DNA from: an uncultured Prevotellaceae bacterium
GTDB taxonomy: Bacteria > Bacteroidota > Bacteroidia > Bacteroidales > Muribaculaceae
Length of the DNA stretch: 64,000 nucleotides
NCBI GenBank assembly: GCA_900317325.1
Contig: ONGE01000002.1
Span: 124,001-188,000, forward strand
Direction of reading: 5' to 3'
Below the pieces are notes generated by a model. That model searched no databases. It had not been told where the DNA came from and saw only the letters and a program-made list of their open reading frames with translations. Positions 1 to 64,000 of this stretch are shown one piece after another (position 1 is the first letter of the stretch; each line of letters starts with the position of its first letter). A program made the position numbers and the translations under genes.

Positions 1-2
1 AG

Positions 3-1943
3 GACACTGACTACACCGTCGAGGACATCGAAGCGCAATTCGGCAAGAAAATCGCGCGCATCGTTGACGGACTGACCAAGATCTCGGGCGGTATCTTCGG
101 CGACCAGGCTTCGCTGCAAGCCGAGAACTTCCGCAAACTGTTGCTCACCATGGGCGAGGACATCCGCGTGGTGCTCATCAAGATGGCCGACCGTCTGCAC
201 AACATGCGCACCCTGTCGTCGATGCCCCCCAACAAGCAGTACAAAATCGCCGGCGAGACGCTCTACGTCTACGCCCCGCTGGCCCACCGCCTGGGCCTGT
301 ATGCCATCAAGACCGAACTCGAGGACTTGAGTTTCAAGTACAACCATCCCAGCGAATACCAGCGCATCAAGGACCAGATCTGTGCCAGCGAGGAAGAGCG
401 CAACGAACTGTTCGCCCGCTTCTCGGCTCCCATCCGTGAGCGCCTCGACAACATGGGGCTCAAGTACGAGTTCAACACGCGCGTCAAATCGTGCTACTCG
501 ATCTGGAACAAGATGCAGACCAAGCACATCCCCTTTGATGAGGTTTATGACCTGTATGCCGCCCGCATCATCTTTGAGTGCGACGACGAGAGTGCCGAGA
601 AACGCATCTGCTGGAACATCTACAACGAGATTACCGAGGTCTACACCAAGCATCCTGACCGCGTGCGCGACTGGCTCACCACGCCCAAGGTGAACAAATA
701 CCGTGCCCTGCACGTCACCGTCATGGGTCCCGACGGCAACTGGGTGGAGGTGCAGATACGTAGCCGCAAGATGGACGACATTGCCGAGCGCGGTTTTGCC
801 GCCCATTGGAAATACAAGATCGGCGAAGGCGAGGAGGAAGAAGAGCTCACCACCTGGCTGAGCACGCTCAACGACATCCTCAAGGACCCGCAGCCCAATG
901 CCATCGACTTCATGGACACGATCAAGCTCAACCTGTTCTCGAGCGAGATTGTCGTGTTCACTCCCAAGGGCGAGACCATCACGCTGCCCAAGGGCGCATC
1001 GGTGCTCGACCTCGCATTCACCCTGCACACCGACCTGGGCACCCACTGCATCGCCGGCACCGTGAACCACAAACTCAGGCCCTTGTCCTACAAGCTCGTG
1101 AGCGGCGACCAAGTGGAAATCATCACCAGCAACTCAGGGTCGCCCAAGCCCGAATGGGAGAAATTTGTGGTCACCGCCAAGGGCAAGACGCGCCTGCGTG
1201 CCGCCCTGCGTCACCAGCGCCGTCTCGTCGTCGAGGAGGGCGAGCGACGCTTCATGGATTTCCTTAAAGAGCATCACATCGAATTCAGCAACGAAGTGCT
1301 CTCGCTGGCCATCAGCAGGCAATTCGTCGCTAATAAGGAAGAACTGTTCTACATGATCGGCAACAACGAGATCACCCTCAACGAGGATATGGTCAAGAAA
1401 GAGCCGACCGGACGCCGCAACTGGTGGCGCAACCCGTTCAAGGGTAAGGAAGAGCCCAAGCAGACCACCCGCGAGGCGAGCAAGGCCATCGACACCAAAG
1501 CCATCTACAGCCTCATCACCCGCGACGGTGTGAGCAACTACAAGATTGCAGGATGCTGCCATCCCATTCCGGGCGATGATGTCGTGGGCTATGTCAACGA
1601 GGCCGGTGTGGTGATTGTCCACAAGATAGACTGCAGCACCCTGGCACGGCTCAAGGTGAGCTACGGCTCACGCTTGCTGCAAACGCGCTGGGAAGGTCAC
1701 AGCGACCGCTTCCTGGCCACCATTCACATCGAGGGCATCGACCAGCAAGGCATCTTGCAGACCATCGTCAACATCATCTCCACCAACATGTCGATCAACA
1801 TGAAGCAGATGAACGTCACGGCCGACGACGGCGTGTTCAACTGCGACCTCCAGGTCCTCGTGAGCAACGCCGACGTCGTGACCAGCCTGTGTCGTGAGAT
1901 CAAGAAAGTGAAAGGCGTCAACACTGCCGCAAGAAGGAGTTGA
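3..1943 (+). CDS. rel: Bifunctional (p)ppGpp synthetase/hydrolase (Rel/SpoT), 5'-truncated by the window edge
   Basis: Long RSH enzyme that makes and degrades the stringent-response alarmone. The frame is open from base 3; the first residues (DTDYTVEDIEAQFG) are the end of the HD hydrolase domain, so the ATG at 141 is internal. Then come the synthetase domain (VYDLYAARIIFE; EVQIRSRKMDDIAERG; FAAHWKYK), a TGS domain (IVVFTPKGETITLPKG), a helical/zinc-finger region with a GCCHPIPGD motif, and a C-terminal ACT domain (IHIEGIDQQGILQTIVNII). The usually invariant Gly in the PKxNGYxxLH segment is Lys here (KVNKYRALH). The next gene follows after 40 bases. Family certain; I cannot judge whether both activities are kept. 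Confidence 0.96.
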   Translation, partial: DTDYTVEDIEAQFGKKIARIVDGLTKISGGIFGDQASLQAENFRKLLLTMGEDIRVVLIKMADRLHNMRTLSSMPPNKQYKIAGETLYVYAPLAHRLGLYAIKTELEDLSFKYNHPSEYQRIKDQICASEEERNELFARFSAPIRERLDNMGLKYEFNTRVKSCYSIWNKMQTKHIPFDEVYDLYAARIIFECDDESAEKRICWNIYNEITEVYTKHPDRVRDWLTTPKVNKYRALHVTVMGPDGNWVEVQIRSRKMDDIAERGFAAHWKYKIGEGEEEEELTTWLSTLNDILKDPQPNAIDFMDTIKLNLFSSEIVVFTPKGETITLPKGASVLDLAFTLHTDLGTHCIAGTVNHKLRPLSYKLVSGDQVEIITSNSGSPKPEWEKFVVTAKGKTRLRAALRHQRRLVVEEGERRFMDFLKEHHIEFSNEVLSLAISRQFVANKEELFYMIGNNEITLNEDMVKKEPTGRRNWWRNPFKGKEEPKQTTREASKAIDTKAIYSLITRDGVSNYKIAGCCHPIPGDDVVGYVNEAGVVIVHKIDCSTLARLKVSYGSRLLQTRWEGHSDRFLATIHIEGIDQQGILQTIVNIISTNMSINMKQMNVTADDGVFNCDLQVLVSNADVVTSLCREIKKVKGVNTAARRS

Positions 1944-1983
1944 CCACCAAATGAATTACCTAACGAAGCGAACATAACTCGAG

Positions 1984-4086
1984 ATGAAATACAAGAACAA
2001 CAGTTACATCATCACCGCTCTGCTGGTACTGTCTATCGGCCTCATCGCCACGGCACTGTTCTTCAGCCGTGAGGTCAACCACACCTATAGCTTTGAGGTG
2101 GGCAAACCGTGGCTCCATCCGCGCCTGGAGGCCAATTTCCAGTTCGACATAGAGCTTGACGAGGCTACGCGCAAGCACATCACCGACAGTGTGAACCAGA
2201 ACTTCTCCAAGATCTACAACCTCGACCGCAAGAAGGGGGAGCAGCAGCAGGCGCTCCTGTCGCGCGCCCTGAACGGACGTCCCGGCAGCCAGGCTCTGCT
2301 GCAGGCTGTTTACAAGCTCTACAACGACGGTATCGTTGACAACGATGCCGCCAACGACATACGCTCCGGCAAGCAGTTGCGTTTCCTCGTGGGCAACAAC
2401 GAACTTCAGGTTGTGGATACCCGCAACATGAAGACCGTCAGACAAGCCTACTCGTGGCTCACCGACACGCTGAAAGGCAATGCGGCCATCCAAGAGGCCT
2501 TGAAGATGGTTGACATCAGCAATTACCTGGTGCCCAATATGATGGTAGATGTCGAGGAGAACGAGAAATGGCTCAGCGAGGACCTGCGCGACGCCCTGCG
2601 CTCACCCGGCACCGTCCAAGCCGGCGAAGCCATCATCACCCGAGGCGAAATCGTCACGCCGCAAAAAGCCGCAGCCATCCAGAGCTACCAGAACGAGACA
2701 GGTCGCCGCAACAAGCAGCGCAACGTCGACGAGACGCTCAACCTGCTGGGTCAGATGCTCATCGTGGCCACCATGATGCTCGCGTTCTACTTCTTCATGA
2801 AGCGGCAGCGCAACCAGGTCTTCAGGAGCACGCGCAGGATGATATTCCTCATCGGCTTGATCACGGTGTTTGTCATCGCCGTGTTCTTGTGTGTGAAGTA
2901 CAAGTACACGATGCTGTATGTCATTCCATTCGCCCTCGTGCCCATCATCGTGTCGTCGTTCTTTGACGACCACACCTCGTTCTTTGTCCACATCGTCACG
3001 GTGCTCATCTGCTCGCTCGTGGCGACAAGCCATCAAGCCGAGTTCATCATCATGCAGTTCCTGGCGGGCATCATCGCCATCGCCTCGGTCAAGGAACTGA
3101 CCAAGCGTGCCCAGTTGGTACAGTGTGCCGCATTCATCTTCCTGGCCTACTGCATCACCTACATCGCCATGACACTCATCAACGAGGGCGACCTGAACAA
3201 GATCGACAAATACAACTTCGGCTTCTTCCTGGTCAACTGCGTCATCCTCTCGTTTGCCTTCTACATCATCCCCATCGTGGAGAAAGCCTTCGGCTTCACC
3301 TCGTCGATGACCCTGCTCGAGCTGGCCGACATCAACAACCCGTTGTTGCGCAAGCTGTCCACCAACTGTCCCGGCACTTTCCAGCACTCGCTGCAGGTGG
3401 CCAACCTGGGCGGAGAGGCGGCCCTGCTCATCGGTGCCAACATGCAGCTCGTGAGGGCCGGTGCCCTGTACCACGACATCGGCAAGACCAAGAATCCCGC
3501 CTTCTTCACCGAGAACCAGATCGGCGAGAATCCGCACGACCATCTCGTCAGACCCGAGGACAGCGCTAAAATCGTCATCGGCCACGTGAGCAACGGCATC
3601 AAGCTCGCCGAGGAGGCCGACCTGCCCAAGGTCATTAAGGACCTGATCCTGCAGCACCACGGCAAGGGCGTGACGCGATACTTCTACTACAAGGCCAAGG
3701 AAGCCAACCCCGACGTTGAAATAGACCGCACACCGTTCACCTACCCCGGTCCCAATCCGCAGACCAAGGAGGCTGCCATCCTGATGATGGCCGACGCCTG
3801 TGAGGCCGCCACCAAGAGCATGAGCGACCACAGCGAGGAAGCCATCGCTGCTATGGTCAACAAGATCATCGATTCGCAGATTGCCGAAGGCCTCTTGCGC
3901 GAGGCCCCCATCAGCTTCCGCGACGTGGAATCAATCAAGCGACTCTTTGTCGAGCGGTTGCGCACGGCCTATCATGCCCGCGTCTCCTACCCCGGCGACA
4001 TCAAGCCCTCCAGCGAGACCGCTGCAGCATCCGACAGCAACACCCCGCCGCCCTACAACGGCAAGGAGGCCGAGAACGCGAAATAA
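1984..4086 (+). CDS. 7TM-HD family phosphohydrolase, PgpH/YqfF-like
   Basis: 700-residue inner-membrane protein with the layout of PgpH-type cyclic di-AMP phosphodiesterases: one N-terminal membrane helix (about residues 8-28), a periplasmic 7TMR-HDED domain (about 45-245), a block of seven membrane helices (about 260-445) and a cytoplasmic HD domain. Metal-ligand motifs are present: FQHSLQVANL, then YHDIGKTKNPAFFTENQ (HDIG near residue 497), GHVSNGIKLA and LQHHG. The tail after residue 680 is polar and low-complexity. The family hydrolyses c-di-AMP in Firmicutes; the substrate here is inferred. It follows rel closely, so two nucleotide-second-messenger enzymes may be co-transcribed. Confidence 0.9.
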   Translation: MKYKNNSYIITALLVLSIGLIATALFFSREVNHTYSFEVGKPWLHPRLEANFQFDIELDEATRKHITDSVNQNFSKIYNLDRKKGEQQQALLSRALNGRPGSQALLQAVYKLYNDGIVDNDAANDIRSGKQLRFLVGNNELQVVDTRNMKTVRQAYSWLTDTLKGNAAIQEALKMVDISNYLVPNMMVDVEENEKWLSEDLRDALRSPGTVQAGEAIITRGEIVTPQKAAAIQSYQNETGRRNKQRNVDETLNLLGQMLIVATMMLAFYFFMKRQRNQVFRSTRRMIFLIGLITVFVIAVFLCVKYKYTMLYVIPFALVPIIVSSFFDDHTSFFVHIVTVLICSLVATSHQAEFIIMQFLAGIIAIASVKELTKRAQLVQCAAFIFLAYCITYIAMTLINEGDLNKIDKYNFGFFLVNCVILSFAFYIIPIVEKAFGFTSSMTLLELADINNPLLRKLSTNCPGTFQHSLQVANLGGEAALLIGANMQLVRAGALYHDIGKTKNPAFFTENQIGENPHDHLVRPEDSAKIVIGHVSNGIKLAEEADLPKVIKDLILQHHGKGVTRYFYYKAKEANPDVEIDRTPFTYPGPNPQTKEAAILMMADACEAATKSMSDHSEEAIAAMVNKIIDSQIAEGLLREAPISFRDVESIKRLFVERLRTAYHARVSYPGDIKPSSETAAASDSNTPPPYNGKEAENAK

Positions 4087-4158
4087 TTTTGCCCCCGTCG
4101 GGCAATAAAACGGCAGTTTCTCGTGTTTTAAAATATTATAAGTAAGATAAGCCATCCC

Positions 4159-4650
4159 ATGGTATTACATCAGTTTCTACTCATCGCAGGCGCCCTTTGC
4201 CTGATTGCCGCTCTGGTACTCGTGCTGAAGCCCCGTTGGGTTGCAGCGGTACCGGCTTACATCGGACTGCTGCTCATGCACTGGAGTTACTACATCGCTG
4301 TGCCCATGGTGACGTTCATCTTCTGGGGTGTGGCAACGCTGATCACGGTGGCACTCTTCTACCTCTCGCCCAGCGGCGAGCCCGACGGCAACAGTTCCAG
4401 CAACCTGTATGTGGGATTCACTGCCATGGCAGGCGGCATGCTGGGCATCCTGCTCGCGCCACGGCTCATGGTGCTGGGAGTGATACTGGGAGCCGCCATG
4501 GGGCAACTTGCCTACAGCCGCACACCCGCCGGCCGCTGGATGCTCATGCCGTCGACCATGTTCGGGCGCTACTTCCTCGCCAAGTGTCTGCCGGCCATCG
4601 TCGCCGTGTCGATCGTGTGCATCGCTGTCATGGGACTGGTCATCGATTAA
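4159..4650 (+). CDS. Small multi-pass membrane protein (DUF456-like)
   Basis: 163 residues with about five hydrophobic segments (about residues 3-22, 30-50, 52-70, 88-118 and 140-162). The Gly-rich stretch VGFTAMAGGMLGILLAPRL resembles the glycine-zipper pattern of DUF456 proteins, but I would not insist on the family. The function is unknown. It starts 72 bases after the HD protein and ends 20 bases before a DUF4919 gene, so it is probably part of the same transcript. No promoter box is visible in the spacer. Confidence 0.75.
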   Translation: MVLHQFLLIAGALCLIAALVLVLKPRWVAAVPAYIGLLLMHWSYYIAVPMVTFIFWGVATLITVALFYLSPSGEPDGNSSSNLYVGFTAMAGGMLGILLAPRLMVLGVILGAAMGQLAYSRTPAGRWMLMPSTMFGRYFLAKCLPAIVAVSIVCIAVMGLVID

Positions 4651-4670
4651 AAACTGAAAAACCGACTTAC

Positions 4671-5402
4671 ATGAAACGACTGATATATATCCTCACACTC
4701 GCTGTCGCCATCCTCGCTGCGGCCAGCAGCCAGGCACAGGTACAGCAGATACCCGAGCGCACTCCGCCCGGCAAGTTCACCATCAAGAAGGTGGACTTTG
4801 ACCACGTCAAGAAGGTCATTTCCGACCCCAACAACAACTATTACTACCCCAAGCTGATGAAGGCTTTCACCAGCAACGACACCACCTTGAGCATCGAGGC
4901 GTGGAGGAATTTCTACTACGGCTACACCTTCCAGGAGGACTACGACCCCTTCCGCGAGAGCGTCTTCAGCAACAAGGTCGAGGAACTCTATTACAAGCAG
5001 CCCCACTCGCGCGCCGAGTGTGACAGCATCGAGAAGTATGCCGAGTGGTCGTTGAACGACAACATGTTCGACATGAACCAGATGAACTTCTACATCTACG
5101 TCCTCAAGGAGAAGAAGAAACACGCGCGTGCTGCCGTTTGGCAGTATCGCCTCGACCGACTCATCGCGGCCATCATGTCCAGCGGCAAGGGCACCAAGGA
5201 AGAGCCTTGGGTCGTCATTGCTCCTGAGCACGAGTACAATATCATCAACTTCCTGGGATTCGTCGCCACCGATCACGAAACCCTGGACGGGGGCATCGAC
5301 TACATCAAGGTGCAACCCGTCGCCGGCAAGAGCGCCGAGGGCTTCTATTTCGACATCTCACGCATGATGAAAATCGCCGAGCTCAAGTTCCCCGACATTT
5401 GA
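4671..5402 (+). CDS. Secreted DUF4919 family protein
   Basis: 243 residues starting at MKRLIYILTLAVAILAAASS, a clear signal peptide cleaved near SQAQ. The frame is open further upstream, but only as an antisense-like extension into the previous gene, so the ATG at 4671 is preferred. The mature part matches the Bacteroidetes DUF4919 pattern: NYYYPKLMKAFTSNDTT, then FYYGYTFQEDYDPF, and near the end GFVATDHETLDGGIDYIKV. It is exported to the periplasm or envelope; the role of the family is unknown. Confidence 0.85.
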   Translation: MKRLIYILTLAVAILAAASSQAQVQQIPERTPPGKFTIKKVDFDHVKKVISDPNNNYYYPKLMKAFTSNDTTLSIEAWRNFYYGYTFQEDYDPFRESVFSNKVEELYYKQPHSRAECDSIEKYAEWSLNDNMFDMNQMNFYIYVLKEKKKHARAAVWQYRLDRLIAAIMSSGKGTKEEPWVVIAPEHEYNIINFLGFVATDHETLDGGIDYIKVQPVAGKSAEGFYFDISRMMKIAELKFPDI

Positions 5403-5480
5403 TGCCGATCCAAGACCCAGACGATAACCTCAATCAACCCTGAACTACCGTTTTTTTTTTCATTTAATACAACAATTATC

Positions 5481-5963
5481 ATGATCAAAATTTACAAAAC
5501 ATTCCTGGCCCTCGTGCTGGCGATGTTGTGTTGCGGAGGGGCTCAAGCCCAGTCCAACATGACATTTTTTGAGCCCAGCGGAGGGGCATTGGCTTCATGG
5601 AGCCTGCTCGATGTCACCAAGGTGACATTTAACGGGGGCGACATCGTGGTGACAGGAAAGACGGGCGTCGAGCAGTACTTTGACCTGAGTAATGTGATGT
5701 CCATCAAGTTCACCGACAGTGACGACACCCCCTCATCAGTTACTACGATTCGTGACATCACGTCACAGCTGCGCATCGCAACCAGCGAGAGTTCAATCAG
5801 GGTAATCGGTGCCACCAGCGGTACCGTGACCATTTGGAATCCCAGTGGTCAGCAACTCTACTCCAACCGCAACTGGAACGGTGAGGACATCAACATCGCC
5901 CACCTGGAACGCGGCATCTACATTATCACTATTAACAACACATCCATTAAATTCAAGAAATGA
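5481..5963 (+). CDS. Secreted protein with C-terminal sorting-domain-like module
   Basis: 160 residues. The signal peptide MIKIYKTFLALVLAMLCCGG is cut near AQAQS. The last 60 residues look like a type A C-terminal sorting domain of the type IX secretion system: GTVTIWNPSGQQLYSNRNW, then INIAHLERGIYIITI, ending in IKFKK. No larger catalytic domain fits, so it may be a small surface protein or a remnant carrying only the sorting module. Its TGA overlaps the ATG of the FISUMP gene (ATGA), which suggests translational coupling. A run of more than ten T lies upstream at 5451-5461. Confidence 0.8.
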   Translation: MIKIYKTFLALVLAMLCCGGAQAQSNMTFFEPSGGALASWSLLDVTKVTFNGGDIVVTGKTGVEQYFDLSNVMSIKFTDSDDTPSSVTTIRDITSQLRIATSESSIRVIGATSGTVTIWNPSGQQLYSNRNWNGEDINIAHLERGIYIITINNTSIKFKK

Positions 5964-7393
5964 TGAAAAAGTTTTTCACTCTCATAGCACTGGTTGCCTT
6001 CACCATCGCAAGTTATGCGCAGACAACCCCCAACCGCCTCATCGTCACCATGAAGAACGGTGACGTGACCGTTTACAACATTGCCGACGTCGACAGCCTG
6101 TCGTTTGACCTCATCGAGGGCGATGTCGTGGCCAACGCCACAGTCAACGCCATCGAGTGGGACGGTGACAACGGCAACGTGAACATGAACATCACCATGA
6201 GCGATGCCGCCCAGGGTTATCGCATCGTTATCCTGCCCGCCAGCGAGGCTGAGAACGCCGCCCAGGCTCTTGCCGCATGCGCCATCAGCGACAATCAGGG
6301 CGAGGTCAACATGGTAGTCGAGAACATGGTTCCCGGCGAGACCTACGTCATCGCCACCATCGCCTACGACAAGTACGGCATCGCTGGTGACATGGTCACC
6401 ACCACCTTTGTCGCTCCCGAGAAGTCCATCTCAATGCCCGCACTGAGCATCGCCATCCCCACCAGCTTCAACGACTGCTGGGTACAGCGCGTGATGTACA
6501 ACGGCGTGAAGGTGGCCGAGGTGTGCAAGGAATACATCAAGGATTATGACGACCAGCGCGTGGTTGTTTACCCCTGCGACGAGAACGGCTATGCTATCCT
6601 CACCAAGGGTGTTTCGGCCAGTGACGGCGGCACCGTCGTTTGGGACGAGGAGAACAACACGGTAGCTTACACCGACGGCAACAGCACTCCCCTGTCGATG
6701 GTATATCTGGTAAACGGCGAAATCGTCATCGCCGCTCCCGAAATGGCCGAGCCCACTATTGTCGAGGCCGACCTGCTCGTGGACAATCGTGGCAGCGAGG
6801 AACAGGTTTACCAAATCGTGAAGATCGGTACCCAGTACTGGATGGCCGAGAACCTGCGTGCCTCGAAGTGGGTTGACGGTTCTGCCATTCCCATGTATAA
6901 GTCCACACAGACCAGCGAATGGAATGCCAACACCACCGGTGCTTACCACGTGTATGCCGACGATGATGAATACATCCCCATCTTCGGTATGCTCTACAAC
7001 GGCTACTGCATCGTCAATGCCGACATGCTGGCTCCCGAGGGTTGGGAAGTTCCCAGCCAGAATCAGTGGGCTGCCCTGCGCACCTACGGTGGTCCTCTGG
7101 CCAACAATTTCAAGAGCGACACCGACTACTCGTGGAACATGGGCAAGGAGGGTACCAATGTGACTGGTTTCAACGTATGGGCCGCTGGCTTGTACTCACC
7201 GGCCACCGGCGATGCCGATGACGGCGCCGACGCCTGGTACTGGAGCACTACCCCCTATGAGGATCCCCTGAGCTCCATCCCCTCGTTCCAGATGATTCGT
7301 TTCAACCAGACGAGCAAGAACATGGTGCGCTACACCACTTCGGGCCACGCCTGCACCTTCGGTCACAGCGTACGCTGCATCCGCAAGAAGTAA
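5960..7393 (+). CDS. Exported FISUMP (Fibrobacter major paralogous domain) protein
   Basis: 477 residues with signal peptide MMKKFFTLIALVAFTIASYAQ. The N-terminal part contains the segment KNGDVTVYNIADVDSLSFD common to Bacteroidetes surface proteins, followed by a fibronectin-like region. The C-terminal 200 residues are a FISUMP domain: QIVKIGTQYWMAENLRASKW, then APEGWEVPSQNQWAALRTYGG, WYWSTTPYED and the closing HSVRCIRKK. It overlaps the preceding gene by four bases and is followed by a strong hairpin, so it ends this transcript. These proteins are surface-exposed or secreted; the ligand is unknown. Confidence 0.85.
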   Translation: MMKKFFTLIALVAFTIASYAQTTPNRLIVTMKNGDVTVYNIADVDSLSFDLIEGDVVANATVNAIEWDGDNGNVNMNITMSDAAQGYRIVILPASEAENAAQALAACAISDNQGEVNMVVENMVPGETYVIATIAYDKYGIAGDMVTTTFVAPEKSISMPALSIAIPTSFNDCWVQRVMYNGVKVAEVCKEYIKDYDDQRVVVYPCDENGYAILTKGVSASDGGTVVWDEENNTVAYTDGNSTPLSMVYLVNGEIVIAAPEMAEPTIVEADLLVDNRGSEEQVYQIVKIGTQYWMAENLRASKWVDGSAIPMYKSTQTSEWNANTTGAYHVYADDDEYIPIFGMLYNGYCIVNADMLAPEGWEVPSQNQWAALRTYGGPLANNFKSDTDYSWNMGKEGTNVTGFNVWAAGLYSPATGDADDGADAWYWSTTPYEDPLSSIPSFQMIRFNQTSKNMVRYTTSGHACTFGHSVRCIRKK

Positions 7394-7439
7394 CACATGC
7401 GCTCCCATAGCTGCACAGCCTGCAGCAAGTGAACATTCA

Positions 7440-7475
7440 TCAAGAGACCTGGCCCGTTGAGGCCGGGTCTCTTGA
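7440..7475 (+). terminator. Hairpin terminator after the FISUMP gene
   Basis: A 15-bp stem (one G-U pair) with loop CGTTGA lies 46 bases after the FISUMP stop. There is no T-run directly after it, so termination strength is uncertain. Confidence 0.6.
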
Positions 7476-7560
7476 CGTTGATCAGCCCTTGTTGCCCTCA
7501 TGTGACCTCGATGCGAAATCAATTATTGTTTTTTAATAGGTGATATTAGATTAATTTGAT

Positions 7561-7568
7561 TACCTTTG
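7561..7568 (+). promoter_or_regulatory. Promoter -7 box of the acyl-CoA ligase gene
   Basis: TACCTTTG followed by CA matches the Bacteroidetes -7 box TAnnTTTG. It is 24 bases before the ATG at 7592, which rules out the in-frame ATG at 7556. No good -33 element is visible. Confidence 0.65.
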
Positions 7569-7591
7569 CAGTTAATAAACCCGTTACCGTT

Positions 7592-9256
7592 ATGATAAAG
7601 GAAAACCTGATCAAGATTTATGAGCGCAGTTTCATCGATAACTGGGAACTGCCCGCGTTGACCGACTACAATACCGGCGAGAGGCTCACCTACGGTGACT
7701 TTGCCCGCAATATCGCCAAGTTGCACATGCTTTTCGAGAACAGTGGAGTGAAGCAGGGCGACCGCATTGCCCTAATCGGCAAAAACATCCCTAACTGGGT
7801 AACCGTCTTCATGGGCACCATCACCTATGGCGCCGTCATCGTGCCCATCCTTCAGGAATTCAACCCCGCCGATGCCCAGCACATCATCAACCACAGCGAG
7901 GCCACAATGCTGTTCATCAGCAAGAGCATCTGGGAGAACCTGGAGTTTGACAAGATGCCGCGCGTGCGTGCCGTCTTCCAGCTCGAGGACAAGAAACTGC
8001 TGGCGGTGAAAGACGGAGAAGAGCATATCACCAAGGCCAAGGACAGCCTCGAAGACGCCTTCAACGAGAAATACCGCGAGGGCTTCTACCGCAACGACAT
8101 CCACTATGCCGATGTGCCCAACGAAGCCCTGGTCGAGATCAACTACACGTCGGGCACAACGGGTTTCAGCAAGGGTGTGATGCTCACCGCCAACAACCTG
8201 GCCGGCAACATGGTCTATGGCATCAACTCGGGCCTGCACTTCAAGGGGTCGCGCGACCTGGCCTTCCTGCCGCTGGCACACGCATTCGGGTGCGCATTCG
8301 ACATGCTCACGCCGTTGGCTGTGGGAGGCCACATCACCCTGCTGGGCCGCATCCCGTCACCCAAGATCCTGGTCAAGGCTATGGCCGAGATCAAGCCCAA
8401 CGTGGTGTTCACCGTGCCTCTGGTGCTGGAGAAGATCTACAGCAAGATGATTGTGCCCATGATCAGCAAGGGTGCCCTGCGCTGGGCGCTGGCAGTGCCC
8501 TATCTCGACAAGCGCATTTATGCACAAATCCGCAACAAACTGATTGAAGCCTTTGGCGGAGAGTTTGAAGAAGTCATTGTGGGCGGTGCTCCGTTCAACG
8601 CCGAGGTCGAGGATTTCCTGTATAAGATCAAATTCCCGTTCACTGTGGGCTACGGCATGACCGAGTGCGGCCCGCTGGTGAGCCACACACCCTGGCGCGA
8701 GTTCGTGCCCCACAGCGCCGGCCGCATCCTGCCCGGCATCATGGAGTGCAAGATCCTGAGCGATGACCCCGAGAACATCCCGGGCGAAATCTGCGTGAAG
8801 GGCGAGAACGTCATGCAGGGCTATTTCCACAACAGCGAGGCCACCGACAAGGTACTGCACGAGGACGGATGGCTGCACACCGGTGACATGGGTACCTTGA
8901 ATGCCGACGGTACATTATTTATAAGGGGACGATTGAAGACCATGCTGCTGAGCTCCAGCGGTCAGAACATCTACCCCGAGGAAATCGAGGCCAAACTGAA
9001 CAATATGCTCTACGTGAGCGAGAGTCTCGTCGTGATGCGTGAGGGCAAGCTGGTGGCCCTGGTATATCCCGACTATGACGCGATGGACCAGCTGGGCGTG
9101 ACACGCGACAAGCTGCCTGAACTCATGGAGGAAATCCGCAACGAGCTGAACAAACTGGTGGCCCCCTATGAACGCATCGCCAAAATCCAGTTAATGGCCA
9201 CAGAGTTTGACAAAACACCCAAGCGCAGCATTAAACGATACCTTTACAGCAACTGA
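7592..9256 (+). CDS. Long-chain fatty acid--CoA ligase (AMP-binding family)
   Basis: 554 residues of the ANL adenylating superfamily: activates a fatty acid with ATP and transfers it to CoA. Motifs in order: the P-loop-like INYTSGTTGFSKGVML, GYGMTECGPLVSHTP, the adenylate-binding WLHTGDMGTLNADG, IRGRLKTMLLSSSGQNIYPEEIE, and the C-terminal catalytic-lysine region DKTPKRSIKRYL. The start is MIKENLIKIY because a promoter box lies between this ATG and an upstream one. The gene stands alone between two terminators. The exact substrate cannot be read from the sequence. Confidence 0.92.
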   Translation: MIKENLIKIYERSFIDNWELPALTDYNTGERLTYGDFARNIAKLHMLFENSGVKQGDRIALIGKNIPNWVTVFMGTITYGAVIVPILQEFNPADAQHIINHSEATMLFISKSIWENLEFDKMPRVRAVFQLEDKKLLAVKDGEEHITKAKDSLEDAFNEKYREGFYRNDIHYADVPNEALVEINYTSGTTGFSKGVMLTANNLAGNMVYGINSGLHFKGSRDLAFLPLAHAFGCAFDMLTPLAVGGHITLLGRIPSPKILVKAMAEIKPNVVFTVPLVLEKIYSKMIVPMISKGALRWALAVPYLDKRIYAQIRNKLIEAFGGEFEEVIVGGAPFNAEVEDFLYKIKFPFTVGYGMTECGPLVSHTPWREFVPHSAGRILPGIMECKILSDDPENIPGEICVKGENVMQGYFHNSEATDKVLHEDGWLHTGDMGTLNADGTLFIRGRLKTMLLSSSGQNIYPEEIEAKLNNMLYVSESLVVMREGKLVALVYPDYDAMDQLGVTRDKLPELMEEIRNELNKLVAPYERIAKIQLMATEFDKTPKRSIKRYLYSN

Positions 9257-9313
9257 TTTCGGAGCCGAAATTGACAGGTAAAAAAGGTCACCGACCTGCG
9301 CTTAACAAAATTT

Positions 9314-9350
9314 AACGAACATCCAAAATCGGGTGTTCGTTATTTTATTT
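9314..9350 (+). terminator. Intrinsic terminator after the acyl-CoA ligase
   Basis: An 11-bp stem (AACGAACATCC / GGGTGTTCGTT, one G-U) with loop AAAATC is followed by a T-rich tail (9341-9350). Confidence 0.8.
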
Positions 9351-9436
9351 CATTGATTATCAGCGATTAACGAACGGATTCTTGCCCGCATTTTTTCTTG
9401 AGCAAAAAAAATCAATTAAAAATTTTCTCAAAAAAG

Positions 9437-9466
9437 TTTGCACGTGAGAAATTTGTTATAATTTTG
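9437..9466 (+). promoter_or_regulatory. Promoter of the small Ala/Glu lipoprotein gene
   Basis: A -33 TTTG (9437-9440) and a -7 box TAATTTTG (9459-9466) are separated by 18 bases, close to the Bacteroidetes arrangement. The predicted leader is about 50 bases and AT-rich. Confidence 0.7.
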
Positions 9467-9523
9467 CACCCGATTTTAACAACAGAAAATTAATTGTTTT
9501 ATTATTTAAAAGTACAAAAGAAA

Positions 9524-9760
9524 ATGAAGAAGTTAGTTTTAGCTCTTGCTGTTATCGCTAGCGTTAGCATGATTTCGTGCACCAACAACAATGCCGAGCA
9601 GGCTGAGGTTGCTGAGGACACCACCGCCGTTGTTGAGGAGGTTGTTGATACCACCGCTGCTGCCGTTGTTGACAGCACCGCCGCTGCTCCCGCTGAGGAG
9701 GCTGCTCCCGCCGAGGAGGCTGCTCCCGCTGAGGCACCCGCTGAGGAGCCCGCTAAGTAA
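9524..9760 (+). CDS. Small Ala/Glu/Pro-rich lipoprotein
   Basis: 78 residues starting MKKLVLALAVIASVSMISC. The hydrophobic segment ends in a Cys followed by polar residues (CTNNN), as expected of a lipoprotein signal. The mature part is almost only Ala, Glu, Val, Thr, Asp and Pro, ending in a repeated APAEE module. No globular fold is expected. An upstream in-frame ATG at 9494 would place ten basic residues before the signal and is less likely. It has its own promoter and its own terminator, a sign of a short, perhaps abundant mRNA. Function unknown; an acidic envelope spacer is an inference. Confidence 0.8.
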   Translation: MKKLVLALAVIASVSMISCTNNNAEQAEVAEDTTAVVEEVVDTTAAAVVDSTAAAPAEEAAPAEEAAPAEAPAEEPAK

Positions 9761-9786
9761 GCAAGGCTTTACAACAAGAAAGTTTG

Positions 9787-9823
9787 AAGCTGTTCCCGCC
9801 GTTAGGCCCGAGCAGCTTTTTTT
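9787..9823 (+). terminator. Intrinsic terminator after the small lipoprotein
   Basis: A 9-bp stem AAGCTGTTC / GAGCAGCTT (one G-U) encloses a GC-rich loop and is followed by seven T. Confidence 0.8.
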
Positions 9824-9839
9824 ATGCCCTAGGGGCACA

Positions 9840-9892
9840 AAAAAAACTTCACCCTATAGACGCTATAGTTTCTATAGTATCTATAGGGTGAA
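9840..9892 (-). terminator. Terminator of nagB built from a 9-mer repeat
   Basis: Reading on the minus strand, a long stem (9892-9848, two mismatched pairs) is followed by eight T (9847-9840). The same bases are four 9-mers of the form CTATAGNNN (9854-9889); because CTATAG is self-complementary the tandem array folds on itself. Confidence 0.75.
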
Positions 9893-9919
9893 CTGTTTTA
9901 TCGTGGGAAGTCGCCTGGT

Positions 9920-10711
9920 TTACAGGTTGTCCTTCTCGATGTCCTTGAAGTAGCGGTAGGTGCTCACCTTGAGCTCATCGACGGCAGCCTCGTCGGCGAT
10001 GATGACGGCATGGGGATGCATCTGCAGGGCGCTCAGGGTGCACATGTGTGACACACCGCCCTCGATGGCCTGCTGCAAGGCGCGTGCCTTGGCATGGCCG
10101 TTAACGATAATCATTACCTCGCGGGCATCCATCACGGTGCCGACGCCCACGGTGAGGGCCGTCTTGGGCACCTTGTTCAGGTCGCCGTCAAAGAAGCGGC
10201 TGTTAGCGATGATGGTGTCCTGGGTAAGGGTCTTCTGGCGCGTGCGTGAGGTGAGCGACGAACCCGGTTCATTGAAAGCGATGTGGCCATCGGGGCCCAC
10301 GCCACCCATGAACAGGTCAATGCCTCCTGCAGCCTGGATGCGGGCCTCGTAGTCGGCACACTCCTTCACCAGGTCGGGTGCGTTACCGTTGAGGATATTG
10401 ACATTCTCGGGCTTGATGTCGATGTGCGAGAAGAAGTTGTTCCACATGAAGGAGTGGTAACTCTCGGGGTGCTCCTCAGGCAGGTTGCAGTATTCATCCA
10501 TATTGAAGGTGATGACATTCTGGAACGATACCTTGCCCGCCTTGTTCATGGCGATCAGCTCGCGATACATGCCCAGGGGCGAACTGCCGGTGGGACAACC
10601 CAGTTTGAAAGGTTTCTCGGGAGTGGGGTTGGCAGCATTGATACGACCTGCCACAAATTCGGCAGCCCACTTCGATACATGTTCATAATCCGGTTCAATG
10701 ATCAGTCTCAT
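9920..10711 (-). CDS. nagB: Glucosamine-6-phosphate deaminase
   Basis: 263 residues, the usual NagB length (E. coli 266). Converts glucosamine-6-phosphate to fructose-6-phosphate and ammonia in amino-sugar catabolism. Key motifs: [12 protein letters not shown] (phosphate binding), [20 protein letters not shown] (catalytic Asp), and [17 protein letters not shown] (catalytic His-Glu region). Transcribed alone and divergently from surE, with its own -7 box 38 bases upstream and a strong terminator downstream. Confidence 0.97.
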
Positions 10712-10748
10712 AAATTCTTGATTTTGATTAGATTTATTTTTAGCATGG

Positions 10749-10756
10749 CAAAGTTA
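10749..10756 (-). promoter_or_regulatory. nagB promoter -7 box
   Basis: TAACTTTG on the minus strand, 38 bases before the nagB ATG, back to back with the surE box. Confidence 0.65.
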
Positions 10757-10789
10757 CTCCTTTTCTGCCAAATCTCCATAAAAAAATAG

Positions 10790-10797
10790 TAACTTTG
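10790..10797 (+). promoter_or_regulatory. surE promoter -7 box
   Basis: TAACTTTG followed by CG, 17 bases before the surE ATG. The two divergent boxes are only 33 bases apart, so their upstream elements must overlap. Confidence 0.65.
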
Positions 10798-10814
10798 CGG
10801 CCAAATTCAATCAC

Positions 10815-11615
10815 ATGGCCAAAATGGACAAGAAACGACCCCTGATTCTCATCAGCAACGATGATGGATTCGGCTACAACGGCATCCAGACCCTCATCAA
10901 AGTGGCACGCACCATTGGTGACGTGTTTGTCGTGGCACCTGCCGTTCACCAGAGCGGTATGTCGAGCGCGATCACCTTTGTGAACCCGGTGCGCACCATC
11001 CTCGTGAAACAGGAGCCGGGACTGACGGTGTACCTGGCGACTGGCACGCCTGCCGACTGTGTGAAGCTTGCGCTGAGCCAGTTGATGGCCGACAACATGC
11101 CCGACATCGTGCTAGCCGGTATCAATCACGGCTACAACAACGGCCTGAACACGCTTTACAGCGGCACGATGGCCTGCGTCTTTGAGGGAATCCTGCACGG
11201 TGTGCCCAGCGTGGCGTTCTCCTATGGCGACTATGGCGGCAACGCCGACACAAGCGTGTGTGAACCTATAGTGAAGCACGTCACCGAGCGCGTGCTCAAG
11301 GGCGGGCTGCCCAAAGACGTGTGCCTGAATGTGAACATTCCCAAGGTCGAGAACGGCGCCACCTTCAATGGCATGAAGGTGACCATTGGCGACATGGGAC
11401 GCTGGGTCAACGAGTGGGAGCACCGCGTGGACCCCACGGGCCGGGATTACTACTGGCTGACCGGCGATTTTGAGATGGCCGACAAGGGCGAGGGACTGAC
11501 TGACTACTATTGGCTGGAACGCGGCTATGTCACCGTGACTCCGACCCATGTGGACCAGACCGACCATGCGTCAATGTCCCAAATCGCCGATTTACTGTTT
11601 GACAACACATTATAG
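10815..11615 (+). CDS. surE: 5'/3'-nucleotidase SurE
   Basis: 266 residues. Metal-dependent nucleoside monophosphate phosphatase of the SurE family. Seen: the metal-binding [43 protein letters not shown] and [20 protein letters not shown] second ATG three codons downstream is possible. The C-terminal [17 protein letters not shown] is typical. Only 23 bases separate it from gltX, so the two may be co-transcribed. Confidence 0.96.
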
Positions 11616-11638
11616 TAATATATATAAAAGAGAAAAAA

Positions 11639-13177
11639 ATGGAAAGACGAGTAAGAGTGCGTTTCGCGCCTTCACCCACGGGTCCGCTGCACATCGGCGG
11701 CGTGCGCACGGCACTGTATAACTACCTGTTTGCCCGCCAGCACGGCGGTGACATGATTCTGCGCATCGAGGACACCGACAGCACACGCTTTGTGCCCGGT
11801 GCCGAGGAATATATCAACGAGGCCCTGCAGTGGCTGGGCATCGGCATCGACGAGGGCGTGCGCGAGGGCGGCAACTACGGCCCCTACAAGCAGAGCGAGC
11901 GCCGTGACCTGTACCGCAAGTACACCCAGCAGTTGCTGGATGCCGGCAAAGCTTACTACGCCTTTGACACCCCCGCTGAACTCGAGGCCAAGCGCCAGGA
12001 GATCAAGAACTTCCAGTATGATGCCCGCACGCGTGGCATGATGCGCAACTCGCTGTCGCTGCCCGCCGACGAGGTCAAGGCCTTGATGGACAGCGGTGCG
12101 AAGTGGGTGGTGCGTTTCCGCATCGACCCCGACCAGGACGTGGTGGTTCACGACCTGCTGCGCGGCGACGTGACCATCAACTCGTCGATTCTCGATGACA
12201 AGGTGCTGTACAAGAGCGCCGACGACCTGCCCACCTACCACCTGGCCAACATCGTCGATGACCACCTGATGGAGGTATCGCACGTCATCCGCGGCGAGGA
12301 GTGGCTGCCCAGTGCACCCTTGCACGTGCTGCTGTACAAAGCCTTCGGATGGGAGGACACGATGCCCGAATTCATCCACCTGCCGCTGCTGCTCAAGCCC
12401 GACGGCAAGGGCAAACTGAGCAAGCGCGACGGCGACCGTCTGGGATTCCCCGTATTCCCCCTCGACTGGCAGGACCCCGAGAGCGGTGAGCGCTCCAGCG
12501 GTTACCGCGAGGCCGGTTACCTGCCTCAGGCTGTCGTCAACTTCCTGGCTCTGCTGGGTTGGAACCCCGGCGACGACCGCGAGATTTTCTCGATGGACGA
12601 GCTCATCAAGGAATTCTCGATCGACCACTGCTCCCGCAAGGGCGCCAAGTTCGACTTCGAGAAGGGCAAGTGGTTCAACCACGAGTACCTCATCAATATG
12701 GAAGACAGTGAGCTGGCCCAGCTGTTCAAGCCCGAGCTCGAGAAGCATGGCGTGAACGTGGCCGACTTCAGCGACGAGTACATCACCAGCGTGGTGGCGC
12801 TCGTCAAGAACCGCGCTAACTTTGTGAACGACCTGTGGGGCCAGGCCGACTTCTTCTTTGTTCGTCCCGAGAGCTACAGCGAGAAAGACATCCGCAAGCG
12901 TTGGAAACCCGAGACACCCGAACTCATGCGCCAGCTCGCCGGCCTGCTCGACAATGCCGACATGGAAGATGTCGAGGAGTGCGAGAAACTGGTCATGGAC
13001 TGGATCGACAAGAACGGCTACCACAAGGGCAACGTGATGAATGCATTCCGCCTGACTGTCGTGGGCGAATGCCGCGGTCCGCACATGTTTGAGATCACCC
13101 GTCTGCTGGGACGTGACGAGACCCTCGCACGCCTCAATGCAGGCATCGATAGAATCAAGATGCCCGCCGATGCGTAA
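11639..13177 (+). CDS. gltX: Glutamate--tRNA ligase
   Basis: 512 residues, class I aminoacyl-tRNA synthetase charging tRNA(Glu). The N-terminus [20 protein letters not shown] carries the HIGH motif and [14 protein letters not shown] carries the KMSKS motif; the C-terminal half is the helical anticodon-binding domain. The length fits bacterial GltX. Its last codons overlap the start of the next gene by eight bases in another frame. Confidence 0.97.
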
Positions 13178-14261
13178 TTGGCTCATCGCCATATTATTCC
13201 TGTCGTTGCTACACCTGGAGCCGATGACGGCTCAAGAACTGGAATGGAGCATCGACGCGAGCATGCTGCTCAATAACCGCGAGGGCGGCGAGGACAGCAC
13301 CACTCCTGACCAGACCGCGTTGTTCACACGTCTGGCTCCCGAGCTGGGCATTTCGATGCTCAACGGCGAGCATGTCCTCAAGGGCGGTGTGGTTTGGTAT
13401 CAGCCCATGATCGACAATCTCGACGGCTACAAAGTGCTGCCCACGCTCTATTACCGCTACAACAACAATAACGGTTGGCACGTGACAGCAGGTCTCATGC
13501 CGCGCTCGCTCATGGTCGAACACATGCCCCGCTACCTGTGGAGCGACTCGCTTCATTATTGCCAACCCAACATACGGGGCATCATGACCCAGTTCATCAA
13601 GCCCGACGGGTATGCCGAAATGGTTGTGGACTGGCGACAGATGCAAACCGAGCGTCAGCGCGAGGCCTTCACCTTCATGTTCAACACCGATTGGCATATC
13701 GCCGGCCCCTTGAGGCTGGGCGGGCACCTGCAATACAGCCACCTGGCAGTGACACGCCACCACGCCGATGAACAGCACGTCAACGACAACCTGATACTCA
13801 ACCCCATGGTGTGGCTCGACCTGTCACGCCACACCGCGCTCGACTCGCTCCGGCTGGCGGCTGGCGCCATCATCGACATGGAGCGTGACCGTAGCGTCGA
13901 TCGTTGGGAGTCACCCGCCGGGTTTATCGCCACGGCGACTGCCCGATGGCGATGGATTCAGCTCGACGAGACCTTCTACACCGGCCAGAAACTGATGCCG
14001 CTCTACCGCAAGTTCGGCAGCCAGCTCATCCAGGGCGATCCCTATTATCACACCAAGACCTACAGCCGCACCGACCTCATTGTCCACATCGTGAGCAACC
14101 GCTTCGTGGACTTGACCGGCAGCATCGCCTTTCACGCCACCGACAAGATGACCGGTTTCTGGCAACAGATTGCCTGCCGTTTCTATCTCGACAACGACCT
14201 GTGGAAGCGTCGTCACGACAAGGACTACCTGCGCAGCGGGCACCTCTCCCCTCTCTACTAA
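13170..14261 (+). CDS. Probable outer-membrane protein of unknown function
   Basis: 363 residues starting at [20 protein letters not shown], a signal peptide ending at TAQE. The mature part has many alternating aromatic/polar stretches ([32 protein letters not shown]), as in outer-membrane beta-strands, but I recognise no named family. The ATG lies inside the last codons of gltX (8-base overlap); upstream extensions would only be the shadow of gltX. It is followed by a short ACTAAGG-type heptamer array and then kdtA. A role in the envelope is likely from location only. Confidence 0.75.
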
Positions 14262-14285
14262 CGACTAAAAAACTAAGGACTAAAA
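14257..14285 (+). repeat. Heptamer array ACTAAGG/ACTAAAA before kdtA
   Basis: Units ACTAACG (overlapping the TAA of the previous gene), ACTAAAA, one extra A, ACTAAGG, ACTAAAA, then CG and the kdtA ATG. The spacer between the two genes is therefore all repeat. Confidence 0.85.
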
Positions 14286-14287
14286 CG

Positions 14288-15538
14288 ATGGATCCGATTT
14301 ATAACCTGGGTATCGCCACCTACCGTAATGCCGTGAAGCTTGCCGCCGTGCGTAAGCGCAAGGCCAAATTGCTGCTGCGAGGACAGCGACGCTGTTTCCG
14401 CACCTTGCAGCGCAAACTCGACCCCGCCGGGGGCTACATCTGGATTCACGCCTCGTCGCTGGGCGAGTTTGAGCAGGGCCGTCCGCTCATCGAGAAGATC
14501 AAGCGTGAGCAGCCCGACGCCCACATCCTGCTGTCGTTCTTCTCCCCGTCGGGTTACGAGGTGCGCAAGAACTTCAGCATGGTCGATACGGTGGTGTATC
14601 TCCCCTTTGACCTGCCGCGCAACGTCAAGCGTTTCCTTGACCTGGTCAAGCCGTCGATGGCCATCTTCATCAAGTATGAGTTCTGGGGCAACTACCTGCA
14701 GGCGCTCAAGCGTCGCAATGTTCCCACCTACATCATCTCGGCCATCTTCAGGCCCGGGCAGATTTTCTTCCGCCCCTGGGGTGGGATGTTCCGCAAGATG
14801 CTCAAGTGCTTCGACATGTTATTCGTGCAGAATGAGCAGTCGCGCGAGTTGCTCGCGGGCATCGGCATCGACAATGTAGTGGTGGCGGGTGACACCCGCT
14901 TTGACCGCGTGGCCGACGTGCGCGCTGCCGCCAAGGAGTTCCCGCTCGTGTCGAAGTTTGTCGAGGACTCCAAGTTCACCCTGGTCATGGGCAGCTCCTG
15001 GCCTCCCGACGAGGACATCGTCATCCCCTACTTCAACTCTCACCGCGAGATGAAACTCATCATTGCGCCCCATGAGTTTGACCGTCAGCGCCTGCACGTG
15101 CTCATGTCCAAGCTGGCACGTCCGGCCCGTTTCTACAGCGAGGCCACCCCTCGCAACCTTAAAGGCTGCGACTGCCTGATCATCGACAGTTTCGGTCTCT
15201 TGTCATCGCTGTACCGCTACGGCCAGGCCGCCTATGTGGGCGGCGGTTTCGGCGCCGGTATCCACAACATCAACGAGGCTGCCGTCTATGGCATCCCCGT
15301 CATCTTCGGCCCCAAGTGCCACAAGTTCCAGGAGGCCGCCGACCTCATCGAGCTTGACGGTGCCATGAGCATCCATGATGCCGACTCCTTCTCGGCAGCC
15401 ATGGACCCCCTGCTTGAGAACGAGCCCCTGCGTCTGCAGTGCGGCAAGAGGGCCGGTGACTATATCCAGTCACACCTGGGCGGCACGCAACTCATCTATG
15501 ACCTCATCTTCAAGGGTCAAGACCAAGATAATTCTTGA
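14288..15538 (+). CDS. kdtA: 3-deoxy-D-manno-octulosonic acid (Kdo) transferase
   Basis: 416 residues, GT30 family: adds Kdo to lipid A precursor at the cytoplasmic face of the inner membrane. Seen: the N-terminal acceptor-side motif WIHASSLGEFEQGRPLIE, IFIKYEFWGNYLQALKRR, and the C-terminal donor domain with AAYVGGGFGAGIHNINEAA and PVIFGPKCHKFQEAADLI. Start at MDPIYNLGIATYRNAV, directly after a heptamer array; the frame is open further upstream only as a shadow. This is a committed LPS step, fitting the envelope genes elsewhere in the window. Confidence 0.95.
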   Translation: MDPIYNLGIATYRNAVKLAAVRKRKAKLLLRGQRRCFRTLQRKLDPAGGYIWIHASSLGEFEQGRPLIEKIKREQPDAHILLSFFSPSGYEVRKNFSMVDTVVYLPFDLPRNVKRFLDLVKPSMAIFIKYEFWGNYLQALKRRNVPTYIISAIFRPGQIFFRPWGGMFRKMLKCFDMLFVQNEQSRELLAGIGIDNVVVAGDTRFDRVADVRAAAKEFPLVSKFVEDSKFTLVMGSSWPPDEDIVIPYFNSHREMKLIIAPHEFDRQRLHVLMSKLARPARFYSEATPRNLKGCDCLIIDSFGLLSSLYRYGQAAYVGGGFGAGIHNINEAAVYGIPVIFGPKCHKFQEAADLIELDGAMSIHDADSFSAAMDPLLENEPLRLQCGKRAGDYIQSHLGGTQLIYDLIFKGQDQDNS

Positions 15539-15591
15539 GAACTCCAAGGACGCATCAAGAGCCGCTGATATCAAAAAAAATCAGAAAAACG

Positions 15592-15622
15592 TTGAATATT
15601 AGCGGAATTTGATATACCTTTG
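15592..15622 (+). promoter_or_regulatory. Promoter of yceD-rpmF-fabH
   Basis: TTG (15592-15594) and -7 box TACCTTTG (15615-15622) with 20 bases between; the yceD ATG follows 26 bases later. Confidence 0.7.
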
Positions 15623-15648
15623 TGGCGCTTTAACGAAAATTTCAGGAG

Positions 15649-16191
15649 ATGGTAGATGCTTTGAAGTTGAAAATCAAGACGTTACCATTTGGCACTCACG
15701 CGGTTGAATGTCATCTGGACGAGTCATTTTTCAATACCGATGAGCAAATCGAAGTGCGACGTGCCGATGTTGATGTCACCCTGACGGTGACGCGCAAGAG
15801 CGAGAGCACCTTCCGCCTGGAGATCTCGTGCAGGGGCACAGTGACAACTGCCTGTGACCGTTGCCTCGAAGATCTGGATTTGCCGGTGGACGTGGATTAC
15901 CGCCTGAACGTGGAGCAAATGGGCACCGAGCTTGACGACAGCAACGACGAGCTCCTGATTGTGCCATCGGACTGGCGAGAGCTGGATGCCGCACCCCTGG
16001 TGCGCGACACCGTGCTGCTGGCCATGCCGATGACGCGCTGTCATGAGGACGATGAGTGCAACCCCGTCATGCTCGACCTGCTCGACAGTCATTGCGTCGA
16101 GGCCGTCCCCGACGACGATGACACCCAAGAGAGTGAAACAACCGGCACCGACCCCAGGTGGGAGGCGCTTAAAAAACTGAAAGAACAATAA
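15649..16191 (+). CDS. yceD: YceD/DUF177 family protein
   Basis: 180 residues. Typical DUF177 pattern: a basic start (LKLKIKTLPFGTHAVECHLD), a CxxC pair in TTACDRCLEDLDLPVDVDY, a mid segment LIVPSDWRELDAAPLVRDTV, and the closing DPRWEALKKLKEQ. The gene sits directly upstream of rpmF, as in very many bacteria; YceD is implicated in 23S rRNA maturation in plants and E. coli relatives. Own promoter; spacer to rpmF is 23 bases. Confidence 0.92.
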   Translation: MVDALKLKIKTLPFGTHAVECHLDESFFNTDEQIEVRRADVDVTLTVTRKSESTFRLEISCRGTVTTACDRCLEDLDLPVDVDYRLNVEQMGTELDDSNDELLIVPSDWRELDAAPLVRDTVLLAMPMTRCHEDDECNPVMLDLLDSHCVEAVPDDDDTQESETTGTDPRWEALKKLKEQ

Positions 16192-16214
16192 TTTTTCAAT
16201 AAAACTACAAGAAA

Positions 16215-16397
16215 ATGGCACATCCTAAAAGAAGACAGTCTAAGACTCGTACCGCTAAGCGCCGCACCCACGACGTGGCTGTGGCTCCGACCATCGCTCA
16301 GTGCTCGAACTGTGGTGCATGGCATGTTTATCACACCGTATGCCCCGAGTGCGGTTACTACCGTGGCAAGAACGTGATGGGCAAGGAGGAAGCCTAA
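16215..16397 (+). CDS. rpmF: 50S ribosomal protein L32
   Basis: 60 residues: MAHPKRRQSKTRTAKRRTH, then the zinc ribbon with CSNCGAWHVYHTVCPECGYY (two CxxC pairs) and a short tail. Length and sequence are standard for bL32. It lies between yceD and fabH in the classical fatty-acid/ribosome cluster. Confidence 0.98.
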   Translation: MAHPKRRQSKTRTAKRRTHDVAVAPTIAQCSNCGAWHVYHTVCPECGYYRGKNVMGKEEA

Positions 16398-16563
16398 ATC
16401 GCTGGCCTGCCTGACTGTGGCGAGAGCCTCGGTGAGGCGTACCACGATGAACGCTAACGATATATCCTGAATGGGCTGAATCTGCCATTAGGTGTTCATC
16501 CTCATTTGGGATATTGAATTTAAACACACCTCAAAAGAATATATAGATAAAGCTTTCTAGCTT

Positions 16564-17547
16564 ATGCTGAACGCAAAGATCACAGGCATCGCTTCGTACA
16601 TCCCCGATGACGTGCTGGACAACGAGATGCTGTCACAGATGGTGGACACCAACGACGAGTGGATTACCACCCGTGTGGGTGTGAAGGAACGTCGCATCCT
16701 CAAGAAGCCGGTCGGCTCGTCCTATATGGGCATCCAGGCCGTTAACAAGCTGCTCGAGGAGACCGGTACCGACCGCAACGACATCGACCTGCTCATCTGC
16801 CCGACGTCGAATCCCGACCATCGTTTCCCCTCGACGGCATCGATCATCGCCCATGCCACCGGCATCGAAAAAAAGGCCTATGCCTATGACATCCAGGCTG
16901 CTTGTGCTGGTTTTCTGGTGGGACTGTATGAGGCTACTGCCTTTATCCGCGCTGGTATCTACAAGAAGGTGATCGTCGTGTCGGCCGAGAAGATGTCGAG
17001 CATGGTGGACTATACCGACCGTGCCATCTGCCCGCTCTTTGGCGATGCTGCAGCTTGCATGCTGCTCGAGCCCACCGAGGAGCCCATCGGCGTGATGGAC
17101 GGCATCTTCCATGTAGATGGCTCGGGACTGGAGCACCTGGTCTATAAGGCCGGTGGCTCGGCCCTGCGCACCAGCCACGAAACCGTGGATGCCAATTTCC
17201 ACTGTGTCTATCAGGAAGGCCGCGCTGTTTACCGCCATGCCGTCATCGACATGCTCACCTCGAGCCGCGACGTGATGAAGCGCAACAATCTCACCAACGA
17301 GAACATCCAGTGGTTTGTGCCTCACCAGGCCAACCTGCGCATCATCGAGGCCGTCGGCCAGCGTCTGGGCATCGACGAGAGCAAGGTGCTTGTCAACATC
17401 GAGCACCGCGGCAACACCAGTGCTGCCAGCATCCCCTTGTGTCTTGACGAGAACAAGCACCGCCTCAAGAAAGGCGACAAGATGGTCCTCACCGCCTTTG
17501 GCGCCGGATTCACCTGGGGAGCCCTGTACCTCATCTGGTCGCTGTAA
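16564..17547 (+). CDS. fabH: Beta-ketoacyl-ACP synthase III
   Basis: 327 residues. Condenses acetyl-CoA with malonyl-ACP to start fatty acid synthesis. The catalytic triad is visible: Cys in IQAACAGFLVGLY (near residue 114), His in WFVPHQANLRIIEAV (near 253) and Asn in EHRGNTSAASIPLCL (near 283). Substrate-entry and dimer motifs NDEWITTRVGVKERR and GDAAACMLLEP are standard. The 166-base spacer after rpmF holds no recognisable signal. Confidence 0.97.
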   Translation: MLNAKITGIASYIPDDVLDNEMLSQMVDTNDEWITTRVGVKERRILKKPVGSSYMGIQAVNKLLEETGTDRNDIDLLICPTSNPDHRFPSTASIIAHATGIEKKAYAYDIQAACAGFLVGLYEATAFIRAGIYKKVIVVSAEKMSSMVDYTDRAICPLFGDAAACMLLEPTEEPIGVMDGIFHVDGSGLEHLVYKAGGSALRTSHETVDANFHCVYQEGRAVYRHAVIDMLTSSRDVMKRNNLTNENIQWFVPHQANLRIIEAVGQRLGIDESKVLVNIEHRGNTSAASIPLCLDENKHRLKKGDKMVLTAFGAGFTWGALYLIWSL

Positions 17548-17567
17548 TAAGACCGGACACATCACCT

Positions 17568-17614
17568 GAAGCATCACTACTCACAAGCGCAATACTCACG
17601 AGTAGCGATGCTTC
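17568..17614 (+). terminator. Stem-loop after fabH
   Basis: Arms GAAGCATC-A-CTACTC and GAGTAG-C-GATGCTTC (14 pairs, one mismatch) enclose a 17-base loop. There is no T-run, and era follows with only a repeat array in between, so it may be a processing or partial termination site. Confidence 0.45.
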
Positions 17615-17632
17615 TTGAATAAATAACCACCA

Positions 17633-17674
17633 ACTAGAAACTAAGGACTAAGGACTAAAAACTAAGGACTAAAA
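17633..17674 (+). repeat. Six perfect heptamers directly abutting the era ATG
   Basis: Units in order: ACTAGAA, ACTAAGG, ACTAAGG, ACTAAAA, ACTAAGG, ACTAAAA. The last base of the array is next to the A of the era ATG at 17675. Same family as the arrays before kdtA, der and WbqC. Confidence 0.92.
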
Positions 17675-18556
17675 ATGCATCGAGCAGGATTCGTCAACAT
17701 CGTGGGAAACCCCAACGTGGGAAAATCGACACTGAGCAACCGCCTGGTGGGTGAGCGCCTGTCCATCATCACCAGCAAGGCACAGACCACACGCCACCGC
17801 ATCATGGGCATCGTCAATGGTGAGGATTACCAGATCGTGTTCAGCGACACGCCCGGCGTGCTCAAGCCCAAATTCAGGCTGCAGCAGAGCATGCTCGAGT
17901 ACTCGACCGGCGCCCTCGTCGATGCCGACGTGCTGCTCTATGTCACCGACGTCATCGAGTCGCCCACCAAGAATCAGGACTTCCTCGACCGCGTGGCCAG
18001 GGAGAACATCCCCATCCTGTTGATCATCAACAAGATCGACCTGCTCAAGGGCAACGATGACCTGATGCGCATCATCGACCAGTGGAAGCAGCTCCTGCCC
18101 AACGCCGAGGTGTTCCCCACCAGCGCGCTCGAGAACTTCAATGTCGACAACATCATGAAGCGCATCGTCGAGTTGCTGCCTGAGAGCCCACCCTACTTCG
18201 GCAAGGATGCCCTCACCGACCGCAGCAGCCGCTTCTTTGTCACCGAAATCGTGAGGGAGAAAATCCTCATGACCTACGACAAGGAGGTGCCCTACGCCAC
18301 CCAGGTCATCGTCGAGAAATTTGACGAGAGCGACACCGCCATTCACATCATGGCAGTCATCTATGTCGAGCGCGATACCCAGAAGGGGATCATCATCGGC
18401 CACCAGGGCCGCAAACTCAAGCACGTGGGCATCGAGGCCCGCAAGGACATCGAGAAATTCTTTGAGAAGAAAGTGTTCCTCGAACTCTATGTCAAGGTCG
18501 AGAAGGACTGGCGCAACCAGGAGAGCAAGCTGCGCGCCTTCGGTTACATCGAGTGA
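17675..18556 (+). CDS. era: GTPase Era
   Basis: 293 residues. G domain: [16 protein letters not shown] (P-loop), switch I with TRHRIMGI, FSDTPGVLKPK (G3), IINKIDLLKG (G4), FPTSALENFNVD (G5). C-terminal KH domain: IIGHQGRKLKHVGIEARKDI with the usual closing KDWRNQESKLRAFGY. Era binds the 3' end of 16S rRNA and helps 30S assembly. It sits between two heptamer arrays and directly before der. Confidence 0.97.
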   Translation: MHRAGFVNIVGNPNVGKSTLSNRLVGERLSIITSKAQTTRHRIMGIVNGEDYQIVFSDTPGVLKPKFRLQQSMLEYSTGALVDADVLLYVTDVIESPTKNQDFLDRVARENIPILLIINKIDLLKGNDDLMRIIDQWKQLLPNAEVFPTSALENFNVDNIMKRIVELLPESPPYFGKDALTDRSSRFFVTEIVREKILMTYDKEVPYATQVIVEKFDESDTAIHIMAVIYVERDTQKGIIIGHQGRKLKHVGIEARKDIEKFFEKKVFLELYVKVEKDWRNQESKLRAFGYIE

Positions 18557-18558
18557 AA

Positions 18559-18593
18559 ACTAAAAACTAAGGACTAACAACTAAGGACTAAAA
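18559..18593 (+). repeat. Five heptamers between era and der
   Basis: ACTAAAA, ACTAAGG, ACTAACA, ACTAAGG, ACTAAAA, then GAGAT and the der ATG at 18599. The array begins two bases after the era stop. Confidence 0.92.
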
Positions 18594-18598
18594 GAGAT

Positions 18599-19912
18599 AT
18601 GGGACGATTAGTAGCTATCGTGGGTAGGCCCAACGTGGGCAAGTCAACACTGTTCAACCGCCTGACGCAGACGCGCGCCGCCATCGTCAACGACACCAGC
18701 GGCACCACGCGCGACCGCCAGTACGGCAAGATGGAATGGAACGGCATGGAAATGTCGGTCGTCGACACCGGTGGATGGGTGGTCAACAGCGAGGACATCT
18801 TTGAGGAAGAAATCAACAAGCAGGTGCAGCTGGCCATCGAGGAGGCCGACGTCATCCTCTTTGTCGTGGACATCAAGAACGGCATCACCGACCTTGACGA
18901 CCATGTGGCCGACATCCTGCGCCGCACCTCCAAGCCCGTCATCATCGTCGCCAACAAGGACGACAACAACCAGAGCATGTATGCCGAGGCCGAGTTCTAT
19001 TCGCTGGGACTGGGGCAGCCCTTCTCCATCTCGGCTGTCAACGGCAACGGCACAGGCGACCTCCTTGACGAGGTGGTCAAGCAGATGCCCGACAAGGCCG
19101 AGGAGGACGTCGACGAGAATCTGCCCCGATTCGCCATCGTGGGCAGGCCCAACGCCGGCAAGTCGTCGCTCGTCAACTCCCTCATGGACGAGCAGCGCAA
19201 CATCGTCACCGACATCGCCGGCACCACGCGCGACAGCATCTACTCCCGCTACAACAAGTTCGGCTTCGACTTCTACCTCGTGGACACCGCCGGCATCCGC
19301 AAGAAGAACAAGGTCAACGAGGATATCGAGTACTACTCGGTGCTGCGCTCCATCCGCGCCATCGAGAACAGCGACGTGTGCATCCTGCTCATCGACGCCA
19401 CCCGCGGCATCGAGTCCCAGGACGTCAACATCTTCTCCATTATCCAGAAGAACCGCAAGGGACTCGTCGTGCTCGTCAACAAGTGGGACATCGCACTCGA
19501 CAAGTCACAGCAAGCCTTCGACCATTTCGAGGCCACCATCCGCGAGCGCTTCGCCCCCTTCACCGACTTCCCCATCATCTTCGGGTCGGCCATCACCAAG
19601 CAGCGCATCCACAAGGTGCTCCAGACGGCCATCGAGGTCAACGAGAACCGCCGCATGACCATCCCCACGTCAACCCTCAACAACGTGCTCCAGGCCGACA
19701 TTCAGGCCTTCCCGCCCCCCGCTGTCAAGGGCAAGTATGTGAAAATCAAGTACATCACCATGCTCAAGGGCGCCCAAGTGCCCACGTTCATCTTCTTCTG
19801 CAACCTGCCCCAGTGGATCAGGGATCCCTACAAGCGCTACCTCGAGAACAAGATACGCGAGCACTGGAACCTGCACGGCACCCCCATCAACCTCTTCTTC
19901 CGCGAGAAGTGA
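18599..19912 (+). CDS. der: Ribosome assembly GTPase Der (EngA)
   Basis: 437 residues with two G domains in tandem: first [14 protein letters not shown] (near residue 8), VVDTGGWV and ANKDD; second [14 protein letters not shown] (near 181), [13 protein letters not shown] and VNKWD. A C-terminal KH-like domain follows ([20 protein letters not shown]). Der acts in late 50S assembly. It is followed by a 16-bp inverted repeat that probably ends the transcript. Confidence 0.97.
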
Positions 19913-19936
19913 TGTGCCGAGCAATTATGCTGTAAA

Positions 19937-19987
19937 ACATATTTAGCGCTATTCGTCTGTCAGTCAGATGGATAGCGCTAAATATGT
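19937..19987. terminator. 16-bp perfect inverted repeat after der
   Basis: ACATATTTAGCGCTAT (19937-19952) and its exact complement (19972-19987) enclose 19 bases that can pair further. It lies 24 bases after the der stop. There is no T-run, so it may be a terminator of atypical form or a processing stem. Confidence 0.55.
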
Positions 19988-20028
19988 CAAAATTATCAAG
20001 CATTATTATTCAAAAACTATCAAAAAAA

Positions 20029-20061
20029 TTTGGTGAGTTCCATTCTTTCTTATTACCTTTG
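20029..20061 (+). promoter_or_regulatory. Promoter without an obvious gene
   Basis: TTTG (20029-20032) and -7 box TACCTTTG (20054-20061), 21 bases apart. Transcription would start near 20068, but a hairpin with six T follows within 50 bases and the next gene has its own box at 20262. Confidence 0.55.
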
Positions 20062-20081
20062 CAGTGTTAAAACATTACAAC

Positions 20082-20115
20082 AATTGTCGGGCACCCGTTG
20101 TGCCGGCACTTTTTT
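20082..20115 (+). terminator. Hairpin with T-run close behind a promoter
   Basis: GGCAC / GTGCC stem around loop CCGTT, then GGCAC and six T (20110-20115). A competing stem ACAAC (20077-20081) / GTTGT (20097-20101) overlaps it, the layout of an attenuator or of a very short RNA. The rest of the 19913-20302 gap holds only the two promoters. Confidence 0.45.
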
Positions 20116-20240
20116 ATCGGATTTAGACAACAAACAACAAGAACATATATACTTGAATTTTGGTTATGAAGATGGTGTGCTTTTGTGAAAAAGTACACTT
20201 TCGCTTTTAAAACACCCCACCCTAAACTTCGCTTCAAGGC

Positions 20241-20269
20241 TTGAGTAATCAAAAAAATGATTATCTTTG
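20241..20269 (+). promoter_or_regulatory. Promoter of the coiled-coil protein gene
   Basis: TTG (20241-20243) and -7 box TATCTTTG (20262-20269), 18 bases apart; the ATG at 20303 follows. Confidence 0.65.
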
Positions 20270-20302
20270 CAACCAGATTAACTCATTCAAGTCACAACCG
20301 AT

Positions 20303-20995
20303 ATGAAAAGATTCAACCTGCTGGTCATTTCATTGACCGTCTTCATGATTTCGGCCATGACGCCCAACGCCATGGCTCAGGACGTGCTGCAACTCGAGAA
20401 GGACATCGAGCAACACGAGAAAACCATTAAGGAGAAAGAAGCCGCCATCAAGGAACTTGAAGGACGCATCGACGAGCTCAAGTCACAGCTCAAGGACCTC
20501 GAGTCACAGAAGAAGGCCCTGGAAAAAGAGCTGAAAAACGAGGTCAAGCTGCGCAAGGACAAATTCACCACCCGCGACGAACTGGTCTATGACCAGGAAA
20601 TCGTGGACGTGCTCTACAACCCCTACAACAAGGACGATATCGAGGACGCCCTCAAGAGCTTCGAGGGCATGGAGACCAAGGACGTGGTGAAGAAGAAAGA
20701 ACTCATCGAGAAATACGGCGAGTACACCAAGAACCTCAAGGAATTCCTCGAGAAGCAGAAGTCCGAGCTCGTCAAGACCCGATGGGCCTACCAGTCCTCG
20801 GCCAGCGACATCTATAAGAAGTTCGAGAAGGGCCTCAAGGGCACCAAGTACTGGAAGATCTACAACAAGAAGGAGAAAAACGAGAGCATCAACTATCTGG
20901 ACCGCGTCATGGACAAGGTCATGCAGTTCAAGAACGACGGCCTCAAGAACGAGAAGCAGCTCAACGACATCCTCAACATGCTCTACGCCAACTAA
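20303..20995 (+). CDS. Secreted coiled-coil protein, function unknown
   Basis: 230 residues. Signal peptide MKRFNLLVISLTVFMISAMT ends near NAMAQ. Residues about 28-85 are a charged heptad-repeat coiled coil (KEKEAAIKELEGRIDELKSQ), followed by a helical Lys/Glu-rich domain without recognisable motifs. Probably a periplasmic helical protein. Transcribed alone, with its own promoter and a strong terminator. Family not recognised. Confidence 0.78.
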   Translation: MKRFNLLVISLTVFMISAMTPNAMAQDVLQLEKDIEQHEKTIKEKEAAIKELEGRIDELKSQLKDLESQKKALEKELKNEVKLRKDKFTTRDELVYDQEIVDVLYNPYNKDDIEDALKSFEGMETKDVVKKKELIEKYGEYTKNLKEFLEKQKSELVKTRWAYQSSASDIYKKFEKGLKGTKYWKIYNKKEKNESINYLDRVMDKVMQFKNDGLKNEKQLNDILNMLYAN

Positions 20996-21030
20996 CAGGC
21001 CCGCCACCACAGCGCACAACCCAACACAAG

Positions 21031-21088
21031 AAGTACAATAGACACAAAGCCATCCGGCGCGAGGCGATTGTGTTTATTGTACTTTTTG
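21031..21088 (+). terminator. Intrinsic terminator after the coiled-coil gene
   Basis: 17-bp stem AAGTACAATAGACACAA / TTGTGTTTATTGTACTT (one G-U) followed by a short T-run. Confidence 0.8.
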
Positions 21089-21098
21089 CTTCCCTTTT

Positions 21099-21138
21099 CG
21101 TTCGCTCGTCCGTTCATCCGCCCATGCGTGCGAGCAAG
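21099..21138 (+). repeat. Tetramer array, left edge of the accessory island
   Basis: Ten 4-mers in register: CGTT CGCT CGTC CGTT CATC, then CGCC CATG CGTG CGAG CAAG. Same family as the arrays at 23.6-23.8 kb and 30.74 kb. Confidence 0.7.
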
Positions 21139-21204
21139 TTAAAGCAGGGCAGGTCGCGATGATGCTTTCTTGAAAAAAAGTGGGGAGGTTATCGTGATAG
21201 TATG

Positions 21205-21212
21205 TATCTTTG
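21205..21212 (+). promoter_or_regulatory. -7 box of the RAYT-like gene
   Basis: TATCTTTG followed by TGG, 24 bases before the ATG at 21237. It overlaps an in-frame ATG at 21210, which therefore cannot be the start. Confidence 0.6.
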
Positions 21213-21236
21213 TGGTTCAATGAAATAACCTGTAGC

Positions 21237-22382
21237 ATGATCACGACATCCTATCGTCCCCGCAACCCGGGCCACGACTATTACGGCAGGGGCACCTATC
21301 TCATCACGCTCGTGGTGAGTGACCGGTCGCCGTTGCTCGGACGGCTGGGCGAGGATGTCATGCACCCCGAGGTCGTGCTGTCACCCTTGGGTGAAGCGGT
21401 GAAGCGGGAGTGGGAAGCCACACCTGGCCGTCAGGCGGCTCACGGCAATCGCGTGGCAGTTCACGCCTGCGTCTGCATGCCCGACCATTTCCACGGCGTG
21501 CTGGAAGTGCTCGAGCCCATGCAATGGAGCCTGGGCGACATCATCCAGGCATTCAAGGCCTCCTGCACCAGCCTCTGGCAGCAGCAACACGGCCACGGCC
21601 ATTCCACCAATCGGCCGATCTCGGTCGATTGCTTCTCCTCACAAGCCCCAGCATGGCTGCGCGAGAAAGCCCGCCTCCACGACAACGAGGGCGCCCTCAT
21701 CCGCGCCATGTCCAAGCGGCAGCGCCAGCAGTACTACACCCTGGTGGGAAGGGAGCAGCGACCGCTGTTCGACGACAATTACGACGACACGGTGTGCCTC
21801 GACCAGCGCCACCGCCAAGCCATGGTGGCCTACGTCCACGACAACCCGCGGCGCGCCATTTTACGACGCGCCCTGCCCCAGTTGATGCAACGCAGCCTCC
21901 ACGTCCTGATCGGGCAGCGTGATTATGGCGTCTTCGGCAATCTGTTCCTGCTGCGCTGGCCAGGCAAGGTGCAGGTGCAATGTCACCGCAGGCATCCCCT
22001 CACCAGGGAGCCCTTTGAGAACACGCCCGAATATGCCCACCTGCATCAGCAATGGGTGGAGGCCATCATCGCCGGGGCAACCGTCATTGTCACCCCAGGC
22101 ATCTCACGTGGCGAACTGATGATGAAAAACGAATGCCTCAAGAACGGTTATCCCCTCATCCACATACAGAAAGAGCCCATCACCCCCTATTGGAAACCCG
22201 AGCGCATGCGGTTTGAGGCCTGCGCTAACGGCTCTCTGCTCATTCTCGCGCCTTGGCGGCTTGATGCGATGGCGCCAGTCAACGGCGTGCCTGCCGACAC
22301 CGACTACAGCCGTTTCCACAACATGAACCGTCTTGCCGCCGAGATTTGCGCCTTCAACGGCAGCGCCTCCATCCTGAGATAA
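21237..22382 (+). CDS. REP-associated tyrosine transposase-like HUH protein with extra C-terminal domain
   Basis: 381 residues. The N-terminal half is an IS200/RAYT-type Y1 nuclease: YGRGTYLITLVVSDRSPLLG, the metal-binding HxH in MPDHFHGVLEVLEP (near residue 82), a likely catalytic Tyr in FDDNYDDTVCLD (near 181) and YVHDNPRRAIL, typical of RAYT proteins. Unlike the ~150-220 residue classical forms, about 150 residues follow, with ATVIVTPGISRGELMMK, GYPLIHI and LLILAPW, then a closing FHNMNRLAAEI that recalls the end of DprA/SLOG Rossmann domains. There is a single copy with no obvious insertion-sequence ends. RAYT proteins act on REP palindromes; the role of the added domain is inferred. Confidence 0.8.
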   Translation: MITTSYRPRNPGHDYYGRGTYLITLVVSDRSPLLGRLGEDVMHPEVVLSPLGEAVKREWEATPGRQAAHGNRVAVHACVCMPDHFHGVLEVLEPMQWSLGDIIQAFKASCTSLWQQQHGHGHSTNRPISVDCFSSQAPAWLREKARLHDNEGALIRAMSKRQRQQYYTLVGREQRPLFDDNYDDTVCLDQRHRQAMVAYVHDNPRRAILRRALPQLMQRSLHVLIGQRDYGVFGNLFLLRWPGKVQVQCHRRHPLTREPFENTPEYAHLHQQWVEAIIAGATVIVTPGISRGELMMKNECLKNGYPLIHIQKEPITPYWKPERMRFEACANGSLLILAPWRLDAMAPVNGVPADTDYSRFHNMNRLAAEICAFNGSASILR

Positions 22383-22402
22383 CCCCCATCAAGCCCCCCA
22401 AT

Positions 22403-22430
22403 AAATAACTACCGTTATCGGTAGTTATTT
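22403..22430 (+). terminator. Perfect 12-bp hairpin after the RAYT-like gene
   Basis: AAATAACTACCG / CGGTAGTTATTT with loop TTAT, 20 bases after the stop. No T-run. Confidence 0.55.
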
Positions 22431-22460
22431 GGCAATTCACCATTATTCTCGCCCATTTTC

Positions 22461-22492
22461 TTGCAAATCGTGGTATTTTTACCCTATCTTTG
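22461..22492 (+). promoter_or_regulatory. Promoter of the RecA-like ATPase gene
   Basis: TTG (22461-22463) and -7 box TATCTTTG (22485-22492), 21 bases apart; the ATG at 22549 follows an AT-rich leader. Confidence 0.6.
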
Positions 22493-22548
22493 CAGTCCGA
22501 AACATGAAATACACATCGTTTTTGTTTAACTTTTAAATTCTAATTATC

Positions 22549-23631
22549 ATGATTGAAACACCGTTTGAAGACAGGTGGCAAGCCCGCCTGCTAGCCGAGG
22601 AGAAGGCCGTGAAAGAATTCTCCAACATCAAAGAGAAGTATGTTATCAACGGCAACGTCGATTATCCCGAACCCGAGTACCTCATCCGCATCGGTGATGT
22701 GCCCACCCTGCCCAAGGGCAACCTGGTGGCCGTGAGTGCCAAGTGGAAAAACGGCAAGACTTTCTTCTGCGACATCCTGAGCGCCATTTTCCTGGGATCC
22801 GACTTTTTTCCCAACTGCGAGAGCCTGTTCAAGCACGGCAAGGTGAGGTTCATCGACACCGAGCAGGCGATGAACGACTCGGCCCGCATCCTCAAGACCA
22901 TTTGGGACATGACCCCCGAGGACAGGCATGACGACATCGAGGTCTCCTGTCTGCGCGGAGCCAATATCGACGCCAACGACTCGAGTAATGAGATCTCACG
23001 CTATGAATTCGTAAGCCGGTCCATCGAGATTGAGCACCCCGACCTGGTCATCGTGGACGGCATCGCCGACCTCATCTACAACTACAACGACGTGATTGAA
23101 AGCCAGATCATGGTCAACCAACTGGCAGCTCTCGCCAACAAGCACAACTGCTGCATCGTCGTGGTCATGCACCAGAACAAGGGCAACCATGACAGGATGA
23201 TGAAGGGACACATCGGCACCATGCTCTACCAGAAGTGCAGCGACGTGTTCCAGGTCGAGAAGCACGGCGAGATTTTTATCGTCTCACATCCCGTGTCGCG
23301 TCACCGCCAAAGCAGCGGACTGGTTTTCAAACTCGACGAGAACGCCATCCCTAAGGACGGCTCTGCCGACCGACAGCGACAGATGCAAATCGAGAAGCAA
23401 CAGAGCGAGCAGCAGATGAGGGTAATCCTGGCCGACGTCATCCCACAGGACGGCACACCCATCAGGCGCAGCGACATCGTGGAGCAACTCACCGAGAAGC
23501 ATCCCTTCCAGCGAACACGTTGCTACGAGCTCATCAAGCAAGCCGTCGCAGCGGGATGGCTCGAAGAGGTGGACAGGTCGAGGGTAAGGCTCAAGGCCGA
23601 AGCCGACGTTTCGTCCGTTCGTCCGCTATAA
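22549..23631 (+). CDS. RecA/RepA-like ATPase of mobile-element type
   Basis: 360 residues of the RecA-like AAA_25 group found in plasmid and island replication or phage modules. Walker A is atypical: AVSAKWKNGKTFFCDIL lacks the first Gly of GxxxxGKT (near residue 66). Walker B is HPDLVIVDGIADLI, followed by CCIVVVMHQNKGNHD, a sensor-like segment. The C-terminal 80 residues look like a winged helix (RRSDIVEQLTEKHPFQRTR). The last codons (SSVRPL) are encoded by a tetramer repeat, as if the 3' end had been replaced. No helicase loader, primase or integrase lies next to it. Confidence 0.7.
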   Translation: MIETPFEDRWQARLLAEEKAVKEFSNIKEKYVINGNVDYPEPEYLIRIGDVPTLPKGNLVAVSAKWKNGKTFFCDILSAIFLGSDFFPNCESLFKHGKVRFIDTEQAMNDSARILKTIWDMTPEDRHDDIEVSCLRGANIDANDSSNEISRYEFVSRSIEIEHPDLVIVDGIADLIYNYNDVIESQIMVNQLAALANKHNCCIVVVMHQNKGNHDRMMKGHIGTMLYQKCSDVFQVEKHGEIFIVSHPVSRHRQSSGLVFKLDENAIPKDGSADRQRQMQIEKQQSEQQMRVILADVIPQDGTPIRRSDIVEQLTEKHPFQRTRCYELIKQAVAAGWLEEVDRSRVRLKAEADVSSVRPL

Positions 23632-23830
23632 TATATAAATTGAACGAACGAATGAACGGATGAAATTGTGTCATCGATAGTTTTGACACAACAATTTCAA
23701 TCCTCTCATTAAACTATACAATACCTACCCTTTCATCCGTTCATTCGTTCGTTCGTATGTACGTTATATTAATTTTTTAATCCGCATGTACGTCCGTACG
23801 TCTGTACGAACGAACGGACGGACGTACAGC
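23607..23830. repeat. Tetramer repeat block with nested palindromes
   Basis: Arrays of CGTT/CGTC/CGTA and CGAA/CGGA tetramers at 23607-23626 (inside the end of the ATPase gene), 23642-23665, 23734-23765 and 23783-23826. The arms at 23642-23665 and 23731-23754 are exact 24-base inverted repeats. Between them a second inverted repeat (23662-23673 / 23684-23698, three-base bulge) can pair. A further 10-bp pair GTACGTCCGT / ACGGACGTAC is at 23788-23797 and 23818-23827. Confidence 0.9.
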
Positions 23831-24011
23831 CAACAAGGGTGGTAAGGTCGGCCATAAGAAAGGTTCGGTCAAGACGTTGGAACAGAGAGTCGAGGAATAC
23901 AGTGATATAATCACTTACCTGAAAAATGGCTACTCCATCCGTGTCACGGCAAAACTAACCGAGAAAAGCATCAGCACAGTCCAACGGGTAAAGAAGGACT
24001 TTCAGCTGTAA
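23829..24011 (+). pseudogene. C-terminal fragment of a serine recombinase (resolvase/invertase)
   Basis: The frame reads ANKGGKVGHKKGSVKTLEQR, then EEYSDIITYLKNGYSIRVTA and ends in STVQRVKKDFQL. This is the linker and helix-turn-helix of small Bacteroidetes serine recombinases. It is open from 23781 but has no ATG in frame, and everything upstream of 23829 is tetramer repeat, so the catalytic domain with its Ser is missing. A good terminator follows. It is a decayed gene beheaded at the repeat block. Confidence 0.7.
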
Positions 24012-24017
24012 GTGAGG

Positions 24018-24043
24018 AAAAGGGGTTAATCCCCTTTTTTTTT
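24018..24043 (+). terminator. Intrinsic terminator after the recombinase remnant
   Basis: 8-bp stem AAAAGGGG / CCCCTTTT, loop TTAAT, and a T-run to 24043. Confidence 0.85.
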
Positions 24044-24088
24044 ATTTGTCTGTATCATAGTTTGTGAGAGCGTATTCAAAAAATGTTG

Positions 24089-24096
24089 TATCTTTG
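24089..24096 (+). promoter_or_regulatory. -7 box of the hsd operon
   Basis: TATCTTTG followed by TGG, 24 bases before the hsdM ATG at 24121. It rules out the in-frame GTG at 24064. A TTTG at 24061 is 24 bases upstream, wider than usual. Confidence 0.55.
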
Positions 24097-24120
24097 TGGG
24101 ACTACGAAAGAACACAGGCT

Positions 24121-25620
24121 ATGATAACAGGAGAGATCAAGAATAGAATAGACAGTATTTGGGACACCTTTTGGACCGGTGGCATCACCAATTCAATCAC
24201 CATTCTCGAGCAGATGACTTATCTGTTCTTTATGAAGATGCTCGACGATGCACAGCGCACCAAGGAGGCCAATGCTAACGCTATGGGAGTGGCGGTGTCC
24301 GAGCCGACCATCGGCTACGGGGCATGGCACAATCCTGAGACTGACCGCAACGTGCCCTACGAAGACCTGCGGTGGAGCACGTTCAAGAACTATGACCCCG
24401 AGACGATGTACCGCATCGTCAGCAAGGACGTGTTTGTGTTCATCAAGACCCTGAGCAGCGGCAAGGAGTCGGCCTACAGCCGTTTTATGGAGAATGCGAC
24501 CTTCCTGATTCAAAGCCCCCGCACCCTCACCAAGATCGTCGAGGGTATCGACCACCTCGACATGAACAATCGTGACACGATGGGCGATGTCTATGAGTAT
24601 GTGCTCAGCAAGATGGCGGCTTCGGGCAACAACGGTCAATTCCGCACACCTCGACACATCATCCGCATGATGGTCGAAATCATGCAGCCCACCTTGAAGG
24701 ACACCATCTGTGACCCCGCTATGGGCAGTGCAGGTTTTATCGTCGAGAGTGCCAAATATGTGCGTGAGCATTACAAGTCCGAACTGTTGAAGAAAGAGAA
24801 TGCCCACCACTACAAGAACGAAATGCTGCACGGCTTCGATACCGACTTCACGATGCTGCGTATCGGAGCGATGAACCTGATGCTGCATGGTGTCGATAAC
24901 CCAGATATCCAATACCGGGACAGCCTCTCCACTGACAACACTGACGAGAACCGTTACACCCTGTGCTTGGCGAATCCACCTTTCACGGGCAGCCTCGACA
25001 ATGAGGCGGTGAGCAAGTCGCTGCTTGCCATCACCAAAACCAAGAAAACCGAGTTGCTGTTTGTCAGCCTGTTCATCCGTATGCTGCAAATGGGTGGCCG
25101 TTGCGCTTCCATCGTTCCTGATGGTGTATTGTTCGGCAACAGTACCGCCCACAAAGCACTGAGAAAAGAACTCATCGACAACCAACGGCTGCAAGCGGTG
25201 ATATCGATGCCATCAGGTGTGTTCCAACCCTATTCAGGAGTTTCCACTGCTGTTCTTGTGTTCACCAAGACCAATGCAGGAGGCACGGATAAGGTGTGGT
25301 TCTACGATATGAAAGCCGATGGCTACACCCTCGATCAAAAGCGTACCGAGTGCCCCGAGAATGACATTCCTGACGTGATTGCACGTTTCAAGAACATGGA
25401 TGCCGAGGCGACAAGGACACGCAAAGAGCAATCGTTCCTCGTTCCCGTTGAGGAAATCCGTGAGAACGACTACGACCTCAGCATCAACAAATACAAGGAA
25501 GTGGAACGTGTCAAGGTCGAATACGAAGCCCCCGAGGTCCTATTTGAAAGAATAGAACGGCTTCAAAACGAAATAACTGAGGCATTAAATGATTATAGAA
25601 CTAATTTCTTGAAGGGATGA
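24121..25620 (+). CDS. hsdM: Type I restriction-modification system DNA methyltransferase subunit
   Basis: 499 residues. N-terminal HsdM helical domain (ITGEIKNRIDSIWDTFW, EQMTYLFFMKMLDDAQR), then an N6-adenine methyltransferase: SAM motif I DPAMGSAGF (near residue 198) and catalytic motif IV CLANPPFTGSLDN (near 284). The target-recognition partner is hsdS, which overlaps by the four bases ATGA, so the two are translationally coupled. First gene of a hsdM-hsdS-four-helix-hsdR operon. Typical length and no damage seen. Confidence 0.95.
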   Translation: MITGEIKNRIDSIWDTFWTGGITNSITILEQMTYLFFMKMLDDAQRTKEANANAMGVAVSEPTIGYGAWHNPETDRNVPYEDLRWSTFKNYDPETMYRIVSKDVFVFIKTLSSGKESAYSRFMENATFLIQSPRTLTKIVEGIDHLDMNNRDTMGDVYEYVLSKMAASGNNGQFRTPRHIIRMMVEIMQPTLKDTICDPAMGSAGFIVESAKYVREHYKSELLKKENAHHYKNEMLHGFDTDFTMLRIGAMNLMLHGVDNPDIQYRDSLSTDNTDENRYTLCLANPPFTGSLDNEAVSKSLLAITKTKKTELLFVSLFIRMLQMGGRCASIVPDGVLFGNSTAHKALRKELIDNQRLQAVISMPSGVFQPYSGVSTAVLVFTKTNAGGTDKVWFYDMKADGYTLDQKRTECPENDIPDVIARFKNMDAEATRTRKEQSFLVPVEEIRENDYDLSINKYKEVERVKVEYEAPEVLFERIERLQNEITEALNDYRTNFLKG

Positions 25621-26750
25621 AAGAGAAGTTGGGTAAATACATCAGCGAGTACACCATTAGGGACAAAGGCAAAGGTTATCCTGTCTTCAGTGTCACTAAT
25701 ACAAAAGGATTCTGTCAAGAATTCTTCGGTAAAAAAGTTGCAAGCGAAAACACATCTAACTATAAGGTTGTGCCAAGAGGTTATTTTGCCTATAATCCAT
25801 CAAGAATTAATGTTGGTTCCATTGCGTGTCAGGAACAGGAGGATTTTGTCAGTGTAAGTCCAATTTATGTCATCTTCAAAGTTTCTCCTGAAATTAATCG
25901 TGATTATCTTATGTACTATTTGAAGAGTGATTATTGCATGACTTATATTAAGGCATATGCTCGTGGTGCAGTAAGGAATAATCTAAAACTATCACAATTA
26001 GGAGAATTTGATATCCCCGTGCTTCCCGCTACTGAGCAGGAGCGGATTGTTGCGGAACTTGACTTGCTACAGGGCATCATCGAGAAGAAGAAAGAACAAC
26101 TCAAAGCCTACGACCAACTCGCACAGTCCATCTTCTACACCATGTTTGGCGACCCCATCGACAATCCCAAAGGATGGGAAACCAAGAAATTAGAAGCATT
26201 ATGTGACAGAATAGTTGATTGCCCACATTCTACACCAAAGAAGGTTGACTATGTTACACAATATCCTTGTATAAGGACATCTGAATTAAAAGGAGGAACC
26301 GTACAATGGGAAACTATGCAGTATCTTGACGAGTGTGAATATAACAAACGAATTACAAGATTAAAGCCGATTGCAGGTGATATAGTTTTCGGCCGTGAAG
26401 GGAGTATAGGGGATGCTGTTATTTTGCCAAAAGGTTATCATTTTAGTTTGGGACAAAGAACAATGCTGCTTCGAGCCAATGGTAGATTAATTTCTAATGT
26501 ATTCCTTCACAGAACCATTCTTTCAGAATGGGTAAAAAGGCAAATAGATGCTGTTAACGTTAGTAGCACTGTCGCACATGTGAATATTAAAGATTTTAAG
26601 TTATTTGATATACCCGTTCCTCCTCTCTCGCTTCAGGAGGAGTTTGCTGAGAAGGTTGAGGCGATAGAGCGACAAAAGGCGCTTGTTCAACAGTCCATTG
26701 AGGAGACACAAACGATGTTTGACTACACAATGGATAAATACTTCGGATAA
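25617..26750 (+). CDS. hsdS: Type I restriction-modification specificity subunit
   Basis: 377 residues with two target recognition domains, each followed by a conserved helix: TRD1 ends in FDIPVLPATEQERIVAELDL with the spacer helix KKKEQLKAYDQLAQSIFYTM; TRD2 ends in FDIPVPPLSLQEEFAEKVEA with a second helix. Parts within the TRDs are clearly more AT-rich than hsdM and hsdR, as is usual for exchanged recognition domains. TRD1 starts almost at the ATG, shorter than many HsdS N-termini. The recognition sequence cannot be read from the protein. Confidence 0.93.
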   Translation: MKEKLGKYISEYTIRDKGKGYPVFSVTNTKGFCQEFFGKKVASENTSNYKVVPRGYFAYNPSRINVGSIACQEQEDFVSVSPIYVIFKVSPEINRDYLMYYLKSDYCMTYIKAYARGAVRNNLKLSQLGEFDIPVLPATEQERIVAELDLLQGIIEKKKEQLKAYDQLAQSIFYTMFGDPIDNPKGWETKKLEALCDRIVDCPHSTPKKVDYVTQYPCIRTSELKGGTVQWETMQYLDECEYNKRITRLKPIAGDIVFGREGSIGDAVILPKGYHFSLGQRTMLLRANGRLISNVFLHRTILSEWVKRQIDAVNVSSTVAHVNIKDFKLFDIPVPPLSLQEEFAEKVEAIERQKALVQQSIEETQTMFDYTMDKYFG

Positions 26751-26766
26751 AAAATCATAGGTGAAT

Positions 26767-27333
26767 ATGGAGCGTTTCTTACCCAATCAAGGCAATTACC
26801 AATCACTCATCGTTTTTCAAAAGGCTGAGTGCATCTATGATATTACCTATTACTTTGCCCACAAGTTCCTGGCCAAGGGTGATCGCACGATTGACCAGAT
26901 GATACAAGCGGCACGAAGCGGCAAGCAAAACATCGCCGAAGGGAGTGCGGCATCGGCAACATCAAGCGAGACTGAACTTAAACTCACCAATGTGGCAAAA
27001 GCCAGTTTGCATGAGTTGCTCGTTGACTACGAAGACTTCCTGAGGGTGCGCAAGCTGCAACAGTGGGCCACCGACGACCCTCGCAGTGTGCAGACCCGCC
27101 GAGTGTGTGCCAAGCACAATGACAGCGCCTTTTACCGCGATGCGATAGAAACGCGCAGTGCCGAGACGATAGCAAACATCGCCATCACGCTCATCCATCA
27201 GGAGGACTACATGCTGCGCAAACTCATCAACCGTTTGCAAGATGACTTTGTGAAAAACGGGGGCATCAAGGAACGGATGTATCAAGCCAGAATCAATTAC
27301 CGCAATAAAACAGGAGGCAAGAAAGAGGAATAG
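26767..27333 (+). CDS. Four-helix-bundle protein with suffix domain
   Basis: 188 residues. Matches the four-helix-bundle (S23-like) family with the suffix extension: ERFLPNQGNYQSLIVFQKAE, then TYYFAHKFLAKGDRTIDQM, AARSGKQNIAEGSAAS and ELLVDYEDFLRVRKLQQW. A GTG six bases upstream is in frame; the ATG is preferred. It is inserted between hsdS and hsdR, 16 bases after hsdS. The family is found in mobile regions and in rRNA intervening sequences; its activity is not known to me. The position suggests it travels with, or helps, the restriction system. Confidence 0.85.
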   Translation: MERFLPNQGNYQSLIVFQKAECIYDITYYFAHKFLAKGDRTIDQMIQAARSGKQNIAEGSAASATSSETELKLTNVAKASLHELLVDYEDFLRVRKLQQWATDDPRSVQTRRVCAKHNDSAFYRDAIETRSAETIANIAITLIHQEDYMLRKLINRLQDDFVKNGGIKERMYQARINYRNKTGGKKEE

Positions 27334-27336
27334 AAG

Positions 27337-27381
27337 GGCCTATAGGACTTATAAGGCCTATAAGGCTTATAGAAGCTATCA
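27337..27381 (+). repeat. 9-mer array between the four-helix gene and hsdR
   Basis: GGCCTATAG, GACTTATAA, GGCCTATAA, GGCTTATAG and a decayed fifth unit; consensus RRCYTATAR. It fills most of the 68-base spacer. Confidence 0.85.
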
Positions 27382-27401
27382 TTAAATTATCAGTTATTAT
27401 T

Positions 27402-30400
27402 ATGAGGAACTTCGACTATCTACAAGAATTGGGGCTTACTGATCTTCACAACTTCTGCTCAGCGGCCGAGGAAATGCAGGTGAGTAATCCTGACCTGAGT
27501 GCCATTTGTGCAAGAAAGGCATTAGAGTATATCGTCAGGTCGCTCTATGTGATGAAAAACATCGGGGTGCCCGAAAGAGCGTCCCTGATAGAACTTGTGG
27601 ATGGCGAGGTTTTCCGTGAGTTCATTGGCGATAACCGTATGATGATGGCGGCTCACTACGTCCGCAAAGTGGGCAACAATGGAGCGCACAACAAGAAAGT
27701 CACCCGGGGTGAATCGTTCTTCTGCTTGCTTAACATCTACAATGTGGTTGCTGCTGTCCTGCACAAACTGAACCTCATCAAGGAGATAGTTCCATTTGAT
27801 AGGAACTTAATTCCGAACAGTCCCCAAGCATCGGTCATCACCCCGCCCCAGGTAACTGTGACACCCACCTCAACTATCGTCGAGGCAGCCGACAAAGAGG
27901 CTGTCGAGGACAAAACTCCTGTGGCGGAAGTCGCATTGCCCGACATATCCGAGGCCGAGACACGCAAACTCTACATCGACCTGATGCTGAAAGAGGCAGG
28001 TTGGGATGTATTGGACACCGATGGGGCGATACAACCCTCTAAGGCTTGCATTGAGGTCGAGGTTGAAGGGATGCCCAATGCCGAGGGTAAGGGCTATTGT
28101 GATTATGTCCTGTTCGGCAGTAATGGTCTGCCTCTTGCAGTCATTGAGGCCAAGAGGACAAGCGTTTCTCCCATCAAGGGCAAGCATCAAGCAGAACTGT
28201 ATGCCGATTGCCTTGAAAAGCGATATGGAGTGAGACCTGTTATTTACTACACCAACGGCTTTGAGACCAACATCATTGACGGTTTGGGTTATCCACCTCG
28301 TCGACTCTACGCTTTCCACACCGGGAGCGACTTGGAATTACTCATACAGAAAAGAAAACGGCACGACATTACCGACTTCAGTGTGAAGGACAGCATCACT
28401 GACCGCCATTATCAGAAAATGGCCATTAAATCGGTGTGTGAACACTTCAACACCAAGCATCGTCGAGGCTTGTTAGTAATGGCTACAGGTACAGGTAAGA
28501 CACGAGTCGCTATTTCGCTTGTTGACGTGTTGACCCGTAACGGATGGGTAAAGAACGTCCTGTTCCTTGCCGACAGGATTCCGTTGGTCAGCCAGGCACA
28601 CAAGAACTTCGTGAAACTGCTGCCCCACATGACCACCTCCATCCTGAGCGAGGATAAAGACCCTGACACCAATGCCCGCATCACCTTCTCGACCTATCAG
28701 ACGATGATCAACTACATCGACACTGATGAGAAAGCCTTCTCTGTCGGTCGGTTTGACCTGATTATCATTGACGAGGCTCATCGCAGCATCTTCGGCAAGT
28801 ATTCAGCCATCTTCAACTACTTTGACGCGCTGCTTGTGGGCTTGACAGCGACACCCCGTGACGAGGTGGACAAGAGCACCTACGAGACCTTCCAAATGGA
28901 ACAGGGTGTGCCCAACTATGCCTATGAATTGGAGGATGCTGTGGCCGAGGGCTATCTTGTCAACTACAAGGGCTTCAAGCGTGGTTCACTCATCCTGAAA
29001 GAGGGCATTAAGTACAACAACCTGAGTGCAGAGGAAAAGGAACAACTCGAAAAGGTATGGGAGTATGAACAGGCTGTCAAGGCGATTGAAGGAGACCCCA
29101 AACCCCGAGACATCGAGACCAAAGAGATATTCAATTACATCTTCAATCTCGACACCATTGACCGTGTGCTGCAAGACCTGATGGAGAACGGTCTGAAGGT
29201 ACAGAGCGGAGAGCGCATCGGCAAGTCCATCATCTTTGCCTACAACCACCGTCACGCAGAAATGATCGTCGAGCGGTTCTACTACCTCTATCCTGAATAC
29301 TCATCAGACTTCTGTGCCCTTATCGACAACTATGTCACCTATTCCAAAGACCTCATCGACAAGTTCGAAATCAGGGACGGCAACCCGCAGATAGCCGTTT
29401 CGGTCGATATGCTTGATACAGGCATTGACGTACCCGATGTGCTGAACCTTGTGTTCTTCAAGGTGGTCAAGAGTAAAATCAAGTTCATGCAGATGATTGG
29501 CCGAGGTACACGTCTGTCACAAGGCATCTTCGGGCCAGGGAAAGACAAGGAGTTCTTCTACATCTTCGATTGGTGCAGGAACTTCGAGTATTTCGACAAA
29601 AATCCTGATGGTCAGACAGCAGCCGTTGCACCGTCGTTGACCGAGAAGATTTTCAGTATTCGGGCCAAGATTGCCTTCCACTTGCAGCATCAGCAGTGGC
29701 AAGAAGACGAGTATGCCCGGGGGCTGCACGACGAAATCAAGACACTATTGAAAGAACAGGTCGCATCGCTGTCAGATAGCCACATCTCAGTAAGGGAAAA
29801 GTGGGCTGACGTCAGCCACTTCAAGGACAACGACTCATGGACATACATTTCAGAAGTTGATGTCAACACATTGAGCAATGTCATCGCACCCTTGCTGCCC
29901 AAGAACACCCTCGACGAGAGTGCCAAGAAATTTGACCTGTTGGTGATGCTGATTGAACTGTCGCTGATTGGTGGTGAGGGCAATGCCACCAAAGCGGTGC
30001 ACTCGGTTCAAACGATTGCCGAGAAACTGCAAGAGAAAGCCACCTTGCCACAGGTACAGGCCAAGATGGGCACGATCAAGGAAGTATTGACTGATGTCGC
30101 TTGGCAGAACGTGTCACTCAAATGGCTTGAAAAGGTCAGGAACGACCTGAGAGACCTCATCAAGTTCCTCATCGGTCAGGGTGGTCAATGGTTTACCGTG
30201 GACATCGAGGACGAAATCAGCGACGAGGGCACAATGGATGGCATTACACCCCGTGTGTCCTACAAGCAGAGTGTATTGGACTTCCTGTCGAAGAACAGAA
30301 ACCTGCCCGTACTCCAAAAGATCTATGACATGGAACAACTGACAGCAGCCGACTTCACAGAACTTGAACGAATCCTGTGGCAAGAACTTGGGAGCAAGGA

Positions 30401-30719
30401 TGACTACGACAAGTTCACCAATGGGATGCTTTGTGGTAGCAATGTCGCCATGTTTGTCCGTTCATTGGTGGGTGTAGACCGCAAGAATGCGGTGAGGCGG
30501 TTCTCTGAGTTCATTTCAGGCAACGAGTTGAATGCCGAGCAAGAGGATTTCCTGAATACCATTATCGCCTATGTATGCGAGAACGGTGACATCACCAAGG
30601 AGATTGTCGTTAACGAAGCCCCGTTTGACGAGCGGCTGTCGGTATTCACACCCTATATGCTGCCGCTTGCCAAGTACATCGACACCATCCACGGAGTTAT
30701 CACCCCGCAGTCGGCATAA
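27402..30719 (+). CDS. hsdR: Type I restriction enzyme, motor and nuclease subunit
   Basis: 1105 residues. The N-terminal 125 residues look like DUF4145 (AICARKALEYIVRSLYVMKN, HYVRKVGNNGAHN), often fused to HsdR. The PD-(D/E)xK nuclease follows with CDYVLFGSNGLPLAVIEAKR (near residue 235). The SF2 motor has Walker A MATGTGKTRVAISL (near 362), IIIDEAHRSIF (near 455), LTATPRDEVDKS and motif VI MIGRGTRLSQ. A C-terminal EcoEI-type domain follows. All motifs look intact, so the system is probably active. Confidence 0.95.
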   Translation: MRNFDYLQELGLTDLHNFCSAAEEMQVSNPDLSAICARKALEYIVRSLYVMKNIGVPERASLIELVDGEVFREFIGDNRMMMAAHYVRKVGNNGAHNKKVTRGESFFCLLNIYNVVAAVLHKLNLIKEIVPFDRNLIPNSPQASVITPPQVTVTPTSTIVEAADKEAVEDKTPVAEVALPDISEAETRKLYIDLMLKEAGWDVLDTDGAIQPSKACIEVEVEGMPNAEGKGYCDYVLFGSNGLPLAVIEAKRTSVSPIKGKHQAELYADCLEKRYGVRPVIYYTNGFETNIIDGLGYPPRRLYAFHTGSDLELLIQKRKRHDITDFSVKDSITDRHYQKMAIKSVCEHFNTKHRRGLLVMATGTGKTRVAISLVDVLTRNGWVKNVLFLADRIPLVSQAHKNFVKLLPHMTTSILSEDKDPDTNARITFSTYQTMINYIDTDEKAFSVGRFDLIIIDEAHRSIFGKYSAIFNYFDALLVGLTATPRDEVDKSTYETFQMEQGVPNYAYELEDAVAEGYLVNYKGFKRGSLILKEGIKYNNLSAEEKEQLEKVWEYEQAVKAIEGDPKPRDIETKEIFNYIFNLDTIDRVLQDLMENGLKVQSGERIGKSIIFAYNHRHAEMIVERFYYLYPEYSSDFCALIDNYVTYSKDLIDKFEIRDGNPQIAVSVDMLDTGIDVPDVLNLVFFKVVKSKIKFMQMIGRGTRLSQGIFGPGKDKEFFYIFDWCRNFEYFDKNPDGQTAAVAPSLTEKIFSIRAKIAFHLQHQQWQEDEYARGLHDEIKTLLKEQVASLSDSHISVREKWADVSHFKDNDSWTYISEVDVNTLSNVIAPLLPKNTLDESAKKFDLLVMLIELSLIGGEGNATKAVHSVQTIAEKLQEKATLPQVQAKMGTIKEVLTDVAWQNVSLKWLEKVRNDLRDLIKFLIGQGGQWFTVDIEDEISDEGTMDGITPRVSYKQSVLDFLSKNRNLPVLQKIYDMEQLTAADFTELERILWQELGSKDDYDKFTNGMLCGSNVAMFVRSLVGVDRKNAVRRFSEFISGNELNAEQEDFLNTIIAYVCENGDITKEIVVNEAPFDERLSVFTPYMLPLAKYIDTIHGVITPQSA

Positions 30720-30734
30720 CGGCACACACATACC

Positions 30735-30758
30735 CGAACGAACGGACGAACGAACGAG
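30735..30758 (+). repeat. Tetramer array, right edge of the accessory island
   Basis: CGAA CGAA CGGA CGAA CGAA CGAG, 15 bases after the hsdR stop. It is the reverse-complement type of the array at 21099. Confidence 0.8.
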
Positions 30759-30760
30759 AC

Positions 30761-30803
30761 AAACAAAAACAAAAATCGCCGGCACAAGCACGTGTCGACG
30801 ATT
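30761..30803 (-). terminator. Terminator of the CAU tRNA gene
   Basis: On the minus strand a 12-pair stem (AATCGTCGACAC / GTGCCGGCGATT, one mismatch, loop GTGCTT) at 30803-30774 is followed by TTTTTGTTTTTGTTT. Confidence 0.75.
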
Positions 30804-30807
30804 CTTG

Positions 30808-30881
30808 TGGTCCCACTTGGGCTTGAACCAAGGACTCCCTGATTATGAGTCAGGTGCTCTAACCAACTGAGCTATAGGACC
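30808..30881 (-). tRNA. tRNA with CAU anticodon (elongator Met or Ile2)
   Basis: On the minus strand 74 bases fold as a tRNA: acceptor GGTCCTA / TGGGACC plus discriminator A, D-arm GCTCAGTTGGTTAGAGC, anticodon arm CCTGA-CTCATAA-TCAGG, T-arm CTTGG-TTCAAGC-CCAAG. CCA is not encoded. CAU could be elongator Met or lysidine-modified Ile2, and I cannot decide. Its 3' end faces the accessory island, the usual side for integration. Confidence 0.92.
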
Positions 30882-30912
30882 GGCAAATGATGGTTCTCAT
30901 CAAAAGCGGCTG

Positions 30913-30920
30913 CAAAGTTA
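30913..30920 (-). promoter_or_regulatory. Promoter -7 box of the CAU tRNA gene
   Basis: TAACTTTG on the minus strand, 31 bases before the tRNA 5' end. Confidence 0.65.
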
Positions 30921-31202
30921 CAAAAAAAATGTGATTCTTCACCATTTCACCTCTTTTTTTTATTGTGTAGGCCCTGCGACAGGCGAATTGGCCATGCGCC
31001 GGGGATGTTGGCTTGCAACAGCTGGTGCCGCTAGACGGGGGCGGTTCAATTACCGCACGGTTGGCAAGCATATTGCGACGCAAACGGGCCTTTCGGCAGT
31101 ATGAATGCGGAAATATGGCAATTTCTCAGGAAAAAAGGCAGAAAAACGGCGTTTTTCACATTTTTTAAAACTTAAAAGTTTTCTTATTAAAGAAAAAAAT
31201 AG

Positions 31203-31351
31203 TTAATTTGCATCGTGCTATTAAAGGTTAATGCATAAATGATTGAAAAGCGAAAACAGAACAAAAAAGTGAATGCTTTTATGGGGTAAATATAGTTTTC
31301 AAGTATTAGTAATTAAGAGGGTCTCAGCAGTGATGCTTGGACCTTTTTTTT
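31203..31351 (+). ncRNA. Candidate small RNA ending in a strong terminator
   Basis: The gap 30882-31362 has no credible ORF. A 12-pair stem (31318-31344, one mismatch, loop GTGA) followed by eight T (31344-31351) is a clear plus-strand terminator, yet no plus-strand gene ends there; hsdR ended 600 bases earlier and the tRNA is on the other strand. TTAATTTG at 31203-31210 matches the -7 box in seven of eight positions. A transcript of about 135 bases would result. The start is weakly supported. Confidence 0.35.
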
Positions 31352-31362
31352 AGCCTTTTACT

Positions 31363-32007
31363 TCAGCCCCGGGTCATCGCCATCAGCGTGAAGATTCCCT
31401 CACGGCCCATGTTCATCATCAAGTCCAGGATACTCAGGTCGGCCTGGAAGCCGTCACGGCCTGTCCACATCTGATAATAAGCCACGTTGCTGATGGGCAA
31501 CGCGTCGGGCTTTTTCATGCCAATGCGACCGCGCATGTCCTCATCGGCCGCTGCCACGTCCCCACCCTGCTCCAGATAGCGGGTCATCAGGGGCAGATCC
31601 ATGAAATCGACGATGACCTCGTGCATCTGGCGGTTAAAGTCGTGCAGATAGCGCTGCGAGCCGTGAATCACGCGCGACAGGTCATCGGCCACATAGTCGA
31701 AATAAGGTGAACGGCCATAGGCCGAATACAGCGCCCCCCAGTGCAAGCGGCGCCAGTCGCCATGCTCCGAGATGAGCACGTCACGCAAGGGGGTCATCAT
31801 GTTGTTGGTAGCACCCACGAGGGGGACGGTGAGCGTCTGCAGGCCGTTAGGGCCGTCAACGCGGTAACGGTGATGGCTGTGACGCAAGGGCAGGCGCCGC
31901 TCATCAAGGTCAACCAGCAGCGTGCCGGCCTTGAGGGCAGCGGCATAGCACCGCACACTGGCGGCACACATGCTGCCCATCACCACTGTTGTTGCAGATG
32001 TAGTCAT
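31363..32007 (-). CDS. WbqC family protein
   Basis: 214 residues. WbqC-like pattern: LTVPLVGATNNMMTPLRDV, SEHGDWRRLHWGALYSAYGR, SPYFDYVADDL and the closing SILDLMMNMGREG. The family is found in polysaccharide clusters and, in Bacteroidetes, next to signal peptidase genes; the reaction is unknown. It follows lepB on the same strand across a spacer made of heptamer repeats. Confidence 0.85.
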   Translation of the reverse strand: MTTSATTVVMGSMCAASVRCYAAALKAGTLLVDLDERRLPLRHSHHRYRVDGPNGLQTLTVPLVGATNNMMTPLRDVLISEHGDWRRLHWGALYSAYGRSPYFDYVADDLSRVIHGSQRYLHDFNRQMHEVIVDFMDLPLMTRYLEQGGDVAAADEDMRGRIGMKKPDALPISNVAYYQMWTGRDGFQADLSILDLMMNMGREGIFTLMAMTRG

Positions 32008-32014
32008 TGGGTTT

Positions 32015-32196
32015 TTAGTCCCTAGTCCCTAGTCCCTAGTCCTTAGTCCCTAGTCCTTAGTCCTTAGTCCCTAGTCCCTAGTCCCTAGTCCTTAGTCCCT
32101 AGTCCTTAGTCCCTAGTCCTTAGTCCTTAGTCCTTAGTCCTTAGTCCCTAGTCCTTAGTCCCTAGTCCCTAGTCCTTAGTCCCTAGTCCTTAGTTG
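32015..32196 (-). repeat. 26-unit heptamer array between lepB and WbqC
   Basis: On the plus strand the units read YTAGTCC: 25 copies identical except that the first base is T or C, plus a last unit TTAGTTG. On the coding strand they are GGACTAA/GGACTAG, the same family as the ACTAAGG arrays before kdtA, era and der. The array ends seven bases before the WbqC ATG. No unit has an indel in 182 bases. Confidence 0.95.
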
Positions 32197-32219
32197 TCGT
32201 TAGTTTGTTAGCGGATGCC

Positions 32220-32240
32220 AATTCCTAATTCCTAATTCCT
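32220..32240 (-). repeat. Second heptamer, AATTCCT x3, at the lepB stop
   Basis: Three exact copies of AATTCCT (coding strand AGGAATT), the last sharing one base with the lepB TGA. Confidence 0.85.
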
Positions 32241-33655
32241 CACTTCTTATCAGGGTTTGGAAGCTTGAAGACGCGGTTCCAACGGATGCCGCCGTCAAAG
32301 AGCCTGTGGTCCTTGTCAAACGAGATGAGGATGATCGACGGGGTGCCCACGATATGGTCCTCGGGGACAAAGCCCCAGTAGCGGGAGTCAAGCGAGTTGT
32401 CGCGGTTGTCGCCCTGCATCCAGTAGTAGTCCATCTTGAAGGTATAGCTCGTCGCGGGCTTGCCGTTGATGAGAATCTGGCCGTTCTTCACCTCGAGGGT
32501 GTTGCCCTCGTAGTTGCGGATGCAACGCTCATACAGGGGCAGGTTCTGCAGCGTCAGGTCCACCTTGGCGCCCTTCTTGGGAATCCAGATGGGGCCGTAG
32601 TCGGCGTGGGTCCAGCCGTAGTCGGTGCCCACGGGATAGGTGGTCAGGCTTTCGCGCGGATCGGGCATGATGCGCTGTATCGATTTAATCCAGGGCAGGG
32701 CCTCGAGTTTCTTCTTCATCTCGGCCGTGAGCGGCAGCAGGTATTGGGTGCCCTGGCTGTGGCGGTCCTCCAGGCTGATGCCAAGCTCGTCATACAAGTC
32801 GTTGTCGATGAACGTGCCGTCGGTCTCCACATAATAGAAATACTGCACATTCTTGGGCTGAGGAATGGCCTTGCCGCCCACATAGACGATGCCGTCCTTG
32901 ATCTGCAACGTCTCGCCAGGCAGACCCAGGCAGCGCTTCACATAGTTGTCACGACGGTCAACAGGACGATAGATGATATCGCCGAAAACCTCCTTGTTGT
33001 TGTTCACCACATCACGCCCGTTCTCGTAGCACAGGGTATAGTAGTCGGGGTTGGGCATCTTCAAGGCCACAGTGTCGCCGGCAGGGAAGTTGAACACCAC
33101 GATGTCCATGCGCTCGACATTGCGCAGACCCTTCAGGCGGTGATACTCCAGCTGAGGATGCTCGATGTAGGACTTGCAGTTGAAGAAAGGCAGCATGTTC
33201 TGCGCCAGCGGGAAGTGCAACGGCGTCTGGGGAACACGCGGGCCATAGGTCACCTTGTTCACCCACAGGTAGTCGCCCGTCAACAGCGATTTCTCGAGCG
33301 AAGACGAGGGAATCTGATAGTTCTGGCCGACGAACAAGAACAGGAAATAGACCAGTACCAGGGCATAGACGATAGCGTCCACCCAACTCATGATGGTGCG
33401 CAGGGTCTTGTTCTTCAATCCCTTCCAGGCGCCCCAAGGCAGGTATTGCGTCAGGTAGATGTCGGCCAGCAGGATCAGGCCCAGCAAGAGCAGCGGGTTG
33501 CCCATCCAGATGGTCCACAGCACATAAATCAGCGCCACGGCTCCGAAACGCCACCAGCGCGTCGTTTTCACGCGTCCCAGACGTTCCTTGAGCGAACCGG
33601 TCTGTCGTACATATTCTTCCTTTTTCTCTTTAGTCTTATCCTTGTCGTTAGTCAT
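32240..33655 (-). CDS. lepB: Signal peptidase I, long Bacteroidetes form
   Basis: 471 residues, longer than the ~320 of E. coli. N-terminal cytoplasmic and membrane region (about residues 30-120); catalytic Ser region YQIPSSSLEKSLLTGDYLWV; general-base Lys in DRRDNYVKRCLGLPGE; closing box MQGDNRDNSLDSRYWGFVPE. A large insertion (residues about 245-385) separates the boxes, common in this phylum. The start MTNDKDKTKEKK is preferred over an upstream in-frame ATG. It cleaves Sec signal peptides at the outer face of the inner membrane. Confidence 0.94.
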   Translation of the reverse strand: MTNDKDKTKEKKEEYVRQTGSLKERLGRVKTTRWWRFGAVALIYVLWTIWMGNPLLLLGLILLADIYLTQYLPWGAWKGLKNKTLRTIMSWVDAIVYALVLVYFLFLFVGQNYQIPSSSLEKSLLTGDYLWVNKVTYGPRVPQTPLHFPLAQNMLPFFNCKSYIEHPQLEYHRLKGLRNVERMDIVVFNFPAGDTVALKMPNPDYYTLCYENGRDVVNNNKEVFGDIIYRPVDRRDNYVKRCLGLPGETLQIKDGIVYVGGKAIPQPKNVQYFYYVETDGTFIDNDLYDELGISLEDRHSQGTQYLLPLTAEMKKKLEALPWIKSIQRIMPDPRESLTTYPVGTDYGWTHADYGPIWIPKKGAKVDLTLQNLPLYERCIRNYEGNTLEVKNGQILINGKPATSYTFKMDYYWMQGDNRDNSLDSRYWGFVPEDHIVGTPSIILISFDKDHRLFDGGIRWNRVFKLPNPDKK

Positions 33656-33715
33656 ATTTATCGAATGGTTTGAAAATTTTCGGTGCGAAATTACTAAATA
33701 ATGCCGAAAATGCAT

Positions 33716-33723
33716 TATTTTTG
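33716..33723 (+). promoter_or_regulatory. -7 box before the PH-domain gene
   Basis: TATTTTTG followed by CC, 44 bases before the ATG at 33768. Confidence 0.5.
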
Positions 33724-33767
33724 CCCTATAAGAAACATTTTTTAGGAAATATTACCAGACCAGTGAT

Positions 33768-34130
33768 ATGAAAATCAGCAAAATCATAGCTCCAGGCGAG
33801 ACCATCATCTATCAGCCCAAATTGAGCAAGTGGGCCTACCTGAGACTGGGGCGCTTGATACGCAACCTGACCACCACCATCTTTGTCAGCGACAAGCGCT
33901 TCTTCCACAGTCACGGCTGGATTCACCGACATGCCCACGAGATCGTCATCGGCAAGGTCGAGAGCATCCTCGTCGAGCAGAACCTGTGGGGCCGTATGTG
34001 CAACTACGGCACGGTCAAGGTTTCGGGCACCGGTGCCGGCACCATCGTGCTGCAATACCTGAAACGCCCCATCGAGTTTCAACGCCAGGTGCGCGCCATC
34101 CAGGGGGCAGGCACCATGACCGAAAACTAA
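33768..34130 (+). CDS. Small bacterial PH-domain (bPH_2-like) protein
   Basis: 120 residues. Pattern of the bacterial PH/YdbT fold: PGETIIYQPKLSKWAY, then TTTIFVSDKRFFHSHGWIHR, KVESILVEQNLWGRMCNYGT and VKVSGTGAGTIVLQYLKRP. Most bPH_2 proteins have membrane helices before this block; here a short basic region replaces them. It is divergent from lepB and 18 bases ahead of a TrmH-type gene. Role unknown. Confidence 0.75.
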   Translation: MKISKIIAPGETIIYQPKLSKWAYLRLGRLIRNLTTTIFVSDKRFFHSHGWIHRHAHEIVIGKVESILVEQNLWGRMCNYGTVKVSGTGAGTIVLQYLKRPIEFQRQVRAIQGAGTMTEN

Positions 34131-34148
34131 CGTGCATCATCGAGCAAT

Positions 34149-34955
34149 ATGGCAATCATCGAGATAACATCGCTTGACCATCCCGGCGTCGAGGTCTATG
34201 GAGCACTCACCGAGGCGCAGTTGCGCAATCGGCTCGAGCCTGGCAAGGGCATCTTCATCGCCGAGAGTCCCAAGGTCATCCACGTCGCCCTCGACGCGGG
34301 CTACGAGCCCTTGTCGCTGCTGTGTGAGCGGCGCCACATCACGGGCGATGCCGCCACCATCATCGAGCGCTGCGGCGACATCCCCGTCTATACCGGCGAG
34401 CGTGGCCTGCTGGCCGAGCTCACGGGCTACACCCTGACGCGCGGCGTGCTGTGTGCCATGCGCCGTCCCCTGCCCCGCCCCGCCAGCGACGTGTGCCGCG
34501 ATGCCAGCCGCGTGGTGGTCATCGACGGCGTGACCGACACGACCAACATCGGCGCCATTTTCCGCTCGGCAGCGGCCCTGGGCATCGATGCCGTGCTGCT
34601 GACGCCCACCGCTTGTGACCCGCTGAACCGTCGCGCCGTGCGTGTGTCGATGGGCTCGGTCTTCCTCGTGCCCTGGACCTGGATTGAAGAACCTGTCACA
34701 CCCAACCTGAATGCCCTGGGGTTCCGCACTGCCGCCATGGCGCTGAGCGACGATTCCATCGCGCTCGACGACCCTGCCTTGAAGAACGAACCCCGCCTGG
34801 CCCTCATCATGGGCACCGAGGGCGACGGCCTCTCCCGTGAAGCCATCACCGCTGCCGACCACGTCGTGCGCATCCCGATGAAACACAATGTAGATTCCCT
34901 CAACGTCGCCGCTGCCGCCGCAGTCGCCTTCTGGGAACTGCGGAGAAAACCTTAG
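34149..34955 (+). CDS. TrmH/SpoU family RNA 2'-O-methyltransferase
   Basis: 268 residues. N-terminal substrate-binding part, then the knotted SPOUT domain: VVVIDGVTDTTNIGAIFRSA (motif 1), LALIMGTEGDGLSREAITAA (motif 2) and HNVDSLNVAAAAAVAFWEL (motif 3). It transfers a methyl group from SAM to a ribose in rRNA or tRNA; the target cannot be named. Followed after 20 bases by a membrane protein of unknown function. Confidence 0.92.
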   Translation: MAIIEITSLDHPGVEVYGALTEAQLRNRLEPGKGIFIAESPKVIHVALDAGYEPLSLLCERRHITGDAATIIERCGDIPVYTGERGLLAELTGYTLTRGVLCAMRRPLPRPASDVCRDASRVVVIDGVTDTTNIGAIFRSAAALGIDAVLLTPTACDPLNRRAVRVSMGSVFLVPWTWIEEPVTPNLNALGFRTAAMALSDDSIALDDPALKNEPRLALIMGTEGDGLSREAITAADHVVRIPMKHNVDSLNVAAAAAVAFWELRRKP

Positions 34956-34975
34956 TAACACCAAAACAGAAAACG

Positions 34976-35911
34976 ATGAAAAAGCCGAAAAAGAAAGCAA
35001 ACAAGCCCTCAGAGCAACCCAAGAAGCCGATTGAACCTGCCGTGCAGACTGCCGAAGAAGTTCAAGATACCCCAAAAACTGCTGGGAGATTCAGGATTCC
35101 AAAGCGACTGCGCGCATGGATCAGGGAATCACAATTCCTGGCCACCACCTTGTCTATTATATTGACCTTCGGTACGACAGGCTTGGTTGAATACTGCCAG
35201 CGCGTCAAGGATCGCAAGATGTCGGCCATCATGGTACTCAGCACCATTGAGAACTTTTCCACTACCGTTGACCTGATGGCTCAAGATATGGCACGCTGCG
35301 ACTCCATCGGCACATGGTTGTTGAGCCTGCCACAAGATTCACTCGACAAAATTGAGCCAAAAGAGGTGGCTGGCATCCTTAACGAGATGCTCTCGCTCGT
35401 TAACTATATGTCCCATGACAAGACCGCCGAGAACATCTTCGGCAACAGTTTTGAGACCTGGAAAAACATGGGTAACCGCAACTATGGGTTCATTGAGAGT
35501 GTGGGAGCAAGCTTCGCCCAGATAAACGCCGACGAGAGCAACTGGAACGAATGGGTCAAAGAATATGAGAAAACCATCAGCAACGTGCTTTCACAAATGC
35601 AGCCCGGCGAACATACCCTCACAAAATTGCTCAATGACAATGGTGTACGGCAAAAACTTGAAAGTTTCCATGTCAGGAAATATTGGCTGGATTACATCTC
35701 GGCACACAACCATTACCTCAACAAGAAAAACTTGAGCATGATCGGCCTCGAGGAAAAAGACATCAAGGCCTATATCAAGGAGCGCAAACTCGAAGAGCTG
35801 CCTGACGAGCCACAACCCTCAGATTTCAGAAGCGAGCAGCTCAAACCCGACAGCCTGTTCACCCTCGAAGCACTCAAACACCACATCGACAGCATCATTT
35901 ACAACAAGTAA
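34976..35911 (+). CDS. Single-pass membrane protein of unknown function
   Basis: 311 residues. A Lys/Pro-rich cytoplasmic start (about 40 residues), one membrane helix in SQFLATTLSIILTFGTTGLV (about residues 52-72), and a helical charged domain to the end. No known motif. Co-directional with and 20 bases after the TrmH-type gene, ending at a strong bidirectional terminator. Confidence 0.7.
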   Translation: MKKPKKKANKPSEQPKKPIEPAVQTAEEVQDTPKTAGRFRIPKRLRAWIRESQFLATTLSIILTFGTTGLVEYCQRVKDRKMSAIMVLSTIENFSTTVDLMAQDMARCDSIGTWLLSLPQDSLDKIEPKEVAGILNEMLSLVNYMSHDKTAENIFGNSFETWKNMGNRNYGFIESVGASFAQINADESNWNEWVKEYEKTISNVLSQMQPGEHTLTKLLNDNGVRQKLESFHVRKYWLDYISAHNHYLNKKNLSMIGLEEKDIKAYIKERKLEELPDEPQPSDFRSEQLKPDSLFTLEALKHHIDSIIYNK

Positions 35912-35943
35912 CAGCACAGGAGTTCCTGTCTAAACCCTAAACA

Positions 35944-35980
35944 TCAAGTCCCTGGAGTCGCAAGTACTTCAGGGACTTGA
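35944..35980. terminator. Bidirectional hairpin between convergent genes
   Basis: TCAAGTCCCTGGAGT / ACTTCAGGGACTTGA, 15 positions with one mismatch, between the membrane protein gene (plus) and mgtE (minus). Confidence 0.7.
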
Positions 35981-36004
35981 ATCAACTATGATGTTTTAAG
36001 AGAT

Positions 36005-37399
36005 TTAGCCCATAAAATTGGTAAAGACATTGATGAGCCAACCGCTGATGGCCATATAAATTGTGATGCCCACAATATCGTTGGTCACCGTGACAAAGGG
36101 GCCCGTCGCAATCGCAGGATCAATCTTCAACCGTTCCAATACAAGCGGAACAACGGTGCCGAACAACGAGGCAAACATCACCACCAGGAAAAGGGAGGTC
36201 GTCACTGCAGCGGCAGCGATGTTGGACTTGGTGGGGTCACTGTCAACAGGGAAGAAACGGGTGTAGAGGAAAATGAGCAAGCCCATCACCAGCGCATTGA
36301 TGAACGCTGTGATGAACTCCTTGAACAAGTGCTTGCCCACGTGCTTGATGTCCAGACTGCCATTGGCGAGACCCTGCACGACGATAGCGCTCGACTGGGT
36401 GCCCACGTTACCGCCGGTACCACCGATCAAGGGAATGAACAGTGCCAAACCGGGCAAGAGGCGCAGCAGGGTAGCATCGCCCTCGCCGCCATCCAGGATC
36501 ATGGCATTGATGATACCGCCCACCAGGCCGATGAGCAGCCACGGCAAGCGGGCGCGCACCTGACGGAAGACGTTGTCGTCGGTCTCGATGTCGCCCCAGA
36601 TACCTGACGCCATCTGGTAGTTGTCCTCGCCCTGTTCACGCAGGCGGTCGATGATATCGTCGATGGTGATGCGGCCCACGAGGCGTCCGATGCTGTCGAC
36701 GACAGGCATCGCCACAAGGTCATATTTCTCGAAGTCGAGGGTTACATCCTCGATATGGGTATCGGTGCGCACACTGATGGGGTCAGGTTCCATGACGTGC
36801 TTGATCTTGGAAGCCGAGGGATTGGTGATAGTGGTCTTCAAGGGGAAGATACCCTTCAGGCGGTTATCATCGTCAACGACATAGATATTGTAGATCTCGT
36901 CCAGATCCTCGGCCTGCTGGCGCATCGCCTTGATGCAATCGGGCATCGACATGTTCTCGTTGACGACAACCATCTCGGTGGACATGTAACCACCGGCGGT
37001 GTCCTCGTCATATTGCAGCAGATCCACGATGTCGCCGGCCTGTTCCACGTCGTCGATGTGGCTGATGACATCCTCACGGTCCTCCTCGTCCAGCTCCTGA
37101 ATAACGTCGACGGCATCGTCGGCATCCATCTGCTCGACCTGCTTGGCAATCTCCTCGTTGGGCATCAGCTCCATCAGGTCGTGGCGCTGGTCCTCGTCCA
37201 GTTCTACGAGCACATCGGCGGCCGTCTCGTCGTCGAGCAACAGCATGATGAACAGGGCTTCCTCGTCGTTGAGGTCGCCTACCAGTTCGGCGATGTCGGC
37301 CGGATGCAGGTCTTCTATTTGAGAACGCACCAAGTCCTCATCCTTACGGTCGATGAGTTCTTTGAGATGGTGCAGTGATTCCTCGTTTAAATCTTTCAT
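36005..37399 (-). CDS. mgtE: Magnesium transporter MgtE
   Basis: 464 residues. Cytosolic MgtE_N superhelical domain (LHPADIAELVGDLNDEEALF), two CBS domains (about residues 140-260), then five membrane helices with GGTGGNVGTQSSAIVVQGLA and the pore region VPLVLERLKIDPAIATGPFV. Family members are Mg2+-gated channels in the inner membrane. It is on the minus strand 84 bases after rsmA, probably in one transcript. I see no M-box-like leader. Confidence 0.95.
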   Translation of the reverse strand: MKDLNEESLHHLKELIDRKDEDLVRSQIEDLHPADIAELVGDLNDEEALFIMLLLDDETAADVLVELDEDQRHDLMELMPNEEIAKQVEQMDADDAVDVIQELDEEDREDVISHIDDVEQAGDIVDLLQYDEDTAGGYMSTEMVVVNENMSMPDCIKAMRQQAEDLDEIYNIYVVDDDNRLKGIFPLKTTITNPSASKIKHVMEPDPISVRTDTHIEDVTLDFEKYDLVAMPVVDSIGRLVGRITIDDIIDRLREQGEDNYQMASGIWGDIETDDNVFRQVRARLPWLLIGLVGGIINAMILDGGEGDATLLRLLPGLALFIPLIGGTGGNVGTQSSAIVVQGLANGSLDIKHVGKHLFKEFITAFINALVMGLLIFLYTRFFPVDSDPTKSNIAAAAVTTSLFLVVMFASLFGTVVPLVLERLKIDPAIATGPFVTVTNDIVGITIYMAISGWLINVFTNFMG

Positions 37400-37483
37400 T
37401 GCAATTCAAGTGTCTTAGTAGTAGAAAAATGTGAATGGGTTATGACGGCGGCCCCGCCGAGGTGAAGGGTTAAGTTAATACCT

Positions 37484-38275
37484 TCAGGGAACCGAACGCG
37501 GTTGCTCCATGGCGAGCCGCGTCAAGGCAATGAAATCTTCCACGCCCAGTTGCTCGGGACGTTGTCGGAACACGTCACGCTCCATGACCGCAGGGTCGCT
37601 GGAGAACAGCGGTTTCAACGAGCTGCGCAGCATCTTGCGGCGCTGGCCGAAGGCGGCCTTGACCACACGCCTGAACATGCGCTCGTCAACACCCAGGTCG
37701 GTCACGTCGTTGCGCGTGAGGCGAATGACGCCGCTCTTGACCTTGGGGGGCGGATTAAACACATGCTCATCGACGGTGAACAGATAGTCGATGTCATACC
37801 ACGCTTGCAGCAGCACTGACAGGATGCCGTAGGCCTTGGTGCCCGGCGGCTCGGCAATGCGCTGCGCCACCTCGCGTTGCAGCATGCCGCTGCAGCACAC
37901 GACCTGGTCGCGGTAGTCCAGCACCTTGAAGAAAATCTGGGTCGAGATATTATAGGGGTAATTGCCGATGATGCAGAAGGGCTTGTCGCCGTAGAGCTTG
38001 TAAAGATCCATCTTCAGGAAGTCCTCACCGATGATGCGTCCGTGCAGCTGTGGATAAGCCACCTCGAGATAGTCCACGCTCTCGCTGTCGAGTTCCACGA
38101 CGGTCAAGTCCAGGCCCATTTCGAGCAGGAACTGGGTGAGCACACCCATGCCCGGCCCCACCTCCAGCACCGGCAGGTGCTTGAAGTCGTCCAGCGTGTG
38201 GGCAATGCGCTCGGCAATCGACAGATCGGTCAAGAAATGCTGCCCCAGTGACTTTTTTGCTCTAACTTTCCGCAT
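37484..38275 (-). CDS. rsmA: 16S rRNA dimethyladenosine transferase
   Basis: 263 residues. Dimethylates two adjacent adenines near the 3' end of 16S rRNA (KsgA). Motifs: KSLGQHFLTDLSIAERIA, SAM-binding VLEVGPGMGVLTQFLLE, catalytic GNYPYNISTQIFFKVL (NLPY-type), and FNPPPKVKSGVIRL. The start MRKVRAKKSLGQHF is chosen over an in-frame ATG 51 bases upstream because a -7 box lies near that point. Confidence 0.96.
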   Translation of the reverse strand: MRKVRAKKSLGQHFLTDLSIAERIAHTLDDFKHLPVLEVGPGMGVLTQFLLEMGLDLTVVELDSESVDYLEVAYPQLHGRIIGEDFLKMDLYKLYGDKPFCIIGNYPYNISTQIFFKVLDYRDQVVCCSGMLQREVAQRIAEPPGTKAYGILSVLLQAWYDIDYLFTVDEHVFNPPPKVKSGVIRLTRNDVTDLGVDERMFRRVVKAAFGQRRKMLRSSLKPLFSSDPAVMERDVFRQRPEQLGVEDFIALTRLAMEQPRSVP

Positions 38276-38292
38276 AATTGGCCATTTATTGT

Positions 38293-38300
38293 TACCTTTG
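38293..38300 (+). promoter_or_regulatory. -7 box toward the flippase-like gene
   Basis: TACCTTTG followed by CA. It lies inside the predicted rsmA leader, so the two divergent transcripts would overlap at their 5' ends. Confidence 0.5.
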
Positions 38301-38334
38301 CACGCTTTAATGCGCAACAATTGCAATTATATTG

Positions 38335-38342
38335 CAAAGGTA
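38335..38342 (-). promoter_or_regulatory. rsmA promoter -7 box
   Basis: TACCTTTG on the minus strand, 60 bases before the rsmA ATG. Confidence 0.55.
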
Positions 38343-38404
38343 GCCATTTTTTTGGCGTTTTGCTGCATCCAGCGACATTTTTACTCAACAAAATAAGAAA
38401 AAAC

Positions 38405-39457
38405 GTGAAAAAGGCGATTTCCTATCTCATCAAATACGGCATTCCGTTGGTCATCGGAGTGGGACTGATGTGGTTCCTGTACAAGAATGTTGACATGGCC
38501 AGCATGATGGACACCCTCAAGACCGATGTCAATTACTGGTGGTTTGCGGCAGTGGCTGTCGTGAGCATCATGAGCCATGTGTTCAGGGCCCTGCGCTGGC
38601 GTCTCCAGCTCAATGCCATTAACGTGAAGCCGTCGTTCAGCGCTGTGGTGAACAGCATTTTCGGCACCTATGCCGTCAATCTGGTCTTCCCGCGCCTGGG
38701 CGAGGTGTGGCGTTGCGGCTACATCGCCAACCGCCAGAAGGCCTCGGTGACCCAGGTGATGGGCTCGATGGTCGCCGACCGCCTGACCGACACGGTCACC
38801 GTGCTGACACTGACGCTGATCACCTTCCTGCTGGCACAGAATGCCTTCGGACAGTTCTTTGATGCTTACCCGCAGATGAAGGAGAACCTCTTGAACATCG
38901 CCAGCGACGCCCGTGTGTGGATGGGCACCCTCATTGTCATCGCCGCCCTCGGCTGGCTGCTGATCATGAAGACCGAGAACAAGATTCTCAAGAAAATCCA
39001 GCTCATGGCCCGCAACCTGTGGGAAGGCTTCGCTGCCATCACGCGCATGGACGGCAAGTGGTGGTTCCTGCTGCTCACCATCCTCATCTGGGGATGCTAT
39101 TTCCTGCAGCTCTACCTGGCCTGCCAGGCCTTCTCGTTCACCAGCAACCTGTCGGTTCTCGCCGTGCTGGTCGTGTTTGTGCTCAGCAGCATCGGCATGG
39201 GCATCCCCACCAATGGCGGACTGGGTGCATGGCACGTAGCCACCATCTTCGGCCTGTCGCTCTACGGCGTGGGCGTGTTCAATCCCGGTAACTTCGACCC
39301 GAGGGCATCGGCATTCGCCATGCTCGTTTGGGGCTTCCAGACGTTGCTGCTCATTGTGCTGGGCATCTATGCCTTCATCAGCATGGCCATTGACCGCCAA
39401 CGCATCGAGACCGGCAAGACCGTGGTCGAGACCACTAACGACGAAATCAAACTCTAA
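38405..39457 (+). CDS. Lysylphosphatidylglycerol synthase TM / UPF0104 flippase-like protein
   Basis: 350 residues with about eight membrane helices and no C-terminal synthase domain. Family pattern: VVSIMSHVFRALRWRLQLNA, SIFGTYAVNLVFPRLGEVWR and the closing GIPTNGGLGAWHVATIFGLS. The likely start is GTG at 38405 (VKKAISYLIKYG); an ATG 84 bases upstream is in frame but would add a poorly conserved, Cys-rich leader. Related proteins move lipids or lipid-linked precursors; substrate unknown. A membrane-anchored partner gene follows. Confidence 0.85.
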   Translation: MKKAISYLIKYGIPLVIGVGLMWFLYKNVDMASMMDTLKTDVNYWWFAAVAVVSIMSHVFRALRWRLQLNAINVKPSFSAVVNSIFGTYAVNLVFPRLGEVWRCGYIANRQKASVTQVMGSMVADRLTDTVTVLTLTLITFLLAQNAFGQFFDAYPQMKENLLNIASDARVWMGTLIVIAALGWLLIMKTENKILKKIQLMARNLWEGFAAITRMDGKWWFLLLTILIWGCYFLQLYLACQAFSFTSNLSVLAVLVVFVLSSIGMGIPTNGGLGAWHVATIFGLSLYGVGVFNPGNFDPRASAFAMLVWGFQTLLLIVLGIYAFISMAIDRQRIETGKTVVETTNDEIKL

Positions 39458-39485
39458 CCATCCTCATTAAATAACCCGCATCACA

Positions 39486-40055
39486 ATGGACGACAATTTT
39501 GACGATTATTTCGAGAGCGCCCCTGAAGAACAGCCGCAAACTCATCAAGAGACCGAGCAGGAACGCGAGGACCGCGAGATCAAGGAGGCCACCATCGAAC
39601 GCCGTGGCTACTCGGTCAAGGTACTGCTGGCACTCATCATCATCGCTATGGCCATCTTCTTGAGCTGGTGGGTATGGCAATACTATTTCCATCCCTATCG
39701 AGTGAGCCAGGAGAAAGGCTGGATCATGAAGGTGAACAACGAGGGCACCTTGTTCAAGACCTTTGAGGGAGAGATGATCAGCGAGGGTTACATCCAGGGC
39801 GACATCGGCGTGATGAAGAGCGACTTCCTCTTCTCCATTCCCACCGACAGCCTCGCCCGCGACGCGATGCGCCTTGCCGGCGACGGCCAGCGTGTTGTCC
39901 TCACCTATAACGAGTACAAGGGCGCTGTCCTGTGGCGCGGCAACTCCAAGAACGTCGTCACCAAAATCGAGCTCGACTCGATGCTCCTCAAGCCCAATCC
40001 TTATAAGGAAGCCGAATCCAAGTCCAAAGAGAAAGAGGAAGAGAAGAAGGAGTGA
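39486..40055 (+). CDS. Single-pass membrane protein, conserved in Bacteroidetes
   Basis: 189 residues: an acidic N-terminus (DDNFDDYFESAPEEQPQTH), one membrane helix in VKVLLALIIIAMAIFLSWWV (about residues 45-65), an extracytoplasmic beta domain (GWIMKVNNEGTLFKTFEGEM) and a Lys/Glu-rich tail. I recognise the beta-domain pattern from hypothetical Bacteroidetes proteins but no function. It starts 28 bases after the flippase-like gene and ends before a terminator. Confidence 0.72.
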   Translation: MDDNFDDYFESAPEEQPQTHQETEQEREDREIKEATIERRGYSVKVLLALIIIAMAIFLSWWVWQYYFHPYRVSQEKGWIMKVNNEGTLFKTFEGEMISEGYIQGDIGVMKSDFLFSIPTDSLARDAMRLAGDGQRVVLTYNEYKGAVLWRGNSKNVVTKIELDSMLLKPNPYKEAESKSKEKEEEKKE

Positions 40056-40115
40056 AAACGCCCCGATGATCAAGGCCGTGTTCACGTCTCGGTGACGGCA
40101 CAGAATGCAACAAAG

Positions 40116-40151
40116 AAGGCAACCGCGCTACAACCACGGTTGTCTTTTTTT
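40116..40151 (+). terminator. Intrinsic terminator
   Basis: AAGGCAACCG / CGGTTGTCTT (one G-U) with an 11-base loop and a T-run to 40151. Confidence 0.8.
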
Positions 40152-40262
40152 GTTGCTCCGCTGATACGATCCCCTCTCCGATGAAGTGCATTCGCAGCAC
40201 CATTTTTCTGCCAAAATGTCACTTTTTAACGTTTTTTGATGTCAGTTCACGAAAAATGTATG

Positions 40263-40270
40263 TAACTTTG
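40263..40270 (+). promoter_or_regulatory. -7 box of the acyltransferase-sigma54 activator-lptE operon
   Basis: TAACTTTG followed by CA, 25 bases before the ATG at 40296. A T-rich TTTG at 40235 is a possible but distant -33. Confidence 0.6.
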
Positions 40271-40295
40271 CAGGCCAAAAAAATATCGACTAATA

Positions 40296-41195
40296 ATGGA
40301 AGAGAATAAGATAGAGCAAAACAAACCAGTAGAGCAGCCTCAAGAGCAACAGCAAGAGCCGATTCAGCCCATCAAGCCCGACATCCTGGACTACGACGAC
40401 ATCCGCAAGATGGCGCCGTTCTTTGACGGCAAGCCCAAGCTGGTCAAGTGGTTGTTCCACCTGCTGGACATGGATGACGCCAACTGGATTCACGGCCACA
40501 ACTGCCACACGCCAGGCGTCCCCTTCTGCACCGGAGTGCTCAAGGACCTGAATGCCACCATCACCTACGATAACGGCGAGGTGCTCGACAACCTGCCCGA
40601 GGGTCCCTTTATCACGGTGACCAACCACCCCTTTGGAGCCGTTGACGGCGTGATGATGATTCACATCATCGGTCAGCATCGCCCCGACTACAAGTTCATG
40701 GTCAACATGATACTGAGCAAGATTGGCGGCATGATGCCTAATTTCATCACCGTCGATGCACTGGCGAGCGACGACCCCGCCAAGCGCGCCGTGTCGATGC
40801 AGGGCATCAGCGACACACTCAAGCACGTCAAGGCCGGCCATCCGATGGGCTTCTTCCCCGCCGGTGCCGTGAGCAAGCTGACGTGGAAACTGCGTGTCGA
40901 GGACCGTGAGTGGCAACCCGTCATCATGCGCCTGATCCAGAAACTCAAGGTGCCCGTCATCCCCATCTTTATCCACGGGCACAACAGCTGGATCTCGCTC
41001 GTGCTGGGCGCCATCAGCTGGAAACTGAGGACGCTCAGGTTGCCCTCCGAGATGTTCCGCCGCAAGAACTACAACTTCCGCGTGAGCGTGCATGACCCCA
41101 TCATGCCCGAGGAATACGCACAGTACAAGACGCCCGAGGAACTCGGCGTTTTCCTGAAATCAGAAACCTATAAAATGAAAAAATGGCAACGATAA
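40296..41195 (+). CDS. Lysophospholipid acyltransferase family protein
   Basis: 299 residues. A Gln/Glu/Pro-rich start, then the LPLAT core with the NHx4D catalytic motif in TVTNHPFGAVDGVMM (near residue 110), GGMMPNFITVDAL and the acceptor-binding GFFPAGAVSKLTW. Transfers an acyl chain to a lysophospholipid or related lipid; resembles the hemolysin/olsF-like branch more than PlsC, so the acceptor is open. Its end overlaps the next gene by 13 bases. Confidence 0.88.
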   Translation: MEENKIEQNKPVEQPQEQQQEPIQPIKPDILDYDDIRKMAPFFDGKPKLVKWLFHLLDMDDANWIHGHNCHTPGVPFCTGVLKDLNATITYDNGEVLDNLPEGPFITVTNHPFGAVDGVMMIHIIGQHRPDYKFMVNMILSKIGGMMPNFITVDALASDDPAKRAVSMQGISDTLKHVKAGHPMGFFPAGAVSKLTWKLRVEDREWQPVIMRLIQKLKVPVIPIFIHGHNSWISLVLGAISWKLRTLRLPSEMFRRKNYNFRVSVHDPIMPEEYAQYKTPEELGVFLKSETYKMKKWQR

Positions 41196-42439
41196 CCGAC
41201 AGTAACATCCGTGCCATGATGCAACGATTCGGCATCGTGGGACAATCACAGGCACTCCTTGCCGCCATCCGCCGCGCAATGCTCGTGGCCCCCATCGACC
41301 TGAGCGTGCTCATCATCGGCGAGAGCGGCTCGGGTAAGGAGTCCTTCCCCAAAATCATCCATGAGTGCAGCCCCCGCAAGCACAAGAAATACATCGCCGT
41401 GAACTGCGGCGCCATCCCCGAGGGCACCATCGACAGTGAACTCTTTGGCCATGTCAAGGGCTCGTTCACTGGTGCCATCGCCGACCATAAGGGTTACTTT
41501 GAGGAGGCCGACGGCGGCGTCATCTTCCTCGACGAGGTGGCCGAGATGCCGATCAGCACCCAAGCGCGCCTGCTGCGTGTGCTCGAGAACGGCGAATACC
41601 TGCGTGTGGGCGACAGCACCGTGCGCAAGACCAACATCCGCGTCGTGGCCGCCACCAACAAGGACATGCTGCAGGCCGTCAAAGACGGCAAGTTCCGCGA
41701 GGACTTGTACTACCGCCTCTCGACGGTGCAGATCAACGTGCCGCCCCTGCGCGACCGCGGCGACGACATCGTGCTGCTGTCCAGGCTTTTCCTGCGCAAC
41801 TTCATCACCGAGAACCGCACCAGCGAAGTCACGCTCTCCGACGATGCCCAGCAACTGCTCAAGGCCTACCATTGGCCCGGCAACGTGCGACAACTCAAGA
41901 GTGTCATCGAGCAGGTGGCCCTCTTCGAGTCGGGCAACACGGTGGATGCCGATACCTTGAGGCAATATATGCCCAGCAACCGCGAAACGGCCTTGACGGT
42001 GAAGTCGCAACCCAACTTCGACTACAATGCCGAGCGTGAGCAACTGTTCACACTCATCCTGTCGATGCGCGCCGAAATCGATGCGCTGAAGAAGCGCATG
42101 GACGGCGTCGGCACCACTTCTCACGTCTCATCGACCATACACGAACTCAAGCGCGACACCAATCCGTTGCTCGAAATCAGCAGCGAACGCGAGGTGAACA
42201 TGGCCTCGCCTTACCGCAACATGCGCGAGCAACCGCAAGACCTGGGACACGTTGACGAGGTGGCCGCCATGGACGTTGAAGGCGAGACGGTGAAGACGCT
42301 CGACGAGACCGAGCGCGAGACCATCGAGAGCGCCCTGCGTCGCAACAACGGACGCCGCAAGCTCACCGCCCAGGAGCTCAATATCTCGGAACGCACCTTG
42401 TACCGCAAAATCAAGCAATATAACCTGGAAAAGCAGTGA
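41183..42439 (+). CDS. Sigma-54-dependent transcriptional activator without receiver domain
   Basis: 418 residues. AAA+ domain begins almost at once: Walker A GESGSGKESFPKIIHE (near residue 46), the sigma-54 contact loop GSFTGA (GAFTGA with A to S; near 93), Walker B DGGVIFLDEVAEM, and KTNIRVVAATNKDM. C-terminal Fis-type HTH: ETIESALRRNNGRRKLTAQE and ISERTLYRKIKQYNL. There is no response-regulator or GAF domain, so activity must be set by something else. It lies within an envelope operon and its TGA overlaps the lptE GTG. Confidence 0.93.
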   Translation: MATITDSNIRAMMQRFGIVGQSQALLAAIRRAMLVAPIDLSVLIIGESGSGKESFPKIIHECSPRKHKKYIAVNCGAIPEGTIDSELFGHVKGSFTGAIADHKGYFEEADGGVIFLDEVAEMPISTQARLLRVLENGEYLRVGDSTVRKTNIRVVAATNKDMLQAVKDGKFREDLYYRLSTVQINVPPLRDRGDDIVLLSRLFLRNFITENRTSEVTLSDDAQQLLKAYHWPGNVRQLKSVIEQVALFESGNTVDADTLRQYMPSNRETALTVKSQPNFDYNAEREQLFTLILSMRAEIDALKKRMDGVGTTSHVSSTIHELKRDTNPLLEISSEREVNMASPYRNMREQPQDLGHVDEVAAMDVEGETVKTLDETERETIESALRRNNGRRKLTAQELNISERTLYRKIKQYNLEKQ

Positions 42440-42951
42440 AACGGCTATTCGTCATATTGACCCTTGCCATTGCGGCCATGGGCTGGCAGGCATGCATCCC
42501 GCGCTACACGCTCAACGGTGCGTCCATCGACTATAATGTCTATAAGACCATCTCCTTCGGCGAGTTTCCCATCCGTGCCGCTCTGGTGTATCCACCGCTG
42601 CAATCAGTGTTCGAGAACCGCATGACCGACATGATTGCCCAGCAGACACGACTGCGCGTCGTTGACGGGCGAAATGCCGACCTGCACATGGAGGGCGAAA
42701 TCACCAACTACCAGCTTTCGCCGCAAGCCGTGGGCGAGGACGCCTACGCCAGCCAGACCCGCCTGACCATCACGGTCAAGGTCAAGTATGTCAACAACAA
42801 GAACCAGGCATTGAGCAAGGACCTGTCCTTCAGCGCTTACCGCGACTTTTCCAGCAGTGAACTGCTGGTTGACGTGCAAGACGAGCTCTGCAACCAGATC
42901 TGCAAGGACCTTGCTGATCTCATCTTCAATGCCACATTGGGCGACTGGTAA
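42436..42951 (+). CDS. lptE: LPS assembly lipoprotein LptE-like
   Basis: 171 residues. Starts with GTG overlapping the stop of the activator gene. Lipoprotein signal FVILTLAIAAMGWQACIP with the Cys near residue 20. Body: YTLNGASIDYNVYKTISFGE, then VFENRMTDMIAQQTRLRVVD and QLSPQAVGEDAYASQTRLTI, matching the Bacteroidetes LptE pattern. It plugs LptD at the outer membrane for LPS delivery. The neighbours (activator, TPR-like protein, secG) are the lineage-typical order. Confidence 0.87.
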   Translation: MKRLFVILTLAIAAMGWQACIPRYTLNGASIDYNVYKTISFGEFPIRAALVYPPLQSVFENRMTDMIAQQTRLRVVDGRNADLHMEGEITNYQLSPQAVGEDAYASQTRLTITVKVKYVNNKNQALSKDLSFSAYRDFSSSELLVDVQDELCNQICKDLADLIFNATLGDW

Positions 42952-43007
42952 GAGACGGCTATCAACTCTGGCACGATAATTGAGGTACGGTCATCTGAGA
43001 ACATTTC

Positions 43008-43772
43008 ATGACAACATGGATTGACGATATCAACCGCCTGACTCACGACAGCAGCAGCGAGGTGACAAGGCAGTGGCTGGAGGAGGCCCAGGCAAAGGCC
43101 CCCTACTGTGTCATGCCCGCGTTGCTGTACCTTAAGCGCAACGGCGTCAAGGGCAACGAGGACGTGCTGGCCAAGCTCGCCATCTCGTTCCCCGACCGTA
43201 ATGCCCTGTCGCTGCTGGTGGGTGACAATGCCGACCAGATGGCGCATTTCTACCCGCCTGAGGCTCAGCCCGAAACCCCTGACACCGTCACCACCATCGA
43301 CCGCTTCCTGGACAACTACGGCAAGACCAGTCCCGCCGAAGTCGAGGCCATCAGCCGCGCCATCTTCAACCCCACACCCGACTATGCCGACGTGCTGGCG
43401 GCCCAGGAGAAAGAGGAAGGCGGAGTCCAGCTCAAGGAAGGCGACTCGCAGGACGAGCTCATCAACCAGTTCATCGCCGAACAGATGCAACTTGGCGAGC
43501 AAGCTGCTCAAACGCCCATCGCCAAACCCGTTGGCGACCAGGAGAAGGCCGAAATCGCCGATGAGACCATCGATAATCCTACCGAAATCGATGATTCCAT
43601 GTTGAGTGAAAGTCTGGCCAAAATGTATATCGCGCGACACAAATATTCACAGGCGCTTGAAATTATTAAGCGAATAAGTTTGAATTATCCAGAAAAAAGC
43701 ATTTACTTTGCAGACCAAATTCGGTTTTTGACCAAATTGGTCTTAAATGAGACACTAAACGACAAAAAATAA
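43008..43772 (+). CDS. TPR-like protein between lptE and secG
   Basis: 254 residues, mostly helical with no signal peptide. An N-terminal helical part (WIDDINRLTHDSSSEVTRQW), an acidic linker rich in Glu/Gln/Pro, and one clear TPR-like hairpin at the end (SLAKMYIARHKYSQALEIIK). Cytoplasmic; role unknown. In this phylum it is regularly found between lptE and secG. Six bases separate it from secG. Confidence 0.75.
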   Translation: MTTWIDDINRLTHDSSSEVTRQWLEEAQAKAPYCVMPALLYLKRNGVKGNEDVLAKLAISFPDRNALSLLVGDNADQMAHFYPPEAQPETPDTVTTIDRFLDNYGKTSPAEVEAISRAIFNPTPDYADVLAAQEKEEGGVQLKEGDSQDELINQFIAEQMQLGEQAAQTPIAKPVGDQEKAEIADETIDNPTEIDDSMLSESLAKMYIARHKYSQALEIIKRISLNYPEKSIYFADQIRFLTKLVLNETLNDKK

Positions 43773-43778
43773 GAAAAA

Positions 43779-44156
43779 ATGTACACTATTTTAGCTATTC
43801 TGATCACGATTGCATCGATTCTGTTGATCGGTGTCATCCTTATTCAAAAATCCAAAGGTGGCGGTCTCGCTGCCAACGTGAACAACTACAACCAGTTCAT
43901 GGGTGTTCGCAAGACCACCGACTTTGTAGAGAAAGCAACTTGGGGTCTGGCCATCTTCATCTGCGCATTGAGCATTTGGTCGGCTTTCGTTAGCGCTCCC
44001 ACCATCGTTGAAGGCGCTCCCCAAATCAAGAAGTTGCCCACCAGCGAGACTCAGGCTCCCAATTTCGGCACTCAGGCCGAGGAGGCTCCCGCAGCCGCTG
44101 CTCCCGCTGCTGCTCAGCAGGAGGTTCCCGTTCCCGCTAAGGAAGAGAGCAAGTAA
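43779..44156 (+). CDS. secG: Protein translocase subunit SecG
   Basis: 125 residues. Two membrane helices (about residues 3-22 and 55-75) around the conserved ILIQKSKGGGLAANVNNYNQ and FMGVRKTTDFVEKATWGLAI. The C-terminal 50 residues are an Ala/Pro/Glu tail (AAAAPAAAQQEVPVPAKEES) longer than in E. coli. Accessory subunit of the SecYEG channel. A large hairpin follows 30 bases after the stop. Confidence 0.94.
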   Translation: MYTILAILITIASILLIGVILIQKSKGGGLAANVNNYNQFMGVRKTTDFVEKATWGLAIFICALSIWSAFVSAPTIVEGAPQIKKLPTSETQAPNFGTQAEEAPAAAAPAAAQQEVPVPAKEESK

Positions 44157-44185
44157 TCAACAACTGCATCTTAAACCAACTTTAC

Positions 44186-44245
44186 AAAGGATGCGGTGTG
44201 TCGTATCCGCATCACAGCGGAGCAAGACATACCGCATCCTTTTTT
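44186..44245 (+). terminator. Large branched hairpin ending in a T-run, 11 bases before the next ATG
   Basis: 17-pair stem (AAAGGATGCGGTGTGTC with GACATACCGCATCCTTT, one G-U) capped by an inner TCCGC / GCGGA stem, then a T-run (to 44245). The M28 gene begins at 44257, leaving no room for a promoter; so it is either an attenuator or incomplete terminator. Confidence 0.7.
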
Positions 44246-44256
44246 AGTAGTCAATT

Positions 44257-45228
44257 ATGAAAATGACATTATTATATATGGTGCTGGCGGCCCTGATGAC
44301 CGCATGCGGCAGCACGGGCACCTCAACCACGACCGAGGCGACAAGCGACACGACAGCAACGACCACGACGGCCGGCCGTGCCCAGTTCAATGGCGATGCA
44401 GCCTACGAGTTGACAAGGCAGCAATGTGATTTCGGTCCTCGCGTTCCCGCTACATCGGCCCACGCCAAGTGTGCCGATTGGCTCATCGCGACGCTCAAGA
44501 CCTCGTGCGACACCGTCATCTTGCAGACGGGCACCGTGCAGACCGCCACCCAGGGCGCGCTGGGCATCAAGAACATCATCGGCATCATCAATCCTGATGT
44601 CAGCCAGCGCTTGCTGCTGCTCGCCCATTGGGACACCCGCCCCTGGGCCGACAGCGACCCCGACCCCGCCAACCACAAGCGCCCCGTGCTGGGTGCCAAT
44701 GACGGCGCCAGCGGTGTGGGTGTGCTGCTGCAACTGGCTCAGCAACTCAAGGCCGAGGGCACCACGCTGGGCATCGACATCGTACTGGTGGATGCTGAGG
44801 ACATGGGCGAGAACGACAACGAGGACTCATGGGGTCTGGGCACACAATACTGGGCCGCACATCCCCACGTGCCGGGTTACAAGCCGCTGTTCGGCATCCT
44901 GCTCGACATGGTGGGCTCTGGCGACGCCACCTTCTCGCGCGAGTACTACTCGATGCAGTATGCCAGCGGTATCGTGGACCTCGTCTGGAGGCTGGCTGCA
45001 GGCAGCCACTTCAAGGACGTGCAGGGCGGTGCTGTGACCGATGACCACATCTTCATCAACCGAGCCGGCATCCCCTGTATTGACATCATCGACTTGCGCA
45101 GCGACAGCGACACCGGTTTCTGCCCCGAGTGGCACACCGTCGACGACACCATGCCCCACATCAGCGCCGCCACCCTCGGCGAAGTGGGCCAGACCCTGCT
45201 CAACGTCATTGCCGACCTAGAGCAGTAG
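44257..45228 (+). CDS. M28-family glutaminyl-peptide cyclotransferase-like lipoprotein
   Basis: 323 residues. Lipoprotein signal MKMTLLYMVLAALMTACGS, then a Thr-rich linker. Zinc/catalytic segments typical of the glutaminyl cyclase branch of M28: LLLAHWDTRPWADSDPDP, VLGANDGASGVGVLLQLA, IVLVDAEDMGE, GILLDMVGSGD, VTDDHIFINRAGIP and EWHTVDDTMPHIS. Makes N-terminal pyroglutamate on exported peptides or is a metallopeptidase; the QC assignment rests on the HWDTRPWAD box. Lies behind a large hairpin that follows secG. Confidence 0.87.
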   Translation: MKMTLLYMVLAALMTACGSTGTSTTTEATSDTTATTTTAGRAQFNGDAAYELTRQQCDFGPRVPATSAHAKCADWLIATLKTSCDTVILQTGTVQTATQGALGIKNIIGIINPDVSQRLLLLAHWDTRPWADSDPDPANHKRPVLGANDGASGVGVLLQLAQQLKAEGTTLGIDIVLVDAEDMGENDNEDSWGLGTQYWAAHPHVPGYKPLFGILLDMVGSGDATFSREYYSMQYASGIVDLVWRLAAGSHFKDVQGGAVTDDHIFINRAGIPCIDIIDLRSDSDTGFCPEWHTVDDTMPHISAATLGEVGQTLLNVIADLEQ

Positions 45229-45303
45229 TCCTTAATCGTGGACCGAGAGAATCAATCATGCGATATTTCCTGTTCATGTTTTTTATAACTCATATCAACT
45301 GAT

Positions 45304-46608
45304 TTGGATATAACAAGAGATACTGACAGACTATGGGCAGGGTTTGCACTAATGCCCTACTGCGTGTTTGGAACCGGTATTAGCCTTTTCATTGTGCCCC
45401 TCGGGTGGAATAATCTAGATATGGCGTGGCGGGTCTTGTTCGTTGTCATCGCGCTGCTGTCGTTTTACGGGCTCTACAAAGCCGTCAGATTCTTGTTCGG
45501 GGAGACCGCCGATGAGGTCGAATTTGACAAAAAAAAGGCGAGTCACCACATTGATTTGCACATCAGAAAAATCAAAAAACTGATAGCCGCGAAAGTGCTG
45601 ATTTCCTGCATGTTTGTCGGCAATTTTGTCCTCTTGTATTTCTGGTATCAGCAAGGCGACCCGGACGCGCCGATGGTGGAAGCGCCGTTGACGATATGGA
45701 TAGAGTTCATAGCAATACTTGTCTTGTTCTTCGTGCTGGCTTACGCAATGGACAAAATCGACAAGGAATTCGAGAAACTCGTGCCCTTGCCCAAGGATAC
45801 CGACGATGACGACGATGAGTTCAGATTAGACAAAAAAAAGGTGCGTCACTACATGGAGTTGCTCAAGTCCTTCAGCCGCAATGCCATTCAGATCTCATTG
45901 GTGGGAAACGGTAACGTCCCATTGACTGCCGGTTGCTCCAAATTAGGCGGACGCCCTGATGTTGCCGATGATTTTCAGTGGCCACATGACAAAAGCGGCT
46001 ACCCCCTGTCGTTGCTGCTGCAAATAGATTGTGCTGAACTCGCGTCCCTCGACCGCGAGGGTTTATTGCCCACGAGCGGACACCTGTATTTCTTCTACGA
46101 ACTCAGCGAGATGAGACGGGACGGCAAGAAAAACAGTGTCCGAGTCATTTATAACGACAAGCCTTCATCACAACTGCATCCACTCGATTATCCTGAGAAT
46201 CTCGGCAAACATTACCAGTTACAGGAATGCCGCTTGCAATTTTCCCAAAGAACGAGTTTCCCGTGTCTTAAAGAAGTTGGCCACTTGACACATAAGCGAG
46301 TCAAAACCAAAGATAATATTGAATTAGAAGTGGCATCTGACCGATTGGAGGAGAAATACTGTCCTGAGAGTGAAGGCATCGGCAATATGCTCGGTTATGC
46401 CTTCCTCATTGAGAAGCCCATTGTCAAAGACCTGTCTGATCATGTGCTCCTGTTGCAACTCGATTCCAGCGAGTATTGGCAAGAGGATGACGAGATGACG
46501 CACGACCTGCAGTTCGGCAACGGCGGCTGCATTTACTTCTACATCAAGCGTGAAGACCTGCTGGCACGACGCTTTGACAGCATAACATTTGCCCTGCAAT
46601 GCTTTTAA
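45304..46608 (+). CDS. DUF1963 (YwqG-like) protein with N-terminal membrane helices
   Basis: 434 residues from a TTG start; the next in-frame ATG is at 45352 and would cut into the first membrane helix (LWAGFALMPYCVFGTGISLF), so the start is uncertain. About four membrane helices in the first 150 residues, an acidic linker, then the DUF1963 beta domain: LGGRPDVADDFQWPHDKSGY, LLLQIDCAELASLDREGLLP, HLYFFYEL and the end HVLLLQLDSSEYWQED. YwqG-type proteins are of unknown function. No promoter box was found upstream. Confidence 0.78.
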   Translation: MDITRDTDRLWAGFALMPYCVFGTGISLFIVPLGWNNLDMAWRVLFVVIALLSFYGLYKAVRFLFGETADEVEFDKKKASHHIDLHIRKIKKLIAAKVLISCMFVGNFVLLYFWYQQGDPDAPMVEAPLTIWIEFIAILVLFFVLAYAMDKIDKEFEKLVPLPKDTDDDDDEFRLDKKKVRHYMELLKSFSRNAIQISLVGNGNVPLTAGCSKLGGRPDVADDFQWPHDKSGYPLSLLLQIDCAELASLDREGLLPTSGHLYFFYELSEMRRDGKKNSVRVIYNDKPSSQLHPLDYPENLGKHYQLQECRLQFSQRTSFPCLKEVGHLTHKRVKTKDNIELEVASDRLEEKYCPESEGIGNMLGYAFLIEKPIVKDLSDHVLLLQLDSSEYWQEDDEMTHDLQFGNGGCIYFYIKREDLLARRFDSITFALQCF

Positions 46609-46676
46609 CTCATTATCGCACCGATATGACAATCCAATCAACCAATAACCATAAACAGTAAATTTAGAATCAAACA

Positions 46677-49634
46677 ATGAGAAAAGAAAGGATTTTACTC
46701 ATGAGCGCATTGATTGCAGCGTCGGCCATGTCGGCGCAGGCTCGCATCAACTACCCTGACACGCGTCGCGTGGACACGGTTGACACTTACTTCGGCACCC
46801 AGGTCGCTGACCCCTACCGCTGGCTCGAGGACGACCGCAGCGCCGAGACCGAGGCCTGGGTGGCCGCCCAGAACAAGGTCACCCAGAACTACCTGGCCAA
46901 AATCCCCTTCCGCAAGGACGTGAAGAAGCGCATCACCGAACTCGCCAACTACGAGAAGATGGGTGCGCCCTTCAAGATCAAGGACAAATTCTACTTCTTC
47001 AAGAACAACGGTCTGCAGAACCAGAGCGTGCTCTACGAGTATGACAAGAACGGCAACCACAAGATGGTGCTCGACCCCAACACGCTGAGCGAGGACGGCA
47101 CCGTGGCCCTGCAGCAGCTCAACTTCTCCAACGACGGCCGCTACCTGGCCTATGTCATCACCCGCAGCGGCAGTGACTGGAACGAGATTTTCGTGAAGGA
47201 CCTCAAGGAGGACCGCGTGCTCGACGACCACATCGTGTGGGCCAAGTTCACCGATGCCCAGTGGCTGGGAGACGGCTTCTTCTACAGCGGCTATGACGCC
47301 CCCGAGGATGCCAAGTCGTCCAAGAACGAGTTCCAGAAGGTGTTTTACCACAAGCTGGGCACTCCCCAGAGCGAGGACTACATCGAGTATCAGGACAAGA
47401 GCGAACCCTTGCATTTCCACCAGGTGAGCGTCAGTGACGACGAGCGTTACGTCATCCTGTGGAAGAGCGACGCCGAGGGCAACGACATCTACGTCAAGGA
47501 CCTCAAGGACCGCAACCCCCACTACGTGCAGCTCATCGGCGGCATGAAGTATGAGCGCGGCATCATCGGCATCGATAATGGCAAGATCTATGTCACGACC
47601 AACGAGAATGCCCCCAAGGGCAAGATTATCACCTATGACGCCGAGACCTTGTCTCCCGCCAGCTGCGCCGAGTTCATCCCCGAGCAGGAATCAGTGCTGA
47701 CGGGCGCCACGATGGCCGACCACAAGTTCATCCTCACCTATGACAAGGACGCTTCGAGCCACCCCTACCTGTATGACCAGCAGGGCCGTCTCATCCGCGA
47801 GATTCAGTTGCCCACCTACGGCTCGGTAGGCTTCAGCTGCAAGAAGAACGCCAAGGAGGTCTTCTACAGCTTTGCCAGCTACACCTTCCCCGGCGCCATC
47901 TACAAGTATGACCTCGAGACGGGCAAGAGCGAACTCTTCTTCCAGCCCAAGGTCAACCTCAAGAGCGAGGACTATGTGACCGAGCAGGTGTTCTTCAACA
48001 GCAAGGACGGTGCCCGCATCCCCATGTTCCTGGTTTACAAGAAGGGCCTCAAGCGTGACGGCCAACGCCCCACCTTCCTCTACGGTTACGGCGGTTTCAA
48101 CGTGAGCCTCAACCCCGCTTTCACCTACACCCGCACCCTGTTCGCCATGATGGACTGCGGTGGCATCTGCGCCTACGTCAACCTGCGCGGTGGTGGCGAG
48201 TATGGCGAGGAATGGCACCAGGCCGGCACCAAGATGAACAAGCAGAACGTGTTCGACGACTTCATCGCTGCCGCCGAGTGGCTCATCGACAACAACTACA
48301 CCAACCCCAAGAAGCTGGCTTGCAACGGTGCCAGCAACGGCGGTCTGCTCGTCGGCGCTGTGGTTAACCAGCGTCCCGACCTGTTTGCAGCAGCCGTCCC
48401 CCAGGTGGGTGTGATGGACATGCTGCGTTACCACGAGTTCACCATCGGCTGGAACTGGGCCCCCGACTACGGCCGCAGCGACGACAGCCCCGAGATGTTC
48501 CAGTACCTGCGCGGCTATTCGCCCCTGCACAACATCAAGAACGACGGCACCCGTTACCCCGCCATCATGGTGACCACCGGTGACCACGACGACCGCGTGG
48601 TGCCCGCCCACAGCTTCAAGTATGCCGCCGAGCTGCAGCACTGCAACACCGGCGACCAACCCAAGCTCATCCGCATCGACAGCAAGGCAGGTCACGGCCA
48701 CAGCAAGCCCATCAGCAAGATCATCGACGAGTACACCGACATCCAGGCCTTCATCATGTACAACCTGGGCGTCAAGTACAAACAACACGCGTTATTTACC
48801 AAGAGAAAACGGAGGCAGCGGTCAACCCGCAACCTCCGTTTTTCCGTTTTTTCTTTTTTTCCGTTATATCCGCTCTCTCCGTTTTTTCCGTCACTTGAAC
48901 AGCCGTCCCACGACGGGCAACTTGGCCAGCATGGGCTTCAGGTGCTCCTTGCGGTAGATGACTCCCACAAACAGCAACAGCAGCACGGTGCGGAAGGCCA
49001 ACCTGAGCCACGTGTTCTCCACGGGCAGCATCATACCGGCAAACAGGATGCCGGCCACGACGGTATACAGGGCGATGTCGCGCAGCGGATAGTTCACGGG
49101 GAAATACTTCTGCCCGATGAAATAAGACAAGAGCATCGACACGCTGTAGGCGATAAGTCCGGCCCAGGCACATGCCATGTAGCTGTAGTGCGGGATGAGC
49201 AGCAGGTTGATGATGAAGAGCACCACGGCCCCGATACCCGAGAAATAGGCGCCCCAAATGGTGCGGTCGGTCAACTTGTACCAGAACGAGAGGTTGAAGA
49301 ACACGCCGAACACAATCTCGGCAGCCATCACGATGGGCACCACGCGCAAGCCGCTCCAGTAGCTCTCGCCAATCAGATACTTGAGCAGGTCGAGATAGGC
49401 CATCACCACAAGGAAGGCCAGCAGCGTGAAGATGATGTAGTATTTCATCGTCTGGGCATAGACCTCCTTGCTGTCCTTGTCCTTCACCTTGCTGAAGACG
49501 AATGGCTCGTAGGCAAAACGGAATGCCTGGGTAATCATCATCATGATCATGGCAATCTTGATGCACGCGCCGTAGATGCCCAGCTCGCTCATCGCGTTGG
49601 TGCCGGGGTAAACCTTGGGGAACATGATCTGTGA
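46677..49634 (+). CDS. Prolyl oligopeptidase (S9A) whose frame runs past its natural end
   Basis: Residues 1-702 are a complete exported prolyl oligopeptidase: signal MRKERILLMSALIAASAMSA, beta-propeller (about 70-420) beginning near DPYRWLEDD, and the hydrolase domain with the nucleophile Ser in CNGASNGGLLVGAVVNQRPD, Asp in TTGDHDDRVVPAHSF and His in SKAGHGHSKPISK. The usual end is at VKYK (48782). Here CAA stands at 48783-48785 and the frame continues 283 codons to 49634, entirely antisense to the flippase gene. A terminator hairpin lies at 48806-48843. The extension is low-complexity His/Gln-rich shadow sequence. Confidence 0.85.
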   Translation: MRKERILLMSALIAASAMSAQARINYPDTRRVDTVDTYFGTQVADPYRWLEDDRSAETEAWVAAQNKVTQNYLAKIPFRKDVKKRITELANYEKMGAPFKIKDKFYFFKNNGLQNQSVLYEYDKNGNHKMVLDPNTLSEDGTVALQQLNFSNDGRYLAYVITRSGSDWNEIFVKDLKEDRVLDDHIVWAKFTDAQWLGDGFFYSGYDAPEDAKSSKNEFQKVFYHKLGTPQSEDYIEYQDKSEPLHFHQVSVSDDERYVILWKSDAEGNDIYVKDLKDRNPHYVQLIGGMKYERGIIGIDNGKIYVTTNENAPKGKIITYDAETLSPASCAEFIPEQESVLTGATMADHKFILTYDKDASSHPYLYDQQGRLIREIQLPTYGSVGFSCKKNAKEVFYSFASYTFPGAIYKYDLETGKSELFFQPKVNLKSEDYVTEQVFFNSKDGARIPMFLVYKKGLKRDGQRPTFLYGYGGFNVSLNPAFTYTRTLFAMMDCGGICAYVNLRGGGEYGEEWHQAGTKMNKQNVFDDFIAAAEWLIDNNYTNPKKLACNGASNGGLLVGAVVNQRPDLFAAAVPQVGVMDMLRYHEFTIGWNWAPDYGRSDDSPEMFQYLRGYSPLHNIKNDGTRYPAIMVTTGDHDDRVVPAHSFKYAAELQHCNTGDQPKLIRIDSKAGHGHSKPISKIIDEYTDIQAFIMYNLGVKYKQHALFTKRKRRQRSTRNLRFSVFSFFPLYPLSPFFPSLEQPSHDGQLGQHGLQVLLAVDDSHKQQQQHGAEGQPEPRVLHGQHHTGKQDAGHDGIQGDVAQRIVHGEILLPDEIRQEHRHAVGDKSGPGTCHVAVVRDEQQVDDEEHHGPDTREIGAPNGAVGQLVPEREVEEHAEHNLGSHHDGHHAQAAPVALANQILEQVEIGHHHKEGQQREDDVVFHRLGIDLLAVLVLHLAEDEWLVGKTECLGNHHHDHGNLDARAVDAQLAHRVGAGVNLGEHDL
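48806..48843. terminator. Bidirectional hairpin between prolyl oligopeptidase and the flippase gene
   Basis: AAAACGGAGG / CCTCCGTTTT, a perfect 10-bp stem with T-runs on both strands. It lies before any stop codon of the plus-strand gene. Confidence 0.8.
48836..48896. repeat. 9-mer array CCGTTTTTT at the flippase stop
   Basis: Seven units of eight or nine bases: CCGTTTTT, CCGTTTTTT, CTTTTTTT, CCGTTATAT, CCGCTCTCT, CCGTTTTTT, CCGTCACTT. It runs from the terminator stem to the flippase stop. Confidence 0.75.
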
Positions 49635-50378
49635 CAGGCTCTGGTTGAGCTGACCGGCAATTCCCATGACAAGGATGGGCCAAGCGTAGGACCACATCTG
49701 GCGGCACATCTTGGTGTCAAACCCGTGATTGATGCCCCTGAGCTCCTTGTTCAGGAACACCAGGTTGAACATCGAGCAGAACAGGTTGATGTAGAACACC
49801 CACACCACGTCGTAGTGGAAAGTCTCGCCGTAGATGCCGAACGGGTTGAGGTGAAGCATCGGCAACCCGAAGAAATAAATCAGGTTGAGCAAGATGTTCA
49901 GGCCGATGTTGGCAATCTTCAACGTGGCGAATTTGATGGGTTTGTGCTCGCAGCGCAAGTAGGCGAACGCAATGGCCGTGAAGGCATCCAGGGCCACTGT
50001 GATATACATCACCGCCACATATTCCGGATGGTCGCCATAGCCCAGCAAAGCGGCTATCTGCTTGCAGAAGAGCACCACAATCACCGATGTCACAAGGCCC
50101 ACCGTGCCCACCATCCTGAGCACCGTGGAATATACCTTCTCACGGTCCATGCCCTCCTTGTTCATGAACCTGAAGAACGTCGTCTCCATGCCGAAGGTCA
50201 GCACCATGATCAGAATCGCCACATAGGCATAAACGTTGGTGATGATGCCGTATTCGCCTCCTGTCGAGGCAAATTTCATGGTCTGTATCGGCACGAGCAG
50301 GTAGTTGACAAAACGGGCCACGATGCTGCTCAGGCCATAGATAGCGGTGTCTTTTGCCAGTGATTTAAGATTAGCCAT
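48891..50378 (-). CDS. Polysaccharide/lipid flippase (Wzx/MATE-like)
   Basis: 495 residues, about 14 membrane helices. N-terminus SLAKDTAIYGLSSIVARFVN and the early segment FASTGGEYGIITNVYAYVAI are typical of lipopolysaccharide-type flippases, with charged TM residues and the helix KYYIIFTLLAFLVVMAYLDL. Moves lipid-linked sugar precursors to the periplasmic face; substrate unknown. It follows ruvB on the same strand, separated by four AGTTAGG-type heptamers. Confidence 0.88.
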   Translation of the reverse strand: MANLKSLAKDTAIYGLSSIVARFVNYLLVPIQTMKFASTGGEYGIITNVYAYVAILIMVLTFGMETTFFRFMNKEGMDREKVYSTVLRMVGTVGLVTSVIVVLFCKQIAALLGYGDHPEYVAVMYITVALDAFTAIAFAYLRCEHKPIKFATLKIANIGLNILLNLIYFFGLPMLHLNPFGIYGETFHYDVVWVFYINLFCSMFNLVFLNKELRGINHGFDTKMCRQMWSYAWPILVMGIAGQLNQSLSQIMFPKVYPGTNAMSELGIYGACIKIAMIMMMITQAFRFAYEPFVFSKVKDKDSKEVYAQTMKYYIIFTLLAFLVVMAYLDLLKYLIGESYWSGLRVVPIVMAAEIVFGVFFNLSFWYKLTDRTIWGAYFSGIGAVVLFIINLLLIPHYSYMACAWAGLIAYSVSMLLSYFIGQKYFPVNYPLRDIALYTVVAGILFAGMMLPVENTWLRLAFRTVLLLLFVGVIYRKEHLKPMLAKLPVVGRLFK

Positions 50379-50380
50379 TT

Positions 50381-50408
50381 CTAACTCCTAACTTCTAACT
50401 CCTAACTA
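50381..50408 (-). repeat. Heptamer array AGTTAGG between ruvB and the flippase gene
   Basis: On the plus strand CTAACTC, CTAACTT, CTAACTC, CTAACTA; on the coding strand AGTTAGG-type units. The array overlaps the ruvB stop and ends two bases before the flippase ATG. Confidence 0.88.
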
Positions 50409-51425
50409 AAAAATGCTTCCCACATCACCGGGACGCTGGCGTTTCAAGTGATTGTAGGCCAGCATGGTAGCCTCGCGGCCTCGCGGTGTGCGGTTGATGA
50501 AACCTTCCTTGATGAGGTAGGGCTCATAGACCTCCTCGATGGTGCCGGCGTCCTCGTTCATCGCCGTGGCGATGGTGTTCAGGCCCACCGGGCCGCCGTT
50601 GAACTTGTCGATGATGGTCAGCAATATCTTGTTGTCGATTTCGTCCAGGCCATATTTATCGATGTTCAGCGCTTCCAGGGCATAGCGGGCAATCTCCAGG
50701 TCGATGCGACCGCTGCCCTTCACCTGGGCAAAGTCGCGCACGCGGCGCAGCAGCGAGTTGGCGATACGGGGCGTGCCGCGGCTGCGCAGGGCAATCTCGA
50801 TGGCCGCCTTGTCGTCGATGGGGACGTTCAGCAGGCGAGCCGAGCGGCGGATGATGCCCTCCAGCACCTTGTGGTCGTAGTACTCCAGGTGGCAGTTGAT
50901 GCCGAAGCGAGCCCGCAGCGGCGACGTCAACAGGCCGCTGCGCGTGGTCGCACCGATGAGGGTGAACGGGGCGAGCGTCAGCTGCACCGACCGCGCACCG
51001 GGCCCCTTGTCAATCATGATGTCGATGCGGTAGTCCTCCATCGCGCTGTAGAGGTACTCCTCCACGATGGGACTCAGTCGGTGAATCTCGTCGATGAACA
51101 GCACATCGTTCTCGTCGAGCGACGTCAGCAGGCCAGCCAGGTCACCCGGCTTGTCGAGCACAGGACCCGACGTCACCTTGAAGCCCACGCCCAACTCATT
51201 GGCGATGATGTTGCTCAACGTCGTCTTGCCCAAGCCCGGAGGGCCATGGAACAGCACATGATCCAGCGACTCACCGCGCAGCTTGGCCGCAGCCACAAAC
51301 ACGCGCAGGTTCTCGATGATCTTGTCCTGCCCGGCAAAGTCCTCAAACCTCACCGGACGCAATGCCCGCTCAAAATCCTGGTCGGTTTTCAACGACTCCC
51401 GTCTGATGTCAAATTCCTCTTCCAT
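50406..51425 (-). CDS. ruvB: Holliday junction branch migration helicase RuvB
   Basis: 339 residues. AAA+ motor: Walker [21 protein letters not shown] (near residue 60), Walker [20 protein letters not shown], the arginine-finger segment [20 protein letters not shown], and a C-terminal winged helix ([20 protein letters not shown]). Drives branch migration with RuvA. The start is [11 protein letters not shown] at 51425; an upstream ATG at 51437 lies in the promoter box. Only nine bases separate the -7 box from the ATG, so the mRNA may be nearly leaderless. Confidence 0.97.
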
Positions 51426-51434
51426 ACCAAACGG

Positions 51435-51442
51435 CAAAGATA
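51435..51442 (-). promoter_or_regulatory. ruvB promoter -7 box
   Basis: TATCTTTG on the minus strand, nine bases before the ruvB ATG. Confidence 0.65.
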
Positions 51443-51452
51443 CAATAAACTT

Positions 51453-51483
51453 TTTGTAGAAAAGAAAAATAATCCTACATTTG
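51453..51483 (+). promoter_or_regulatory. Well-spaced promoter facing a 25-bp hairpin
   Basis: TTTG (51453-51456) and TACATTTG (51476-51483) with exactly 19 bases between. It points away from ruvB into a region without an ORF. Confidence 0.65.
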
Positions 51484-51489
51484 CAGTCC

Positions 51490-51516
51490 CTAAAGACCTT
51501 AAAGTCCTTAAAGTGT
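51490..51516 (+). repeat. 9-mer array CTAAAGACC
   Basis: CTAAAGACC, TTAAAGTCC, TTAAAGTGT in register, directly before the 25-bp hairpin. Confidence 0.65.
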
Positions 51517-51571
51517 CTTTGCCTGGAAAAAGTTGACTCTTTTTATGAGTCAACTTTTTCCAGGCAAAGAC
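51515..51571 (+). ncRNA. 25-bp perfect hairpin, candidate structured RNA
   Basis: Left arm 51515-51539 begins GTCTTTGCCTGG; right arm 51547-51571 is its exact reverse complement; loop TTTTTAT. A promoter on the plus strand (51453-51483) would place the transcript start near 51490. No ORF and no T-run follows directly. It could also be the 3' stem of the uvrA-like minus-strand transcript, which ends at 51641, or a small palindromic element. All three readings are open. Confidence 0.45.
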
Positions 51572-51640
51572 AGATTTCCAAGAGAGTAATGCTTTCAGCC
51601 GTTGTGGCGGTTGCTGTTGTGTCTGTCGCTTCCCTGAGGG

Positions 51641-53902
51641 TCAGAGGTAGGGGGCGGTGACGGACTGGAGGTTGTCGAGCATGGTGCGGGGGGTGCCCTG
51701 GAAGACGATGGTGCCGCCCAGGTCGCCGGCGCCGGGGCCGAGTTCGATGACATAGTCGGCGGCCTTGATGACGTCGGTGTTGTGCTCGATGACATAGACC
51801 GTGTTGCCCATCTCTACCATCTGCTCGAACAGGTCGATGAGGTGTCGCACGTCCTTGAGGTGGAGGCCGTCGGTGGGCTCGTCGATGACAAACACACCGC
51901 GCTGGCCGCCCGATTCAAGGGGCATGGTATACTGCTTGAGGCAGGAAGCCATCTTGAGACGCTGCAGCTCGCCGCCCGACAGGGTGCTCAGGGCCTGGTT
52001 GAGGTGCAGGTAATGCAGACCGACGTCCATCATGGGCTTGAGTTTCTCCTCGATGACAGTGCCCTTGAAGAACTCGCTGGCGCGACGCACCGACAGGTCC
52101 ATCACCTCGGCAATGTTCTTGCCGTCGACGGTATATTGCAGGGCCTCGCGGCTGTAGCGCAGGCCGTGGCAAGCCTCGCAGGTGGTCTCGATATTGTCCA
52201 TGAAGGCCATCTCGGCGATGACCACACCCTTGCCGCCGCACACGGGGCAGCCGCCCTTGCCGTTGAAGGTGAAATACTGCTCCTTGATTTTGTGGGCCTT
52301 AGCAAAGCGCTTGCGGATGTCCGGGGCAACGTCCATATAGGTCGCCGGGGTGGAGCGCAGGCTCACGCCGATGTTCTTCTGGCTGATATAGACCACGTCG
52401 CCGTGTTCGCGGCGGAAGCACTCCATGAGCGAACTCTTGCCCGATCCAGCCACACCGGCGATGGCGACAAAAGCGCCCATCGGCAGGTCGATGGAAATGT
52501 CCTTGAGGTTGTGCAGCACGGCATGGCGCAACGGGAAGGTCTCGCCCACGGGACGCGGCTCGGCCTTGAAATCGCCGTGCTGACTCAGCATCTGGCCCGT
52601 GCTGGTGCCGCTGTGCAGCAACTGCTGGTAGTTGCCCTCGAAGATGATGCGGCCGCCCTCGCTACCCGGCCCGGGGCCCAGGTCAACGATGTGGTCGGCG
52701 ATGCCGATCATCTCGCGGTGATGTTCGACGAGCAGCACGGTGTTGCCCGCGTCGCGCAAGCGCCGCAACGAGTGCTTCATCTTCTCGATATCGTGGTCGT
52801 GGAGGCCCGTACTGGGTTCGTCGAGGATATAGAGCACATCGGCCAGCGACGAGTTGATGTATTTGGCGATTTTACAACGCTGGGCCTCGCCGCCCGAGAG
52901 TGTACCCACGGCGCGCTCCAGGCTCAGGTAACCCAAGCCGATTTCCTCGAGGGCCGTCAAGCGGGCGCTGATGGCCTGCTTGAGGTCCACGGCCAGCGGT
53001 GCCGTGAGGGCCTTGACCCACTCGTTGAGGCGCGTGATGGACATGGCGCAGGCATCGGCGATGTTGATGCCCTCGATCTTGCACGAGAGCACGCGGGGGC
53101 TCAGGCGCGTGCCGTGGCAGTCGGGGCAGGTGCCCATGTTGAGCATCGGGTTGAGCACGGCGGCGTGCAACAAGCCCTCCTCGCTGTTGATGATGCTGCG
53201 GTACATGCGCGGAATGATGCCCTCGTATTTGGCCGATTTCGGCCAGTTGGCAGGGGGATTCTTGAGGCGGATTTGAGGGCTGTTGAGGAACAAGTCGAGT
53301 TCCTCGGGGCTGTAGTCGCGGATTTTCTTGTCCAGGTCGAACAGGCCGCTGTGGGCGTAGCGTATCCAGCGCCAGCCACCCTTGCCGAAGGCGATATAGT
53401 GAATCGTGTCCTCGTCGTTGAGGCTCTTGTCAAAATCGACCAGCTTGTGGATGTCCAACTCGCGGATTTCGCCCAGACCCGAGCAGCGCGGACAGCTGCC
53501 CTCGGGGTGGTTGAAGCTGAACGACTCGGCATAGCCCACAAAGGGCTGGCCCACGCGCGAGAACAGCAGGCGCAGCAGGGCGGCGATGTCGGTATAGGTC
53601 GCCACGGTCGAACGCGAGTTCTGGGCGGGCTTCTTCTGGTCGATGACGATGGCGATGGGCAGGTTCTCGATGGCATCCACGTGGGGACGGCCATACTTGG
53701 GCAGGTATTGCTGCACGAACGACGGGAAGGTATCGTTCAGTTCCCGGCGCGACTTGGCGGCGATGGTGTCGAGCACGAGCGAACTCTTGCCTGAGCCCGA
53801 TACGCCCGTGAAAACCGTGATCTGATGCTTGGGAATCTCCAGAGAAACGTCCTTGAGGTTGTTTTCCCGGGCTCCCTTGATGATGATTTTGTCGCTGTTC
53901 AT
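51641..53902 (-). CDS. UvrA-like ABC ATPase, short form
   Basis: 753 residues, far shorter than UvrA (about 940). Two ABC cassettes: Walker A TGVSGSGKSSLVLD (residue 33) and AGVAGSGKSSLMEC (near 484); signatures TLSGGEAQRCKIAKYI and TLSGGELQRLKMASCL; Walker B VLYILDEPSTGLHDHD and VFVIDEPTDGLH. Zinc Cys pairs CPRCSGLGEI, CPDCHGTRLS, CPVCGGKGVV and CEACHG are kept. The UvrB-interaction domain seems missing, as in UvrA2/DrrC-type proteins linked to drug self-resistance or DNA adduct tolerance. The start MNSDKIIIKG lies 10 bases after the tsaD stop. Confidence 0.87.
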   Translation of the reverse strand: MNSDKIIIKGARENNLKDVSLEIPKHQITVFTGVSGSGKSSLVLDTIAAKSRRELNDTFPSFVQQYLPKYGRPHVDAIENLPIAIVIDQKKPAQNSRSTVATYTDIAALLRLLFSRVGQPFVGYAESFSFNHPEGSCPRCSGLGEIRELDIHKLVDFDKSLNDEDTIHYIAFGKGGWRWIRYAHSGLFDLDKKIRDYSPEELDLFLNSPQIRLKNPPANWPKSAKYEGIIPRMYRSIINSEEGLLHAAVLNPMLNMGTCPDCHGTRLSPRVLSCKIEGINIADACAMSITRLNEWVKALTAPLAVDLKQAISARLTALEEIGLGYLSLERAVGTLSGGEAQRCKIAKYINSSLADVLYILDEPSTGLHDHDIEKMKHSLRRLRDAGNTVLLVEHHREMIGIADHIVDLGPGPGSEGGRIIFEGNYQQLLHSGTSTGQMLSQHGDFKAEPRPVGETFPLRHAVLHNLKDISIDLPMGAFVAIAGVAGSGKSSLMECFRREHGDVVYISQKNIGVSLRSTPATYMDVAPDIRKRFAKAHKIKEQYFTFNGKGGCPVCGGKGVVIAEMAFMDNIETTCEACHGLRYSREALQYTVDGKNIAEVMDLSVRRASEFFKGTVIEEKLKPMMDVGLHYLHLNQALSTLSGGELQRLKMASCLKQYTMPLESGGQRGVFVIDEPTDGLHLKDVRHLIDLFEQMVEMGNTVYVIEHNTDVIKAADYVIELGPGAGDLGGTIVFQGTPRTMLDNLQSVTAPYL

Positions 53903-53912
53903 GCCGTCTTGA

Positions 53913-54929
53913 TCAAATGACAACGCGCTGGAAAGGCGGCGCCGTGATGTCGCAAAAATCCTTGTCCAGATACTTGTAGTGGCCCGCAATGGCAATCATC
54001 GCGGCATTGTCGGTCGTGAATACGCGCTTGGGGATGAAAGCCTTGAGGCGATGACGGCGGGCATAGTCCTCGACTGCGGCACGCATGCCGCTGTTGGCCG
54101 ACACACCGCCGCCGATGGCGATGGTCTTGATGCCCGTGTCCTTGATGGCCTTGCCGAACTTGTCCATCAGGATCTCGATAATCGTGCGCTGCAACGAGGC
54201 GGCCAGGTCGGCCTTGTTCTCCTCGATAAAGGCAGGATTCTCCTTGAGGGCGTCGCGCAGGGTGTAAAGGAAAGAGGTCTTCAGGCCGCTGAAGCTGTAA
54301 TTGTAACCGTCGACATGGGGCTTGGCGAACTTGAACGCCTTGGCATTGCCCTCGGCAGCCAGACGGTCGACCACGGGGCCGCCGGGATAGGGCAAGCCCA
54401 TCACCTTGGCACACTTGTCGAACGCCTCGCCGGCTGCATCGTCGATGGTCTGCCCCAGCACCTCCATGTCGCGCGGCGAGTTCACCTTGATGATCTGGGA
54501 ATTGCCGCCGCTGATGAGCAGGCACAGGTAAGGGAAGTCGGGCACCTCGGCGTCAGAGGTCTCCTTGACGAAGTGCGAGAGCACATGGCCATGCAGGTGG
54601 TTCACATCAACCAGCGGGATGTCGAGCGCCAGGGCCAACCCCTTGGCAAACGAAGTGCCCACATGGAGCGACCCCGGCAGACCGGGCCCACGCGTGAAGG
54701 CGATGGCATCGATGTCCTTGCGGTCGATGCCCGCCTGGCGGATGGCCTCGCTGACGACGGGGACGATGTTCTGCTGATGGGCGCGTGACGCCAACTCAGG
54801 CACCACGCCACCATAGGCCTCGTGTACACGCTGGCTGGCAATGACGTTGCTCAGCAGCACCGTGTCACGCAAGACCGCTGCCGACGTGTCGTCACACGAC
54901 GACTCTATTCCTAATATCGTTACACTCAT
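53913..54929 (-). CDS. tsaD: tRNA N6-threonylcarbamoyladenosine transferase TsaD
   Basis: 338 residues. Forms t6A37 in ANN-decoding tRNAs. ASKHA fold with ILGIESSCDDTSAAVLRD, metal-binding His in NHLHGHVLSHFV, LLISGGNSQIIKVNS, and GGGVSANSGMRAAVED. Start at MSVTILGIESS; the in-frame extension upstream (LISLIGQIRLMGLIGPMG) is only the translation of a 9-mer repeat and crosses the promoter. The uvrA-like gene follows 10 bases later and is probably in the same transcript. Confidence 0.97.
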   Translation of the reverse strand: MSVTILGIESSCDDTSAAVLRDTVLLSNVIASQRVHEAYGGVVPELASRAHQQNIVPVVSEAIRQAGIDRKDIDAIAFTRGPGLPGSLHVGTSFAKGLALALDIPLVDVNHLHGHVLSHFVKETSDAEVPDFPYLCLLISGGNSQIIKVNSPRDMEVLGQTIDDAAGEAFDKCAKVMGLPYPGGPVVDRLAAEGNAKAFKFAKPHVDGYNYSFSGLKTSFLYTLRDALKENPAFIEENKADLAASLQRTIIEILMDKFGKAIKDTGIKTIAIGGGVSANSGMRAAVEDYARRHRLKAFIPKRVFTTDNAAMIAIAGHYKYLDKDFCDITAPPFQRVVI

Positions 54930-54938
54930 TGTTTTTCT

Positions 54939-55001
54939 CCATTTTCCCATTGGCCCAATCAGTCCCATTAGTCTAATTTGACCAATTAAACTAATCAGCC
55001 C
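54939..55001 (-). repeat. 9-mer array in the tsaD leader
   Basis: On the coding strand about seven to eight nonamers of the ATTGGNCTR type, for example ATGGGGCTG, ATTAGTTTA, ATTGGTCAA, ATTAGACTA, ATGGGACTG, ATTGGGCCA, ATGGGAAAA. Edges are approximate. Confidence 0.75.
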
Positions 55002-55013
55002 CATTTGCGGCTG

Positions 55014-55021
55014 CAAAGGTA
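55014..55021 (-). promoter_or_regulatory. tsaD promoter -7 box
   Basis: TACCTTTG on the minus strand, giving a leader of about 75 bases that is almost all 9-mer repeat. Confidence 0.6.
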
Positions 55022-55032
55022 GTCATTTTTTC

Positions 55033-56247
55033 TCAGAAACGGAAGCCGGCGGTGACCTCAAGGTTGCTGTAGCTGTTGTAGAAGCTGTGGTTCACACTCT
55101 GGTACCAGTGGCCCTCGTGGCTGAAGGTGAGTGCATAGAAGAAGTTGCCGGCCGTGCGGACAAGGGCCATGCGCCCGTTGAGGTTGGTGGACAGCAGCGA
55201 CCTCTTCCCGTCGATGGAGTTGGGGAAACTGTGGCGGTAACCGACGCTGGGGACGGCGGTAACGTTAAAGAGCCATCCGTGGTGGAAAACCCAACTGTAG
55301 CCATAACCGATCATCACCCCGAAGTCGCGGTAACGGAAACGGTAATCGGTCACCTTATTGGGCAGGTAAACCAACAGGGTTTGGTCCATCAAGGTCATGT
55401 CCATGACCACATCCTGGTGGCTCAGGTAGATGCCCGCCATCAGCGAGCCGGCACTGCGCTTCTGGTACTTGGAGAAGCAATAGGCCGCTGCCTGGGAGTA
55501 GTGTGTGTGGTTGAAGATGTAGTAGGCATCGAGTCCGTAGCCCTCTCGCGTGAGCCCGTAGAACAGTTCTGAGCCCATCCACTTCCCGAGTCGGTGAATA
55601 TGCACCGAACTCTGGTCATTCTTGCGATAGTAGCCCTCGATGAAAATGCGTGACGTGGTGAATGAGAACTGCAGCCGGCGGTTGTGGATGAACCTCCCCG
55701 CAAGCAGATCTCGGGCATTGATCATGTAGGTGAAACTGAGTCCCATACCACTGATGTGGAAACCGAACAATGACGTGACATCGCTGTTGAGTTGAACGGG
55801 GGCTTCCCACTTTCCCAAATGCCCCGAGTAAAAGTCCAGCCAGTTGCTGTTCTTGAGCATGACCTTGAACTTCTTTTTGCCCCTGCCCGGATTGACGACA
55901 TAAGCGGTGTCATAGTAATTGAGCGCATGGTTGAGCCATCGGTAAACCTTGACGCCGAAATCCACGGCTGGAGGATAGACAATCGATGAGTCGTTGATGC
56001 TCCATCCGCGGCGAAAGACAAGGTGTTCCCACCTGTTGCGCTGTTCAATGTCAACAGCATTCTCCTTCAAGGCATCCAGGTTAGCCTGGACACTGTCGAG
56101 CCCTGCCTCGATGTTCTTGATCTTGAGGTCGATGCTGTCTTGCCAAGCGGGGGTGAATATGCTGTCAGGATGCCACACCGTTGTTGAACTCCACGCCAGA
56201 GCGGCCGTGAGTGTCATCAACAATGATATGGTCCATCGCTTCATCAT
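55033..56247 (-). CDS. DUF4421 family outer-membrane-like protein
   Basis: 404 residues. Signal MMKRWTISLLMTLTAALAWS. Body matches DUF4421: HALNYYDTAYVVNPGRGKKK, then LKNSNWLDFYSGHLGKWEAP, SDVTSLFGFHISGMGLSFTY and RIFIEGYYRKNDQ, ending in VTAGFRF with a C-terminal Phe, as in outer-membrane beta-barrels. Its ATG overlaps the TGA of the TamB-like gene, so the two are translationally coupled. It may be an outer-membrane partner of that protein, which is inference from position only. Confidence 0.85.
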   Translation of the reverse strand: MMKRWTISLLMTLTAALAWSSTTVWHPDSIFTPAWQDSIDLKIKNIEAGLDSVQANLDALKENAVDIEQRNRWEHLVFRRGWSINDSSIVYPPAVDFGVKVYRWLNHALNYYDTAYVVNPGRGKKKFKVMLKNSNWLDFYSGHLGKWEAPVQLNSDVTSLFGFHISGMGLSFTYMINARDLLAGRFIHNRRLQFSFTTSRIFIEGYYRKNDQSSVHIHRLGKWMGSELFYGLTREGYGLDAYYIFNHTHYSQAAAYCFSKYQKRSAGSLMAGIYLSHQDVVMDMTLMDQTLLVYLPNKVTDYRFRYRDFGVMIGYGYSWVFHHGWLFNVTAVPSVGYRHSFPNSIDGKRSLLSTNLNGRMALVRTAGNFFYALTFSHEGHWYQSVNHSFYNSYSNLEVTAGFRF

Positions 56248-59200
56248 TTGGTGGTCTCAGGGTTATCACGCTTTACCGACCTGAAGGTAACCATGTTCAC
56301 CGGCTGACGCACGGCACTGTCGGCAGGCGAGGGTGCCAATGGCTGACGCACGGGGATGGTGTCACGAGACGGGGCCAACTGTTCGGGAGCATCGGCTTGC
56401 TTGCGATGCGGCTTGTCGAAGTCGTGCTTCCACACGATGCCCACGCCTTGGGTGGTTTGTTGGTTATTGAGGGCGTTACGCAGATAGTTCTGGTCGTTGA
56501 AGTGGTTATAGGCCTTGAGCCTGAAGGTGCCCTTGGGATTGAGCAGATACTCCAGGTCAAAGTCACCGATGAAATTGGTGTTGGAGGGGTTATAGGTATT
56601 GTCGCGGTAGCCGAAGTTGCCGTTGAGCAACAGACGGTTGTTGAGCAACTGGCTGGAGAGCGCCACATCGACCTGGAGATCGGTGAAGTTCTTATCGGCG
56701 CGCACATTGGGGGCAATGGACAGATTCTCGGACATCTTGCCCAGAATGTTGCTCAGCTGTCCCGCGATGGTTGACGAAGCCACCGAGGTGAGAAGCTCGT
56801 TCTGGTTGCCGTTTACGTCCATGTAGTCGGGCGTGTAGAAGCGGTTGAGGGCCAGCAAATAGATGACCTGGCGGTTCATCATGTCATCGGTGCTGATGAT
56901 GCTCTTGACCTTGCGGGCCGACTCGGCGGTGAGTGACGGGAACTCCAAGTCAAACGAGATTTCGGGCTGCGAGATGATGCCCTTGGCACGCAACAGGGCG
57001 AGAACCGGCACATTGGTGCGATTCAGAGGATCGTCCATAAAGGATTTGTCCAGTTCCTCGAGGTTGGCATTGACCGAATAGGCCGCTTCAAGATCCAGCA
57101 CGGCGGCATAGGGGTCGCCCTGGAAACTGATGCTGCTGCCGTCACGAATGGTGAAATCCTTGATGATGACGTCCTGCAAGGTGAAATTATAGGTACCCTT
57201 GTCCAGAGTGTATTTGCCATAGGTCTCCAGCTCGCCGTTGTTGTTGTAGGTCATGCGCATGTGGCCGCTGCCGGTGGCCTTGATGCGGTCACCGCCCACG
57301 GGGTCCATCACGACGGTGAGGGCCACATCGGGCGTGATGTCACCCTGCAAGTCGATGTTATAGGCGCTGGGCTCGGAATTCTCTTCCTGCTGCACCTGCC
57401 GCTTGAGCTGGCTCAGCACCAGGTCCACCGAGTCCACTTCCTGATGGGTCACGGGCTCGTCCTTGGCATCACGGTCGCGGAAGGTGATGAAATTATAGTT
57501 GTCGGCCTGCTCGGTGTCGCTCATGACAAAGGTGAACTTGCTGCGCGGGGCCGAGGTCATGTTCACCCTGATGTTGACAATGCCCGGGCCGCCATCCACA
57601 AAGCAGGAACCGTTGCCGTAGATGGTGCCGTACCAATCGGGATTGATCGACGGATTGGTGTCATAGCTCAAGAAGTTTCGGGCATCGGTGATCGCGAAGT
57701 TGAACTCGGGACGGTGGAAGGCATCGTGCTTGAGCCATCCGCCCAACTTGGCCTCGTGACCCTCGCGATCGTGAATGGGAATGTCGCTGAACTCGATGTA
57801 GTCGGGAATGATGTGGATGGGCACGTTCGAGGCCGTGTAGTAGCAGTTCACATAGTCCAGGAAGAAGCGTATCGAGTCGGCCACGATATCGCCCTCGAGG
57901 TTGATGGTGTGGAAATTACCGAACAATATCGCCTTGCCCGACATCTCGCCCTCGACATCGCTTGTGAAGGCCTCCATATAGGGTTTGAGGAACGACACGT
58001 TGGCATGGTCGGTGTCAAACTCGATGTACAGCGAGTCATCGGCCACATAGATGCCGCCGTCGAGCTGGCTGACGCGGCCGTTGGGCTGGGAAATGTCACC
58101 GCTCACGAGGATACCCTTTGATGCATTGTCATACTCGACCTTGATGTCCAGGTCGCCCATGACGGCACTGTTATAGGAAATGTTCTTGATGGCAAAACTG
58201 GGGGTGTAAACCTTGGGGTTGCCCGAGAGCAGGTCGCTCGCATAGACCTTGGTCGTGGCACGTCCGCCGAAGTCCACATGGTCGATGGCCAGGGTCTCGA
58301 AGACATAGTCCAGATTCACATCGTTCAATTCCAGGCACAACTCGTCGTCGGGGTCGTGCGACACCTTGCCATTGACGTGGATGTACTGCTCATCGCGACC
58401 GCCCGACAGATTCTCGACAGTGATTACGCCTTGATCGATACCCACATGGCCCTTGTCCACCTGCCAAATCGTGTCGTTGAAGACCAGCTGCGAGGGGTGA
58501 AGGTCGATATCGGCCCTGAGGCCTCCGTTCTCGCCACGGTCGATCAGGCCCGACAGGTTCAAGTTGCCGTGGAAGTCCCTGTCAAGGGGCATACGCCAAG
58601 CCAGGTTGGCGTCGATGCGGTTGTCCTGACCGCTGGCATCCAAGTTGAGGTCGATCATGCCATTCTTGGCCGGATAACGCGACTGGGCGTTGAGCGTCAC
58701 CCTGTTGGTGACACTGTCAAGTTCAACAAGCAGGCGGGTCTGCTCGATGACCTTGTTGCTGCCTTGCACAATCAGCGGCGCATTGACCACCAGATTGAAT
58801 GTCGTGTCCACCTCACTCAAGTTACCCTCGATAACGGTGCGATAGGCCAACTTGAACGGCAGGTTGAGCATCTCGTGCAGGGCATCGTCAGGATTAATGA
58901 CCAGATCGAGACTCACGTTATTGGGGACACCGCCATGGCTGTAATCGGCATAGTCGCCGAAGTATTGCGGGAACGCACTGGCAAGCATGTGCTTGACGGT
59001 GGGCACTATCGTCTTGAAGTCGTACTGACCGGACACATAGCCGTTGATGTGGTCGCTCTCGATGCTGATGACCTTGTCATCGTCATTGCTGTCGGCATTC
59101 AGTTGAAGGGTATTGAACCTCAAACCCTTGCCCTGGGAATCGGTCAACGCGAAGTCATTGACCTCGATATGGCCCGAGACATTGTCCAGCGAGTTGCCCC

Positions 59201-60869
59201 AGAACGAGGCCGTCGCTGTGGCCGACATGCGGTGATTGGGATACTTGCGGGTAATGCCCAAGTTGGCCAGATTCAATCCGCTGGTCGAGAGATTCACATC
59301 GTAGTTGGAGTTGACGCCGTCGAGCACGGCCGTACCATTGACGTTGATAGAGCCGTTCGGGTCATTCATCGCCAACTTGCCCGTGAAAGTGTTGCCCTGC
59401 TTGTCAACATCGGCGGTGATGTCGTGATAGCGGGCACCCTTGAAATCGACAAAGGGGATGTGACCCTGCAGGTGTCCTGACACGTCATTGCCGCGAATCA
59501 GGGCATCGACCTGGGCATCAATGGCCACCTGATCCACAAGGTTGCGCTTGTCGAGAAGCGTTCCCAAGCCCAGCCCGTCGGTTTTGACGTGGCCCGTGAA
59601 GCGATTCGCTCCCGGCTGATGGGCCAGGGTGCCGTTCAGGTCGGCATTGCCCAGTGACGTCCCTACCCTGCCGTTGAAACTCAGGTTGCTAAGAGTGTTA
59701 TGCAGTTCACCGTCCACCTTCACGTTGCCGCAGCGGGTGATCAGGTTACGCGCCTGGGGCGACAAACCCGGAACAAGATTCATGAATTGAGCCAACTTGC
59801 CCGAGGTCACGTCCAGATTGACACGGTCAAGGTCCAGAGCGTGATACCCGCCGGACGATGGCAGCACCAAGCCGCCATGGGCGTTGAGCGACAGCGTGCC
59901 CTCATTGTCATGGACACTCAAGACAGGCACATCGATGCGGTTCCCGTCACGAACCACAGTCGTGGCAATGCGCAAGGGCATGTTCAGGGGCTTGAGTTGA
60001 GGAGCCAGAGCAGCGAAATCCGACGGTGTGACGGTGCTGCCCTGCGTGCTCACGCACAACGGCATATTCGGCAACTCACTGCCCAGGTTCTTGAGCGATG
60101 AATACTCCAGATGGATATCGTCGAGGCGGATGTCGCTGTTAGGCATCTGCAACTTGATGTCTTTCACGTCAAGAGCATTGTCGGTGATGTGCACATTGGT
60201 GGACAAGCGCTTGAGCGACAAGCCGCTGCCCTCATCAAACGAGAGGCGCTTCACGCGGATGTCAAAGTCGTTGTTCTTGAGTTGGGGCAACGTCAAGTCG
60301 GCACGCAGGTTTCTCACAGCCAAGTGGTTGGGATCCAAGCGGCCGGGTTTGCACGGTTGGTCCAGCACGTCATAGGTGAGGGCCGACTGGCGCACCACCA
60401 CCGTCTTGACCTGCACGTCGAACGGCTTGGGCGGCTTGTCGTCCTTGGGCTTGAAGGCGTCGATGATGAACTGCATGTTGGTGGGGCTGTCCTTGTCGGG
60501 ACGGGTCACATGGCCCGACAGACCGATGATTTCGCCATAAGTGACCACGATGCGGTGGTCGGCAATCAGCTCCTTGAGATTGATGCCGGCACCGATCTTG
60601 CCTATGGTCAGCAGCGAATCGCCCTGCTGGTCCTTGATGAGCACCTCCTTCAGTTCCAGCTGGTTGAAAGGCGAAATCGACATCGAGCCGATATCTACCT
60701 GGGTGTTCAGGTATTCACCCAGGGCTTTCTCACCCGCTGTGCACAAGCGCTCTTGCACCGGGGGCAACAGCAACAACAGATAAGCCAGGGCAAACAAGGC
60801 AACAACAGTCACCAGTGCGGTCACCACCACACTGCGCAACACGTTATATATCCCCCTCGAGACGTTCAT
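56244..60869 (-). CDS. TamB-like translocation and assembly module protein (DUF490/AsmA-like)
   Basis: 1541 residues. One N-terminal membrane helix (VVVTALVTVVALFALAYLLL), a very long periplasmic beta-rich region (YhdP/AsmA/TamB repeats) and a C-terminal TamB domain with YGKYTLDKGTYNFTLQDVII, ISQPEISFDLEFPSL and GTFRLKAYNHFNDQNYLRNA. TamB-type proteins bridge inner and outer membranes and help move phospholipids or assemble outer-membrane proteins. It starts 70 bases after nadE, with no promoter box seen between, and is coupled to the DUF4421 gene. Confidence 0.92.
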   Translation of the reverse strand: MNVSRGIYNVLRSVVVTALVTVVALFALAYLLLLLPPVQERLCTAGEKALGEYLNTQVDIGSMSISPFNQLELKEVLIKDQQGDSLLTIGKIGAGINLKELIADHRIVVTYGEIIGLSGHVTRPDKDSPTNMQFIIDAFKPKDDKPPKPFDVQVKTVVVRQSALTYDVLDQPCKPGRLDPNHLAVRNLRADLTLPQLKNNDFDIRVKRLSFDEGSGLSLKRLSTNVHITDNALDVKDIKLQMPNSDIRLDDIHLEYSSLKNLGSELPNMPLCVSTQGSTVTPSDFAALAPQLKPLNMPLRIATTVVRDGNRIDVPVLSVHDNEGTLSLNAHGGLVLPSSGGYHALDLDRVNLDVTSGKLAQFMNLVPGLSPQARNLITRCGNVKVDGELHNTLSNLSFNGRVGTSLGNADLNGTLAHQPGANRFTGHVKTDGLGLGTLLDKRNLVDQVAIDAQVDALIRGNDVSGHLQGHIPFVDFKGARYHDITADVDKQGNTFTGKLAMNDPNGSINVNGTAVLDGVNSNYDVNLSTSGLNLANLGITRKYPNHRMSATATASFWGNSLDNVSGHIEVNDFALTDSQGKGLRFNTLQLNADSNDDDKVISIESDHINGYVSGQYDFKTIVPTVKHMLASAFPQYFGDYADYSHGGVPNNVSLDLVINPDDALHEMLNLPFKLAYRTVIEGNLSEVDTTFNLVVNAPLIVQGSNKVIEQTRLLVELDSVTNRVTLNAQSRYPAKNGMIDLNLDASGQDNRIDANLAWRMPLDRDFHGNLNLSGLIDRGENGGLRADIDLHPSQLVFNDTIWQVDKGHVGIDQGVITVENLSGGRDEQYIHVNGKVSHDPDDELCLELNDVNLDYVFETLAIDHVDFGGRATTKVYASDLLSGNPKVYTPSFAIKNISYNSAVMGDLDIKVEYDNASKGILVSGDISQPNGRVSQLDGGIYVADDSLYIEFDTDHANVSFLKPYMEAFTSDVEGEMSGKAILFGNFHTINLEGDIVADSIRFFLDYVNCYYTASNVPIHIIPDYIEFSDIPIHDREGHEAKLGGWLKHDAFHRPEFNFAITDARNFLSYDTNPSINPDWYGTIYGNGSCFVDGGPGIVNIRVNMTSAPRSKFTFVMSDTEQADNYNFITFRDRDAKDEPVTHQEVDSVDLVLSQLKRQVQQEENSEPSAYNIDLQGDITPDVALTVVMDPVGGDRIKATGSGHMRMTYNNNGELETYGKYTLDKGTYNFTLQDVIIKDFTIRDGSSISFQGDPYAAVLDLEAAYSVNANLEELDKSFMDDPLNRTNVPVLALLRAKGIISQPEISFDLEFPSLTAESARKVKSIISTDDMMNRQVIYLLALNRFYTPDYMDVNGNQNELLTSVASSTIAGQLSNILGKMSENLSIAPNVRADKNFTDLQVDVALSSQLLNNRLLLNGNFGYRDNTYNPSNTNFIGDFDLEYLLNPKGTFRLKAYNHFNDQNYLRNALNNQQTTQGVGIVWKHDFDKPHRKQADAPEQLAPSRDTIPVRQPLAPSPADSAVRQPVNMVTFRSVKRDNPETTK

Positions 60870-60939
60870 TTCACTTGTTTATCGGCTCAACTGCAAATCC
60901 AATGCCACAACCGGCAGCAAGATGATAAAAATTGTTATT

Positions 60940-62928
60940 TCACTCGGGCAAGCCTTCGCATTGCGAGATCCACAGACGGGAAGATGCATCGCTGGGCATC
61001 CTCCAGTCACCGCGAGGCGACAGCGACACGCTACCCACCTTGGGGCCATCGGGGAGACACGAACGCTTGAACTGCTGTGCGAAGAAGCGCTTGACAAACG
61101 TGCGCAGCCACTTCTTGATCGTCGCGTTGTCATACTCGCCCTTGAAGGCCTTGCGGGCCAGCAGATAGAGTTTGGCAGGCGCGAAACCGTAGCGCAGCAT
61201 ATTGAACAAGAAGAAATCGTGCAATTCATACGGGCCCACGATATCCTCGGTAACCTGCAGGATAGTGCCGTCCTTGGCAGCAGGCGTCAACTCGGGGCTG
61301 ATGGGGGTATCCAGCACGTCAAGCAGGGTGTCGTGGATGGCTTTGCCCTTCTTGGTGCGGTCGTTCAGCGACGAGGCGAACCAGCGGACCAGATGGCGAA
61401 CCAGCGTCTTGGGGATGCTCACGTTCACGTTATACATCGACATGTGGTCGCCGTTGTAGGTCGCCCACCCCAGGGCCAACTCCGACAAATCGCCCGTGCC
61501 CAGCACGAGGCCGTTCACCTTGTTTGAGAAGTCCATCAGAATCTGGGTGCGTTCACGCGCCTGGCTGTTCTCATAGGTCACGTCATGGTTGCTGGGGTCG
61601 TGCTCAATATCCTTGAAGTGCTGAGTCACTGCAGCGGCGATGCTGATCTCGTGGAGCGTCACGCCCAGCGAGCGCACCATGGCACAGGCATTGGTGTAGG
61701 TGCGATCGGTGGTGCCGAAGCCCGGCATCGTGATGGCATGGATGTCCTTGCGGTCACGGCACATGCGGTCAAAGGCCCGAACGGCAACCAGCAGAGCCAG
61801 CGTCGAGTCCAGTCCACCCGACACTCCCACGACGATTGTCTTGATGCCGGTGAAATCGAGGCGTCGCATCAAGCCTTCGGTCTGAATGGCGATAATTTCC
61901 TCGCAACGGGCATTCAGGCGGTCATCCTCGGCAGGGACAAAGGGCAAGCGGCGCACGGGACGCAGCAATTCCTGCTTCTCGTAGTCCAGCGGCCCGGCAA
62001 CGGCCATGGCGATATGGTCGAACGGGGTGCCGAACTGTACCATGCTGTCGGCAAAACTGCCGTTCACACGTCGCTCGTTCTCGAGGGCTGCGATGTCGAT
62101 GTCGGCGATGGACATCTGCGGCTCGGTGGTGAAGCGTTCACCCTCGGCCAGCATCTTGCCGTTCTCGGCGATGACGGCATTGCCGCCAAACACGAGGTCG
62201 GTCGTCGATTCGCCGTAGCCACACGAGGCATAGACGTAGGCAGCGATGCAGTGAGCGCTCTGGTGCTTGATCAAATCCATCAGGTAGGTGTGCTTGCCGA
62301 TGAGTTCATTGCTTGCCGACAGGTTCACAATCACATTGGCACCATTGATGGCAGCGATGCTGCTGGGCGGTGCCGGAACCCACAGGTCCTCACAGATTTC
62401 GACGGCGACACGGGCACGTCCGGCCTCAAATATCATGTGGGTGCCGAAGGGCACCTCCTCGCCGCCCACCACGATAGAGCTCTTGCCGGCGATGGCGGTG
62501 ATGTTGCTCGTGGTGAACCACCGTTTCTCGTAAAACTCCTTGTAGTTAGGGATATAGGTCTTGGGAATCACCCACAATTCTCCACCGTTGATCACCACGG
62601 CACAGTTGAACAGGTGGCCGTTGGAACGCAAGGGCGCTCCTACCACGACCATGACCGGTGTGCTCCTGTAGTGGTCACACAAGGCGACAACAGCCTGCTC
62701 GGCAGCGTCCAGCAACAGCTCGTTGCCAAACAAGTCGGCACAGGTGTAACCCGTGACACACAGCTCGGGCATCACCACGATGTGGGCTCCCGCTTTCACG
62801 GCCTTGTCCACACCCTCGATAATGCTTGACAAATTGTTGTCGACATCGGCCACATTCACTCGTGGCACAACGGCTGCCACACGCACAAAACCGTAGTCAT
62901 TCACCGTTTTATTGCTATCTTTTGCCAT
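60940..62928 (-). CDS. nadE: Glutamine-dependent NAD+ synthetase
   Basis: 662 residues, two domains. N-terminal nitrilase-type glutaminase with the Glu-Lys-Cys triad: MPELCVTGYTC, KTYIPNYKEFYEKRWF and VEICEDLWVP. C-terminal synthetase: P-loop VVGVSGGLDSTLALLVAVRA, LGTGDLSELALGWATYNGDH and the tail with SLSPRGDWRMPSD. Converts deamido-NAD to NAD+ using glutamine and ATP. ATG at 62928 is preferred; a GTG nine bases upstream is possible. Its -7 box sits 31 bases upstream. Confidence 0.96.
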   Translation of the reverse strand: MAKDSNKTVNDYGFVRVAAVVPRVNVADVDNNLSSIIEGVDKAVKAGAHIVVMPELCVTGYTCADLFGNELLLDAAEQAVVALCDHYRSTPVMVVVGAPLRSNGHLFNCAVVINGGELWVIPKTYIPNYKEFYEKRWFTTSNITAIAGKSSIVVGGEEVPFGTHMIFEAGRARVAVEICEDLWVPAPPSSIAAINGANVIVNLSASNELIGKHTYLMDLIKHQSAHCIAAYVYASCGYGESTTDLVFGGNAVIAENGKMLAEGERFTTEPQMSIADIDIAALENERRVNGSFADSMVQFGTPFDHIAMAVAGPLDYEKQELLRPVRRLPFVPAEDDRLNARCEEIIAIQTEGLMRRLDFTGIKTIVVGVSGGLDSTLALLVAVRAFDRMCRDRKDIHAITMPGFGTTDRTYTNACAMVRSLGVTLHEISIAAAVTQHFKDIEHDPSNHDVTYENSQARERTQILMDFSNKVNGLVLGTGDLSELALGWATYNGDHMSMYNVNVSIPKTLVRHLVRWFASSLNDRTKKGKAIHDTLLDVLDTPISPELTPAAKDGTILQVTEDIVGPYELHDFFLFNMLRYGFAPAKLYLLARKAFKGEYDNATIKKWLRTFVKRFFAQQFKRSCLPDGPKVGSVSLSPRGDWRMPSDASSRLWISQCEGLPE

Positions 62929-62959
62929 ATCCTTCACTTCTTTTCATGAGTTTAACTTG

Positions 62960-62967
62960 CAAAGTTA
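62960..62967 (-). promoter_or_regulatory. nadE promoter -7 box inside a palindrome
   Basis: TAACTTTG on the minus strand, embedded in TTAACTTGCAAAGTTAA (62952-62968), a near-perfect dyad that could serve as an operator. The rest of the 62929-63298 gap shows nothing else certain. Confidence 0.55.
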
Positions 62968-63298
62968 AGCATATTCATTGAATTTCGGTCAATTTAGGAG
63001 CTACATTTTTGCGGTGAAAATAAACGTTTGCCACCGTTTTAATGCCAGCCTGCTCATACTCACTTCCTGAAGTCCTCATAGCCTGAAGAAAACCGATGGC
63101 AAGAACGCTTCTCATCACATTACGGAAGTCACTACCGAAAATAATAGTATTTAAGCCAATCATTCATTATTTTTTACCTTTTTCTTTTAAAAACACCGAA
63201 TTTTGACTTATTTTGCAACATATTCAAAAGAATACCTAATTATCAGCCCGGAAAAGGCATCATATTATTAATTATTTAATTTCTAAACATTCATCATT

Positions 63299-63742
63299 AT
63301 GGAACGCAAATCATTATGTTTGATCATGGGCTTGCTGTTGCTTGTTGCAACCCTTGCCTCGCTGAGTTCGTGCTCGTCATCCGACGATGAACCGGTACCG
63401 ACCACCGTCAGCTACTATCTGGCCATTGAATCCAGTGAACTCCTCGGTTTATCAGAAGAGGAATTGAACGGCTCCAATCTCCCGCCATCGAGGCATAACG
63501 CCTATGTGACAATCATCAAGATGCGCAGGGCGCTCAGGAAAGAATTCCCGAAGCCGCAACTGCAAGCCAACGATGCTCGTGTGATTGCCATCTGCGACTC
63601 ATGCTTCCGCGAGAGCATCTACTGTGGCTCTCATGGTGCGACATTGTGCACCCTGAGGCTGATACGCACCCAAAACCATGGCGAGCGTGTGGTGAAGAGC
63701 AAGCAATTGAAGTTTTACAAATTCATCGAGATCAGCATCTGA
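63299..63742 (+). CDS. Small lipoprotein of unknown function
   Basis: 147 residues. Lipoprotein signal MERKSLCLIMGLLLLVATLA followed by SLSSC (Cys near residue 25) and an acidic SSSDDE start of the mature chain, which favours outer-membrane sorting in this phylum. The body has a conserved-looking YYLAIESSELLGLSEEELNG and a CDSCFRESIYCG Cys cluster. No family recognised. Confidence 0.7.
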   Translation: MERKSLCLIMGLLLLVATLASLSSCSSSDDEPVPTTVSYYLAIESSELLGLSEEELNGSNLPPSRHNAYVTIIKMRRALRKEFPKPQLQANDARVIAICDSCFRESIYCGSHGATLCTLRLIRTQNHGERVVKSKQLKFYKFIEISI

Positions 63743-63864
63743 TAACATCGGTTCCAGGCTTCATCCCGTTGATTGCTCAGTCGGCAACATCCAGGTGCTG
63801 GCCCAGGGGAATGGGAGCACTGGTGAAACGGTGTGGCGATGAAAGCATTTTTAACCGCTCATGC

Positions 63865-63895
63865 TTGGAAATGTCGTTTTAACTTTTTATCTTTG
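63865..63895 (+). promoter_or_regulatory. Promoter of the last, truncated gene
   Basis: TTG (63865-63867) and TATCTTTG (63888-63895) with 20 bases between. Confidence 0.6.
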
Positions 63896-63931
63896 CGACA
63901 TCATATCATTTACAAGTAATCTCCCACTCCT

Positions 63932-64000
63932 ATGGCCAACATCAACCGACATCTATTTATATCGTTGCGGGGGCTACTCCTTGCAGTGGCACTCGTCATG
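63932..64000 (+). CDS. Start of a gene cut by the window edge
   Basis: 23 codons from ATG: ANINRHLFISLRGLLLAVAL, a basic start and a hydrophobic stretch, so an exported or membrane protein. It has its own promoter 36 bases upstream. Nothing more can be said. Confidence 0.55.
   Translation, partial: MANINRHLFISLRGLLLAVALVM

Follow-up and report, generated by a model that had tools for sequence, protein, structure and literature searches.

Short tandem arrays of heptamers lie at several gene borders in the window (i.e., the whole 64-kb stretch of DNA analysed here), among them those of waaA (kdtA), era, der, and a WbqC-like gene (Table 1). A reading made earlier from the sequence alone, hereafter the sequence-only reading, had reported four arrays of ACTAARR with 4, 6, 5, and 26 units; all four are confirmed, as is the contact of the last era unit with the start codon. 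One unit of the waaA array carries an extra A, and the first unit of that array contains the stop codon (14259-14261) of the preceding gene. The claim that the spacers consist almost entirely of heptamers holds for waaA and der (35/42 nt) but not for the fabH-era spacer (42/127 nt); before wbqC, the array accounts for 182 of 232 nt. Two further arrays with other units were absent from that reading. One, at the signal peptidase stop, shares a single spacer with the 26-unit array, and the other takes up the whole ruvB-flippase spacer, with the ruvB TAG stop (50406-50408) adjoining it in register. Allowing one mismatch, ACTAARR doublets number 31 in the window and 0 in 100 shuffles.

Table 1. Heptamer arrays, a neighbouring inverted repeat, and adjacent genes in the window.
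Feature	Position	Strand	Basis
4-unit ACTAARR-like heptamer array before waaA (kdtA); one unit with an extra A	14257..14285	+	sequence
waaA/kdtA, Kdo transferase	14288..15538	+	PF04413
Hairpin-like inverted repeat between fabH and era array	17568..17614	+	sequence
6-unit heptamer array; last unit abuts era ATG (17675)	17633..17674	+	sequence
era GTPase	17675..18556	+	PF01926, PF07650
5-unit heptamer array, 5 nt before der	18559..18593	+	sequence
der GTPase	18599..19912	+	PF01926 (two stretches), PF14714
WbqC-like gene	31363..32007	-	PF08889
26-unit ACTARRR array before wbqC	32013..32194	-	sequence
(AGGAATT)3 array, TTAG core, directly at signal peptidase stop	32220..32240	-	sequence
4-unit AGTTAGR-type array AGTTAGGAGTTAGAA...	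50379..50407	-	sequence

Pfam matches back the gene names Kdo transferase, FabH, Era, Der, WbqC, and S26 signal peptidase, and none was obtained for the gene upstream of waaA. An Rfam scan of the window returned one tRNA only and no family at the arrays. The genes flanking the arrays are housekeeping genes. The right arm of the inverted repeat near era is present upstream of era in many relatives.

The window arrays are part of a genome-wide and Sodaliphilus-wide class of period-7 arrays that lie between genes and use many units. They are far above chance and intergenic. Scanned with the same one-mismatch doublet, the whole genome gave 354 ACTAARR matches, of which 224 are forward and 130 reverse; the backwards pattern gave 37. 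Parts of six species (the genome of the window and G042, G009, G032, G025, and G058) contained 182 intergenic and 3 coding arrays, a 294-fold difference in density. Per species, there were 58, 42, 31, 20, 20, and 11 intergenic arrays of period 7 and 26, 10, 2, 1, 4, and 2 of period 9; more than 3 arrays of any other period occurred only in G042 (13 of period 8) and G009 (4 of period 11). For the genome of the window, the sample comprised three whole contigs, namely that of the window (C17) and two picked for listed arrays (C29, C30), plus eight more stretches picked likewise (C7, C8, C16, C26, C27, C32); the other five species were represented by long contigs from match lists, which are long and not always complete runs. 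Gene calls came from a simple codon-score script and include some wrong starts (e.g., wbqC), and arrays in which one base exceeded 75% were left out of the counts. Locus L037 was trimmed to 4 kb because it would otherwise have been counted twice with the window, and L051-L060 and L221-L232 were left out.

About one co-directional spacer in five contains an array, and many spacers contain one array only. Equal frequency in convergent spacers and in coding sequence had been named in advance as evidence against a role in RNA; coding sequence is nearly free of arrays, but convergent spacers contain them about as often as co-directional ones (21/140 vs 153/811, P = 0.34). Arrays are more numerous behind stops than before starts, and start-proximal arrays are approximately eightfold rarer at divergent than at co-directional starts (3/292 vs 65/811, P = 3e-6). 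Sequence sampled from G012 (144.5 kb), G038 (100 kb), and G004 (29 kb) contained neither period-7 nor period-9 arrays.

The sequence-only reading placed the motif on the coding strand in all four of its arrays and took the constant strand as a sign of a role in RNA and not in DNA. This strand assignment stands where an array adjoins a start codon but does not hold for all arrays of the sampled genome. In co-directional spacers of the six species, units before starts are ACT-type in 48 cases and AGT-type in none, and stop-proximal arrays are mostly of the opposite sense (48 AGT-type, 13 ACT-type), so that the step from constant strand to RNA is not supported. Expressed for the AGT-type unit, the rule in Sodaliphilus is coding strand near the stop and non-coding strand near the start (Fisher P = 3e-19). 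The convergent and divergent spacers point in the same direction but are too few by themselves (starts 5 ACT and 2 AGT; stops 2 ACT and 7 AGT; P = 0.13). Spacers hold a left unit X and a right reverse complement of X, a pattern that is strong in G346. Base composition was rejected as the cause of the orientation, array-masked spacers giving far weaker ACT:AGT ratios (401:359 at stops, 628:348 at starts). Also rejected was ACT as a universal core: at order level, real and backwards patterns alike gave 69 of 295 genomes (hand count), and in G096, from another family, a few cases reverse the rule (ACT at 3 stops and 1 start; AGT at 3 starts and 0 stops).

The units are further marked by an excess of two-strand stops, which is new here. 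Of 82 distinct species-units, 55 contain YTAR (CTAA, TTAG, TTAA, or CTAG), which supplies a stop codon to either strand, and none contains RTAY; the expected numbers were 14.6 and 14.2. Since 7 equals 1 modulo 3, three YTAR units stop all six frames of the two strands. All-frame stops are found in the sense direction of 130/162 co-directional arrays (83.5 expected by column permutation) and in the antisense direction of 113/162 (52.5 expected). Units with stops on one strand carry them in sense in 31 cases and antisense in 9 (P = 0.0007); taken alone, the near-stop half is significant (14:4, P = 0.03) and the near-start half is not (13:5, P = 0.10). The stop excess characterises array spacers (57/107 vs 16.3 expected), with little in array-free ones (51/337 vs 39.9). 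TGA alone is not enriched (9 vs 10.8 expected), which is odd for any reading in which every stop would serve. For 12 co-directional arrays out of 188 (ten belong to G042), the unit leaves both strands without closure of all frames, and for a further nine only the antisense strand is closed; in period-9 arrays, which cannot close all frames, YTAR is mildly enriched (15/36 vs 7.7 expected). Genes ending in TAG are commoner before array spacers than before array-free ones (42/153 vs 77/648, Fisher P = 6e-6). The z-scores of these comparisons are too high because species and units share descent, and the outgroup stop excess is biased because the G346, G096, and G202 stretches were selected for ACTRA matches.

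Copy number and unit type change between close relatives. The genome of the window and G025 have a median gene identity of 94.5%, and 15 of 50 orthologous co-directional spacers compared carry an array in at least one of them. The era array measures 33 bp in the former and 104 bp in the latter, and the der array 35 and 112 bp; the ruvB-flippase spacer holds a different heptamer in each genome. MAG assemblies may miscount units. The single spacer scored with an array only in G025 looks alike by eye in both, a threshold effect. Within a species, era and der units resemble each other (0.26) more than they do when permuted, which gave 0.11 and matched the observed value in 0 of 5000 runs, and more than units of the same spacer do between species (0.15, 0.14). 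This test drew on 64 era loci and the window, of which 55 gave both spacers, 29 of these 55 with two or more ACT units in each spacer. Loss of mismatch repair was rejected as an explanation, as MutS_I is present in 43 of 46 genomes, that of the window included. The MutS of the genome of the window also counts against slippage.

Dispersed, mainly intergenic tandem units of 7 bp, above chance and with period 7 preferred, are shared with STRR, reportedly described by Mazel in 1990, and with heptanucleotide long simple sequence repeats (LSSR); the present arrays differ from both in unit sequences and phylum. Integron attC sites were considered on account of units that look like their GTTAGGC/GCCTAAC motif. 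The same border rule is already published for other heptamers, GGGAATC in Xanthomonas and GGGGA(C/T)T in Nostoc/Anabaena (Rehm et al. 2015, PMC4692102). That paper describes intergenic tandem heptamers on the coding strand close to stops and the non-coding strand close to starts, overlapping the stop codon in some cases, at convergent pairs and less often between divergent genes, with array lengths that differ widely among relatives, all as here. Those repeats, however, are G-rich, form quadruplexes in vitro, and are stop-free by sequence, whereas the units here are many and mostly of the two-strand-stop kind; judged by sequence, G-tracts of at least three are absent from ACTAAGG, AACTGAC, and ACTTAAC, and GGG occurs in ACTAGGG. 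The Helicobacter pylori heptamer GTGATTA, cited in the same paper, is a rotation of AGTGATT, a unit present here.

The sequence-only reading knew of no description for these genes in Bacteroidales, but TAACTGA direct repeats are on record in Beggiatoaceae, cyanobacteria, and five Bacteroidetes, including Paludibacter propionicigenes (MacGregor 2015, PMC4679880); beyond that paper we found no prior account of arrays in Bacteroidales, in a search mostly confined to non-subscription literature. TAACTGA is a rotation of ACTGATA, present here in nine of the species or loci counted. According to the same paper, TAACTGA has stops in all three forward frames, and its repeats show 7-nt indels between strains and lie in sense orientation before start codons. 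The last property describes one of our two array sets; the second set, oppositely oriented behind stops, is unlike TAACTGA repeats. MacGregor reports one favoured heptamer with related ones rare, whereas the unit of the present arrays differs from one species and locus to another: in G000, TAACTGA or a rotation is not favoured (3 matches for the AACTGAN triplet vs 204 for the ACTAARR triplet), and in other genus members the AACTGAN triplet has 234 (G039) and 364 (G009) matches.

We propose, tentatively and at somewhat less than an even chance, that the arrays are heptamer satellites of gene borders, of the STRR/LSSR kind to which the TAACTGA repeats of Beggiatoaceae and GGGAATC of Xanthomonas also broadly belong, grown by slippage and filtered for all-frame stops. 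Arrays would gain and lose whole units, most likely through replication slippage, and a favoured unit would spread or be homogenised within one species. They would persist where insertion is harmless—in promoter-less spacers behind stops and before starts, and not in coding sequence. A second filter may act in these Bacteroidales, under which most units carry YTAR, such that unit gain or loss would leave the all-frame stop intact while three units remain. If an array does anything, it would be a self-renewing all-frame translation stop between neighbours and not a ribosome-binding site. Such stops are dispensable for cells, because approximately four-fifths of co-directional spacers are array-free and most of these lack them, and stops are not the general cause of heptamer arrays, because the Xanthomonas GGGAATC is stop-free by sequence. 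The stop filter does not account for the orientation rule.

The RNA element in translation initiation favoured by the sequence-only reading, whether a weak Shine-Dalgarno sequence or a site for an RNA-binding protein, now appears highly improbable. It draws on the uniform ACT-type sense before starts, the composition of the last seven bases (A 0.53 and G 0.08 in 52 start-proximal arrays; A 0.37 and G 0.16 in array-free spacers), AGGA near the start in 14/52 array and 25/762 array-free spacers, and a like interpretation of TAACTGA repeats in PMC4679880. Yet the last unit stands in no preferred register relative to the start codon, unlike a Shine-Dalgarno sequence with its fixed spacing (n = 62; chi-square P = 0.45), and because of this and of convergent spacers about as array-rich as co-directional ones, a Shine-Dalgarno or other fixed initiation role is unsupported. 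Also against it are the rarity of arrays at divergent starts, their surplus behind stops, and the differing sequence and number of era and der units between sister species; Shine-Dalgarno sequences are said to be absent in Bacteroidetes. The observation behind this earlier reading is partly confirmed and its interpretation partly supported. Least credible of all is a hairpin, in RNA or DNA, formed between the two arrays of one spacer (a terminator, stabiliser, or cruciform). Left and right arrays reach -15.2 kcal/mol against -5.8 for composition-shuffled ones (lower in 31/39 pairs) and -9.9 with the reverse complement of the right array (24/39, P = 0.04), and G346 stands out (-26.9 kcal/mol, 7 pairs). 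However, partners swapped within the species perform equally (-15.2 vs -15.1; lower in 17/39), a comparison of low power if units are uniform, as in G346, and the frequent single arrays and the Rfam result also count against pairing. With arms that match their own spacer no better than swapped ones, hairpin pairing was rejected as a general cause.

It is rather unlikely that the arrays are neutral satellites only, with slippage favouring 7 nt and acting in any DNA, selection clearing coding DNA and promoters, and YTAR derived from seeds, such as TAG or TAA stop codons already there, and from common descent. The avoidance of coding DNA and divergent spacers, the lability of unit type and copy number, and the surplus of TAG-ending genes before arrays, as though arrays had absorbed the stop codon, all fit, but neutrality predicts neither the sense preference of one-strand-stop units, nor the likeness of units between loci within species, nor the orientation rule. 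An activity that disperses or copies—a transposase of the Y1/RAYT type, template switching at hairpins, or some other factor acting in trans—and so writes oriented, species-favoured heptamers is an unlikely explanation. Its case consists of the on/off state within the genus, the likeness of units within species, the opposed left and right units, and, in Xanthomonas, the same rule together with close convergent pairs numbering 70 in one genome and 75 in another. No candidate for it was found: the genome of the window has no RVT_1 match; Y1_Tnp occurs in 34/35 array-positive and 6/8 array-negative genus members (Fisher P = 0.08) and IMS-family polymerases in 63/71 genomes, that of the window included, and neither is diagnostic. 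Decidedly unlikely is a dedicated, species-variable activity that recognises gene borders and writes oriented two-strand-stop heptamers, active in most Sodaliphilus and silent or lost in a few.

Whether or not slippage and a stop filter shaped them, as we prefer, the arrays look like a fast-changing repeat class, kept out of genes, usually stop-carrying, and not ribosome-binding sites. Heptanucleotides are the commonest class of long repeat unit (Mrazek 2007, via PMC4679880 and PMC4692102), and this preference among long bacterial tandem units has, according to these papers, been known without explanation since 2007. Sodaliphilus offers dozens of sister species, some array-rich and some array-free in the sampled parts, with fast unit turnover, and this variation makes the preference testable through comparisons of which genes the species carry and how they mutate. 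A concrete, checkable constraint comes from the stop core shared by both strands. An orientation rule shared with two other phyla suggests a common cause and, if a border-writing activity proves true, it would, together with the Xanthomonas/Anabaena rule, point to a widespread process that may explain the seven-base preference of bacterial satellites.

The four ACTAARR arrays that the sequence-only reading placed before waaA (kdtA), era, der and WbqC are all present in the window. The stop codon of the gene upstream of waaA sits inside the first of them. The era array runs, as claimed, up to the ATG in six exact units, but it occupies 42 of the 127 nt of the fabH-era spacer and not nearly the whole. 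ACTAARR doublets match 31 times in the window and 0 times in 100 shuffles; genome-wide they match 354 times, whereas the motif written backwards matches 37 times. These counts exclude a chance origin. None of the Rfam families in the window overlaps an array. An open reading frame, putatively prolyl-oligopeptidase-like, continues across a period-9 array and shares ~744 nt, in antisense, with a convergent flippase gene.

Arrays and neighboring features by position (L numbers, stretches of the own genome or relatives; G025, a sister species)
Feature	Stretch	Position
Hairpin-like repeat, fabH-era spacer outside array	window	17568-17614
Additional heptamer array, other unit	window	32220-32240
Additional heptamer array, other unit	window	50379-50407
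Period-9 arrays (e.g., TCTAGANNN and CCTTAAGGT types)	window	48835-48891; 51491-51514
Period-9 array	L043	12374-12424
Clustered period-8 and period-4 arrays (GAATGAAC, TTCATTCG, CGAA)	window	23610-23808; 30735-30757
Presumed prolyl-oligopeptidase-like ORF	window	46677-49634
Convergent flippase gene	window	48891-50378
GGCATCCG(CC) motif	window	32212-32219
GGCATCCG(CC) motif	L206	~17537
GGCATCCG(CC) motif	L187	~195
GGCATCCG(CC) motif	L194	~5546
Block of ~76 bp, three repeats	G025, L204	~6570-6780
Second MutS_I match	G000 (own genome), C34	17893-18174
Second MutS_I match	G001, G006, G007, G010, G015-G018, G025

Across parts of six species (the own genome and its sisters G042, G009, G032, G025 and G058; 1.97 Mb), the 338 kb of intergenic sequence contain 182 arrays and the 1,637 kb of coding sequence contain 3. 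Period 7 is the leading class among intergenic arrays, followed by period 9 in the own genome (26) and period 8 in G042 (13). Among spacers of at least 20 bp, arrays occur in 153 of 811 co-directional, 21 of 140 convergent and 9 of 146 divergent ones. Counted by border, with the array within 30 nt, they adjoin 65/811 starts and 100/811 stops of co-directional spacers, 16/280 convergent stops and 3/292 divergent starts. By these per-kb, per-spacer and per-border counts, arrays shun coding DNA and divergent spacers and are not bound to start codons. The period-9 arrays, second class in the own genome, are missing from the same sister stretches that lack heptamers.

In co-directional spacers, read in the sense of the genes, the ACT type sits closer to the start in 48 cases and to the stop in 13, while the AGT type sits closer to the stop in 48 and to the start in 0 (Fisher P 3e-19; nine typed arrays within 5 nt of equidistance or filling the spacer are left out). 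Seventy arrays of neither type divide into 45 by stops, 19 by starts and 6 undecided. The few convergent and divergent spacers give 5 ACT and 2 AGT by starts and 2 ACT and 7 AGT by stops (P 0.13), and array-masked background spacers show no orientation effect of the same degree. Outside the genus, G346, with strongly complementary arrays, follows the same direction in co-directional spacers (AGT 8 by stop, 1 by start; ACT 3 by start, 1 by stop), as does G202 (ACT 3 by start, 1 by stop); G096 reverses it in few cases. The constant strand had been read as a sign of a role in RNA; the rule can be stated in terms of DNA alone, with X at the left end of a spacer, its reverse complement at the right, and X set by the lineage. 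We make no claim of novelty for the rule, because Rehm et al. (PMC4692102) describe the same one for two other heptamers, GGGAATC of Xanthomonas and GGGGA(C/T)T of Anabaena. They also report 70 and 75 close convergent pairs in two Xanthomonas genomes, and a scarcity of arrays between divergent genes.

In several species, the space between the left and the right array contains GGCATCCG(CC), a short motif, or the complement of it. Of 13 intergenic copies in the own sample, 8 lie close to an array, and 29 more copies lie in coding DNA; at other sites, the motif resembles one arm of a terminator-like hairpin. In the G025 block, GGCATCCGC and a CTCGCTGCGCTCGCA module accompany heptamers of GTTTAGA-like sequence.

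The units are rich in stop codons. Against column permutation within arrays, which keeps period and composition, 130 of 162 co-directional arrays close all three sense frames (83.5 expected) and 113 close all three antisense frames (52.5 expected); with one count per species and unit, the figures are 77/96 (47.9 expected) and 65/96 (32.4 expected). YTAR (CTAA, TTAG, TTAA or CTAG), a class that is its own reverse complement and gives TAA or TAG on either strand, occurs in 55 of 82 distinct species-units (14.6 expected), compared with 0 for RTAY (14.2), 2 for YATR (13.8) and 9 for TGA (10.8). In ACT-unit runs at the relatives' era loci (n=369), AC is followed by TAA 91 times, TGA 80, TTA 65, TAG 57, TAT 16, TCA 16 and TGG 3, the remaining triplets being rarer. 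Array spacers show the stop excess (57/107 vs 16.3 expected), whereas array-free spacers barely exceed shuffles (51/337 vs 39.9). With columns shuffled across units, the excess is smaller but keeps its sign, both for sense stops (ACT 0.855 vs 0.776; AGT 0.938 vs 0.815) and antisense stops (ACT 0.780 vs 0.762; AGT 0.719 vs 0.620). Units closing all frames on a single strand favor sense, 31 to 9 (P 0.0007); the split is 14 vs 4 by stops (P 0.03) and 13 vs 5 by starts (P 0.10), where stop-less arrays may be absorbed into called genes, a bias that the stop side does not share. Neither strand is fully closed in 12 of 188 arrays, 10 of them in G042. Period-9 arrays are mildly enriched in YTAR (15/36 vs 7.7 expected); CTAG occurs in 8/36 of them (1.3 expected).

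The best 80 of 245 relatives in an Era search of species genomes include MAGs from gut and rumen that carry the names Muribaculaceae, Bacteroidales, Prevotellaceae, Porphyromonadaceae and, once, Candidatus Sodaliphilus; the Era of a goat MAG (contig JAFQZK010000015) matches the own Era at 100%. On this basis, the genus is probably Sodaliphilus. Allowing one mismatch, 48 of the 101 genomes searched have ACTAARR triplets (45/61 in the genus, 3/40 outside); the other searches find AACTGAN units in 31/71 (29/43 in the genus), and ACTTAAC-type units in 19/71, all 19 in the genus. Eight of 43 genus members searched for these three units have none, and parts of three of the eight (144.5, 100 and 29 kb) hold zero period-7 and zero period-9 arrays at the threshold applied; for comparison, 791 kb of the own genome contain 58 intergenic arrays of period 7. 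Order-wide, four consecutive ACTRA units occur in 69/295 genomes and 59/184 genera. Because the backwards control also matches 69 genomes (hand count), the common feature is the period and not the ACT core.

Between the own genome and G025, 50 orthologous co-directional spacers comprise 35 array-free in both, 8 with arrays in both, 6 with an array in the own genome alone and 1 in G025 alone. Lengths differ by whole units (era 33 vs 104 bp; der 35 vs 112 bp); between ruvB and the flippase gene, the two genomes have unlike heptamers. The era and der units of one species have a likeness of 0.26, against 0.11 with species shuffled (0/5000 as high) and 0.15 and 0.14 for the same spacer between species. 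Exceptions exist: in L086, for instance, the era array is of the ACTAGAA type and the der array of the ACTGAAA type. This within-species likeness is concerted evolution or a common genome-level bias.

Other readings fare less well. The register of arrays to the start codon does not depart from uniform (P 0.45), and two arrays of one spacer pair no better than swapped partners of the same species. Loss of mismatch repair as the cause is ruled out by MutS_I in 43 of 46 genomes, including the own one. In part of the genus, a second MutS_I match, mostly within a short open frame, occurs beside full-length MutS.

We propose that arrays would be made by slippage or unit copying, and that coding and promoter DNA, which are depleted in them, may purge them. 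A single unit would spread within a genome, as seen in the likeness of two loci. In the Bacteroidales examined here, an all-frame stop filter would shape the unit; the excess is observed, and a benefit is presumed. Heptamer arrays in general cannot owe their origin to this filter, because the Xanthomonas and Anabaena units, by sequence, contain no stop codons. Heptamer arrays as a class were already known from other phyla; with a function that is putative, they form here a rich, comparative and testable system.
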